A stretch of 64,000 nucleotides of DNA, from assembly GCF_000165425.1 (NCBI RefSeq), contig NW_001799211.1, forward strand, positions 458,732 through 522,731. Direction: 5' to 3'. The position numbers and the translations under genes were made by a program. This DNA comes from Paramecium tetraurelia. Taxonomy: Eukaryota > Ciliophora > Oligohymenophorea > Peniculida > Parameciidae. Under the pieces are notes generated by a model that saw nothing but the letters and a program-made list of their open reading frames with translations, was not told the origin of the DNA and ran no database searches. Numbering within the stretch: the stretch's first letter is position 1; every line of letters begins with the position of its first letter. Of this stretch, positions 1 to 64,000 are shown piece by piece.

Positions 1-1011
1 ACAAATTTGCATAGTTCCACCTCTCCAGATTTCAATAAGTATATATTACTATAATAGTTTATATGATTGGATACTTGGCCTCTTCATTTTCCTTATAGAT
101 TATTTAAAATAGCTTCCTCTCCTCCTACTTGAAGTGATAGTACAGTTAATTCAGCATTTGATCATTCCAATCTGAAAATATAGCAACTTTGCTAAGAAAC
201 CCAATATTCACTTTTTATTAAGCCTCATAAAAAGCAGACAATAATCTATTAAACTGATCCCTTGTCACTGTTGCAAAATGTGTATCCTCAGCTGCCACAA
301 TAGTTGCTTATCTTGGCACCTATTTAGTCAAGGCTATTTCCCCAAAACTTTCGCCAGAATTTATCTAGCCTACCTTCTACAAAGTTGGAAACTGAGTGTC
401 TAAGAATTCCTTATCAGTCATGGTAGCAAAGATGTCATTGAGAGTTACTTGAGTGATGAATGCTTAGGGCTTATTTTTTTTATTTTTCATCTTCTTGTTC
501 TTCTTTGCATTTTCCATCATTTCTTTGTTTTTTTCATCCTTTAAATCTTATTCTTATTTTTAATCCTCTTCAGTAGGACCTGAGCCATCCTACAAACCCT
601 TCTTCTAAACCAACACCCAAACACTTCCTTTTAGAATGATGTAAAACTTTTTTCCCAAATCCCCTATATTGAAAACGGTTTATCTCCTATGCTGTACTTC
701 GTAACTCAATTATTTGTATAATCCTGAGACCATCTCAGCACCCATTTATTATTCTAACTCCTAGAAGAACTTGAATCTGAAGAATGACAATCTGATTTTA
801 TCAATGTCCAGTTACGATCTTTGAGAGGATTGCTTCTTTAGCAATGTGACTAGAATCTAAGAGATTCATTTTATATGTTTATACTTACATTCAAATCTTC
901 ATCATCACCGAATTCAGGGTCTGATTTTTTGAGGACATCTGCAACTACATCTTTGATGGTCATTCTATGTCCTGATAGATTTCCTCTAACTTTTTCGATT
1001 GCATTTTTCAT
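1..1011 (-). CDS. Cyclic-nucleotide-binding domain protein (3' part missing)
   Basis: Partial gene; it runs off the left edge, so only about the first 310 residues are seen. A first cNMP-binding domain is clear: a FNIGDLGKKFYIILKGSV strand region, then the phosphate-binding cassette SGESFGEIAL...PRQAT. Between them lies a Lys/Glu-rich insert of about 60 residues. A second domain begins near the edge (YLLKSGEVELCKF). Introns are 857-888 (32 nt) and 49-74 (26 nt); both restore the frame. Start is the ATG at 1011. The two tandem domains recall a PKA regulatory subunit, but no docking domain or inhibitor site was recognised, so the partner is unknown. Confidence 0.8.
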
Positions 1012-1146
1012 TAAAATTATATAAAGATTTTAATATCTATCATCTGGCATTCGATTACCTATATTTATTATAGAACACAGAAAGTTTCATTTAAGTCTTT
1101 ATAACAAACAAAACATACATGATTAAGAATCAAAAAGATTAAGATA

Positions 1147-4100
1147 TCACAATTTGACCCACTTGGCTAAAATGAATAGCAAGGCATCAATCATTATTGG
1201 TTTCTACAAGCAATCATGAAATTGTAGTTTCTTTATAGCGAGTTTGCTCTCTTCATCTTAAAATCCAATCAATCCAATTAGTCTTGTATCTTTCTAATAT
1301 TCTGCCAATACAGCCTTTATTTTAGCACAATCAGAACTGAATTGTTCATTCACAAACTCCACTCCCACGAACACGATGTGATACCCTTTACAACAGGTCT
1401 TAAATTGTGAAAATTGCTTCCTTAATTAATCAACAATATGCAATCTCTGCATTGTGTAAATGTACGGAATTTTGAGATTGCTCAGTTGATGAGATATAGC
1501 ATATAAATCAAAGTCATTCTATTCGCAAATTAGAACCTTTGGACACTAAAATTGAATTACTATAATATACTTGACATTTGTAAACGAATTACTACTACTT
1601 GATTCTTTCCATCTTTTCAAAACAATCCAATAACTCATTTGGCCCTAGATTTACTGAGGATATCCTCATCGAAGAATACACCGATGAACGTCCTCCAAAA
1701 GTTAATAGGGAATCTCTTTATTTAGACGAAAGCTATTATGAAACTTAAGGACTCAACCTTGATTAGATAATACTAACCGAAATTTTTCTTGCTTTTGGTT
1801 CTTTAACACGAATGAAAGTATCAAGAAATTAAGAAGGTTTTTGCTGCTTTTCTATTTTCTCTATTTTATCGTTTATTTGAAGACTTGATTTGCTAGATTG
1901 TATATCACCATCACATTCTCCTTTGTTCATCTCATCCTTAGAGTCTGATGATGAGGAACTCTATTACGAGTCGTCCTATTCTGAGATTTAAGAAACAGAG
2001 TAAGATTTGTCAGGCTATTGATTGTCAGACGCTTCAGATTGTCCAAACTAAGGCAACTGAGGCTCAATCTTGCCGGATATAGTCTCTTCCTGAGATTCTC
2101 TTTTCATTTTCTTCAGTTTCTCCTACACCTAAATTCTGCATATTTCTGTTAACCTTTATGACTAATGCCTCTTGAATTGACTGCTCTAACCAAACACCTA
2201 ATGGAATTGAGACTTGTTTGCAACCAACGCAGATTACCTTTTTTGTGTTAGTTGCTTATTGAAATTGGGATTCTCATTTTTTATCAATAAAATAAAGTAA
2301 AACTAAGTGCCATCGCCAGTCTTTATTGAATTAAACTCAAAAGGCATGATAGCCACAGCCATAGATATGTAGAATGCCGTAATTATGGAAAAACAGTATT
2401 ATTTAGATGTTGCAACAATATCTATCACCTATTTACTAACTAAAGTCTGTTGTTTTAGATGCTTCAGAGTTTGTTCGACACTTTCGAGAATCCCTTCGTT
2501 TACACTTTAAGCCATGACTTTGATGATAATTTCAATGTGATCAGTCAATAGAGGTGATTTTTAACAAGAAATCTCTATGCTCCCATTTATTGTAACCTAG
2601 ATAGACTTGACTATTAAAATAACACAAATATTAATACTTAACAAATTCAATACAATTTGTCTAACTCTATTGGGATCAGTTCTGAGAAACATTGGAACAT
2701 TTTATTTGATATGTACCTGTATATTTAGTCCTCTAAATAGTGCTTATGCCTTTATAATGTTTAGACAATCTGAAATGAATTCTCTGGTGTGTATGTCCAT
2801 TAAATTTCTGTCTAATTTATTCTTTTTATGCATAGTGACATAATCCTAAAAGTCATTTGCTGTGCTAATTAACAGTTTGCACCCTGCCAATGCTGGATCA
2901 ATGTATTTGGTTTGGAGATCCTAATTAACTTCTTTCTATTTTAGATTATTATAAATGAAATACTTAGACCAATTCTAACATGGACAAAGTACAATTCAAC
3001 GGTTCTTTCATTTTCTGGGAAATGGTTTGAATAACGTCATCACTATTTTTTAGGTATAATTAAAGTTGGATAATGAATGGTTCTTCGGTTAGATCGTTTA
3101 TGTACAAAATGATTTGAGGTTTATTTGAGATGATAACTGGATTCAAAATAACTTAAGTGTAAAGTTTATCTAAAATGCTTAAATTGGAAAATTACCTTTT
3201 TTTATATAAATTTTTAAAGAAAAATCTAAAGCAAAATTAGTTAAATTAAACTTTATATGCGAAAAAGCAAGGAGATGCTCAATCAAGGTTTACACTTGCA
3301 TCTTCCTACAAAAGAATTGTATCTCTTTCTTTTCCTCAGGCTAAACGTTGTCAAATTGGATGTTCTAAGTTCAAATGCATTAATATATTAGTACTCAAGG
3401 GTTTAAGTGAATTTGATGAAATTACTGATGTCTTTACTTCTGTGGAAGCTCGGGAGTATGGTACAGGATTCTTCTGAGAGCAACCCAAAATCATACAATT
3501 CCAGTTGAGTCAACTCTGGATTTAGTTGATCATTGATTAAGACGATGTGAGACATGAATGAATTTATTATTCTAATTGGTTGCTAAGCATTTTCAAATAT
3601 GTAGATTCCACATTGGAAATTGATCAACAATAATTCATACTGTTCCTCTAGATGTTTCAAATTATTCAGATTTTCGAACTCGTCATTAGCAATATCTGCA
3701 ATGTTATTTTTTTTATTTTATGGTTCAGTCATTTCCCTCTGGGTGTTTATTTGAGCAGCCCTCTATGTGAGCAACGGGCTCAAATTCCTAGTCAAAAGAG
3801 CATCATTTGAATTTCGAGTTTAATATAAATGATAAAGCAACAAAGATTAAATCACTACATGTCCAAAGATTATCCTAGTAGATCCCATAACTTCGATGGT
3901 ATTAGTGAATGCTGGGAATCTAGACAGTATTATTCAAATTGTACCTGAATAGAGAGTAGAAGAGTGAAAACAGTATGACCAAAGTTCTGCACAGCTGAGA
4001 CTCGATTGCGATCAAAAACAATATCATGATTCCATAAATTTCAAACGCCTAACTCCTTTGATCGTACTCACTGGTGTAGATACGGTCATAATCAGTTTCA

Positions 4101-4352
4101 AACCATAATATTATTAGACTGAAATATTTGAGCATTGTGATTGTATTAATTAGAAGGGTTGTTTCTCTTTTCAATTTGCTCATTGCAATATGAAATGCTA
4201 TCATCAATAAGACTTGGATCTAAAAGGATGAGTTATTCCATTACCAATATGCGATACACAAAAATCAATTTTTGGCCCTCTATCTAGTAATTCAAAGCCT
4301 GGACTATGGTTATGAGTATGTCGAAACATTAATACAAAGACACGATTGTCAT
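1147..4352 (-). CDS. Membrane hybrid histidine-kinase-like protein A, phosphoacceptors lost
   Basis: About 1,000 residues in the order: hydrophobic N-terminus with several membrane segments, a middle region, a histidine-kinase dimerisation helix, an HATPase-like domain, a low-complexity linker and a C-terminal receiver domain ending AKWVKL-TGA. The H-box reads ISQKMKEPLNCT, so the usual His is Gln (codon at 3015-3017). The N-box is NLLIKSIQVT, with Ser in place of the Asn-Ala pair. The receiver phospho-Asp is Gly (VFVGVEF, codon 1363-1365), although the late Lys of QKP is kept. Introns at 2936-2963 and 2611-2637 restore the frame. It is a tandem paralogue of the next gene, 105 bp upstream. 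Start at 4352 rests on an inferred intron near 4240. I infer a pseudoenzyme. Confidence 0.75.
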
Positions 4353-4457
4353 TGTGGATTTCCACAAAATATAATTCTAATATGTCTCTGGGTTCAACTT
4401 AAAGTAATTTGATAGCATGTGCATTATTACTATATAAATTATTTATTAATTTAACAA

Positions 4458-7400
4458 TCACAATTTCACCCACTTTGCTAATATAAACAATAAAGCATCT
4501 ATCATCAATGGTTTCGATAGAAAATCATGAAATGGCAGTTTCTTAATAGCATTCCTGTTGTCGTCATCCTGAAACCCTATTAATCCTATAATCCGTGCTT
4601 CCTTCTTAAATTGAGAGTTTATATTTTTAATTAAGTTGCACTGTTCCCCTAATTCCTCATCCACGAACTCCACACTAATAAATATCAACTAGTATCCCTT
4701 GCAACAAGACTTCTCAACCTCATAGGCTGTTTTCAACTTCTCATGTATTTAGGTTCTCTACATGGTGTAATCATAATTCATCCCAATGTTGCCAAGTTAA
4801 TGAGACACAGCATACAAGTCGAAATCATTTTATTCGCAAATCAATATCCTTGGACACTTTAAAATATAACACTATATGTCTTACTTAACACTTTTAAGTA
4901 TACTTCTGTTGTTTAATTCTTTCCATCTTCTCAAAACAATCAATTAAGTCATTTGGTTGCATAATACTAGCCGAATATCTCATTGACGAGAACATACTTG
5001 ATCTTCCCCCAAAGGTTAAGATTGAGTCTCTTCTGCTGGGCGTTATGTTATTATTGTAAGTATAGGCTATCGATTATTGCATAACCACCAAAGGAGATTC
5101 ATTTTCATTCAACTTTCCAGTCTCATTTGTCTATTTGTAAAGGAATTAATCTAATTGAACTCCTACATCTAAACTGTTATGGGAACTTTCATTTTCTCCT
5201 TTGGATTCCTTCGATTCCTGTTCTGAAACTATAGAAATATCAGATTTTGAATGAGAAATTATCTATTTGATCTTTTTACTTTAATCCTATGACTTTATGG
5301 TCTTAAAAGTAGGCAAAAAGTCTACATCAATGTCCCCTTGGGATGTTCTAGGTACTATGAAACGAGATTGGTTTTATTATCCAAAAGATGTGGATAATTT
5401 AATTGCTGAATCTTTCCTTTGGGATTAAGTGGCTAAAACTTAAGATTGTGATTGTAATTTTTATTATGACTATTGTGACTACTACTACTTATTTTTCTAC
5501 TTTTCTAATTATCCTTGGATTGTTATGCTTGCTTTATCAAATAGACTTTATCGGGATGATTGATGTCTTCTGAATCCTTGATCAATTGAAAAGGACTACT
5601 TAAAGCTTTGCTGTTAAAAGCTGAGAGCAGATTGTCTTTTGAAATTTAATTGTTATGAGAAATTCGGATTTTTGTTTTAAATTTAAATTTTGAAACAAAA
5701 CTCTTCATGATCTAAATTTTTCTCGTAATGATACTCAAAAGGGATTGTTGAAATACTGAGTGATAAACAAAATGCTATCAATATAGATTGACTATATTTT
5801 CGACCTGCATTTGCCAAATCAATCATTGTAGAGGCCAACAAATTCTGGGATTTAAAAAACCTCACAGTTTTATCAATTGTTTTTAACACCGATTAATTAA
5901 TTTCTGATGCATTCACTTTAATCAAGAGTTCAATGTGATCCTACATCAAAGTGGATTTGCTGGCTGATACAGTGATAGTTCCATTTATTGTTGCCTAAAT
6001 CGAACTTACCAATAAGTTTAACAAGATCTATCTTAATCTATTGGGATCTGTCCTAAAAAAAGCAGGTACATTGTGTCGGACATTCACTTAGATCTGCAAT
6101 CCTCTGAATAAAGCCTAAGATTTTATTATGTTTATTGAATCAGTAATGAATTCCCTAATTTATGATTATTTCTAATGGGTACCTTATGTGAACATCCATT
6201 TGGCATAGTTCCAGCTTCCCTTTCTTTCGTATCGTAACGTAGTCAAGAATATCATTGGCTGTACTGATCAATAATTTACAACCTGCAAGTGCTGGGTTCA
6301 AAAACTTTTCTTGGATTTCAAATGGAACTGAGTGCTAAGTTGAAGTAGAATAAAATACAATCGTAATTTCCAACATTGAAATTGTGCAATTCAAAGGTTG
6401 TTTAATCTTCTATGATATATCTGAGACTAATTAATCACTATTTTGATTATATTAATTCAATTATGTCATGAAGGGTTCATCTGTAAGATCTGATACAAAT
6501 AGTATTAATTAAGGTCTGTGTCTTTGTAATATGGGGGAGAGTACAACACTTGTATATAGATTATCTATAGTCATATGATTATGTTTATATACCTTTTTTG
6601 AGGTATATTTTAAGTGAGAAATCTATCAAATTTTAACATTGATTGAATTTGAAATGCTGGAAGGGCAGTAGATGTTCAATCAGGGTTTTAATTTTCATGG
6701 ATTTATGAAAAAATTGGACCTCTTTTAATCCAATGTTTCCATTCTCATAATTTATGTTCTAAGCACAATAATAATAAGAAAAATTCATACTCAAGTGTTT
6801 GCATAAATTTGATAAAGTTTCCGATGTCCTTGCTTCTGTGGAATTTAGGCAACACTGTTAGATTGTCCTCAAAGGAAATCCCAAAGTCAAACATTTCATA
6901 ATTCAAAAACTCATCACTTAATTGATCATCCTTCAACACCAGATGGGACATGTAAGGATTGATAGATTTAACTGCACTCTGCAAGTTGTCCAGAATGAAT
7001 ATGCCTATTTGTATATTATTTAAGACATTCTCGTAAAATTAGTCTAGGTTCTACCTCTCAGTGTCCAATCTGTTTTCTTCTGATACTGCAACTTCGTTTT
7101 CTTTAAGTTACTGCTTCAATCTCTGGGTGACATCATAATTTTATTGATTTATGTAGGTAGAAAGTCGCAATTATTAATTCAGTTGAGAATGCCTATTACT
7201 TTGCATAGGAACATAGTTTTTTGACTACTGACCCAACATTACAAGTTGATTGTTTAATTTCTACTTCTGTTGCGGCAGTTATAACAAAAATATTTGAATA
7301 GCCACATGGATTAATACTATCCTAATTGAAGAAAGAATATCAATTTTATTTTAGAATAGCTAGATTCTATTCTGTTATGATATATTTATACCGAAAAAGA

Positions 7401-7746
7401 GAGTAGAATAACGAAAATAATAGAGATATTGTTTAACATATTTAAGATTCCTGCAATATCACCAAAGCCAACAACAGGATGTATATTTCAGCTGTATAAC
7501 TAGTATAAGGTTTCTATATTTCATTAAATAAATAATAGTCAGTTTCAGTCCAGCATATAAAAAGTGAAATAAAATATATAAATGTAGCAACATTTAGAAA
7601 CCCATTCCTTATTTTTCTTAAACACTTAAAAATATGCCAAAATACTAACAGTAATCCAGCTTGAACCTACAATTTTAATATATGTCATACAATTATTCTA
7701 GCTATCATCATTATTCTTGTTCCATCCACACTTTAAGTACTTACAT
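4458..7746 (-). CDS. Membrane hybrid histidine-kinase-like protein B, phosphoacceptors lost
   Basis: Paralogue of the preceding gene with the same domain order and alignable throughout. Shared blocks include WTETDYY, FSLFYSLFRY and the membrane segments at the N-terminus, RTDPNRLRQILLNLL in the HATPase-like domain, and HDFLSKPLMIDALLFILAKW at the C-terminus. The H-box is SQKIKQPLNCT, with Gln encoded by TAG at 6410-6412. The N-box Asn is Ser. No DxGxG is found where the G1 box should be (KVNASEINQ instead). The receiver Asp is Ser (IFISVEF, codon 4674-4676). Micro-introns of 24 nt occur in the first membrane segment and after the H-box. Start ATG at 7746 follows an in-frame TGA. The conserved fold with lost catalytic residues suggests a scaffold or sensor role. 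Confidence 0.75.
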
Positions 7747-8509
7747 CTACGATATTGATTATCATATCAAAAAGTTGGTAAATTGAAATAATATTTATTA
7801 CTTTGGTGTGCTGATAAATGTTCGTATAAGGCTATGAGTAGATGTAAAAATAACCCTTAAGATTGTCTATCATAAGATTAAGAGATTTATATAAATTATT
7901 TTATTTGATGTGACATAATTAAATATCACAAGAAAAATATATCAATACACATAACTTTATTCTAATTCGAAATAGATATCACAAATATTATGAAGATAAA
8001 TTTACTAAAATAATTAAAGACTTAATGAGAATAAGAATAATCTTGTACATACTATCTATTAACAACTATTATCTCTTAGCTATAAAGTAACATTTCAAAA
8101 TTTATAGGCATAAACTAAATTAGAATTTCTAATCCATAAGTAATTTATAAATTGAATTGATTAAATGAATTTGTTAATCAATTCATTGATTTCTAAGTCT
8201 CTCTTTCCCATTGAAATTAATTTAAATCAACAATGAATTAAGTGGTTGTGGGGCTGACCAAAATCTGGTTCTACTAATCTGAATAAAGGGAGGGAATGTA
8301 ATGAGAATAGAAATTTTAAATAGCAACTTGGACTTTTTATAATTTAATTTATAATTCAGTATACAAAAAACAAATAGTAAAATTGATATTTAGATTTTGT
8401 TCAAAAATGCGTCATAAAAAATAAATTAGATCTTGAAGAGCGATATTGTGACTAAGTTTATATTGAATATGTGGAGATTTATATTTGTCAATATTTTAAT
8501 TATTTTGTC
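7747..8509. other. Intergenic, divergent 5' flanks
   Basis: About 760 bp of very AT-rich DNA between two divergently transcribed genes. I see no conserved coding frame, RNA gene or repeat. It is long for this compact genome and may hold the promoters of both neighbours. Confidence 0.6.
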
Positions 8510-9462
8510 ATGGATACTCAATTTTTTACAAGCAGCACAAGGTAAGATTTGAAATCTATTGAATTAGCATGAGTTCATCATCTTCCTCAAGTTCGAGGAA
8601 AGGATCATAAGAATGCTTTAGTGATTTTGGAATCGAGAAAAAATCTAGGAAAAGTAAAAAAAGTGCTAAACGAAGTTGCTCCTTTGCCTTAGGTTCAGTG
8701 ACTGAAGAATCAGAGGACATTGAAGATTATTTGGTATGACAACCTTTGATCTGATATTAGTTGAGTCGTTTCACACACATCTAAATGCCCAATGATAATA
8801 ATGAATTTAGAGAACGAATTCCCCCAAGATTAAAAAGGACTGAAAAATATCAAAAAAGACGAGCTTCCTTGAGTCCACATGGAACAAATGGTTTAGCAAA
8901 GGTTGAAGAAGTGATTGGAGAAGATGATGAATTAAAAAACAAATGCATCTTTAAACTTGGTTTAATGTTGGACAAAGATGAATTCAATGATAAGAGAAGA
9001 AGACTGTTATAGTCTAAAGATAGAATTAACATTGAAAAAGCAACAACAACAAATTTAACAATTTTAGAAGATGCCCAAGAAAATGTCAAAGAATTTCAAT
9101 AACATGTCATGAGTCCGACTTATAAATTAAAAGTTGATGAAGTTGACTTCGAATAAGAAAAAAAACAATGGCAACCTCAAGAAATAATAGAAGTCATTGA
9201 AGAAGAAAAACCAGATAATGTAGTCAATATTAAAGAAAAGGAAATGTTTTAAAAAAGTAATAGCATTATAAATAACATCATAGTTAAAAAGATTTTACAT
9301 GAAGAAAGAGATTTCTTAAAACGAATTTTAAAAGGGGAGTTAATTTAATAAGAAGATATTGTAAAAAAATAATAATTCCAATCAGAAGTAGGTGAAACAT
9401 ATTGGAATTAATTAATTTAGGAAGCTGAAGAATAAGTCAATAGTGATGAAGACTAGTAATGA
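8510..9462 (+). CDS. Uncharacterised serine-rich, charged protein
   Basis: Three exons, 299 residues. Introns at 8542-8567 (26 nt) and 8734-8760 (27 nt) give a continuous frame to TGA at 9460. After a short start comes a run of serines (MSSSSSSS), a Lys/Arg/Ser basic tract, an acidic patch (EESEDIEDY) and the segment FRERIPPRLKRTEKYQKRRAS; the rest is charged and probably helical. It has no signal peptide or membrane segment. No family was recognised. The ATG at 8510 was chosen because its short first exon splices in frame; the alternative ATG at 8569 would begin at the serine run. Confidence 0.65.
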
Positions 9463-9506
9463 ATTGTTAATTTATTATATATTTCTAATTGAGTAGTAAT
9501 TAAATA

Positions 9507-10564
9507 TCAGTCATTTGCTTTACTCAATTCTTAGAAGGTTAGCGCAATTTTCTCTGAAATCTCATATTCAAATCCTTCAATGTTATTGTGATTCATATTA
9601 GAGAATAATTCCTATCGTGCATTTTGATTTTAATTATATAATCTAAAATTAAGATAAAGTCTTTACTTTCTTTAAAGGAAAATTGAATGATGAGAAGGTA
9701 TGAGAGTATCATCAACACCATGTATAAATAGAGCAGGACATCGAACTTTTGCAATGTTCTCTTCATTGTTAAATCTTTCATCCATGATAGCACTGACAAA
9801 GAATCCAACACCAAAAACCATTCCTCTTACAAGTTATTTGATAGACCTGTAAGCAGAAATAGTAACTAAACCTCTGCAATTTTTTTAAGAAGCAACATGG
9901 ATAGCTGGTCCTGTTCCTATTGATCTATTTTTATTTAAAAATGGATACCTCCCAAAAATGTATATTTGACTATCATCTAACTTATTTTCTTCTTTGATTT
10001 ACTCGTATGCCAGAATGGAATCTTCTAAAATTATCTTGGCATTTGTTTCAGTATATTAATAAATTCCATATTTAGGATATTCTATTAAGAATGCATGAAA
10101 CTTCAAAGACTTCATAAGCTTCCTTACAAGATGTGCTGCATCATCACTACATAGATAATCGGATCACTTACATGTTCTCCCCATTTCCATGAAAATAGAT
10201 GACATAGTATTTCGTATTTGGATACAGTTCGTTTCTAAGGAAGGCGTAAGGGACAATTCTATTAAATTCAATATTATTGCACCTCTAATTTTGATTGCCT
10301 TCTCCTGCTATGAAACTAATATGCATAAAATATACCATTTCTTCTAACAACACTAAAGTATTTAACTTCTTAAGCGTTTAAGCTCTGGTATTCTTTGCAT
10401 GATCTTGCTGGAAAAATCAGTCTATCCAGTATTCTTTCTATATAGCGTTTTATTCCTTTAAACGCTGAACGGCATCTCATTTGTGTGGTTAAGCAAATTA
10501 TCAAAGTAATGATAGACATAATAAATGTTATTATTAAGCAGAGTTTTAGAGTAAAGTTTTCCAT
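9507..10564 (-). CDS. ABHD17-like alpha/beta hydrolase (membrane-anchored), copy 1
   Basis: 326 residues after removal of three introns; two are at 10308-10335 (28 nt) and in the HGNGEN segment (25 nt). An N-terminal hydrophobic helix is followed by the hydrolase: oxyanion motif YFHGNGEN, nucleophile elbow GRSIGTGPA, acid motif HGVDDTLIPSHH and a late His (NMNHNNI). This matches the FSH/BAAT-related family that includes ABHD17 depalmitoylases. An apparent frameshift near 10310 disappears if the intron is taken as 28 nt rather than 20 nt. It lies directly downstream of a paralogue in the same orientation, 54 bp away. The ATG at 10619-10621 overlaps the neighbour's stop, so the one at 10564 is preferred. 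Confidence 0.8.
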
Positions 10565-10617
10565 TAATTCTATTATCTTTTTATCCAGGTTTATATTAAA
10601 AAATATATAATAAAAAT

Positions 10618-11645
10618 TCATGAAAACTTCTTCTATTTTAAATCAGTGAAACCTTCTAATATTGGGCATGCAATATCTTCATCGATGTCATATTCATTGT
10701 GTGTCATTCTTGGCCTCAAATTAAGATTTGATTTTTATTAAATTGAAACAGGAAGACTTAAGTTATAAAAATGATCATACTTTTAATAGATTTCCTAAGA
10801 ATGATGTGATAGAATCAGAGGATCATCCAATCCATGAATCAATACTATAGGACATTTAATATCTTACGACCTTTCTAAATTTCTGAAGAAATTAGGCAAG
10901 CAACACAATAGGTTGAGAATGCATCCACAACCATTGCAAAAATCACTTATGATATGTCTAATTGATTTATAAGCTGACATTGTTATTAATCCTCTTATAT
11001 TTCTTTGACTTGCCAAATAAAATGAAGGTCCCGTGCCGATTGATCTTAATACTAATAAATAGTACCTTCCAAAGATATAGATTTATTCATCTTGCAATTT
11101 GAACTCCTTTTTAATTTCATCATAATAAACTAATGCATCTTGTTCAATTAGGGTTGAAGTTGGTTTAACATTCCTATAAATACCATAACCTGGATATTCT
11201 ATAACAAATATATTTGCATTTATCATTTTCATTAAATACTCCATAAATTAAGCGGCTGCCCACCTAAGTCTATCAAATATAACATGTACATGTCTTCAGC
11301 ATTGCCATGAAAATATATTATATATAAATTCGTTTCTGAATACTTATTTTTAATATAGACATATGGAAGGCTTCTGACTTTTTCAAGATTTAATGAATAT
11401 TCAGTTGGTTTTCCATTAACTACGTTTATTTTAGTTTTACCCAAATTACCATCTTAATTGTAAAGGTTTGCAAAATAAAGTTTGTCCTCAAAATATTTTT
11501 CTTCATACATAGGAGTTGGAGCTGGAAATATAATATTGTTAATCTTTCCAAAACAATGTAAGATGATCAAAACAAGTAAGTACAGTCCAATAAATATACT
11601 GAACACAACAATAAGTGCAATATGAGAAGAGTCTTGATCACTCAT
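10618..11645 (-). CDS. ABHD17-like alpha/beta hydrolase (membrane-anchored), copy 2
   Basis: 328 residues. Starts MSDQDSS, then a strong hydrophobic helix (about residues 10-32), then FPAPTP typical of the family. Catalytic motifs are YFHGNAEDI, FGRSIGTGPS (nucleophile Ser), HGLDDPLILSHH (Asp) and MTHNEYD (His). Introns are 20 nt (in the HGNAED segment) and 21 nt (inside FGRS). The latter ends in AAG rather than TAG, is a multiple of three and has no TGA, so an unspliced message would carry seven extra residues in the nucleophile loop. Tandem duplicate of the downstream gene. Function (S-depalmitoylation) is inferred from family only. Confidence 0.85.
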
Positions 11646-11876
11646 TTTGTTAGATAAATAAATATATTAATAAATTATTAGTAACTTACAAATTCAGGGG
11701 AAATGGTTAACATAGTTCATCTATTAAATTTATTGATTTATGGCTGTTTTGGTTATTTGAGAATTTATTAACATATTGTAACTGAATGCATGTTAAAAAT
11801 TATATTAATAAAATTGCATAATCAAGACCATTATGTGAGTAATTATTAAACTTTTTAAACTAACTTAATAAAGAAG

Positions 11877-12338
11877 TCAAAATTCAAAAGATCTGACAAG
11901 TCCCTTATTTTTTTATGTTGATGGTCTCAAACCCGATAAATTATAAAAATATTGTTTTGTTTAGTTCCACTCCTTGTCATATTATTGCTTTGAATACGAT
12001 GATTTTTTTGTTGTAATATGTTTAAATAATATTAAATTATCTCTTCTAATTTATTCTTGTTCAGTTTTCTTTCGTGTATTTAAGCTGCTTATTCTCTTTG
12101 GCTTATCCAACTTGATATTAGTGCTATTCATAATATTGGTGATCTTCTCCAATAACAGTCTATTGTCCTTCTCAATTTAAGTGTATCTATCTTCCAAAAT
12201 CTACACTTTCTTCATGTTCGGTATCCGATCAACAGTTCTGGGAATAGTTATGAGTGGTCCTATTTACTAAAGTCGGCTGTATCCATCCAGCATCTCCTTT
12301 TCTTACATTACTCTAATATGAGGTTTTGGTCTGTGCAT
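11877..12338 (-). CDS. CFAP97 / hemingway-like (KIAA1430) ciliary protein
   Basis: Single exon, 153 residues, basic and helical. The core has PLITIPRTVDRIPN then a segment like QIEKDNRLLLEKITNIMN, which matches the short conserved block of the CFAP97/KIAA1430 family (..IERENRLLLEKI..). The C-terminal half is rich in Lys, Ser and Gln. Family members are linked to ciliary axonemes; a role here is inferred. The start at 12338 is the first ATG of the open frame. Confidence 0.6.
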
Positions 12339-12412
12339 AAACTATTTAATGTGGTAGTAGTTATTGTTTATATATAATATTTGTAATAAATGTGAATCAT
12401 TTAATATTATAC

Positions 12413-13437
12413 TCATTATTTTTTTAATAAAGCAACTTCTAATTCCTCAGTCAATAATTATTGTTCCTAAAATGAATCATATAGTTTCGACTTTATAGCT
12501 GGGTTAAACTTCTAATAATGCTTTAAGATGAAGTCAATAAAGAATTGTTGGATTTGCTTAGGGAACTAATGAAAAATCTAACATTATTTATTTGTTTCCT
12601 TACTTTTTAGCAATCTAAAATCAACATTTAAACTGCTGTAACGTTGACACTCTAGATTATTCCAACAATATCTCTGAAAAAGAGTTTAAAAAGGGCAGAT
12701 GAAGGGTATCTGATTTTAGCAAAGCTTGAAAACATCTGCAATTTCAAAAGGTTGCTAAATTAATCATACCTCTAAATAAATTGTTATTCAAAAAGCTTAT
12801 TAATCTCTTGTGTTCCATGTCCAAATTGTTTATATAACATAAATAAGGTTGTTATATTTTATGGCTCTGTTGTTGGGATATTCATTATAGCTTGCTCTTC
12901 CAATAATTTCCAAAACTCAGGGGATCCTTTACCGAATAATGCTATTCCTGTGCCAACTCTACATTTAGAATACTATGTGTAAACCTAATCAAATCTTAAA
13001 ATTCCATCTCCGTCACTAAACTCTGTTTCTCCAACATATCAAAGATATCTTTCCTTTAAATTCTAGCCAATATCAAACCAAAAGAGAAGTGCTTAAGATC
13101 GTTTGACTTAAAATGGTCTATTTATTGTCGGAAATTCAAAAGTAAGGATTGCTCAACCTCTTTATTCTTGGATTTTGTGTACTACGAAACTTGTCCATAG
13201 ATGAACATCGCCAACCCAATTTCTGATGCATTTAAGTCAGGAGCTTATGACACAGCTGCTACAAAATTGAAATATTATTGATAAAATTATTTTGTGTAAT
13301 TTCCTGACACTAATAATGATAATACGTCGAGGGTTTCTACCAAGGAAGTTTATCTAGTTCATTATGTTATTAATGTTACTATTCTAAATATAATTAGGTG
13401 GTTCTATCAAATATTTTTTAAGCATAATTTTCATCAT
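12413..13437 (-). CDS. FASTK-like helical-repeat protein
   Basis: 313 residues over four exons; three introns (31, 26, 26 nt) leave an exact reading frame. The protein is made of paired amphipathic helices with features like NASEIGLAMFIYGQ, VGTGIALFGKGSPEFWKLLEEQ and NITTLFMLYKQFGHG. These recall the helical repeats of FAST-kinase/RAP-type RNA-binding proteins that act in organelle RNA metabolism. No RAP domain was seen, and the match is by pattern only. One intron begins GTTTAC instead of GTA. The start ATG at 13437 lies at a run of MMKIM. It is divergent from the RING gene with a 318-bp gap. Confidence 0.5.
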
Positions 13438-13755
13438 CAATTTATTAAGAAAAGCTTATAGATACTAATTATCTTATTTGTAAGTTTTCGAATTAAGGCA
13501 AATAAGGCTTTAGTTGTTAAATTAAACTTGAAACCTCTTTCAAATTAATTTATTCATATACATTTTTTATCTAATTATTTTCCTTAATGCAATTGGTTAA
13601 GTTAATTTAAAATTGCTCTATAATCATTTGCTTATGCGGTTTGAGAAAACTAATAATTGGGAATTCTCATCCCATGAATGAATTTTTAAGATGTGCCCAT
13701 TACGAAAAATAATCTAAGGTATTACCTTATCATATTAAATTTATTAGAAAAATAA

Positions 13756-15400
13756 ATGAATTAATTATAATTATCATAAGCATAGTCACCAAGAGAAAGT
13801 AATTTCGATTATGAAGAATAACCTCAAATATAGTCAATTCAATTACATTAAAGTAGGGCAGCGCTTTAAATTATCACTAATGTAATCTTACTAATATAAG
13901 GAATCTAGATATAAATTTTGGTTGCTATATTTTAAATATTCTTAATACTTTTTAATTCATATATCGCCTTTGATTTAAGCTATAAGATATCAATTCTATA
14001 TGTAACAATTTTGCATTTTCTCTAAATCATCAAAATCGGCGTATATAATAATAAGTAAAGTTAAAGAATTAATTTTGTCTAGGAAATTATATCACAACCA
14101 GTATTGCTGCATATAGATATTTTGGGGAATTCTCTCCATCTCCTATTATGTAATATATATGAATTTAGCTTTAAAGGGTTGCTTAATATATTTCTTAGAA
14201 AACGATGACTTCCCTATTTAGTATCCGATACTCATGCATTTGATATTCACTCTTACATGGTTTGTGTTAGCACTACACACGTATTTAAAAAATAAAAATG
14301 AAAAAAGCTTTATATTAGTGGTAAACGATTATAATTAATTTAGTTGACAGTTCTATTAAGGTTTTTTTTAGTTCTCCAACTAATGATGGTCAATCTTAAA
14401 TAAATTCAATGGATAGATTGGGAATGGCTTTATGTATTTACAATACTTTGGATATTCTTGTCTATTATTTGTATTTTTTAAATCATTTTTTTATTTGATT
14501 TTATTTGCAAAGCAGCCTAATTTTTGTAAGAAAGAGATCCACTCAATAGGGAATCAATTAATCAGTAGAGTACACATATTAAGCAGGTTTAGTTATAGGA
14601 TCACTATGGATTAATTTACTAGTTTTGTGCATTTCTGCCCTTCCAACCTTTAGTATGGTGTGCTACACTATAAAGTTATCGACAGGAAAAGAAAGCTATA
14701 ATTCTCTGTCAATAACCTTATCAGTTATTTACTCTTTAGTTTTTATAGTCTTTACATTGTATTATCGAACGGCTTTGAGGTTAGAAATATATTTTATTGA
14801 ATAAGCCTATTTGTTTCTCAAATCCAACAATCAAGAGGAATAGAAACCAATAGTGAAATCAATATGGATAATTTATAAAGATATCGATTGAATTCTCCGA
14901 GTTCTAAACATAAAAATCACTTAATAAAAAGCAAAGATTAGATCCTAATACAGCTTCCCTAATATTTAGTATAATATTATATTTATGGCAAGATTAGATT
15001 ATCACAAACCTACTTTTTGCCAGCGATTAATAGTGATAATTCTTCATAGTTAAAGCAATCATAATAACTATAAGCTCAATAATAGCATATCAAAAAGAAT
15101 AAAACAGATTCTGAATAACCTAAATTAAGCAATCGTGTTTCTCTTACTGAAATTAATTCTGATAAAGATACACAATGCTTTAATTGTTATTAAAATGAAA
15201 GCTGTGCTGTCTATATGCCCTGTGGACATGGTGGATTATGTGTGAAGTGTGCCACAGAATGGTTTACTGAGAAATAAGAGTGTTTAATTTGTAGAAAAGT
15301 AATTAATTTCTTCATTTTCATTTAGCCTGTTGAGTCTGTTGTAAAAGTTTCATAGTCTGAATAAAATAAAGTGTAGGTAATTGATGTATTGGCTTTTTGA
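13756..15400 (+). CDS. Multi-pass membrane protein with C-terminal RING finger
   Basis: Begins MNQLQLSQAQSPRESN, then several hydrophobic segments (for example LQIITNVILLIQGIQ and MHLIFTLTWFVLALH) separated by micro-introns that I placed only partly. The C-terminus has a RING: CFNCYQNESCAVYMPCGHGG continuing LCVKC...CLIC, with eight Cys/His ligands. A 27-nt intron (gtaattaatttc...tttag) follows the last ligand. The stop is TGA at 15398. Such membrane RING proteins are usually E3 ubiquitin ligases; the substrate is unknown. Exon borders between about 14.0 and 15.0 kb are uncertain. Confidence 0.7.
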
Positions 15401-15451
15401 AAATTCTTTTATTATTTCTATTGATAATTCAATAATTAATATTATTTTCAT

Positions 15452-15939
15452 ATGAAATCAAAAATATTGAACACTGGCTCAATTCCTGAAAAAAAGCCAA
15501 CCGTTTATTTAAATGATGGATAAGGAAGGGACACTTATATTTCTTATAACAATGGTGGGAATTTTGCTTAAGAGTTTCGCTTTTTAGCATCACCTAAATA
15601 GCCAACTTCAATGCGGTTGAAATACAATTATAGTGTTCAATAAGATTATTCAACACCAAGAATCTATTACTAAGGAGATGGAACAGGTAGAGACACCTAT
15701 ATTTTGTAATTTAATGTTTGATAATAATTAGATAAAATGTTAAAGATAAGTGCATCTCAGGTTAACTAAATTACAAGTCTATGCTAAGAAGTGATACTAA
15801 TTTTGGTTAACTTCAGAAGTATAGATATTAATTGCCTCCTCTTGCTAAATAAAAAATGGGTCTCATCCATTAGTAGCAAAAAGTCCAATCAAGTCGATTG
15901 TCAATGCCTAAAGGCAAGCTATTTTTTAATGAAGAGTGA
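15452..15939 (+). CDS. Small protein with duplicated GxGRDTYI motif
   Basis: 153 residues in two exons (intron 15706-15731, 26 nt). The motif GQGRDTYISYNNGG near residue 25 recurs as GDGTGRDTYI near residue 80. The C-terminus has YRYQLPPLAKQKM and a QSSRLSMPK tail. Without the intron the frame would stop at 15721, removing the conserved-looking tail. I recall GxGRD(T/S)YI motifs in small flagellar or microtubule-associated proteins of protists, but cannot name the family. Likely cytosolic; no membrane segment. Confidence 0.65.
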
Positions 15940-16150
15940 TTCTCTAAATATTCAAAATAAATAATATTTTTATTCGTAAATTTTTGGTACATTGTTATTT
16001 ATACAATATAAAATAAAATCAAGAATGAAATGGTTGATATTTAATAATTATTATATTTATTGGCAATACTATTTAAAATAAACATAAAATATAAATCTTT
16101 TAAGAAACTCATTCAAAATATTTTTTCTAAAGTGAAAATAGAACTTTACA

Positions 16151-16500
16151 ATGAACTCTCTAATAATTCATAAATTTCGTTAATCTTGTATAAACAGGCC
16201 TAATGAAACTATTAACAATAAATACTTTGACACTCCTGTTAGTTTCCTCGATTATCAATTTAAAATACTTTCTTAAATGGTTAAATGGTAACTTAAATTA
16301 TAATTTTAGAACTATTTATTACCTGTATCTAATAAGCTGAATGATCTAAGAAGTTTAGACTTTGTAATAACTTAATTATAAGCCACTTACAAAGTAGATT
16401 TCTATTGATCTTCCAACATATTAGCCATCTTTTAAATTAGATATTTACTAAATAAGAAAATAATATGGTGATCAATAGGTTTTATTAGGATAATTTGACA
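16151..16500 (+). CDS. Doubtful ORF of unknown strand
   Basis: An ATG at 16151 opens a frame (MNSLIIHKFRQ...) that can be extended through a 19-nt putative intron and then shows no TGA until 17490, because it enters the repeat of the Alba gene on the other strand. The minus strand of the same stretch also carries a plausible frame (MANMLEDQQ...). I cannot decide which, if either, is real; the 3' end given is nominal. Confidence 0.2.
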
Positions 16501-16526
16501 TGATAATATTAAATAAATAACATTTT

Positions 16527-18716
16527 TCACATTGGAGTACACATTTTCTCATTGAGTTCTCTCCTTTTATCAAAGTTGCTGATTATTTGACTTTATTATG
16601 GTAATTTGTTTTCTACTTTGCTCTTTTAATTTTAATTTTAGCCTTTATTATCATTATCATTATTTTTTCTCTTTTCTTATTTTTTCTCTCTATTATCTTT
16701 ATTATCTCTATTATCTCTATTATCTTTATTATCCCTGTTATCTCTATTATCTTTATTATCCCTGTTATCTCTATTATCTCTTTTATCTTTTTTTTCTTTA
16801 TTTTCTCTATTATCCCTCTTTTCTTTATTATTTCTATTATCTTTATTGTCCCTGTTATCTCTATTATCCCTATTGTCCCTGTTATCTCTATGTTCTCTGT
16901 TTTCTCTATGTTCTTTGTTGTCTCTATTGTCTCTATGATCTCTATTATCTCGATTGTCTCTATTATCCCTATTGTCTCTATGATCCCTATTATCTCTATT
17001 ATCCCTATTGTCTCTATTGTCTCTATTATCCCTATTGTCCCTGTTATCTCTATTATCCCTATTGTCTTTATTATCTCTATTGTCCCTGTTACCTCTATTA
17101 TCTCTATTGTCCCTATTATCTCTATGTTCTCTGTTTTCTCTATGTTCTTTGTTGTCTCTATTGTCTCTATGATCTCTATTATCTCGATTGTCTCTATTAT
17201 CCCTATTGTCTCTATGATCCCTATTATCTCTATTATCTCTATTATCTCTATTATCTCTATTATCTCTATAATCCCTATTATCTCTGTTATCTCTATTATC
17301 TCTTCTATCTCTATCATCCCTTCTATCCTTGTTATAGCTCATATTATCTATGTTACTTTATTACTTATTAATCATACTCCTTTCATCCCTAATAAAATTT
17401 TAATTCAAATTTGGATAATTAAATTAAGAAAATTCATTTTAATTTTGGAAACTTCTCTAGGTACCGTCATTTTAATGATGGTACACATTTGATTGATGAA
17501 AAAATTATGATTAAGAATCTGTAAACTATTCTTCCATCCTTTTATTTCTTAGTTCAGTATTTCTAACATACCTGTTATTATTGTTATGATTATTACCAGT
17601 ATTCCCAAAATCTTATTAAAATTATTGTTAATGATGTTCACGTATTTAGCTTTGTTATTGGGAAGGAGGATAAGGCTAGAATTTCTAATTATTAAAATTA
17701 GGATTTTAATTCTGCTTTGGAATAGATATTTCTTCAAAGCCATCCTCATCGGGGATTTTAGAATGTTTAAAATTATGAGCATAATCAAAGTATTCTTATG
17801 GTCTTTGGTCAAATCTCTAATATTTATTTTAAGACTACACTTCCTACTCTTATCTATAATTATAGGTGAAATTTTTGTTGGATTACTCCATTTAATCAAA
17901 CGTTCTGTTGAATTAATTCGTTTAATTGAAATTTTTGTTGTATTACTCCATTTAATCAAAGGTTCTGTTGAATTAATTAGTTTAATCGAAATTTTTGTTG
18001 AATTAATCTTAATCTTATTAAAAAGATGCATATATATCCTTATGCTTGATAATTGATTCTTGTAACGAGGATTTAAAATCTACTTAGCTTCTATAATATC
18101 TTTCGCCTTCTTTATTTTCAACTTAATCTTCTTATGCTTATTCCTGATCTTCATCTTCTGAGCTTTCTTCTTCTTACTAGATGTCGTTTGTTGATGTAAG
18201 ATCATATAGCTCTCTAATCATTGGATCATGATGTTTAAGAGATTCAGATCTCTCATCAAATAAAGATTTTTAATATCCTGGCTTTTACATTTCTTCCTAA
18301 GTTGGATTAAAGGTAAGTTTGATTATTATGGACGAGATTTTTACACTTATATTAACATCAACTAATCCCTCCTCCAAAGGTTCGTAATGGGTAAATTTTT
18401 CAATGTTGTCGATTAGAGAAATCTAGAATGTATTATGAATATATCCATACTTCATGAAGTTTAGGAAATTTTTCTTTCAAAATTTTGGCCATCATTATAG
18501 CATTAGCAGCTGTTTTCTCATAAGCAACTAAATGGATAGAAGAAAATTCTAATGTAAATTTGATTTATTACTTTCATCTTTTAAAAGTCTTATTGCTTTA
18601 TCAATTAATTTATGGATTCCCTAATTCACAGAGATTACATTTTATGCATAGGGAGGTTGGAATGTGCTCTTAAGGTATTTATTTTTTGTCGAATTGGTGT
18701 TATGATATTTTTACAT
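16527..18716 (-). CDS. Alba-domain protein with Q/N-rich middle and long Arg-Asp-Asn repeat
   Basis: 712 residues; introns of 28 and 23 nt leave an exact frame. Residues about 20-115 look like an Alba nucleic-acid-binding domain: NVISVNQGIHKLIDKAIRLL, a SIHLVAYEKTAANAIMMA helix and a final strand region. Then come an acidic stretch (EEESSEDEDQE), a Q/N-rich segment in which NKNFDQTNQFNRTFDQMEQ-like units repeat, and about 70 tripeptides dominated by R-D-N, ending QEKRKNNDNDNK. Alba proteins bind DNA or RNA, and several protist members carry C-terminal RGG tails; here RDN replaces RGG. The tail is strongly charged yet near neutral. The Alba call is by pattern. It is divergent from the MYND kinase. 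Confidence 0.75.
16680..17330. repeat. 9-bp minisatellite (TCTCTATTA-type) coding the RDN tail
   Basis: About 70 units of nine bases, variants of tctctatta/tccctattg. A 114-bp block starting at 16890 recurs identically at 17124, an offset of 234 bp or 26 units, showing a segmental duplication inside the array. The unit contains no TGA in most frames, so long shadow ORFs appear on both strands. Confidence 0.9.
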
Positions 18717-18984
18717 TAAATTAATATTTATAATAATAATAAACAATGAATTTCAAAGAAGATAATAATGTCTTTTGATTATCATTGAGTTTGTAATGGA
18801 TAGAAGGTGAGATTAATGATTTATATGTTAATTCTGACTCAACAGTACTTTAATTCAGATTAATTTATATTTAATTAAATTGAGTAATCTACTATTAATT
18901 TGAAAATGATGAGTTAAGCAAATATATTATCAAGTTACATATAAGGTCTTATAAATTATAAATTATAATATAATTTATTAATTT

Positions 18985-20297
<1,313 letters not shown>

Positions 20298-20384
20298 TTA
20301 AATATCATTTTTAAAATATGTATTTTTGTACTATACTAAGTTAATTTATTCAAAATTGCTATATAATATTTATAAGAAATTGTA

Positions 20385-20807
20385 ATGATTGATTAGTAAA
20401 CAAAAACACTTGATTAAATATATGGATGCAATTTCAAAAGAGTGCCATATCTTTATGGGGAGATGGAAGGAACAACTCCCTTCCCCATTAATGAAGCAGA
20501 TGAGGATTTGGATTCTGATAAATAATAGTAATAAAACTAGCATAAAATAATATCCCCAATATAATTAAAGTCATAATTAAAACCTCTAATTTAAACCAGA
20601 AAAAGAAGACAAACAGTTCACAAATCCCCTGTAAATAAGTCTCAATTTGATAACCATATTGGGTTCAGAAATTCATTTTATAAGAGTAATAATAAAGTGA
20701 ATCTGGTATCGAGATAGCGGGTTGAAGAATTGAAAAATTACGAGATCTCGATGTTTACTAAATACGCTCAGAGATTCTAATTGTAAAAGCAAGTCCTTTG
20801 GAATTGA
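20385..20807 (+). CDS. Uncharacterised small basic protein
   Basis: Single exon, 140 residues, ending TGA at 20805. It has an acidic start (NEADEDLDSD), a Q-rich tract and a basic segment (TRKRRQTVHKSPVNKS) that might serve as a nuclear signal. No family was recognised. It lies 87 bp downstream of the MYND kinase. Confidence 0.5.
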
Positions 20808-21020
20808 GTTGAATGGCTGATTTATAGTTTGAAAAGAGATCTAATTTTGTAATTTAATAATTATTATTTATCATAAATTTAAAGATAACAGCCCATATTT
20901 ATATATCGATATCCCCTATTATACTGCTAATATTTATCCTGCATTTTATTTTGATAAATTATTAGAATTATATATAGATGAATTATTGAAGAATCTTATA
21001 AAATAATATATAAAATAATC

Positions 21021-21477
21021 ATGGATTAAGAAATATTTATTAAATAACCATTGGATGACGAAAAGATCGATCAATATGAATAGTAAAGAGATCTTTAAAT
21101 TTTTATAGGTAATCTTAATTAATGCAAAATGAAGAATCGCTGGAGCATTTGGTCAACTCGCTAATATAAAATTAATAGCTAGATGAAGAAGATTAATTTA
21201 AATAATAAATTGGAAAGCGCAGAATTAATGACTAAAGGTAATTTTTTCAACAATATCAATTTATACTATCAGGTTTACATTCCAAGAAGATAAGCGTATC
21301 TTGGAATTAGTTTAATAGGTCGGTCCCAATTTTAACAAAATAGTCAAATAGTTTCCAGGCAAAACAATGAATATGATAAAAAATAGGTATTATAAAAAGC
21401 TGCGATACATTAAAGAAGATGTTCAAAATGATCAAGAATAAGTGAAAAAGCATTCTAAATCGAAAAAAGCCAATTGA
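21021..21477 (+). CDS. Myb/SANT-like DNA-binding protein
   Basis: 131 residues over three exons (introns 21109-21134 and 21238-21272). The C-terminal half is a single Myb/SANT repeat: FTFQEDKRILELVQQVGPNF, then KIVKQFPGKTMNMIKNRYYK. The first bulky position is Phe rather than Trp, as is common in divergent repeats. A Lys/Ser-rich tail follows. The N-terminal half is acidic and Q-rich. With one repeat it may act in chromatin complexes or transcription; no partner is evident. Confidence 0.75.
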
Positions 21478-21617
21478 TTTTTTGATTTATTTATAGACTA
21501 ACTAAGCTACTTTTGTTTTTTTATGTAAATGCCATGCTTTTTTATATTATTTTATTCATATACAACATTTTATTATTTTTATTAATTAAAATATTTATAT
21601 TAAACAATTTTACTTCT

Positions 21618-21958
21618 ATGCAATCATAAAAAAGAGGACAATAACACAAACAAGGATATCAAGCAGATTTAAATAAATATTTTGGAAAGAGATTAAAAAT
21701 TAAGTTAAATGCAAAACGAACAATTATTGGTACTGTGATTGGGTAAAATTAATTCTTATAAAAAATAGATTTGATATTTTCATGAATCTAGTGCTTGATC
21801 ATTGCAAAGAATTGATTCCAGGATAAGGAGCAGAGAATAAAGATAATCTTTATCCAGGCTTTTCAAATGTCACAGATCAACTAGTTGATATTGGATAAGC
21901 AATTGTGAGAGGCAACTCAATAATTATGTGGGAATGTTTGGATAAAGTTAAAGACTGA
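21618..21958 (+). CDS. Sm protein G (spliceosomal snRNP core)
   Basis: 104 residues, intron 21743-21768 (26 nt). The Sm1 motif reads YFGKRLKIKLNAKRTIIGTV, then GFDIFMNLVLD; the Sm2 motif is IVRGNSIIMWE. The GFDxFMNLV and RGNSIIM signatures identify SmG, part of the heptameric ring of U1, U2, U4 and U5 snRNPs. Family members are usually near 76 residues. The extra length is a loop of roughly 20 residues between Sm1 and Sm2 (around PGQGAENKDNLYPGFSNVTD). The first residues are Gln/Lys-rich. Confidence 0.92.
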
Positions 21959-22221
21959 CTGAATATATAAACAATACAATAAATAGAAATTATTCCATTG
22001 AATTATTTGCTAATCTCACACTAATCCTATAATTGTGGCTATTTGGTTAATTTAAAATTAAAGTACCTCTAATTCATTCATTTTCATATCTCTTTGCCTG
22101 TAAGCATCTTAAATGAGGTTTGATTGAGGAATAAAATGACTAGTGAAGAAATGGCATGTTGTAAATATATTGATTTCATTAAAAATTGAATAATTCAATA
22201 AAATTAATAAATTAATTAGAA

Positions 22222-22800
22222 ATGTTTTTTGTAATAATTAAGAATACCTTTTATTTCTATATTTTGATACACTCTATCTTTTCTTTGCTGAGTTTATTGA
22301 TATGTTTAGATAATGATATAGATCACTTTGAAATTTAATGTCCAAGAGTAATTATTTATTTTATGTTAGTTGAGTAATAAAATCAAAGAATTCATAGCAG
22401 GAATATTCAAGCCATTTTTGCCAGAAGTTATCGAATTTTTAGTTGGAAAAATATTAATGCGTGATCTAAGGATTGTGAATGCTCTTATATTTTCAGGAAT
22501 ATTAGAAATTGTTTTAGCTATATTAGGAGGATTGTATATATGGCATTTGATTTTAGCTACTACATTATGGTTGAAACTCCAAAGCCTATATAAAAGAGCC
22601 TTAGAATAATTGCAAAATGCTGTTTCTTTTTAGGATTAGTATTATGGATTGCCATTTATTGCAGCGGAATTGGTTTAAGAAAACTATTTGAAATACTGCA
22701 TATTGTTTATTAAAACCCATAAAATGTAGAAAATTATTCAAACGATTTATAAGAATTTATATAAAAGAGACAAGAAGAAATTTTGGAGTATTATTTCTGA
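22222..22800 (+). CDS. Uncharacterised membrane protein
   Basis: 177 residues; introns 22348-22369 and 22534-22556 give an exact frame. It has an N-terminal hydrophobic segment (FYILIHSIFSLLSLLICL), a FKPFLPEVIEFLVGK region, two more hydrophobic segments (ALIFSGILEIVLAILGG and CCFFLGLVLWIAIYCSGIG) and a soluble helical tail (QEFIQKRQEEILEYYF). No family was recognised. It is upstream of the ABCA transporter in the same direction, but nothing ties their functions. Confidence 0.65.
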
Positions 22801-23314
22801 TTGCATAAACATATTTCTAAATTTATATAAAAACATTCTTTTTTAGTGGGAGAAATTCTCAAGATTTCTGATCAATTTTTGATGAATATTTTAATGGATG
22901 ATAATTTAATATCGCTTTGATTGTAAGAATTTATGTTCTATATTAGAAATAAGAAGTGTAATGTAAATCAATATGGATACACAATAATATGTTATAATGA
23001 TATTAATCGATTTTAAATCAATGATGAAAAAAAAATTCATTCTTATTAAATTTTTTAGAATAGATATTTCCCAAAATCCAAGTTATTGTTAACTTATTTT
23101 AATATCAAACCCTACCAATGTTTTAATTTAATTTTTCTCCATTTTTAGAACAAATCTTCTAAGCTCATAGTCTTGGTTAATTAGTTTAAAAAAATTGTAT
23201 TTCCTTTTCTACTCCTCAACATATAATATTCAATGTATATCTAGATTACGTCAGCGTTTATTAGAGAATATAAAAAAAATTCATTGTAAAGAATTAAATA
23301 ATTCTAATTCCTTA
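22801..23314. other. Intergenic
   Basis: About 510 bp before the ABCA start. Short open stretches occur (for example around 23145-23280) but none with a start or recognisable domain. Further upstream exons of the transporter cannot be excluded. Confidence 0.4.
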
Positions 23315-26300
23315 ATGGCTTCTATTGCCTAATAGATACTTGTAGTTTTCTAAAAGAATTACATGGTTTATTTCTAAGAAAAGCAATTCATTGGTGAATT
23401 TGCAGTGCCAATAATTGTGTTCGCTATGCTGATGGTGGCACGTAAAAATTTAAGAATATTCTTAAAATTTAGAAAAGGAGAATAATCCTGTTTTCCTTGA
23501 AGTAGTGGCTGAGTTTGTACCTATGACCTTTCTGGCGACATCTAGATATATCGTGATATAAATGATAGCTGAAAAGAGCGAAAGACAAAAAGAGATTTAA
23601 AAGGTAAAGTATATGAGTGAAATGTAGATTATGGGTTTAAAAGGATCAGCATATTAATTAGGATGGCTTCTATTTAATTTCTCAAGATTGATATCAGTTT
23701 GCTTTATATTTTTGTTGTTAACAGTACCCTCCAATTGTTTTGCTCATCCCAAACTTGGTCAAACATATTTGGATTCAGGTTAAATTATTGGAAGTTTTAT
23801 TTTGTTTGGCTTAAGTTAATGTTCTTAATCATACTTCATAACTGCTTTGTTTGATTAACCAAGAAGTGGGGCAGACATGTCAGTCATAGTAACCATTATT
23901 GGTTCATTTTGTGCTCAATTATTAAATGTTGGAAACGTGAATAGGTATTGATGTATGCAATTAATATAGTAATGGAGGACTTCTAATACTTCTGGGATTT
24001 TGTTTTCCAACTTTTGGTTTTGATATTTTTGTCTTTCCTTAATTGGGAGGCATAGTTAATTAGGACTGGGGAATTAGTATAGAAGGTTATTTTGTATTAT
24101 AAGCATCCACTGCTTTGATCTATGCATTCCTGTATTATTACCTTGAATAAGTATTGCCTAATGAATATGGTACTAATAAACATCCTCTATTTTTCTTTGG
24201 GTTTAAATATCAAACAGAAACTGATGTGTTATCGTCATCATATGAGTTAGGAGGAATGGGAAAACCATTTATTAGCAATAGATAATCAGAATTTTAGGAG
24301 GATGCAAGCTCTGCTATTTATCATGAAGTTTTTGAGAACATCAAACAAGTGAAAGTATGTTAAAATGTATATACTTTAGAAAGCAATCTAAATTAAGAAT
24401 GTTAGAAAAAGTTATGGAGAACTTAAGGCTGTAGACGGAGTTACATTATAAATTTATGATTCGCAAATTCTGTGTTTGTTAGGTCATAATGGAGCAGGCA
24501 AAACTACTTTGATCTCTTTACTAACTGGATTAATAAAAAGGGATAGCGGACTCATCTCATATTATAATACTGATACTGATTTCGAGGATATTAGATCTTA
24601 TTTGGGTATTTGTCCTCAAAGAGATGTCCTCTATGATTCAATGACATGCGATCAACACTTATGGTATTATGGAAAGATTAAGGGAATTGAAGATAAATAA
24701 TTGTACTTAGACATTGATTTGATAATTAATAAATGCGATCTTTTAAATGACAGAGCTAAACTTGCCAAGAATTTATCAGGAGGAACTAAAAGAAAACTAA
24801 GTTTAGCTATATCTTTAATCGGTTAATCAAAAGTAGTCTTTTTAGATGAGCCTACCTCTGGCATGGATCCAATTTCAAGAAAAAAGATCTGGGATATTCT
24901 ATTACAAGTTAAGAGTGAAGGAAGATGCTTAGTGTTGACAACTCATCATTTGGATGAAGCTGAAGTTCTCTCAGAAAGAATAGCAATAATGGCAAAAGGG
25001 AGACTACTAACTGTAGGTTCAGTTGATTTTGTCAAAGTCAATTTTGGAATTGGTTATCATCTCAATATTTATAATAAAGGAAGTTCTGATTGGGAGAAGA
25101 AATCCAAAAATATATTAGCTCTAACAAAAAAATGCGTTCCTTCATCTAGAGAGAATCCTCAAACTCCTTAAGAATGCTTAAGTTTCTCAATCAATTTTGA
25201 CAAAAAGGAGGAGCTCTTACCCCTATTCCAATAATTAGAGAAAGATCCATAAATTGAATTGAACTTGATTATGAATACTTTAGAAGAGGCATTCATTAAC
25301 ATCGGAATGGATGAAGAGACTTTCTTATAAAAAAAAGTCTAGGGTCTTTAGGCTACTTAAGATACTACTTAAGTTAATTTGAATGAAGAGTTAAATAAAA
25401 TAGTCCCACCCTCTTGTTTGAGTAGACCTCCTATTTTTAACTTTGGTTTACAGTTGTGGTCATGTCTTTTAAAAAAGCACTATAATGTAACCACAAAGAG
25501 ACTGATAATTGGGATCATTATGCCAGCTGTCTTCATTATTTTAGGACCACTTTTATCTACAGTTTATTATAAGTCATTTGTAAATAAAAATGCTGAATAA
25601 TACGAAAATGAATTTTATGAGAATGCATTAGCTGTGTTTGATTCATATGGTTATATCATTTTGGGGATAGCAATAGCCAGCTCATAGGTAGGCAGTCAAC
25701 CTGTTGAGGAAAGAGAAAAAAAGCAGAAATATGCATTAAATGTGATGGGATGCAGAATATTGCCATTTTGGTTAGGCTATTACATTTATGATCTGTTGAT
25801 AAGTATAATTTTACTGGTGATCTTTATAATAACAGTAGTGGCATGTGGTTACACAGAATTAAACAATGGAGTCTTTTATACATTGGTGTTTTTTAATTTC
25901 TTTGCTTACTTACCATTTTCATATATGTTGTCTTGGATGTTTAATTCATTCAATTCAGCTGTTAAATCTTTACTGATTATTCAAGTGATTGGATTTTATT
26001 TGATTGCCATTATAATTTATTTAGTGTCATTTAAGAATGAAGCTGGACTATGGATCCTAACATTCGTATGTCCTTCTTTATCCTTTTTCTCAGGATGTGT
26101 AACCTTTTTAAATGGTTTAAAACTAATAGGTGCAAATGGTAAGGTGCAACATGTAAGTGCTTTTGGCGATGACATTAGACCATACGTTTTCATAATCATT
26201 CTATTTTTCTAAGGTCTAGCTTATTTTGGAATTACTCTATTGCTTGATAATAGACAATTGTTGGCTGCTAATAATAGTGGTTAATTAGGGACAATATCTG

Positions 26301-27405
26301 ATTAAGATGTATTGACAGAAGAGCAAAGAGTATTGGATTAAAGATGTTAAGATAGAATTTTGGCTAGAAAGATTTCAAAAACATATGCGAATGGATTTTA
26401 AGCAGTCAAAGGAACATCCTTTGGTGTAGAACCAGGAACAATATTTGGATTACTAGGACCTAATGGAGCTGGTAAATCAACTACCTTCAATATGATAACA
26501 TCAAGATTGAAGCCATCCTCTGGAAATATTTACTTAGAATAGGTGGAAATTAAAAAAGGTTTGGGAGAAGTGTATTAAAATGTTGGAATTTGTCCACAAT
26601 TTGATAGTTTATATGATATTGTATCAGTCAGAAGACATCTCTAATTATGGGCATATTTGAAGGGATTGAAGGGATAAGAATTAGAAGAGTCAATCTTGTA
26701 TTTCTTAAAGGTGATGTAACTAGAGAACTATGAAAATTCATTGGCTGGACAATTAAGTGGAGGGAACAAACGAAAGTTATGTGTGGCATTGGCTCTTATG
26801 GGTGGAACAAACATGTAATTCTTCGATGAACCATCTTCTGGCGTTGATCCAATTGCTCGTAGATTCTTGTGGAATGCTATCCAATAAGGTGTTAAATTAA
26901 GATAGAGTTCTGTTATTTTAACCACACATACTATGGATGAAGCTGAAAGTCTGTGCAACAAAATTGCCATTCAAGTTAATGGAGCTTTTGCTTGTATAGG
27001 ATCTGTCTAACATTTGAAATAGAAATTCGGTGAAGGGTACAGAATTGTAATTGATCCAATTAATCAAGTATTTCATTATTCTATTCTTAGGAAAGTGTCT
27101 CATAAATATAACAATAATTATCCCAAAACTTTGGAAAAATAGATTTTAATTTGGATGAACATACTGGAAAGATCATTTGCAAGTTTCCTATTCAAGGATT
27201 CTAATTTTACCAAACATTCTACACCTTTTAATAAGTCTTACTAAATGAGTTAAAACTAATCAAAGACTTTTAGATAAGTTAACCGAACCTCGAATAGATA
27301 TTTGTTCAATTTGCAGCTTAACAAGTTGCTGAACAAGAGAAAGTGCAAATTCAAAAGAATTGTTGTTCAATACCTATTCTCTGTGGAAATGATGAGGATA
27401 ATTGA
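23315..27405 (+). CDS. ABCA-type full ABC transporter
   Basis: About 1,330 residues. An N-terminal membrane helix leads a large domain, then TMD1 with ABCA-typical helices ending [18 protein letters not shown]1 follows (GHNGAGKTT near 24480, signature LSGGTKRK, Walker [22 protein letters not shown]), then TMD2 (about 25.4-26.3 kb), NBD2 (GPNGAGKST near 26460, [27 protein letters not shown]) and a short tail with FVQFAAQQ. Both ATPase sites look intact. ABCA proteins move lipids across membranes; the substrate is unknown. Several 25-31 nt introns interrupt TMD1 (for example at about 23440 and 23946). The Walker B of NBD2 begins with two Phe. Confidence 0.92.
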
Positions 27406-27482
27406 TAATTTAAATTCTTTATAAAATTTATATAATTAAGAATTCACTTAAATTTATATTATTAACATATATAGGAATTAAT

Positions 27483-27884
27483 TCAATTTTATCTAATTTA
27501 TTAATACTTGTTATTTTGACGTTGTTTACCCTCGCCTTCTAGATTAAATACATTGCTTAAATTGATGCTTTCATTAACTTCGCCAGGATTATAATTGTCA
27601 TTATGATCATTTTTTTTTTCTGGCTCTTCTTCAATTACGAAAAATTCCTTCTTTGTACCCGATGTATCCATTCTATTTTACAATTTTTTTTCTTCTTGGA
27701 CTTTATCAGACTTAGGATGATCCTTGAAATTTTTGGAATTATTTTAATATTTAGGTTACGAATTCTGTTTTCTTCGGCATAATCTATATGTAATTAGCCC
27801 AATTATTAAAATTCCAAAGATTACTCCAAAAATGAGAATCCATTCAGTCGTAGAATCAAGTTGAACAAGTAATCTTGAAACCAT
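27483..27884 (-). CDS. Single-pass membrane protein with acidic/charged tail
   Basis: Single exon, 133 residues. One hydrophobic helix (about residues 13-36, WILIFGVIFGILIIGLITY) is followed by basic residues (RLCRRK) and a charged, Asn/Glu-rich tail of about 95 residues. The orientation is probably tail-cytosolic by the positive-inside rule. No family was recognised. It lies 60 bp beyond the upstream ULK-like gene on the same strand. Confidence 0.55.
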
Positions 27885-27944
27885 TTTAGTATGAGTTTTT
27901 AATTTAAATAAACAATAAATATATATCTATAATGACTAATGATC

Positions 27945-29574
27945 TCACAACTTTTACAATTATCTCCATTTGCTGGTTATCCTTTCCAATATCTTCCTCC
28001 AATCATCCTTTTATTGTTTTTCTGCCAATATTTACTAAACTTCAATTTCTGTAATTTTAACAATATTTTTATGAATAATTTATTAATCTAATAACAATTC
28101 AATTGCTATTAGTGAAGCATAACTATTAAATTATTTACAAAATAATACTGAGTATCTTCAGCAGCCTTCTTTTTTAAATCATCAAAACTATCTCCAATAA
28201 TTTTAATGATCTTATTAGTTAAGTTTTCCTCTAATTTATTTCTTTCAACATCATTGACCTCTGCATCGCATTGACTTTGATCTTTCAAAAAAGCATCCTT
28301 GCAATTCGTGAAAAAGATCTTATAATATTCTTATTCATTTTTTGTATAATTCAATATATTCCATTTGGTTCCCTTAATCAACATATCCTCTCCAGAATCA
28401 CAAGTTTCTTCAATCAATTACACCAATAGATAACTATAAGCCAACACAAGTCTTGATAATAGGAGAATGCATTCTTCAATTGATTAATCTGTCCTAAATA
28501 TTCTTTTCAATTAATCTAATTTTTGATATAATTCTAAATTAACAAAATGACGAAAACCAATATCCTACTTCATTTACTACAAAAAGACCAATTATTTACA
28601 CAATTGATCTCCTGTCATTTTTTATGATTACTTTTACATCCAACTAATGTTTTAGTCATTGTACAATTTCTGTAAGGTTGGATTATTAGAAACCAAGCCT
28701 TTTTCCATGCTTTCAAACATCTAAAAGACTTGATCCCATTAAATCCTTTCAGATTCTTCCACAATTAATGCTTTGGTCAAAAATTCCCTTGTGAAATCTG
28801 TAATGCCATTATGCTTAAAGACCAAAGGCTTCATTAAAATGTTTTTTAATAAATCTTATTCGTCTCTTCCTTTCCAGGGAACATCGTGGAACACCATTTC
28901 GTAAAAGATGACTCCGATGGACCAGATATCACATTTTGTTGAATAGGTTTTCCTTTATAGAATTTAGGGAGCCATGTACAAAGGAGATCCAACACACGAT
29001 CTAAGTAATTAGGATGTATAATTATCAACGTATTTTGCAAATCCGAAATCTAAAAGTGCATCTAATTAAATTGATACCTGCTATCTTCACAATACCTTCG
29101 TGATTGAGGATGTTGGCAGGTTTTAAATCCCTGTGAATTACTCCTTACTTAACCAGTTCTTTGAATCCATTTATGATTTATAACATAATTCCTTAAGTCT
29201 ATTGAAATAGTGGATAAATATAGTGATACTTCTTATTCAGATATTCTTTTCTTTTAGATGAACTCTTTTAAATCCCCATCCTTGCATAGCTCTGTAATTA
29301 TATATAAAGATCTTTGAGTTGTAATGAGATCAATAAATCGCACAATATTAGGATGATTGAATTTCTTGAGGATCTCAATTTCACTGACTATTTGATTCCT
29401 TAAATAGGTATCTCTTTCAAAAAGGGCCAAATCCATTTTCTTGATAGCAACAATTTCATTCGTCTTGATATCCGTTCCTTAGAACACTTTGCCATAGGCT
29501 CCTTCTCCCAAGCAGTGTCTCTCATTATATTAGTACTGGCCGATCTGTTTAACACTCCTATTCAATTGACTCAT
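27945..29574 (-). CDS. ULK/Atg1-like Ser/Thr kinase
   Basis: About 520 residues. The kinase domain is N-terminal: LGEGAYGKVFQG, VAIKKMDL, HPNIVRFIDL, HRDLKPANIL, DFGFAKYV and GSPLYMAPQIL, followed by CDIWSIGVIFYEM. DFGFA with GSPLYMAPQ marks the ULK/ATG1 group. All catalytic residues are present. The C-terminal 250 residues are helical and Glu/Lys/Gln-rich without a recognised domain; they could bind regulators. Several micro-introns are present; one of 26 nt near the 3' end (gtattattttg...taatag) joins to a clean tail ending at TGA. This group is expanded in ciliates, so a role in autophagy is not assured. Confidence 0.82.
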
Positions 29575-29858
29575 AATAGGGATATAATAACAATATTTAT
29601 AATATAAAATATATAATGGAAATTGAATATGTGTATTAACTGTGTGTGTACGAATAGGGAATCAGATTGAATGTGAGTCTGGTGATGGTGTGTATGCAAA
29701 TTTGCACATAAATATCAGCATCCTTATCCGTTTTAATAAAATAATATTATAAATCTTGAATCATATGGTAATATATCGTGTTTATTTATGACGGATTACT
29801 ATTAATTTAAATTGAGAATTGTTAGTAAAGATAAGCATAAATATTTTTACAAAATATT

Positions 29859-30961
29859 ATGAACAATATCGATTAATTCTTCATTTCTCATATATAAAAG
29901 TTTGTTCCATCTTGGAGCCATCTTTAATGTGACGACTTGAGAATTACGAAGACTATAGGAATAACAAATAAGACATATATTATTGAAGCAGATGCTACTC
30001 CAAGCAAAATAATCTTTCGTCATTTTGGTGAGGTCGGAGTTGGATTATTTTTGAATAGAGAATAAGAATTACACATTGCAAGATAAGTTGCTAAATGTAA
30101 AATGGGGCCACATTTTTATGGTCACACTTCACATGTAACTTCTACTTTAATAATAAAAGGTTCGTTTGGAAGAATATATAGAAAATGAGGTCATGAGTCA
30201 GGAATCAATGAAAGACCCCGACACCTACACTTTGGTGGCTTAGACCTTGTGCAAGTTTCATCAGATCGATGTATCTAGTCAAATGAATGACAGAACACCG
30301 TTGTTTGAAAAGCACTTGCAAGAAAATTCAGACTTCTTATCGTAAGTAAGGGAGAAAGTTTGTTCGAGTCTCTTCTCTGAAGATGAAAGATCCATTCTAT
30401 CTAACATGGCCCATTGGTTCTCAGAGGAGGAAGTCAAGTTTTTATAGTCAGTTTTACCAAAAGATGATATTGTATTTTCCCATAACGATCTATTGGCGAA
30501 CAACATCTTATTGATTCCACCTGTAATTATCATTTTTTATCATCAATTAGAACTTCGATAAGGTTGTGTTCATCGATTTTGAGTATTCTTCCTATAATTT
30601 CAGAGGATTTGACATAGCTAACTATTTCAATGAATCACAATTTAGTTATCTAAACCCAAATCCACCTTACTTTTATATAGAAGAAGGAATGATTGACGAG
30701 GAGATCTTGAAGGACTTTGTCAAAGTCTATATCGAAAAGTCAGGATTGGACTTAGACTATCAAACTTTACTACACCAAGTCTACATTGGATAGCTATTCT
30801 CACACTTCTTTTGGGCGTAATGAATTCATTCTATAAATTATAGAGCATGGGGAATCATTATGGCAAAATCAAATGATATTGTATTTGATTATCTTGCTTT
30901 TGTAGAAGTTAGATATCACAAATATTACTAACTAAAGAAGCATCTTTTTGGAAAAAAATGA
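29859..30961 (+). CDS. Choline/ethanolamine kinase
   Basis: 349 residues; introns 30135-30159 (25 nt) and 30523-30550 (28 nt). Diagnostic motifs are GITNKTYI (phosphate-loop-like), the Brenner motif VFSHNDLLANNIL and the choline-kinase motif VFIDFEYSSYNFRGFDIAN. The family phosphorylates choline or ethanolamine with ATP, the first step of the Kennedy pathway for phosphatidylcholine or phosphatidylethanolamine. Length fits a single cytosolic domain. Sequence alone does not settle choline versus ethanolamine. Confidence 0.92.
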
Positions 30962-31436
30962 TCAAATAATAAAAGTTTTATAAATATATTATTCAATAGT
31001 CTATTTAAACTTGTTCGATATATACAATTGTTCTGGAAAAATTAATTAATTTAATTTTCAAAAAACGAAATATTTAATAAACTAATAGATGTCCTTAACA
31101 TTATTTTCCATAGACTTACAGAATATGAAATATATTGTTTGGCATCAAATTAGCAAGATTGGAAAGTTTTGCAATGTCTGAGATAATAAATGATCTATTC
31201 TTATTTTTTAAGATATACTATTCCAATAAAGAATAACTTTATAACTGAGAATAACAAATCTAACTACTTTGGGGATTTAATTACTACCTCATTTATAGAA
31301 ATAGGTCTAGAATTAATTTCTATCAATAGTTTATTAAATATTTATTTTATAAATATCAAGTGATGTTTTTAGAATTATTAATACCAAAAGAAGAGAGCTC
31401 TACGGCTTTGCAAAGATGATAACTAAATGGGCCTAT
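30962..31436. other. Intergenic with a possible F-box-like reading stretch
   Basis: On the plus strand about 31095-31363 an open frame reads VLNIIFHRLTEYEIYCLA, followed by a Trp, which resembles the start of an F-box, and ends at TGA 31361. No ATG lies in frame ahead of it, so it may need an unseen exon or be a remnant. Otherwise AT-rich without features. Confidence 0.25.
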
Positions 31437-31889
31437 TCAAATTAGCAATTCTCTTATATTAATAATACCCAATCTCTATTTAATTATAATTATTGGGATG
31501 ATGCCAGAATTTCCTATTCTTCGTTCTTTCTATTGAAGAATTGAAATGAATCCAAATTATAGTAATTCATTTTCTAATCCGATTTTAAGCTTCTTAAAAC
31601 CTTTTGCTTTTCCGGATTGTAATTTTGCACTTTCAATAACATTCATAAAGAATTTAATGGTTATCTGATAACAAGAAAAAAGTTGATACCAAAGTTAAGG
31701 CTACAAACTTATACTAGAGTTAACACTTTAGAAATTTTCGTTAACGGCAAATGTGGGAATGGTAGTATCAACTACAATTGAAACACAATTTTAATGATCC
31801 TCTATTTCATCGTGCATTATTAGGATATTACCTATTTCCTTAATTTTTCTTCCTATTTCTTCGACATAATTTAAGAACTGATCATCCAT
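31437..31889 (-). CDS. Uncharacterised small protein
   Basis: 140 residues; one 30-nt intron leaves an exact frame. Starts MDDQFLNYVEEIGRKIKEI and contains helical segments such as TIKFFMNVIESAKLQ and a basic patch GKAKGFKKLK. Predicted soluble. No family was recognised. It follows another short frame on the same strand with 30 bp between. Confidence 0.45.
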
Positions 31890-31919
31890 TATGAATCTTC
31901 AAAAGAGGCAAATTAAATT

Positions 31920-32099
31920 TCATTATTCAAACTCCTTTTTGAAATTTAATCCAGCTCCCATCATTAAATGTGATCTCGATAATTCGATTTTGTTGATAAT
32001 GTGATTATGAGGCCCTGAATCTGCTAATTTGTCAAGATCGAAATTCGAAAAACCAAAATACGGTTAATATTTTTCCCTTATTTTCATGCCAGAGCACAT
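31920..32099 (-). CDS. Doubtful short ORF
   Basis: 59 residues (MCSGMKIREKYQPYFGFSNF...), single exon, ending TGA at 31920-31922. Composition is protein-like and the frame shows no homology I can name. It could be the 3' exon of a longer gene whose 5' part I could not join. Confidence 0.3.
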
Positions 32100-32248
32100 A
32101 AGGTTTAGCCGTTTAGTCCACAATCATATTCTTCAAGTGAATATGTTGTCATCATAAAGATGATTTTAATAATTAGCATTTTTATGATAATTTTATATTT
32201 TAATATTCGAACTGAGTAGTATTTTGTAATTAAGTTTTAAATTAAAAA

Positions 32249-32812
32249 ATGGACTAAATATCAGAAGAAGCTATCAAAGCAATGCCAAAGAAACCATAGA
32301 ATGGTTACATGCTATTCAGGGCAGATACATATGATGACCTTAGGAAAAAGAACCAAGATAAAAGTATGACTGAATTGACTTCAATGATATCATCTTTATG
32401 GGGATAGATGGATGAGAAGAAGAAGGATGTATTTATTAATTAAGAACCTTTTTATTAGAAATACAACAAGGATTATGATAAGGCTATGGATTAGTATAAG
32501 AGTGATTATGCTGGATGGTTGAAGAAGTTCAAGTTGGATGATGATAAAGTAAAGAAGTTTTTTAAGGACAATAAACAAGCTAAAAAGAAGAATAAGAAGG
32601 GTTCCAATAAAGATACCAAGACTTCGAAACATGATGATGAAAGTGATGAAGAAGATGAACAGAAAATTTAGTCCTTAAAAAATAAGAACTAAAAGAAATA
32701 GTAGGAATAGAATGTTTAGAATGCTAAACAGAATACTAAGGAATAATAGAAACAGAAGCCTGTTGTTCCTTAATAGAAGGAAAAGGAAAAGAAGGACAAC
32801 AAAAAAAAGTGA
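32249..32812 (+). CDS. HMG-box chromatin protein
   Basis: Single exon, 187 residues. An HMG box spans about residues 12-90: PKKPQNGYMLFRADTYDDLR, SMISSLWGQM, then KYNKDYDKAMDQYKSDYAGW. A long Lys/Glu/Gln tail follows (KKNKKGSNKDTKTSK, then acidic and Q-rich). HMGB-type proteins bend DNA and loosen chromatin; this one likely acts in the nucleus. The ATG at 32249 opens directly into the box. Confidence 0.88.
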
Positions 32813-32849
32813 TTAATTAAAATAAATTATAATTAAATAATACCAATTT

Positions 32850-33776
32850 ATGCTTTAAATATAACAACTTTGTGAAGACTCTGGTTTGTCATGTGGAAGA
32901 GGGATTTTCATTGGAATTTATGCAGGCTTAATTTTTTGCATTTCAATCTATTGTTTAATAAAACTTTATGGATTTATGGGCAGAATATCCTATGATTTGA
33001 TTCCTTTGACAACATGCGCAATTTAATCTTCTCTGCATTTTATTAATGACATCTTTTTGGTAACTAATTCCCTATAAATCGTTATAATTTACTTTTGTTT
33101 ACAGACTTTCATATTGATATCGCAAAGCTTTTTCCATTTATACTACAAAATGACGTACTCTAAAGAAGAATTTTAAGAATATCGATTAAAATAAAAGTAC
33201 AGTTTGATAACATTTTACATCCTTTTTACTTCAATAATCATCTTTTACTTGATTTAAATCGATGATAGTAATTGCTCAGCCTATTTTGATGTTGGATTAG
33301 CTCTATAGTTTATAATTATTTTATTTAGTGTTGTTATATCAATATTATATGGCTAGAAATTAAAACAAGAGATGAATAAGCATGAATAAACGAATGTAAC
33401 AAAAATAGCAAATTATTAAACAACAGCTGTGTAGATAGTATTGACTACTTCTGCAATTTTGGAATTTATTATGTCAATATTATCGCTTACAACTTTTAAG
33501 GATTTGTTCTGTAATTTACCATTAAATAATTTAAATGATCTTGATAATAATGAAGGATTCACATCAGGAGAGAATGTGTATTTAACTTTTTTCTCATTGA
33601 TAGAAATGACTCCTTGCATTTTAGTACCAATTATTTTTTATTATTTGCCATAAATCCCATAATAATAAAATCAACAACATGAGTTTAACCTAAATGATTC
33701 CTTAATATAGCAATCTGCCAGATAATCAATGGATTTTAGTAATTTAATAAATATGTCAATTGAATTGAAATAATGA
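32850..33776 (+). CDS. Polytopic (about seven-helix) membrane protein
   Basis: Single exon, 308 residues, with about seven hydrophobic segments: GIFIGIYAGLIFCISIYCLI, a helix through NSLQIVIIYFCLQTF, SLITFYILFTSIIIFYLI, FIIILFSVVISILYG, a helix in TTSAILEFIMSILSL and one in LIEMTPCILVPIIFYYL. An acidic loop (NDLDNNEG) precedes the last helix and a hydrophilic Q-rich tail ends the protein. The topology resembles GPCR-like or similar seven-helix proteins, but no diagnostic motif was seen. A possible 45-nt intron was rejected because it encodes an uninterrupted membrane helix. Confidence 0.65.
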
Positions 33777-33870
33777 ATAATATAAAAGCACTTTAAATTT
33801 AATACTATAATAAGAGTTTTTTGTGTATAACAAAGAAATTGGCGCAATATAATTATATAATTAATTAAAA

Positions 33871-36331
<2,461 letters not shown>

Positions 36332-36377
36332 TTTTTATTATGTAATTTTATATAATATTATATTTTTTATTTAACAG

Positions 36378-37667
36378 ATGGACTCCCCTTTGAAAGATAT
36401 GACTGGAACGATCGTAAACAAGTACTATTGATATTAAATTAGGCAATATAAACTCATCAAGAAATTAGGAGCGGGTGCTTTTGGAGAAATTTATTCTTCG
36501 TAATCAAATGGATTAGAGTATGCAATCAAAATAGAGAAATCTGATTCAAAACATCCTTAATTAGAATTCGAATCAAAACTATATCACTATTTGAATAATC
36601 ATAATGGATAGGGAATTCCTAAATATTATGGTTATTATTAGCAAGATGGTTATAACTTTCTAGTTATGGAATTACTTGGCTAATCCCTAGAAGATATCTT
36701 TTCCGAAAACAACCGCATTTTTACTTTGTAAACAGTTTGTGTCTTGGGAATTCAAATGTTGGAATGCATAGAATTCTTACATAGCAAATAATTCATTCAC
36801 AGAGACATTAAACCAGATAACTTTTTAATGGGAAAGGCCTAAAAAGATAGAGTGTATCTGGTTGATTATGGATTAGCCAAGAGGTATATTTCAAAAGATC
36901 TCCACATTCCTTATAAAGATAACAAAGCATTGACAGGTACAGCCAGATATGCCTCTATCAATACACATCTCGGAATAGAATAATCTAGAAGAGATGATCT
37001 AGAGGCTCTTGCCTATGTTCTGATGTATTTTTTAAGAGGATCCCTGCCATGGTAAAATCTAAGGGCAAATAATTAAAAAGAAAAATACGATAGAATCATG
37101 GAAAAGAAGTTAGCCACATCATCCGAAACTTTATGTAAAAATTACCCATAATAATTATTATAATTCGTTGATTACACTAAGAATTTAAAATTCGATGAGA
37201 AACCAGATTATTAATTCATTAAAAATCTCTTCATTTCAATTATGCAAGAAAATGAATTAAGAATGGAATATATATATGATTGGGATGATGAAGATACATA
37301 AAGAGATAAAATCTAAATTAGAAACGATGAGAAGAACGATTTACTAAAAACAAACAAATAAAGTAGCAATACTTAATAAAGAGTGAATAAATATTAAGAA
37401 AATAAAAATTTAAATAGCAATAGCATTTATATGAGAAATTGTAGCAATATTAATAACAAATACAGTATTGGAAGGACGAAAACCAATTCTATTGGATCAA
37501 TAAATAAAGTAGTTGTTACTAAAACAAAATAGATTACTAACAATACAATTAATAGTTTAACTAATCAAAATACTTTGCCAAATAATAATAATAATAATTA
37601 TAGTAAATTACATCAAAATTTAGCAAAATAAATAATAAAGAAGCATTCTAGTTTACATTACTAATGA
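36378..37667 (+). CDS. Casein kinase 1-family Ser/Thr kinase
   Basis: 422 residues; intron 36422-36442 (21 nt). CK1 motifs: [10 protein letters not shown], a Lys in [27 protein letters not shown] (DYG in place of DFG), a [13 protein letters not shown] activation segment in place of APE, and [19 protein letters not shown]. The last 120 residues are Asn/Gln/Ser-rich (runs of Asn near 37580). CK1 genes are expanded in ciliates, so no single role can be assigned. It begins 46 bp after MCM4 on the same strand. Confidence 0.92.
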
Positions 37668-38052
37668 TTAAATTAACTTGAATTACAACTATCTTTTATA
37701 TAAAAGTTTGTTAATTATTTCATTCCATCTGAAATTCTGCAAAAGTTTAGTTATTTAACTGTTGTTGACAATAAATTAAATATAAATTTATTTCTGATTA
37801 ATCAAATTAACATATGGAATTTATACTATTTAAATTATAAAGTATAATAATTAAGATCTATAAATTTTGAAAAACGATACCATATAAAAATAAATTAAAC
37901 AATACATATAATTAACTTAATACGTAAAATAATTTTTCATGTTTCGGAGTATCCTTGTAATGATTTAATCTCTCTTATAGTAAATTGTTAAATACTTACA
38001 AACCTTAAATTATTATAAATAAATAAACTTTTTAAGAACAGTCCAATAAACT
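37668..38052. other. Intergenic
   Basis: 385 bp of extremely AT-rich DNA. No coding frame, RNA gene or repeat recognised. Confidence 0.6.
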
Positions 38053-39282
38053 ATGCAGAATTAGCTACAACAACTAGATGTTCCAAGAGGATAATCTTTT
38101 ACATTTGATTCTAATCGACCATTTATTTATTACTATTCAGTTGCCAAACCCTTACCTGATAATATAGTTGATGACTTAGTCATTTGTTGTTAAATAAGAA
38201 CTTATCTAATAAAATAGTTGCCTAAGGTTTGGTTTTTAATGGCTAGTACAACAGCTCACATTTTAATAGAAAAACAGCAAAAGTTTGTCACTCCAAATTT
38301 TATTTTAGACATATTTATTTATAGTTGGCTATCAGATGGGATGGCAAACTTAAAAAAGGAATTGATGAATAGATTAAGCAAATTGATAGTTGAAAATGAG
38401 AAATTAGAAAGACTCATTGATATTTTTACATAAGAAATGGTCTCAATTTAAGAAGAGTTTTCAAAATTTCATAAGTCAGAATACCTTCTCAATTATAATG
38501 ATAGTTGTGTACAGCCATTAATAGTATTTCGAGAAAAAGGAAAAAATGAGAACTAATCCCTAATCAAGCGAATTGATGAATTAAATATTGATGACGATAG
38601 TAGAGATTCAACTTTATCATCATCATAAATCTCTTAAACAATTACCAACAAAGATATTGACCGTAGCAAATCAGATGTTAGAGAAGTTACGGCAACACTC
38701 CAAAATAATAAGATGAGAAAATTTACAAAACAGATGGAAAAAATGACACAAAATGTTTTTACCGAATTAATCAAGTATAATTCCCAAGATCAATAATGGC
38801 AAATAGCTAGACAATTTGTTGTTATTATTTTAGAAACTAGCGTTTAGTCTGATCATTATTTAAAAACTATGGAAAAAGTTAGATTCATATAACCTGCTTT
38901 GCTGTTTTATAAAAAAGCTCTACAGGTTTGGATTCTGGCCAAATTTTCAGCTTAATAATCTCATTAAACAACGAAAAATTCTTAAGAAAATAAAGTAATG
39001 AATTAAAATTATTATAGATGATATTCAGTTAATTTTTATGCAAAGCAAAAAGCTTTATGGGGAAGTATTGGAATGAAAAATTAGTCATCCCCTTGCATAC
39101 AGTATTTCAAATTGCAGAATAAACCTACCCAGAGGTTTCAGTTGAAAAAAACGTTGCCGAAGTATGCATATTTCTTATGTTAGCAAATGAAAAAATTTTC
39201 TATTTTATTAAAAGAAAAACTTGTAGCATTATGGGACTAAAATCTTTCTCAATGCACGAAATAGCTTATTTAACAACAATGA
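38053..39282 (+). CDS. Uncharacterised protein with coiled-coil centre
   Basis: 394 residues; introns 38995-39017 and 39162-39183 give an exact frame. The N-terminus is compact (FIYYYSVAKPLPDNIVDDLV), a coiled-coil follows near residues 95-145 (LMNRLSKLIVENEKLERLI), then a Ser/Asp-rich linker and a helical C-terminus (LHTVFQIAEQTYPEVSVEK). No family was recognised. Without the introns the frame would stop at 39019. Confidence 0.6.
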
Positions 39283-39992
39283 TTAATAATTAACATTTAT
39301 CAAAATCTAAAATTCATTACTTTCTTCCACTCATGTTAACTTAGACTGAATATTAGACTCGATAAATAATATCTTTTTCAAAATTTAACTACTAATTAAA
39401 TCTAAATAGTTTGATATAACTTATATCTTTTCAATACCATATAAGTATTTGATGAACTAAATTTCATAAAGTATATAATTTCGATTCTTTAAATAAATCT
39501 TATAACTTAAACTTAAATCAAAATTTATGATGAAATTGAATTTCGATTTATTATTACAATTATTGTTTGCCTTTAGTTTATTTTATATACTCATATTTTT
39601 GAATTAACTGATTAATCCTAATGTTCTTCACATTCATTTAATAATTTATTTGATTCATTTACAACAAATTATTTTTACATAAAATACTTTGCATATGTTT
39701 AGCAAGTAAATTTATTGAATAGAAGTGAAAGTTAAGATTTTTAATTCAATATTGTTTGAATGAAATATACGAATTCCTTCATTAAGTCTTGTGATGTTTA
39801 CCTGTGAAATTTCGATATCTTATGATCTGATAAAATAATGACTACATGAAAAAAAAATTGCGTTACAAAGACAAAATTAAAAGTTTATAAATGTTTTTCA
39901 TCATTTGGAAACATGACTGGATGTTAATAAATAACAAATGAATAATATCTAAATAAATTTAAGTAGATATTTTCAACAATAATTTAGGTTGA
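39283..39992. other. Intergenic between convergent genes
   Basis: About 710 bp, AT-rich, between the 3' ends of two convergent genes, so it should hold no promoter. I see no gene or repeat. Confidence 0.55.
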
Positions 39993-41160
39993 TCAACCAT
40001 TTGGAGATTCATCTGCATTCAACCACTTTACTCTTTTTCCATTTTCCCACATTCCCTCCTTTTTTTCACCAGTGGGTAAAGTGATCATTCCTTTTCCTTG
40101 TTATTTGCCGTTATACCAATATCCTTCATACTTTCTTCCATTTTCCCATTAGAAAATACCCATACCGTGTTTTTTGTCATCTTTGTAATCTCCATCATAT
40201 CTTTTCCCATCAGCCCATTAAGTGATACCCTTTCCGTTCATCTTACTATTATTCCATTAACCTCTGTATGATTTTCCATCTTTCCAATAATATTCTCCAT
40301 AACCAGTTATATCATTTTCAACAAAATCCCCTTTGTAGTAGCTGCCATCAGCAAAAGTTAGAGTTCCTTAGCCATGTTTCTTTCCATTTTCATATCTACC
40401 CTAAAATATCATATCCATCATCTATTTACTTCATATTTTGCTCCATCTGGCCAAGCTTCCTCTCCTTGCCCATGCTATAAATCATTCTTCCAATCACCTT
40501 CATATCTAGCACCACCTAATTTAAAACAAAACTAAAAACCACTATGGATATAAACTCCACGACCATTTGCCATGTCATCCAACCATTAACCTTCATAAAT
40601 ATCACCATCCACATGCACTTTAATTTTATAATTTTAATCTACCTAATTTACCAAATCCATTTGCTTTGTCTTCTACCCACTCTCCTTCATAAAAACTTCT
40701 ATCAGGCCAAACGTATTTCCCTTAACCATCTCTCACACCATTTTTCCATTCACCTTCATATACTCCTCCATTTTTCATTTCAATAGCGCTCAACGTTGTT
40801 CTTGTGAACTTTCCTTTTGTTGATTAAACCAAAGAAATATATTATTCTTCTGGTTTGTTATCATCTACATTGCCATAATAATATTTTACCATTTTCTCTT
40901 TTCATTAGTTTTGGAGAAGAACTGTCTTCTATCGAATTATTTCTTGCTCCTGCCATTTAAGCGATGTCTTCATCCTTTAAATTTGCCCCCATTTTTTCTT
41001 TTCTCTATTTATTATTTCCTTCTTATACATCAGCTTCCTAATTTTAGCATGGATCCATTTTAGCATTAGGCTTTGATTAGCTTTACTGTTTTTGATTGGT
41101 GTTGAGTTCAACTTCATCCATTCCTTTGGCTTAGCATTGACATGAGCAACCATTTCCCAT
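39993..41160 (-). CDS. MORN-repeat protein with acylation-type N-terminus
   Basis: 354 residues; four introns (25, 25, 24, 29 nt) give an exact frame. It begins MGNGCSCQCQ, the pattern of an N-myristoylated and palmitoylated membrane anchor. After about 110 hydrophilic residues come nine or so MORN repeats of about 23 residues (YEGEWKNGVRDGQGKYVWPD, FYEGEWVEDKANGFGK and so on). MORN repeats bind lipids or link membrane to cytoskeleton. A plasma-membrane, cortical or ciliary place is inferred from the anchor. No kinase or SET domain is attached. Confidence 0.88.
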
Positions 41161-41339
41161 TTGAATTGAGTAGAAAATTAATTATATAATATTAATAAAT
41201 TAATTTGAGTTAATCTTACTTTGATTAAACTTTTCCTAATCTCATCGATAATTTGTTTAATTGTATCACGCCTCATCAGTATTGCATTTTCCATATGGTT
41301 TTTTTATTAAATCTATTTTATAATTAAAATTAATAATAA

Positions 41340-41975
41340 ATGAAGTGTTCTTGTAACAATAATTTGATAATACAATTTTTGGATGATAAACTCTACATTT
41401 AAACTTGTATTCAAATTGTATCAATTATTCATAGGTAATAATTCACAAAATTTTATCCCAAAATATCAAGGATTGCCTGAACCTATTAATGAAGGTAATG
41501 AAGAAAATAATTAAATTGTTCGGTTTATGTAATAATTTTCAAATAAGAATCTTGATTAAAATTCTTTTAAATAGATTTTTGAGTTCAATGCAAATAGTTA
41601 AAGTGTATAACATAATATAAATTGTAGCATTTTAAAATGCCAATTGATAATGATAATAATTTTAGAACTATGAGTTCTCAATAGCCTATTATTAATTCAT
41701 GCATTTGCTAACATCATTAAAAAAAATAGAAAAAATTAAAACAGAAAGCGAAATAACCACCGCCTAAACCGACTATTGAAAAAACTCAAGAAAATTCAGA
41801 TTCTAAAGCATCTCAAAAATAATCGAAAGCTCATTCTTAAGTGAATGAGGATATTCGAATTTTTGAAGATAAAATACGATCATACACATCTGAAATTGAT
41901 GAATCGAATAAAAAATCATTAAAACTTCCGCAAGAATGGATAAAAAGATTGGGAACTTAAAAGAAGAAGAAGTGA
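41340..41975 (+). CDS. Uncharacterised hydrophilic protein, Cys-containing start
   Basis: 194 residues; introns of 28 and 23 nt give an exact frame. The start reads MKCSCNNN with a further Cys in QTCNN; a mid-protein CICQHHQKK follows, then Lys/Gln/Pro-rich low complexity and a conserved-looking end (LPQEWIKRLGTQKKKK). No family was recognised. It is divergent from the MORN gene with a 179-bp gap. Confidence 0.5.
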
Positions 41976-42113
41976 AAATGATAAAAATACACAATCTTAA
42001 AAACAAATCATTTTAAAATTTACAATTACTTAATTTTTGAATTATGTATCAATTACAATATATACAAATATTACATACAAGATATATAAAAATATAAGTG
42101 ATAAGTATAGTTA

Positions 42114-44918
42114 TCAATTAAAGTTATCTAATAATGCCAATCTTGCTTGAATTTGATTAATAAGCAAGTCGTTCAATTTTTCTTCTTTTTCAACATTTAA
42201 TTTTACATTTGTTTCTTCCTCTATCTTCACAGCTTCACTATTTAACAGTTTAATAAGATCTAAAGTCTTTTGCACCCTATCCTAATTGGACAGAAGACTA
42301 TCATCAACTATATTTCTCTAAATATTGTAAATTTATTACCCACTCGCTTGGTTGCACTTCTTACACCTTTTTATGGATGCTAATACCCTTAGCTTATTCT
42401 TTTTTTTTACATTTAACTTATGGAATAGGTGACAATTTCTAAATTTATTGATTCCTTAATTTAAACTTAAATTCTGTCTTTTTTTTTTCTTCAGGCTTTT
42501 CTTCTGTTTTTAGTATTTTTTCTAATTTAGTAATCAGATATTTATCAACAGATTATAATTAACTACTTTCAGAACTGGTTTTGTAGGATTATTCATGTAA
42601 AGAAATAGGTCTTGATTTTTAGATAGATAAGAATGCATCCGAAGGATCTTCATGAAATGTTTTGTTAGCTGGTCTTAAGTAAATCTCTTTTACAATTTCT
42701 GAATACTTTTATTGAGCATATTTTCTAGCTTTTATTTGTTATCTTTTTGAAAACTGTCTTTATTACTCCTCTTGTTAATCATGTAGCAATTTAATATATG
42801 TATTTGACTTTTTAAACTCCAGTTATGGAACAGATTTTTTCTTATTTTGTCTTTCGATTTCCTTAACAATTTTATTGCTTTCATATTATTATTAATGCAA
42901 TAAAATAGAACTAAAGTTGATAGGTTGGAATAGGTCTTTTTTTGATGACATCATCTATCGATGGAGTTACTCTTACACTTATTTTAACTCATTATCCTTA
43001 TTTTATATTGCAATCTGCTCTCTTCTAATTCTATCTTTTATTAAGAGAATTTTCTTGTTTTCTTCCAATAATTATTCTTTTCTGTTATTCTCTAACTCTT
43101 CCAAAATAGATGATTTGTTTAATCTTTGTTTCATAAATATAAATAATTATATTATAAATTATGATAATTCCGATTTTCATTTTTTTAGTAAAACACTTTG
43201 TATCATTCTTTTTTCTAGCATATATTTGTAGATTAATTCTTTCAAAATGGGTTTGTCAACACATTTAAATAAATTTAAGTCCTTCACTTCAAAACCTTAA
43301 GCAGCAATATAGGCTCCGCGTGCTCCTGACTTTCCTTTTTTATACACAGACCTAAACTTTGTAATGAATTCTGCTTTCAATGATTTGTAATAATTTTAGA
43401 CTATTATTAATTAAATTTTTCTATTTATTATGAATAAATGTTTACCCATCTAAATATGGTGATTTCTTAATTTCCTCATCCACTTAAAAGTTAATAATTG
43501 TCTTATTCATTTACTTTTTAATTTCCTTGACCTCTAAACATATTTAATGATCAATATACTTTCAATATCTTCTTTTTAAATCTGATTGTACATGACACCC
43601 CAATATTTATTCCATAACATAATTATCCTTTAAACATATGCTCCCACTTTTTTTTTGTAATTTCTATATGAATCTATTACAGTTCTTATTAGTCTTCTAA
43701 ATCTATAAGTTTTTTGGATAATTTCACCAATCTGTCCGTAGCTCTTCATAAATGAAAAACAGATAAATTCAGCTCTAGTTTTGACTGTTTTTTATTAGAT
43801 TTATGCAAAAACACAAAGACTTTATAAAGTTTGAAATTTAGTCCTCAATTAAATAGTTTCTCCATGTTTAGTTAGGTATTACTTCAAATTTAGTCTTGTT
43901 CTATGTTTTTTTCTGATTATGGTAGCTTCATTCATTAAATGATTTGCCATTCCCTAAATTAATGATAACAATATTTACAATGTATTTAACTCTAATGAGT
44001 CTACAGATGAGAATAGAAAATAGATTGGTAAACCAAATTTTTTATTGTTCTTTTAATTATGAATCTATTTAATCTCTAACATTCAATATATCTTTAATAA
44101 TCTTTTTTTTCTAAGAATGCTCATATCGCTCTCTAATTAGATCTTGTTTATCTTAATCAATAATCTATTTATTCACTAAGGTTTCTTAAAATCGTTTAGC
44201 TGATTAAACTCTTTTGATCAATAACTGCTTTTTTTAAGTTTCAGGTTCGTATTGTCTTAGATTCATATTCATCAGAATTAAATCTTTTGATTATCTCCTT
44301 GATAATGCACTACTTATCCTACCTGACATAAATGCAGTCATTGGTCTCTCTTTCTCCTCCTAATCTTGCTTTTATAGCTTCTGAATTTTCATCCCATATT
44401 AAATCTTAGCATGAATTATAGATTATTATTAACTAAATATAGCCATGTACAAAAATGGAGTAGTAAAAATATTATCTTCTCCTGGCTCAGTATATCTTAA
44501 AACTTATTTTCTCTGAAATGCCTCTTCAAAATTGAATCTATTTGGTGTCAAGGTGTGCCTCGAGATGTAAAATTTCATTTTAGCCTGATTTGTGAAAGTA
44601 AAGTCTAGGATGTTAATGCAATTCATTACTAATGATTAGAGGTTTTTTATGGCCAGCTAATGGGACTTCAAAATAATGAAATGTGCATAGTTATAGATGA
44701 ATAATATTAACTAATTTAGCATCTAATTGAGCCCTTAAATCGTTGATGACATAGCCTTATTATTTTTTTACAACTTCAGTTTAGAAATTGTATTCAAAAT
44801 CCTTTTTTGATGGTATTATCTACTTAAGTTTCCTCGACTCTAATTAATTCAATAGCTCATAATTTGAATGTATGTTGTTTTGTTATACGATAGAATTTTA
44901 AAAGTCCACTGTTTTCAT
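42114..44918 (-). CDS. Large coiled-coil protein of unknown function
   Basis: Roughly 850-900 residues, basic and helical. Clear coding segments include FYISRHTLTPNRFNFEEAF, a repeat-poor region with SGRISSALSRRQSKDLIL, a segment rich in basic and aromatic residues like IQKTYRFRRLIRTVI that could hold IQ motifs, and the end LLINQIQARLALLDN-TGA. Several introns are needed but only some were placed. The start at 44918 lies just 10 bp from the divergent MsrA start, so the true start may be further in. The axonemal-protein-like composition is only an impression. Confidence 0.5.
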
Positions 44919-44928
44919 TTTATTAATT

Positions 44929-45432
44929 ATGGAATAAACTAAAAAAATTCTCATTGGAGGTGGTTGTTTTTGGAAGCATGAATTGAATATGCAAAGATTA
45001 ATCGGTGTAATCCATACCGAAGTTGGTTATAGTGGGGGTATTATAGATCACCCATGTTATAAATTGATATGTACAGGATAAACAAACCATGCAGAAGTAG
45101 TATTGGTACATTATGATTAATCAATCCTTAAATTGGAAGATTTACTCTATTCATTTTTCAATTAGCATGATCCAACTCAATTAAATAGACAAGGATTAGA
45201 TGTAGGAACTCAATATCGTTCATGCGTCTTCTATTATGATGATGATGATTTATAAGTAATTCAAAAGGTTTTAGAAGATGTTAAATCGTTTAATAACGAT
45301 GAAACCATTCATACTCAAGTAGCCAAAGCCTAAAATTACTGGAAAGCTGAGGAAATGCATTAAAGATACTTATAAAAAGCAGGTTAATGTCCTGATAAAG
45401 GTTGTGAAGATATAATTATGTGTTACAATTGA
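44929..45432 (+). CDS. msrA: Peptide methionine sulfoxide reductase A
   Basis: Single exon, 167 residues. The catalytic GGGCFWKHE motif is at residues 10-18; the usual following residues and VGYSGG, HAEVVLVHYD and DVGTQYRS are present. MsrA reduces Met-S-sulfoxide in proteins with thioredoxin-type reductants. The C-terminus holds further Cys (GQCPDKGCEDIIMCYN) that may act as resolving cysteines. No targeting peptide was seen, so it is probably cytosolic. Confidence 0.95.
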
Positions 45433-45458
45433 TTAATAAATATAAATAATAATAATTT

Positions 45459-45737
45459 ATGAGGCCAAGCTTCCTCTTCATTACATTACTTAATTTAGTT
45501 TATGGGATCAACTATTCGATTAGAGGACAAAGCAATCTTTTAGATTTAGATCCTACTAATGATGATTTGTAAATCAACGAAGGATTTAGGGAAGCAGCAG
45601 ATCTCATATTTGGAACCCTTTACCAATATTTACCATATATAGTATTAGCTCTCACCTTCATCTATTTTGCAAATAAATTCTTTCCAACAAGACAGCCAAA
45701 AAAAATATTGAAAAAATTGCCAATCCAAAAACGATGA
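45459..45737 (+). CDS. Small type-I-like membrane protein
   Basis: Single exon, 92 residues. A signal peptide (MRPSFLFITLLNLVYG) is followed by an acidic short lumenal segment, one membrane helix (about residues 55-75, YLPYIVLALTFIYFANKFF) and a basic tail (QPKKILKKLPIQKR). No family was recognised. It lies 26 bp beyond MsrA on the same strand. Confidence 0.6.
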
Positions 45738-45918
45738 TTATTATTTAATTGATATTAACAATATCACACTATTTTAGGGTCTGTTTAGTCTCTTTTAAAG
45801 AACTCTCCCTTCAGCTACTCTCTTAGAAAGTATTCAAATTAGATTCATCAGAATGAAGAATTTGAAAGAGAGCAAACCTTAATAAAATTATGAAAGTTAA
45901 TATTTATTTTTATCATTC

Positions 45919-47398
45919 TCATTTGTCCCTTTTTGATTTCCAATCTAGTAAGGCTTTTAAATTTTTATCACTGTTTGCTACGAGCTTAATATAATTATCT
46001 ATAAATATATTTTATTTTGTAACCCATAAATGCATTTGCTTTGGCTATGCCATAAGTAACTCTAGCCCTATCAATCAATTTTCGACTCTTTTATTCAGGT
46101 TTTTCTGATTTAGCGCAATCAAAATGTTATTAAAAATATTCTAATGATTTAGCCGTATTTCCTTTGCTTTAATATAATTTAGCCAAATGCAATGCAGCAT
46201 CAGATTATGAGTTATATAACTTTTAATCTTTAGCCAAGGCATAGTAGCTTTCCAAATGCTTTTAGGCTTCATCTACATCACCCTTCTTTAAATAGCATTA
46301 AGCTAAAGAGGAGTGTGCCTCCATCTCCTTCTATTTTGAATCCTTACAAAGTAATATGTAAATATACTTCTTTGTGTAACTATTTTACAATTTCCAAGAA
46401 TTTATGATGATATTATATACTCTTTTAGATATTCTGCATTTTGAAATAAAGCCCACCAATTTTGTTGCATATTACTCCTTCTGATTCTAAATCTCCTGCC
46501 TTTTAAGCTGCTTCTCTGCACTTATCATAATATTTTAATGATTATGCAATTTAATCGTTATCCCCCTTCTCATATTCCTAAGCCATTCTGTTGTAAATTT
46601 TAATCAATTCGGTTGACATCTATTCAACAACTGAATCCAAATTCTACAATTATTCGCATTGTTTCATGCTTTCCTCTAAAATCTATATTGCCTAATCTAT
46701 CAACCCAACTTGATAATGGCATTTTGCATATCCTAGTTTGCCTTTTCCTTCAGCTTTAGCTTCCTATTATATATACAATTTTTACCGTGTATTATCTAGA
46801 TATTTAAATTACTCTTTTGTAAAAATAGGCTGCCACTATATAATCTTAGTACTCAGTAAAAAAGAATTCAGCCAAATTTAAGTACTCATTCAATGCCTGA
46901 GTTTTATCTGGATATTAGTATTTAGCATTTTCTTCGGCATTTTATAATCTCTTTTTTAAATCCAACAAGAATTCTTCATCTTAATTAATATATTTTTGAT
47001 GAACTAATAAATAATGTGCAAAAAATACTTCTATGATTTGAAAAATGCTCTTCTAATGAAATTCCTGAAGGCTGATAAAATAATTTTGGGACAGTTTCAT
47101 TGGTCACATAAAAAAAATCAGCATATGATTACACATATCCATTCACTTTTGGAATAATTGATAATAATTACATAATATTTCAGCAGCAATCGATTCTTTG
47201 TTAACTTTCCCTTAAAATTCTATTCTTTCCTCTGATTAAGGATTTTATTATTGCTAATCTAGAATAGTTAAGTACTTTTTAAATTTTCTTTTGGGGATGC
47301 TTTTCCGTTGTTATCTGTTTCTAAACTTAAGCATCCGCCAATCCTTTTGCTTTGATGGGCATTTTGATGGGTTCAAATTTTTTTTCCTTTTGTTGCAT
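45919..47398 (-). CDS. TPR protein, TTC29-like (axonemal)
   Basis: About 460 residues; several introns, one (gttacaaaataa...tatag, 25 nt) starting GTT. Tandem TPR-type helices occupy the middle and end: LKKGDVDEAQKHLESYYALA, LHLAKLYQSKGNTAKSLEYF and KSRKLIDRARVTYGIAKAN. The end NYIKLVANSDKNLKALLDWK is like TTC29, whose C-terminus finishes with LLxWKxxR. TTC29 is an axonemal protein linked to inner dynein arms and sperm motility. The N-terminal segment with KESIAAEILCNYYQLFQ also fits. Family call is by pattern. Confidence 0.65.
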
Positions 47399-47413
47399 TA
47401 AATATAATATTTA

Positions 47414-48808
47414 ATGGATACTAAAGTCAGTGATTCTAAATCTCCATCCAAATCAATAAAGCCAAATATACAGGATTACGTATCTATAGGATCTTTGGGA
47501 AGAGGAGCATATGGAGAGGTTATATTGGCATAAAAAAAAACAGATAATCAATAGGTAGCTATAAAAGTGATTGATAAAAAATTCTTAACAAGAGTACTCA
47601 TAATATAAGATTTCTTAGGAATAAAAACAATACCAAGTTTATATTGAAAGGGAAATGCTTTTATATTTGAAGCATCCAGGGGTTGTATAGTTGTATTCTA
47701 CTTTTTAAAAACCTGAAAAATTATATTTTGTTATGGAATATTTAGAAGGAGGTGATTTTGCTGACTTTTTAAAATTACATAAAGGTAAAATTTGACTTAT
47801 TTCTTTGAAGATTTAAGCTTCCAGACCTTATAATTTTATCTAGCCTAAATAGTTGTCATTTTAGAGTATATTCATTCTAAAGGAATTGCCCATAGAGATT
47901 TGAAACCAGAAAATTTAATGTTATCCAAAAATGGGCATTTAAAATTGATTGACTTTGGTACTTCAGTGGTTGTTCATGAAAATAAAGTACCAGCTGAATT
48001 TTTGTAGAAATACAAGCAAATTAAATCCTCTTTCTAGACATAAGAAGGATCTTTCATCAATAGAGCATCCTTTGTAGGAACTGCTGAATATGTCTCACCA
48101 GAAATGCTTGAAGAAGAACCTTGCGAATACGCTGTAGATTTATGGGCTTTAGGCATCATATGTTATAAAATGTTTACAGGAGTAACACCTTTTAATGATA
48201 GTACATAATATTTAGTATTTCAAAATGTAAAAAATGCTTAATTAAAAATACCTGAAAATATACCTAAAGTGGCTGCTAATTTAATCTAATAAATTCTAGT
48301 TAGAAATCCTTAGGAGAGGTTAGGTAGTTAATCTATGGCTGATCTTAAATCACATCCTTTTTTCAAAGGAATAGAATGGGATAAATTATTTCAGATGCAA
48401 GCACCGTAACCAAAGATTGTATCAGTTAAATCTGTAGAAAAATCAATAGATCCAGATTTATAATTAGGAGGGAAAAGGAAATCAAAACTTAAATTTTATG
48501 GAGTGGTTTAATTTAAAATAGGGTGGTTTATTTATAGACCATTAGATTTAGTGCTAATTGAAGGCAAAGAATATATGAAGTTGGCATTATATGATCCAGA
48601 AACCGAGAAATGCTAATTGAAAATTAGGTTGTTGGAAGGAGTCTAAGTATATAGTCCAAGCAAAGGGTAGATGGAAATTAAAGATTAGAATAAAAAGTAC
48701 AAAATCAAAGAAGTAGAACATCCAATTGATAAGTGGTTAGAAGTTATTGAGAAATGTAGAAAAAATTTGATAAAAAAGAAGTAAAAAAAACAAGAGAAAA
48801 AATAATGA
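47414..48808 (+). CDS. PDK1-like AGC kinase with C-terminal PH-like region
   Basis: 447 residues; introns of 25 and 26 nt. Kinase motifs: [36 protein letters not shown] and [14 protein letters not shown], the last very close to PDK1 (FVGTAQYVSPELL). About 30 residues lie between DFG and the T-loop, longer than usual. After the kinase comes a region of beta-strand character ([20 protein letters not shown]) ending in a helix with [13 protein letters not shown], as in the PDK1 PH domain. PDK1 activates other AGC kinases. Its start is 15 bp from that of the divergent TTC29-like gene. Confidence 0.88.
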
Positions 48809-48847
48809 TATATACTAATAATTCATATTTTAATTTTTGAAAATTTG

Positions 48848-49578
48848 ATGGCTGAAGAATAAAATAAAACTCCTAGAGATATCAAAATAGACGATACCAG
48901 TTTTACTAACAGAAAAGAAACAATAGCAGATACCAGATATTCCTAAAAAAGTTTCATTCATCCATAATAAATATATGTAGATATTCAAATTTACATTATT
49001 AGTAAGTCTAACAGTGTAATCATACTGTTTAACCTATATTCATTTAAGTAATTACACGTGAAGAAATAGAAACTCCTTTCTTAAACGAAATCGAAATGTT
49101 AAAGAATAAAATTAGCAAAATCCAATAAGAAAATGATAAATTATACGAAAAAATTCATTAATTAACTGAATAATTACAAGACAGATAAAACTTTATAGAT
49201 ACTTATAAATAAAAATTTATTGATCTCTAAAATTCAAAAGATATATTACTATCAGAACTTGAAAAACTGAATTCCTAAAAATACCCAGTTATAAATTATG
49301 CTACTCAACAAAAATTTATGTTTTAGTAAAATTAGTCAAGCGATAGGACTAATAATAATTTAAATTTAGAAATTGAGATTGATAAGCTCAGAATTGCCTT
49401 GAGTAATAAAGATGAAGAGATTAGAAGGCTTTAAGAAAAATATTAATAGTTAGAGAATTAGGGATTGGCTGTATTGGAAGAAAAAATAAAAACATTAATA
49501 ATTGAAAAAGAATTTTGGAAAGCAAAATTTGAAGAAACATAAAAGGTTCGTTAATACAGTAATTTTAAATTTGCTTGA
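48848..49578 (+). CDS. Coiled-coil protein
   Basis: 234 residues; a 26-nt intron (gtagatattc...tattag) restores the frame. Residues about 75-230 form a long coiled-coil (FLNEIEMLKNKISKIQQEN, EIEIDKLRIALSNKDEEI, EEKIKTLIIEKEFWKAKFEE). The N-terminus is Ser/Thr-rich. Such proteins are common in ciliate cytoskeletons; no specific family was recognised. Confidence 0.6.
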
Positions 49579-49884
49579 ATTGCCAAATCTGATTGATATT
49601 TATATTTTAGAATTTTTTCTTACTGAGTATTATTGTTGTAACACTTCCTGCAATTTTATTCTATAGTCAACGTAGAAAAAAATAATTATTCTTATTCTTA
49701 TATTTATTTTCACATTTTTCGATTTTTAAATTAACCACCATTTGAAATTATTATAGCTTTGTTTCTTATAATACCTGCTTGGCAGAGTTTAAATATATTA
49801 AAAGCATAATTGCTATTGTAACATCAGATTAGAAGATTATAAAAGTGATTTTTATTTAGACAAAATTGTTCATATTTTTCAAAT

Positions 49885-50535
49885 TCATTGAACCAAGCTA
49901 TTATAAATTTATTCATATGCCATCTGTTATTATTTTGATCTTTGATTAGAAGAGAGCACTAGGCAAAGTGCCTCAGTTGCAGATCTATGATTTTTTTCCT
50001 CGATTAATAATTAAATTTTTTTGAAAGAGCTCAAAGCTAACTAAGAATAACCTATATATTTAACCTCATCAGATTGATACGATACATCATTAATGAGTCG
50101 AGTAATCAATTCTGATAAAAACCATTCAACATCTTTATCATCATTGTTTTCTTTATTATCCAAAGCTTTTCTAAGATGCAATGGAGCTATTCGAGCCTAT
50201 TTTTTGTCGTTTTATCCATGAGCATATGGACAATCAGTACCATTTTTACAAAACCCTTATTAATCATATTTACATAACACGGCTTGATATATTAATTGGA
50301 TTTACTTTTGTAGTTTGTGATAACTATATTGCTATCGAGAGTAGGTATATGATTTGGGATTGGATCTAGGATAAATCTATAAATAACCATCTGGATTTCT
50401 TAACTCATCAATACCATGAGCAAACTAGCATTTGGAGCCAATAGAACAATTTCCGTATTCATAATGTCTACAAATAGATGTCTTATATAGACGCCCATTT
50501 CCATGTTGAGGGATGGTAATAATTGAGTGGTGCAT
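49885..50535 (-). CDS. Tandem CCCH zinc-finger protein (TTP/Tis11-like)
   Basis: Single exon, 216 residues. Two CCCH fingers: CRHYEYGNCSIGSKCQFAHG near residue 21 and CKYDQQGFCKNGTDCPYAHG near residue 87, each C-x7-C-x5-C-x3-H. The first is followed by IDELR, the motif seen after TTP fingers. TTP proteins bind AU-rich elements in mRNA 3' ends and promote decay; those fingers have x8 spacing, so x7 is a small deviation. The C-terminal part is helical and acidic. Function in RNA binding is a good inference. Confidence 0.85.
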
Positions 50536-50739
50536 TAAATAAATTTATTATGGATTTAATTTAGTTATCATCGATGATATTAAATACACTCTTATATGCT
50601 ACATAATATGTGATGAGCAAATATATCTATAGAATATAGAAACAGAGTAATAGATTAATATAAGTAAGAATTATCGACAAATGATAAATAATTGGCTAAG
50701 GCATTCCGATATTAGAGAAGGAAAATAAAAATTATTATT

Positions 50740-51499
50740 ATGGGGTTGCCAACTTTATTGTGCTTCGCTCAGAATTATTACAATTTGTGTTTGAGTTACA
50801 CATAGTCAGAAAAATTGAATATTTTTGAGTGCTTAAAAAAATTTGATACTGAAAAAATAGGTATGGGAATATTAACATCTTTTTATATGACTCTATTATT
50901 ATACATCGGCCCAGTCTATTAAGAATTTTGGGTAACAAACATACATTATATTTAGAATGGGAATTTGAGGGAGAAATTTAGTAAAATTAGGTTCAACAAA
51001 TTTAGATGGGATTACTTTACGAAGATCGTTATTGTATTATTATTTCTTTATATTTTAAAAGACTCCATTAATTGATGAAATTATATTTAGAGAACTAGTG
51101 AATAATGCTATAAATGTTAGATATTAAAATAACATTCAGTTTATCATTTATTCAACATTGTTATATAGTTTAAGTATTTAAGAAATATTAACTAATTAGC
51201 AAAGGCATTGTCTTATCAATTAAAATATGGATAGCTTTCACGTTATGAATTCCTAAAAACATTTGTATTGGGACTATACTTGTCCTTTGTCTTGGTGTAA
51301 ACAAAAACAATAGTGACAGTAATAATCAATCATGGACTTATGAATTTTATGGGAAGACCGAACTTCAAGGATTTAGTTAAAGGGAATTATAGCAATGAAT
51401 AAAGATAAAGTATAAAAGAATTCACTATTTTAAGAGATGATACGCTTTTATGTCCTAGGTTTCGTAGCTTTTCTAATTTTTTGTGTTTTAGTTTTGTGA
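50740..51499 (+). CDS. CAAX prenyl protease 2 (Rce1-like)
   Basis: 225 residues; introns of 28, 26 and 28 nt give an exact frame. Several hydrophobic segments hold the two metal-type motifs of the CPBP/Rce1 family: a first motif TPLIDEIIFRELV (acidic pair then Arg) and the late VTVIINHGLMNFMG (His and Asn). The family normally has Glu-Glu; here it is Asp-Glu. Rce1 sits in the ER membrane and cuts the last three residues of prenylated CAAX proteins. It is slightly short for the family, and an upstream exon is possible. The RCK kinase starts 12 bp after its stop. Confidence 0.8.
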
Positions 51500-51511
51500 T
51501 TTTATTTATTA

Positions 51512-53172
51512 ATGGATTAATATAAAATAGTGAAGCGATTGGGAGATGGAACTTATGGGTGCGTCTACAAAGCAACAAATATCAACACTGGATAGATAGT
51601 TGCCATAAAAAAGTTCAAAAAAAAATATACTTCTTGGGATGAATGTGTAAACCTAAGAGAAGTAAAAGCATTATAAAAATTAAAACATCCCAATATTATA
51701 AAACTAGTCGAAGTATTCAAAGAAAAGGATGAGTTGAATTTGGTTTTCGAATTTTTAGATAAGGATATTTATCAACAATATTTAGAAAATCAAAATAATG
51801 GAAAACATTTGTCTGAAGATAAGATTAGGTCTGTAATAAAATAAGTAACTGAAGGTTTGGCATATATGCACAAAGTTGGATATTTTCATAGGTAATTAAT
51901 ACAAGTATTGTAGAGATCTAAAACCAGAAAATCTATTAGTATCAGGGGAAACTGTTAAAATATGTGATTTTGGACTAGCAAGAGAAATTAGATCGAAACC
52001 TCCATATACTGATTATGTTGCTACAAGGTAATTAGTCTTTATCATTTTTAAGATGGTATAGAGCACCAGAAATCTTACTGAAATCTCCATATTATAATTC
52101 ACCAGTTGATATATTTGCACTAGGATGTATAATGGCGGAACTATACACTCTCAAACCATTATTTAATGGAAGTTCAGAATTAGATCAGCTTTTTAAACTT
52201 TGTTAAACTTTAGGTACACCAAATGTTAGAGATGTATTTTGTTGAAAATGACTTATATAGTGGCCCGAATCATAAAAATTAGCGAACGCTGCCAATATCA
52301 CATTTCCAACATATAGTCCTGTCCTTTTGGAAAAAGTTATTCCAAATGCGTCATCGGAGGCAATCGATCTTATTAGAGATATGTTAAAGTATGATCCTTA
52401 AAAAAGACCTTCTGCTAAGTAGATTTTGGAATACCCTTATTTTACTAAATATTGTTTCCCTATGATCTAATAAATAGAGAATAAATAGGAATTTCCAAAA
52501 ATAGATAGAATGGAAAGACATGAAAAATAAGATGATATTTTTGAATTACCTAAAGTCAATAATAAGGAGAATAGAAATAAAATGAATGAATCTAATTCTA
52601 ACTTTTTAGACATTTTGGAATAAAGGATGGCTGACTATGAGAGGCCAACGAAAAAGGAAGTCTCAATACATAAGAGTAGCGTGAAGGAATCTAAAGAATA
52701 TTAAGCATCAAAAGATTATAGAGAATCAAATCTGCCGATGATACAAAATAATTAACCCAAAGATTACATAATGTCTAAGGAATTCTCTTAGAATGATTCT
52801 CTAGATCCTAGAATTGATTCTAGAAATAAAAAAGGATAAGCCGGATTGAAATTCTTAAGACACAACGATCCTATAGGGGACCAACTTAGGAATCAATAAT
52901 AATAAAGTATTTAGTAATCAAGATCTTATGAACCGACAAAAAGAAATATTTATGATTTTAATCTCATATAAATGCCAATAGCTAAACCTACATTTTAACC
53001 TAAATTGGAAATGCCGAAATAGAATAAAAATTAGATATTTGGATCAAATTATCCAAAATCTTTGCCTATCGCTCCAAATATGGGATATAAGTATTAACAA
53101 TAATAACAATAATAATAATATAAATTTGATGACATCTTATATGGTAAACCTCCGCTTAAATAGTATTATTGA
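51512..53172 (+). CDS. MAK/ICK/MOK (RCK)-family kinase
   Basis: 528 residues; introns 51892-51913, 52028-52052 and 52234-52260. Motifs: [56 protein letters not shown], and the activation loop [20 protein letters not shown](S/A)TRWYRAPE is the TxY signature of the RCK family, in which Tyr and Thr are phosphorylated by CDK20. RCK kinases limit cilium length and control intraflagellar transport. The C-terminal 230 residues are Gln/Asn-rich with a run of eight Gln near the end, encoded by TAA/CAA. A strong ciliary candidate. Confidence 0.92.
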
Positions 53173-53214
53173 TACTTATTCAAATCTACATCTATATATA
53201 TACAATATAATTAT

Positions 53215-56200
53215 TCAAACATGTATAAAATATCTCCCAATAGCAGTTAAAAACCTCTATTTGTAATCATGAGGATTGACAATAGTAGGGACCTTATATA
53301 AATTATAATGCTTACTTTTCCACCTTTGAGAACAAATTTTAATAGTCTCTCAGTTTCTTTATCCCATGTATAAAATCTTAAATAATCGATTATCCCCATC
53401 TTTATTTTTTTTTGCTTGTTGTTAATGATTAACAAAAGTGAATAATCAACAATTGATTTTCTTAATAAAAATTTACAATCACTCTATCACTTTAAGAAAT
53501 ATTCTTACTTAAAATGCCTTATCATTATAAATGTAGCAATCATTTTGCAAAATAATTGGCTCAGCATTTCTGTCTATTATAAAATTAGTATCCAGCAACA
53601 CTTTATTTACTTTCTTCTCCCATCTATTTGTTTCACTTCCTTTTAAATCATAAACCAGTAAATCTTTTTAATTACCTATACCGTAATATAAATTTTCCAT
53701 AATTAAATAAAATTCAGGATTGCCTTTGTCTCTAATCTCATACATTCCAAATATTTTACAAAGCAATGAAGGTTTTTGAGATTCATAAAAATGTCTATGC
53801 ATTTATCTAAAATAATCTATTGCAAATTATTCAAACATTCTAAACTCCTTTTCATCATCAAATTTCTTCACAACAAATAATTCATTATCAGATTTGAAGA
53901 ATTTTGATGAAGACTTCCCACCACTAGCATTCCATGAACCTGTTACACTAAGGGATTTTATAAATAAATTTAATGTGATTCCAAAGGATGCTCTTAAAGC
54001 TTCAAATTGAATTGGGAAATATATCATTATTTCTTAAGTTTTTGACTTTTTTATCGAAAACTACTAATTTCCTTAACCACTTGCTATCGATTATTATGAA
54101 GATATTGATTTTTCCTCATCAATAAATTAATCCCTACTCATTGACGGTTTCATTCCCTTTACTTTATCATACTATAATGTAATAGTAATGTAATTTTTTT
54201 CTTTTTTTTAAGGGATAGATTATTGTTAGGATGTATTCAAATTAGAATCAGTAGTAGTTGCCAATGATTCTCTTGGGAGACTATGATCCTCTTAATCCCA
54301 TTTTCCTGATTATTAGCCAGTTTTTATTAAAATCAGTTTGCTTAAAACAACCTTCTATTATTCTGAATCAGCCTTTTAAAAATCTAGTTTAATTTATAGT
54401 CATACTTTCATAATAATTAATCGCTTTAAGATAGTTTGGATGATTTAAAGCAAATGCTAAAGAAGATAATGGTTGACTTTCAAAAATAGCTACAAATGGG
54501 ATAATTTTTCTCTCACTTAATGCAACCTTATTCTATTCTTCTTAAAATAGACATATAGGCCATTCTTTTAAAAAATTACTTAAAGGGTTCTGTTGTTTAT
54601 CTGCAATAAATGAATGATTGCTGTCTAATTCTCTGACAGAATGTTATTAATTAAGAATCTTGTTAGAAGAATTTTTCTTAAATTTACAATCAATCGATGA
54701 TTTCATATCACCAAATTAATCGCTTTAATGGTCGATGTCTTCTCCAACTATACTATCAGAATGAATGATGTCGTAATCTTATCCAGACAGATGTCCTTTA
54801 TTTGTAGGAGATTGATGATCAAAGTCTTTTTAGCTTCTTATTATAGAATTTTTATTAAGAAACCTTTTCATTTCCGTCTTAATTTATTCCCCTATTTCTT
54901 GCAATTAAATACTCAAATTATAAGTAAATTATTGTAATTCAGATATTTAATTAATTGCTGAAAATTTCTACTACCAAAACTTTTCATCAGAATATTATTC
55001 AATACCATCTACTTCAACATTTTTGGACAAAGTTTTCTTAAATTATGTTAACTAAAACATAATGTTTAAATATCTTTAATAAAGATCTTTTTTTTGAGAC
55101 TAAATATATTCTTCTTCCCACTTTGTTAAATTATCAAGTAATTCTTAACTTAAAGTACGTTATATTATTGTGTTGAAGACTTCCACTTCCCCAACTTAGA
55201 TCTTCACCATTGACTCATCATACGTAAATATTCTTTACAATTAGTGATTACAATTAATCTACTAGCCTGTTTATTTATCATTTGTGTTTGGTGGAGTCAT
55301 CAATATCGTTTACATAAATCTAAAAAAGGAAAAGTCTAAATTTAGGCTAGACAATTTAACAATATTTGAACTTAAATCGCATTTACTACATTAAATGTAG
55401 GTTTCTATTCTTATCTTCTTTTTTTCTCCCTTTTAATTTGAATGGGATTACTAAACAATTTTAGTAATATCTTTTGCAGTATACACATTATCCCTTTGCT
55501 CATCTTCATTTGACAACTAAGAAAACTATTAGGAAACTTAATTTGATAACTAAGGAGGTTCATTAGTCGATATGACTCTTCCACTTCTATTTTTTTAATC
55601 AACACTTATTTTAATATATTTATCTCCACAATAATAAAATGAGACATGAGCTATTTTAGGTAGATGACAAAATTCGCATCTATTATCCTTATTAGCTATT
55701 TTCAGGATAATAAATTAGCCCAGACAAACATCTTCCCCATGATAATAAACAGATTTTTTCTCCTATGGCTTATTACACATCCGAGCCATGGAAAACTCTT
55801 CTAATTTATCTCTTTAAGAAGGATGCTTCAATTTATATTCTTCTAAACTAGAAAAGTCTTTAATGTCGTTAAAATTGTTTACATCAGCAATAACATAATT
55901 GATCTTAATGTACTTTAATTCTATATTGAATAATTCTTTTAAAGGAATCTTTTCAAATAAAAATGTTGTGAAATTACCTTAATTCGATATAGTTTTTAAT
56001 AAATTGTTTTTAAACATTGAACACTCGGTAGTGATAAAGTGAGATTCCAAATCTTAATGTTTACCTAGTCTAGCACATCCTATAAAACATTGTTTTAGCT
56101 TTGATAATAACTCTTCTGAAGGGCCACTTATTGTTATTGTAGCAAATTTTTAACAAGATTAATTTTTCAAAAAACATAAGGTTGAATCCTTTTGAATTTC

Positions 56201-57464
56201 CCCTTTTTCTGAAACAACTTTTGGAAACTGTTTAAAAAATACCTTCTCACATGTACCTACTATTTATTCCTTTCTTTCAATGCATTGTTTTAATATTGAT
56301 AAGCTTATAAATTTAGCATTTGTACACAATTTAACTCTTTAAAGAACTTTCTTTTTAACATTTGTTAAAACAGTTATTTTTTTCTTGAGACACTCATCCA
56401 ATGCAATTTTATTCGCTCCCTTTTCAACTAAAATTAAATTTGGTTCATAATTTTTATAAATTTAATTAATAGAATCAACTAAGAGTTTTTTTTCATTTTA
56501 TATATAATCTTCTAATTAATTTTATGAACCTTCCATATCAAAATCTCCAATAATTATAATGATGGATGGTTTATTTATTTCAGATTACATCTATTTTAAC
56601 GCAACATTTTTCCGAAAGATAACCCCAGGGAAAAAACTGGTTAGTTATTCATCGTGATGATCAATAATTTTTATTTTCATAAAATGATTAATATCCATAA
56701 GTTTTGTGTTTAAAGAATGAAATTAAATTTCTTAAACAGACTAAGTTATCAAGGTTTTCATTTTTGCTTTCCAAAATTCAATAACTTTTTCATATGTTTT
56801 ATTTGGCTAAAGAACATTCTGCAGTATGTATTCACATATTTTTTCAAATTAATAGCCGCTTTTTTCTTATAAAATTGGTAATTAATCTTTAGCAATATCA
56901 GACTCTTCTAAAAATTCAGATATGTCTTCCTTCTCTTAATTTATTTCTAAGAGTGTCTCATCCTCATCCTAAATTTATTAAACTTCATTTCCTTTTGCAA
57001 TTATGCTTTTTGAAGAAGTAAATGTGGTCACACTTTCAAATTATTTCGAAGTATTTCTTGAATGAGAATTTCCTTCCTTCTTTAGGGTTACTTTCAAAGT
57101 TGATTCTTCATTATCTACAAAAAATCCTTTGTCTGCTATCAATTAACTAATTTTATCATAACAACGCCTGCAAAATCGAATTTTTTTCTCGCCTTCATTA
57201 GGAGACCCATCAAAAAAGTGGTTTGAACAACTACATGGTTATATCTATTTACTCTTAACAAAAAATATATCCACATCTTCTACAATGGTGCTTACGTCTA
57301 AATAAGGCATTAAATTTATTATCACACATCCCACATTAACTAATATCTTGATCGTCCTTCCACTTTTTTTTTGAAATTAATTCATTCTTTATTATATCAA
57401 ATCGAGAAACCTATTTCATATAATTATTTTTATAATAAAAACAAATTGAACTTTCAACAGACAT
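53215..57464 (-). CDS. PIKfyve/Fab1-type phosphatidylinositol-3-phosphate 5-kinase
   Basis: About 1,380 residues. N-terminus: FYVE finger (WKDDQDISQCGMC, RRKHHCRRCG, FCRRCYD). Middle: chaperonin-like domain (FFPGVIFRKNVALKQM, NLILVEKGANKIALDECL), then the Cys-rich CCR-type region (CEFCHLPKIAHVSFYY). C-terminus: PIP kinase with SGGKSSSKFF, the Lys in FVVKKF, YLIMENLYYG, YDLKGS, SIVDYSLLL, GIIDYLR and PTIVNPHDYKQRF. The final helix ends at TGA 53215. All key catalytic motifs are present. Fab1 makes PI(3,5)P2 on endolysosomes; in ciliates it should serve endomembrane and food-vacuole traffic. Several micro-introns (22-25 nt) were placed, others are not. Convergent with the RCK gene, 42 bp apart. 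Confidence 0.9.
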
Positions 57465-57506
57465 GCTTCCAAGCATAAAATTTGGCAAATTAAATAATAA
57501 TATGAA

Positions 57507-57692
57507 TCAATCTAAAATTCTTGTAATCTTATAAATAAAATTGAAACTTAACTTATAGTAATTTTGAATTTATTTAATATATTGCTATTCAAGTTCTTTG
57601 AAATTTAAAGAAATTTTCTTTTCAATAGTGGTAATAGTTTGCTATTCAATATCCTGTTAATCCAATTACCAAAATTTTTATTTATTATTCAT
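57507..57692 (-). CDS. Doubtful small helical ORF
   Basis: 61 residues, single exon: MNNKQKFWQLDQQDIEQQ then TTIEKKISLNFKELEQQYIK. Composition is that of a coiled-coil fragment. It lies between two genes of the same strand. It may be a genuine small gene, a gene remnant or an unjoined exon. Confidence 0.3.
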
Positions 57693-57990
57693 TAAGTAAA
57701 CAAAGTATATGACCTTAATTGATTATTTTGGTTTAAAATACCTTTATTAATTGAAAGTTTTGACATGAAATTGCGTTCTTCTCTGAATACTATGAAAATT
57801 AAGCTTATACTGAAAGCTCTATTTTTACAATTTTAAAAAGCTAATCATGAAAAAATATATCCTTTTTTGATCATTAATTTGAGCAAAGCATCCAATGGCC
57901 TATTTCATTTTGGTTATCATTACATTTTCGAGAAATAAAGAATAAGATAATTTTTATAAAAAAATCGCATTTAAAATTTTCATAATCTAT

Positions 57991-59186
57991 TCAGCTTCTT
58001 CCACTTCTAGTATTATATTATTTGCTTTTATTTTAATCAGAGTAATTTTTTATAGCAGGATAAGAATTACTCATGGTGTTAAAATTTGTTGAAATGGGTG
58101 CTTGTTGTTGATTATTATGAGGGATATTCGATAAGGGATTATAATTTGTGAAATTCTAAAACATATTTGGAATTGTCGAAAAATTTTAATTCTAAATAGT
58201 AAAAGGAGACTGCACATTGCTATTATATTGGTGAATAATGGCGTCATTTACTTGCTAGTATAATTTTGTAAAGTCTAAGTTGAATTGTTACTCAATTAAC
58301 TTTTGGTTTATATGTTGTTCTTATTGTTAATTTTTTTTTCCTTCCTTTTATTTTTATTCTTCTAGTAATCTTTTTTTCTATTAATCTATAATTGGATCTA
58401 TAAATGGAATTTTCGATGGCGAGGGTTCCTTTTGTTTAAGCTTAAGTGTTTGCGATTTAATATCATAGACCTGTTTATAATAAAATATACATAATTTTAT
58501 ATCCCTTGATTTATTTCTTTAAAACAATTAGATTTGCTTTTTAGACTCATCCCAGCATTTTTACTCTACAAAAAAAATGTTTTAAATTCAGCTGTGTCAT
58601 TAGTTTTGTTTTAAATATTGTGGTTCGATTATATTTCATTAATGAAGTGCTTCTAAGACTCTAAAGGAACTTGAATCTGTGTTCCAAACGATGTCTAATT
58701 TTAACTTTTTCTATAAATGAATAATACAGCTGATAATAGGCATTGTGAAAAAATCAAAATACTAAAAGATTAGAGATTTCCTATGAAACCCTTTATTAAT
58801 TCGGATAAATCAGTTTGATAAATATGAAAATCGCTTACTGTAGATCTTATTTTGCTTTAAACTTTTAAATTAGATTCTGGAACACTTTCATTTTCAAATA
58901 GAGTTTATCTCTTTATACTTGATAAAGGGTCTGTAACCTAATCGCATAAATCCTGAAAACTTCCGTGATCGCCATCTATGCGACTAATTTCTTACGAGTT
59001 CCCAAATATTGTTGGATTAATTTCTCTTACATTATCATTCCCTTAATCATAGTTGGTGTAATTTTCTAAAGCTTAATTAAATGAGTAAGCTCTCTCCAAT
59101 TTTTTGATTCCTATATCTAATTAATCATCTTTGTACAATATTTCCTAACTAAGTTATGGAGGCAAGGTCCTTTCAAAATTTTTCAT
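57991..59186 (-). CDS. Uncharacterised protein with Q/N-rich C-terminus
   Basis: About 370 residues. The start MKNFERTLPPQLSQEILYKD is followed by an acidic, Ser/Asp-rich middle and a C-terminal half with a charged helix (IDQQKKRLLEEQKQK) and a Gln/Asn/Pro-rich disordered tail with repeated NPF/NPL-like bits (NYNPLSNIPHNNQQQ). The end GRS-TGA is at 57991. One or two introns near 58680-58760 are needed to join the frames and were not fixed. No family was recognised. Confidence 0.55.
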
Positions 59187-61279
59187 TATTAATAATTCAA
59201 ATTAAAATAATAACTTAAAATAAACAGAATACATAAAAAAAGAAATATAAAAATCAAGTGATTTATTTGTTTATGGATCATTAAGAATTGTAATAAATTG
59301 ATTGAAAAATTGTAGAATTCATATTAAAATTTTTGGTTTTGGATCATTTGACCTCAAAATGATATTTATTAGAATGCATAAAAGATAATTATAAATTATA
59401 AATTACAAATTTGGCTTAAATTATTATCTAAAGTTATTTGTAAAATAATAATCAAAATACTTTACTTTCAATGAGGAAGTTTAAAATTTTTATTTCTCTT
59501 TAATTTTCCCTTTCCCTTTTGAAAAGTTAGATTTAAAACTTATTCTCCAATCATAAAAATCAAAAAATGATAGTAAAATGCATCCTTCTAATCAATTTTA
59601 GATCAAAAAAATATCAATTTATAAATGATTCTCGAAAAATTTAGTTTGTACCTTTTAGAGGGGAGAATATTCCTGGACTAGGTAAGATAAAAAGTTTGAA
59701 GAATATAATGAAAACAATACCCTAATCAATCAATTAAGGAAAGTGCAAAATATAGAGGAATGGCTAGGCTGATAATTGAAAATAAGATGTTTTGCTCTAT
59801 GCAAATTTGCCTTCAAAATGAAATTTTAAAACACTCCTGTTGGGCAGTTCAAAATGATCATCATTCTACATAAAAATATTAATATAAATATATTTGTTAT
59901 GATATTTTATGATATTCAAAGCTATAAGTTGACCACAAATATCAATTGAATTAGAGCATTCAAGTTAATATTTCTCCAAAAATTGAAATATTTATATAAA
60001 AGTCTTTATTTGTTTACAAAATATTTTAAATGGTCTAACTATGTTATTAAAATATGTTAAAATATTGTCCTAAAGTAGTTTAGAAAATTGTCTGAAATAT
60101 CATCTTTAAAGTATGAATAATTTATAATTTAAAAATTTAAGTTAATGTGGACAAGTAATTTACATTAGTTATAGAAGTCTCAGATAAAAATACCCAAGTA
60201 TCTTCAAAAAAAATCTAACAATTTTAACGCTGCTCATAGTAGCTAGGCTTGTGATTAAATGACGTTGCTTATTGTCTAGTTTAGCTGATTCAATTATTGT
60301 GATTAATTTGAGAACAACAGATGTAATATCGAAATCACTGTCAATTTGACATAAATATAAATTCACCATCTTTTACAATTATTAGGAAGAAACTTAACAC
60401 TTCAGCACTGCAATATGAATAAATTTATATATTTATAATATGATAATAATTGTTTAAAACCAAAAGTCACAGTTCACTTCAATAAGAAATTTCTGAAGTT
60501 ATTAATTTTTCACAATATCTTATAAGGATAAACTCTATTTTGCAAAGGCGTAAAACAGACTTTCAAGTTAATTATAATTATCATTATTCTCTATCATTCA
60601 TAAATTTGTAAATATCCGTTTAATAAAAGAAGAAGTCTCATTAGTCTTTTAAGTTGTAAATAAGGTAAAATTTAGATGAACAACAGTATTTATCAATAAT
60701 GACTGATGACGAAGTTAATAATATTTTACTTAAATAGTTTAAGTTGAGAATATTGAAAAATTAAATTTCTGACTATACTAGCTACTTCAGCTTTAAAGAA
60801 ACTATCTTTTAATATTCTACATGTAAGCAATTCATGCATAACCAGATTAATTCAGATACATGTTGACAATTTCTGCTTGGAATCTTAAATAATAATTATC
60901 AAAATTATATTTAAATATCGTTGCAACATTCATAGAATAATCTTCTAAAAAGATATTAAATTTTGAAAATTATCAACTCTTTACTAATAAAAAATGTAGT
61001 TCTTTTTATATCCTAGAATTTGGATATTAATATACTATTCCTAATTTTAATTGTTTCATAAATTATTAATTTCATTTTGGCCATTTGAAGGTGAAAAATT
61101 TTCTCCTCGAGTATACAAATAATTCATTATTATAAATGAAAATGAAATATTAGAATTTTACTTCAATTTTAAGAGTTTTATATAGCTTTCCTCGTTATCT
61201 ATATTTTCTATTTTGCTCAAAATCAGATATCTAAAAGCATAAGCGCTGCTATTAATGTCTTAATAAAAAAACTTGTTTT

Positions 61280-62140
61280 CTTTTTGAAATCACAATTGAA
61301 CTAGAGCAATTGCGTTATGACATGAAGCATGAATTTATATCTTAATTTGGTGACTTAGAGAAAGAAATTGAAATAAATTTGTTTTCTGATTACTATTGAA
61401 AAAGATTAATGAAAAATAGGAGGATAGATATTTTGATAGAGAAATGAAATTGTGGATAAGAATGTAAAATGTAAGAAGGAAGAAGGAAGAACTAGAATTG
61501 CGATTTTAGAATTAAGTGAAAATTTCAAAATACGAATAAATTCATGATACTGATTACTTAAGCCAGCTAAAAAAACTAATATTAGAGTAAAGGTTGGTTG
61601 TTTTTTGGATTAATCGATAAAAATTAAATTGATATCAACTTTTGGAAATAGACTAGCAAATAAATTCTCATCATGTGATTTATTCTTTGAATTAAAAAAC
61701 CAGAGATTGGATTGGTATGGTATCTACAGAATGGAACTCTTAGATAAGCTCAAGAAAATTGAATAAACAAAGTATGATTTGGGTTTATGATAAATTTGTA
61801 TAAGATTTGGAAGAAATTTGATTTGGAAATTAAAACTAAATAACTGGATAGATATGTCATCTTCTTTGACAAGGTTCAACGTCTACAATTAGTTTAGTTT
61901 GACAAAAATTTGCTATTTGAAATTATTACAAAAAATAGGATTGTTGGAAGAAGGTTTAAAGATGTTATACAATTAAATTAGTTTATAATCCTATTAATAA
62001 AATATAGATTAGATTCAAGAATGGATTTTATTAAAGGAGTTTATGGCCTTTAATATTAGTTAATATTTTGATGATTTTTATTGAAATAGTAAGGATAAAG
62101 TTTGAAAATATTGGAGGAGACATTAATATTGTGATTTTTC
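61280..62140 (+). pseudogene. Probable decayed protein-coding gene
   Basis: Segments with charged, helical composition follow one another in shifting frames: ELEQLRYDMKHEFIS, then KKINEKQEDRYFDREMKLW after a frame change at about 61393 that no intron explains, then SHHVIYSLNQ and KTKQLDRYVIFFDKVQRLQL, each separated by TGA or shifts. This looks like a coding gene that has lost its frame. The family could not be recognised. Missed introns in a live gene are the alternative. Confidence 0.35.
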
Positions 62141-62152
62141 ATAAGATATAGA

Positions 62153-62232
62153 GACTATATATGGTAAAAGTACTTACAGATAAAGTGAGGCAGACTATAT
62201 ATGGTAAAAGTACTTACAGATAAAGTGAGGCA
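62153..62232. repeat. Perfect 40-bp tandem duplication
   Basis: Two identical head-to-tail copies (62153-62192 and 62193-62232), each beginning gactatatatggtaaaagt and ending agtgaggca. No mismatch between copies, so recent or under correction. Confidence 0.95.
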
Positions 62233-62781
62233 GTTTGAATTCATGATAAAGTGCTTACAAATTCAAATAATTTATAAGATAAATTGTCTATAATTTTCAA
62301 CACCAAGACTAAATATAATAAAAAAATTTGAAGGCTGACAAACTTATTCCAAATAAAAAATAATCATTCAAATTCAAAGCAAAATAGGAGTAAAATATTT
62401 CCCTCCCATTTAAATTCGTATTAATAGCATAATTATACCTTTCAGCAAACAAGCTCTTGGTATTGTTTCCTTGGTTTAAATGAATTTTTTGCTGAGTGAG
62501 TCTTTCAAATTATGCTGTAAACATTAAGTATTCTGATAAGAGGCTATACTGAAGAATTGGAGGTTTACTAGTTTAATTACATTAAAGTTGACTCGTTAAG
62601 GTTAAATTCAATTTAGCTTAAGCAATATTAAATTAATATTATGCTGATATTTAGAATATTTATTGAGTCAAAATTCACTCTCAAAATTTTAAAAGATTAT
62701 TTAATTACGACTTCTAGTTTTAGGATAATATTATAACAAGTACTGATGTACGCTGTTCGTCAACCTGTGTAAGCGATGTGC

Positions 62782-63161
62782 TCATCGTGGCTATTATAAT
62801 TAGCCTTCTGTCTTCCTAAATTGCTTTCTAGTCCTTTCCTGTATTCTTTTGATACATTAATTATGAATATCCACAAACTTTTTATTTCTAAAGCAGACAA
62901 AATATCTACTATTAACAACAAAATCAATACTTAATTGGTTGCTTCGCTCTTGTACTTTCTCAATGACATTATCATAGTTGAGCTCGCTGAACTGATAATA
63001 TACATAGTTATAATCGATACATCATTAGATACAGAGTATCCCTTATTCCTAAAAAGTTTGTTGGCAACTGCAATGTATTAATCTTTGGAATATCTTGAGG
63101 CAACAGAAATTATTATTGAATTGACACAGATATGCTAAGCCTTATATTTATGTCTCAACAT
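62782..63161 (-). CDS. Uncharacterised small protein
   Basis: 116 residues; a 29-nt intron (gtatcgatta...atcag) gives an exact frame. It reads CVNSIIISVASRYSKDQY, LFRNKGYSVSND, then FSELNYDNVIEKVQER and a basic end. Alternating strands and helices faintly recall an anticodon-binding (HGTP-type) domain, as at the end of HisRS or GCN2, but no catalytic domain precedes it. The call is weak. Its acceptor is CAG. Confidence 0.45.
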
Positions 63162-63275
63162 TAGTTTAAATTGTCATCCAACCTAAAAATCCCAACTAAT
63201 TAAATTAAATTCACCTAAAAATCATGAAATTAATTTATTTATACTCTAATTTTTTTTAATTAATAGAAATTAGAA

Positions 63276-64000
63276 ATGATATAAGTTGAAAAAACAACTG
63301 TAATTGTGAATTATGAAGATATTATAGATTAAGGGAATTTTGGATCTCTTTTCAAAGGTACAATTAGTTAGGGTAAATTGGTGGCTGTAAAAATACAAAA
63401 AGACATTTCAGATTTTGAAAACTAGATTTTATCGGCAATTAAAGGAAAACAATTTGATCATATAATTGAAGTGATTGCTTTTGAAAAAAAGGAGAAAGCT
63501 GCTTACACAATTATGGAACTTGGTGAAAAGTTTGATTTAAGTAAAATTTTGAATAAAAAGAATGCATGCTTGCAAGTAAAAATATAAATATTTTAGATGG
63601 CAAAAGGTGTTCAAGAATTACATAAATTAGGATTTTTTCATCGGGATTTAAAACCTGGTAATTTTGTAATAGGGAAAGACAACAAAATCAAGTTGATTGA
63701 TTTTGGGATCTCTAAAAAAATAGAAGAGAAATCTCAAACCCAAATGTAAGGGACATATCAATATATGGCTCCAGAAATACTGAAAACCTAAGCTTATGAC
63801 CATTCTGTTGATATCTGGTCTTTGGGATTGGTTTTTTATGAGGTCTTTCTAGGTTTAGTATTTTTTACAAATAAATAAGAAGGTGAAATGATTGATGACC
63901 TACTTTAAATCAAGCAAATATAAATCAATGAAAAAATAAGAGCAAATAGAAATTTAGGATAGTGGCAACAAAAATTGCTATAAAAAATGATTGTTCAAAG
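63276..64000 (+). CDS. Protein kinase (3' part beyond the window)
   Basis: The first 230 or so residues are seen. Motifs: [10 protein letters not shown], Lys in [25 protein letters not shown], then [11 protein letters not shown] and [18 protein letters not shown]. All catalytic residues seen are intact. A 21-nt intron (gtaaaaatataaatattttag) lies before MAKGVQEL. No regulatory domain precedes the kinase; the group is not clear (a ciliate-type expansion is likely). Confidence 0.85.

Follow-up and report, generated by a model that had tools for sequence, protein, structure and literature searches.

The window, a 64,000-nt stretch of Paramecium tetraurelia DNA, carries two paralogous minus-strand genes, A and B, arranged head to tail as B, 33-nt gap, A; both need code 6 (TAA and TAG read as Gln) for their frames to be open. 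The features of the two genes are as follows.

1147..4424, minus strand: gene A, predicted pseudo-hybrid histidine kinase, 1031 aa (spliced model from homology and intron rules)
4244-4220, 3944-3920, 3195-3170, 2963-2936, 2637-2611, 1570-1546, minus strand: introns of gene A (spliced model)
4458..7873, minus strand: gene B, paralogue of A, 1076 aa (final spliced model)
7690-7667, 7391-7367, 6592-6565, 6358-6335, 6182-6155, 4884-4857, minus strand: introns of gene B (final spliced model)
3832..4424, minus strand: A, hydrophobic N-terminal region, aa 1-181, about 5-6 membrane segments (hydropathy)
7279..7873, minus strand: B, hydrophobic N-terminal region, aa 1-182 (hydropathy)
3084..3660, minus strand: A, PAS-like region in two halves, aa 239-413 (weak PAS_8 match in B)
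6479..7056, minus strand: B, PAS-like region, aa 257-430 (weak PAS_8 match)
2801..3083, minus strand: A, DHp-like helices, H-box Gln436 codon at 3017-3015, CAG (profile alignment, codon reading)
6200..6478, minus strand: B, DHp-like helices, H-box Gln453 codon at 6412-6410, TAG (profile alignment, codon reading)
2273..2800, minus strand: A, CA (HATPase-like) region, N-box Lys554 codon at 2608-2606, G1 box absent at 2524-2489 (profile alignment, codon reading)
5671..6199, minus strand: B, CA (HATPase-like) region, N-box Ser571 codon at 6006-6004, G1 box absent at 5922-5887 (Pfam scan, profile alignment, codon reading)
1543..1708, minus strand: A, pre-receiver motif LTFGGRSS..SS...PNxLxDCFEKMExxK, aa 854-900 (genome search, conservation map)
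4854..5022, minus strand: B, pre-receiver motif, aa 899-945 (genome search, conservation map)
1150..1542, minus strand: A, pseudo-receiver, Gly960 (codon 1365-1363, GGA) in place of the phospho-Asp (hhalign, codon reading)
4461..4853, minus strand: B, pseudo-receiver, Ser1005 (codon 4676-4674, AGT) in place of the phospho-Asp (hhalign, codon reading)
3368..3393, minus strand: A, anomalous 26-nt TA-bounded segment (removal needed to continue the conserved frame)
6762..6789, minus strand: B, anomalous 28-nt TA-bounded segment (removal needed to continue the conserved frame)
4425..4457, no strand: 33-nt spacer from the B stop to the A start (nearly the same in a duplicate tandem pair)

In both spliced proteins a hydrophobic N-terminus is followed by a PAS-like region, DHp, CA, a linker with little conservation, the conserved pre-receiver motif and a receiver, which bears out the hybrid histidine kinase-like layout given in a preliminary description of this DNA. 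The same description had placed the edge of the pair at 7746, but B starts near 7873 instead, and it had reported long open frames; these are indeed open under code 6, but each model requires the removal of six introns and one segment of 26 or 28 nt. Intron length is 22-29 nt in the final models of these genes and their relatives, which, like the use of code 6, is typical of Paramecium. Profile support for the PAS-like regions came from a single weak PAS_8 match in B (E 0.089), and a profile search with this region of seven of the eight related genes returned no PDB match up to E 0.1. Joining B and A into a single protein through a GTGATT..TATAG intron across the B stop was considered but not adopted, as the join is out of frame with the A start and the duplicated pair has lost the AG.

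While the preliminary description dealt with two genes, genome searches (69 Mb in 231 contigs, a single genome) placed them in a family of at least eight: A and B; A2 and B2, which form another tandem pair, on contig C172; and one gene each on C175, C160, C191 and C164, named below by their contigs. The count is a lower bound because such searches score the top candidates only. With B as the protein query, 25 places were matched, 15 within these eight genes and ten weaker ones elsewhere, and the four of these ten that were read (C153, C9, C27, C183) were ordinary kinases. The A receiver returned the same eight genes in ten of its 12 places, the remaining two being weak, and the pre-receiver motif gave eight matches at E up to 1, one per family gene. 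Full-length frames of 976-1076 codons were obtained in the final models of seven genes, C191 among them; in C164 the CA region is frameshifted, and the gene may be either decaying or misassembled.

Replacement of the H-box His by Gln, as previously noted for A and B, was confirmed in the spliced models: A reads TISQKMKEPLN (Gln436, CAG) and B reads DISQKIKQPLN (Gln453, TAG), and the family profile aligns this stretch with SHEIRTPMN of solved kinases (best E 4.4e-20). All eight family genes have Gln at this position, encoded by CAG (2), CAA (1), TAG (4) and TAA (1); since all four Gln codons of code 6 are used, the amino acid has been kept while the codon turned over. The G1 box DxGxG is missing as described, the corresponding stretch being IKVMAQSVNEGI in A and IKVNASEINQSV in B, and no DxGxG was found in the alignment of all eight genes. 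For the N box, the reported change of Asn to Ser in both genes holds for B (Ser571) but not for A, which has Lys554 once the in-frame 27-nt intron 2637-2611, retained in the unspliced frame, is spliced out. Across the family this position is Ser in two genes (B, B2), Lys in three (A, A2, C164) and Thr in three (C175, C160, C191). The receiver phospho-Asp is replaced by Gly960 in A and Ser1005 in B, again in agreement with the preliminary description, and family-wide by Gly in five of eight genes, Ser in two and Ala in one, with the C164 residue read from an earlier automatic gene model. The claim that every phosphotransfer residue is missing was too strong, as the receiver Lys is retained (QKP in A, SKP in B), and several family-invariant His, Asp and Glu residues are retained as well. 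None of the marks of an active hybrid histidine kinase (H-box His, N-box Asn with G1 DxGxG, receiver Asp) is present in the family. An alternative splice model restoring the H-box His or the receiver Asp, which the preliminary description had named as evidence against its reading, was looked for and rejected: the nearest predicted introns are more than 50 nt from either codon, and no intron was predicted within 50 nt of the H-box codon in any of the eight genes.

Despite these losses, profile comparisons relate the family to ordinary kinases. A profile search with the DHp-CA part matched 14 distinct PDB sequences of solved histidine kinases at E <= 0.001, RetS among them, with a best E of 4.4e-20. 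The family receiver gave no PDB match at E <= 0.001 in the profile search, and it aligned to ordinary receivers of the same genome with an hhalign probability of 98.4 (E 7.7e-15); the comparison set was the 30 best-scoring of 50 listed, all 30 with the phospho-Asp present. By these comparisons the family shares homologous DHp, CA and receiver domains with ordinary hybrid kinases, and chance resemblance was ruled out by the PDB match at E 4.4e-20 together with the 98.4% hhalign result. The Pfam scan proposed in the preliminary description, run on three proteins, gave these results: HisKA matched A, B and C175 at 13.8, 18.3 and 22.9 bits (curated cut-off 26.9) and HATPase_c matched B at 19.5 bits (cut-off 26.4), while Response_reg matched none of the three. 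The family would probably escape automatic annotation, the matches of these three proteins being below the cut-offs. Structure prediction of receiver and CA pieces from two-row alignments was unusable (mean pLDDT 45.8 and 48.1), so it is sequence homology by itself that carries the case for a retained fold.

Ordinary hybrid kinases of the same genome offer a direct comparison. Two of them, L034 (C155:448285) and L009 (C153:533455), share about 28-36% DHp-CA identity with the family, and L034 has the same DHp-CA-receiver order; unlike the family, both keep the H-box His, NLLSNA and DTGxGI, and the receiver Asp was seen in L034. Genome-wide, HisKA matched 124 places at E <= 0.001, and the H-box, read at all of them, has His in 123 (116 on the first pass and seven of the other eight on re-reading) and Phe in one (C173:448610). 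The eight family genes fall outside these 124 places, and since the search model favours His and misses them, the 123 of 124 cannot serve as a census of dead kinases. In a maximum-likelihood tree of 33 DHp-CA rows (eight from the family and 25 from the 38 loci L009-L046, repeats and loci without both motifs in one frame being omitted), all eight family genes fall on one side of a branch with support of 100/100; its stem is 1.34 changes per column long. The root is a midpoint root, the point at which the family joins has poor support (80/74), and the program warned of long branches elsewhere in the tree.

Selection was measured on within-genome paralogue pairs by the Nei-Gojobori method under code 6 with bootstrap intervals. 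The dN/dS was 0.050 for A-A2 (interval 0.036-0.068), 0.058 for B-B2 (0.046-0.074) and 0.079 for C175-C160 (0.061-0.098), values that are approximate because dS is 1.0-1.4 in the three pairs. Saturation left five further pairs, among them the ones with C191 and C164, without a dN/dS. Divided by domain, and in the order A-A2, B-B2, C175-C160, the values were 0.044, 0.013 and 0.028 for DHp; saturated, 0.051 and 0.037 for CA; 0.036, 0.014 and 0.063 for the receiver with the pre-receiver motif; and 0.063, 0.198 and 0.131 for the membrane part. The PAS-like halves of C175-C160 were less constrained (0.098 and 0.152). Of six comparator kinase pairs with an intact H-box, five gave 0.038-0.111 and one was saturated; these pairs were compared across 400 codons, or 336 in one case, and may differ from the family pairs in duplication age. 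The six family genes measured (A, A2, B, B2, C175, C160) have thus been under strong purifying selection since duplication, and at 0.05-0.08 decay is excluded for them. Purifying selection without catalytic residues is seen in three pairs, that is, in six of the eight genes, and the maintained fold suggested in the preliminary description, to be recognised by low dN/dS and a conserved H-box Gln, is supported by these paralogue pairs (0.050-0.079) and by Gln in all eight genes.

A conservation map of seven genes, with C164 left out, located the constraint more finely. Of the 47 columns of the pre-receiver motif, 24 are invariant; the counts are 33 of 85 for DHp, 49 of 131 for the receiver and 48 of 167 for CA. 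By comparison, the two PAS-like halves have 20 of 89 and 15 of 86, the membrane part 29 of 181, the long linker 12 of 188 and the first linker three of 57. The family-only pre-receiver motif of about 47 residues is therefore at least as conserved as the kinase domains. In known kinases the DHp helices dimerise and dock receivers; from the invariant-column counts, these helices have been kept in the family despite the lost chemistry.

The reading we favour, and hold to be reasonably probable, is that the family consists of maintained membrane-anchored pseudo-hybrid histidine kinases acting as non-catalytic dimeric scaffolds that bind and tune other proteins, a mode with bacterial precedents in DivL, RocA and a ChrS variant. 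Since these "dead" proteins have been kept intact by evolution, partner binding rather than phosphate passing is probably how they signal. The proteins would neither bind ATP nor carry out phosphotransfer in the usual way, and would instead serve as dimeric signalling scaffolds in which the membrane and PAS-like part alters the shape of the DHp-CA-receiver body; that body would in turn bind and tune other proteins by hetero-dimerisation or docking. Partners would most likely come from among the cell's own numerous ordinary hybrid kinases or receivers.

Because the pre-receiver motif is no less conserved than the kinase domains, the output could lie there instead. The kinase body would then be a structural spine, and LTFGGRSS..SS...PNxLxDCFEKME would recruit an effector or be phosphorylated by a Ser/Thr kinase when the membrane part changes state. 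The motif is the most conserved stretch of the protein and is confined, at E up to 1, to the eight family genes; it is also Ser-rich and follows a linker that is barely conserved. DHp and the receiver are nearly as constrained, however, and phosphorylation or binding at the motif is putative, so we regard this main rival to the scaffold reading as somewhat unlikely.

A further concern is the gene models themselves, as the N- and C-terminal parts of A and B could be separate genes split at an unexplained junction. The first PAS-like half ends in a conserved ...TLE(GAG), and what follows in each of the eight genes is a stretch of 24-28 nt, starting with TA, that varies in length between sub-groups and is removed in the models. 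A scan that began 33 nt ahead of this segment and reached about 18-27 nt past it, for removals of 15-60 nt with GT-AG ends that leave both frames intact and free of TGA, found no such intron in A, B or C191. A GTA..TAG intron joins the frames in B2 only, one of the eight genes; A2, C175 and C160 have GT-AG removals ending in GAG, and the sole GT-AG removals in C164 cut conserved codons before the GAG. Splitting the genes is nevertheless improbable, since the protein is conserved on both sides of the junction among the eight genes, no shared downstream start codon was seen, and removing 24-28 nt after the conserved GAG gives back the frame in each of them. This stretch is absent from the final coding sequences and plays no part in the residue and dN/dS results. 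An earlier automatic model of C164 had a GTT..GAG intron further downstream.

A retained internal eliminated sequence is a candidate explanation for the segment. Internal eliminated sequences are bounded by TA and at least 26 bp long, those of Paramecium having a main size class of 26-28 bp (PMC3464196), and a TA-to-TA removal fits at 26 nt in A, A2 and C164 and at 28 nt in B and B2. C191 fits only with 33 nt and C160 only with 51 nt, no such removal fits in C175, and none of the ten ends in A, A2, B, B2 and C164 matches the end consensus TAYAGYNR when read by eye. In B, B2 and C164, further TA-to-TA removal lengths also keep the frame.

Hidden or changed catalysis, in which phosphate is carried or nucleotide bound through other residues, could draw on the retained receiver Lys and the family-invariant His, Asp and Glu, but we judge it very improbable: the N box, the G1 box and both phospho-sites are gone together, Gly and Ala at the receiver site could not be phosphorylated, and Ser there would imply a different chemistry. 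Plain decay of pseudogenes being lost, to which the C164 frameshift might point, is extremely improbable given a dN/dS of 0.05-0.08 at dS 1.0-1.4 in six genes, seven full-length frames and a Gln kept through codon turnover.

Among eukaryotes, plant subfamily 2 ethylene receptors and the kinase-like regions of phytochromes are receptors with degenerate histidine-kinase modules and other sensor domains; to our knowledge, all three catalytic modules have not been lost together in them. The pseudo-histidine-kinases we found in print are mostly bacterial. DivL of Caulobacter, with Tyr for His, is described as acting by response regulator binding without kinase or phosphatase activity (PMC4211667). 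Like the family, it is a PAS-HK protein with the phospho-His replaced; unlike the family, it still has its N, G1, F and G2 boxes and shows weak nucleotide-analogue binding (PMC4211667), whereas the Paramecium proteins have lost N and G1, carry a dead receiver and belong to a ciliate. RocA of Streptococcus is likewise a pseudokinase, working via the real kinase CovS, but it is bacterial and its abstract mentions no receiver (PMC7028121). A ChrS pseudokinase variant of Corynebacterium resembles the proposed mode in being a dead kinase that hetero-dimerises with its active paralogue HrrS, but is a laboratory-evolved frameshift rather than an old family (PMC9491836). Bacterial pseudo-receivers share the absence of the phospho-Asp (PMC12632262), but the family pseudo-receiver is fused to a pseudo-kinase. 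The H-box His is reported missing in 0.9% of bacterial HisKA domains (722 of 76,471; PMC12632262). For ciliates, an expanded "atypical histidine kinase" family has been described (PMC3341644), which may or may not include the eight genes; no ciliate pseudo-histidine-kinase was described in the titles and abstract openings returned by the literature search, which covered few papers of subscription journals.

The family adds a eukaryotic case in which kinase, ATP-binding and receiver residues have been lost together in proteins that are conserved like other kinases. If ordinary ciliate hybrid kinases were indeed controlled by it, this would be a dead two-component fold that signals, in a setting accessible by RNAi. 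We propose, as a tentative idea, that a ciliate lineage remade a whole phosphorelay receptor, with its kinase helices, ATPase fold and receiver, as a class of non-catalytic receptors whose output motif is newly evolved. This class would have been retained and multiplied by gene and genome duplications beside more than 100 kinases with an intact H-box, some of which it may control by hetero-dimerisation.

Genes flanking the pair have copies elsewhere in the genome. For the cyclic-nucleotide-binding gene next to A, copies at 76% were listed both next to the C164 gene and on C178, and none on C172. On the other side, the gene at 8755-9462 of the window has its best copy adjoining B2 (C172:426609-427298, 88% identity), which gives C159 and C172 the look of duplicated blocks. 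These copies may go back to two whole-genome duplications, the recent one and an older one.

The most conserved part of the family proteins is a 47-residue motif just before the pseudo-receiver, and its matches were confined to the pseudo-hybrid-kinase family:
Window 1543-1708 (gene A) and 4854-5022 (gene B): LTFGGRSS..SS...PNxLxDCFEKMExxK.

Noncoding DNA of the tandem genes A and B was also closely matched in their duplicates, A2 and B2:
Window 4425-4457: spacer from the B stop to the A start, 33 nt only.
Window 1570-1546: last intron of A; counterpart in A2 at G000:C172:419471-419447.
When compared by eye, the spacer differed at 1 of 33 places from that of the duplicate pair, which is one base longer, in contrast to dS values of 1.1-1.4 in the flanking genes. 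The intron was identical at 25 of 25 positions (flanking exon DNA, 84% and 90%), for which either gene conversion or constraint is a candidate reading.

All eight family genes carry a further short segment 3′ of a conserved GAG:
Window 3393-3368 (A) and 6789-6762 (B): stretch of 24-28 nt; same site in the other six genes (L002, L007, L004, L005, L006, L008).
Standard GTA..TAG splicing provided no in-frame removal of this segment in seven of the eight genes. In five it is TA-bounded and 26 or 28 nt long, which matches internal eliminated sequences of Paramecium in size, and the end consensus of such sequences was absent from these five.

Three other loci were also noted:
Window 35-865, minus strand: cyclic-nucleotide-binding protein gene adjoining A (Pfam cNMP_binding, E 1.4e-12).
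G000:C164:407875-411657: family gene L008, with a frameshift around contig position 409385.
G000:C173:448602-448682: L141, a HisKA-matching place outside the family.
A 76% copy of A's neighbour also adjoins L008, whose frameshift, located in the HATPase-like region, may reflect either decay or an assembly error. The H-box of L141, MLNTFSFELRTPLN, is ordinary except for Phe where His is expected; L141 is possibly another, separate dead kinase.
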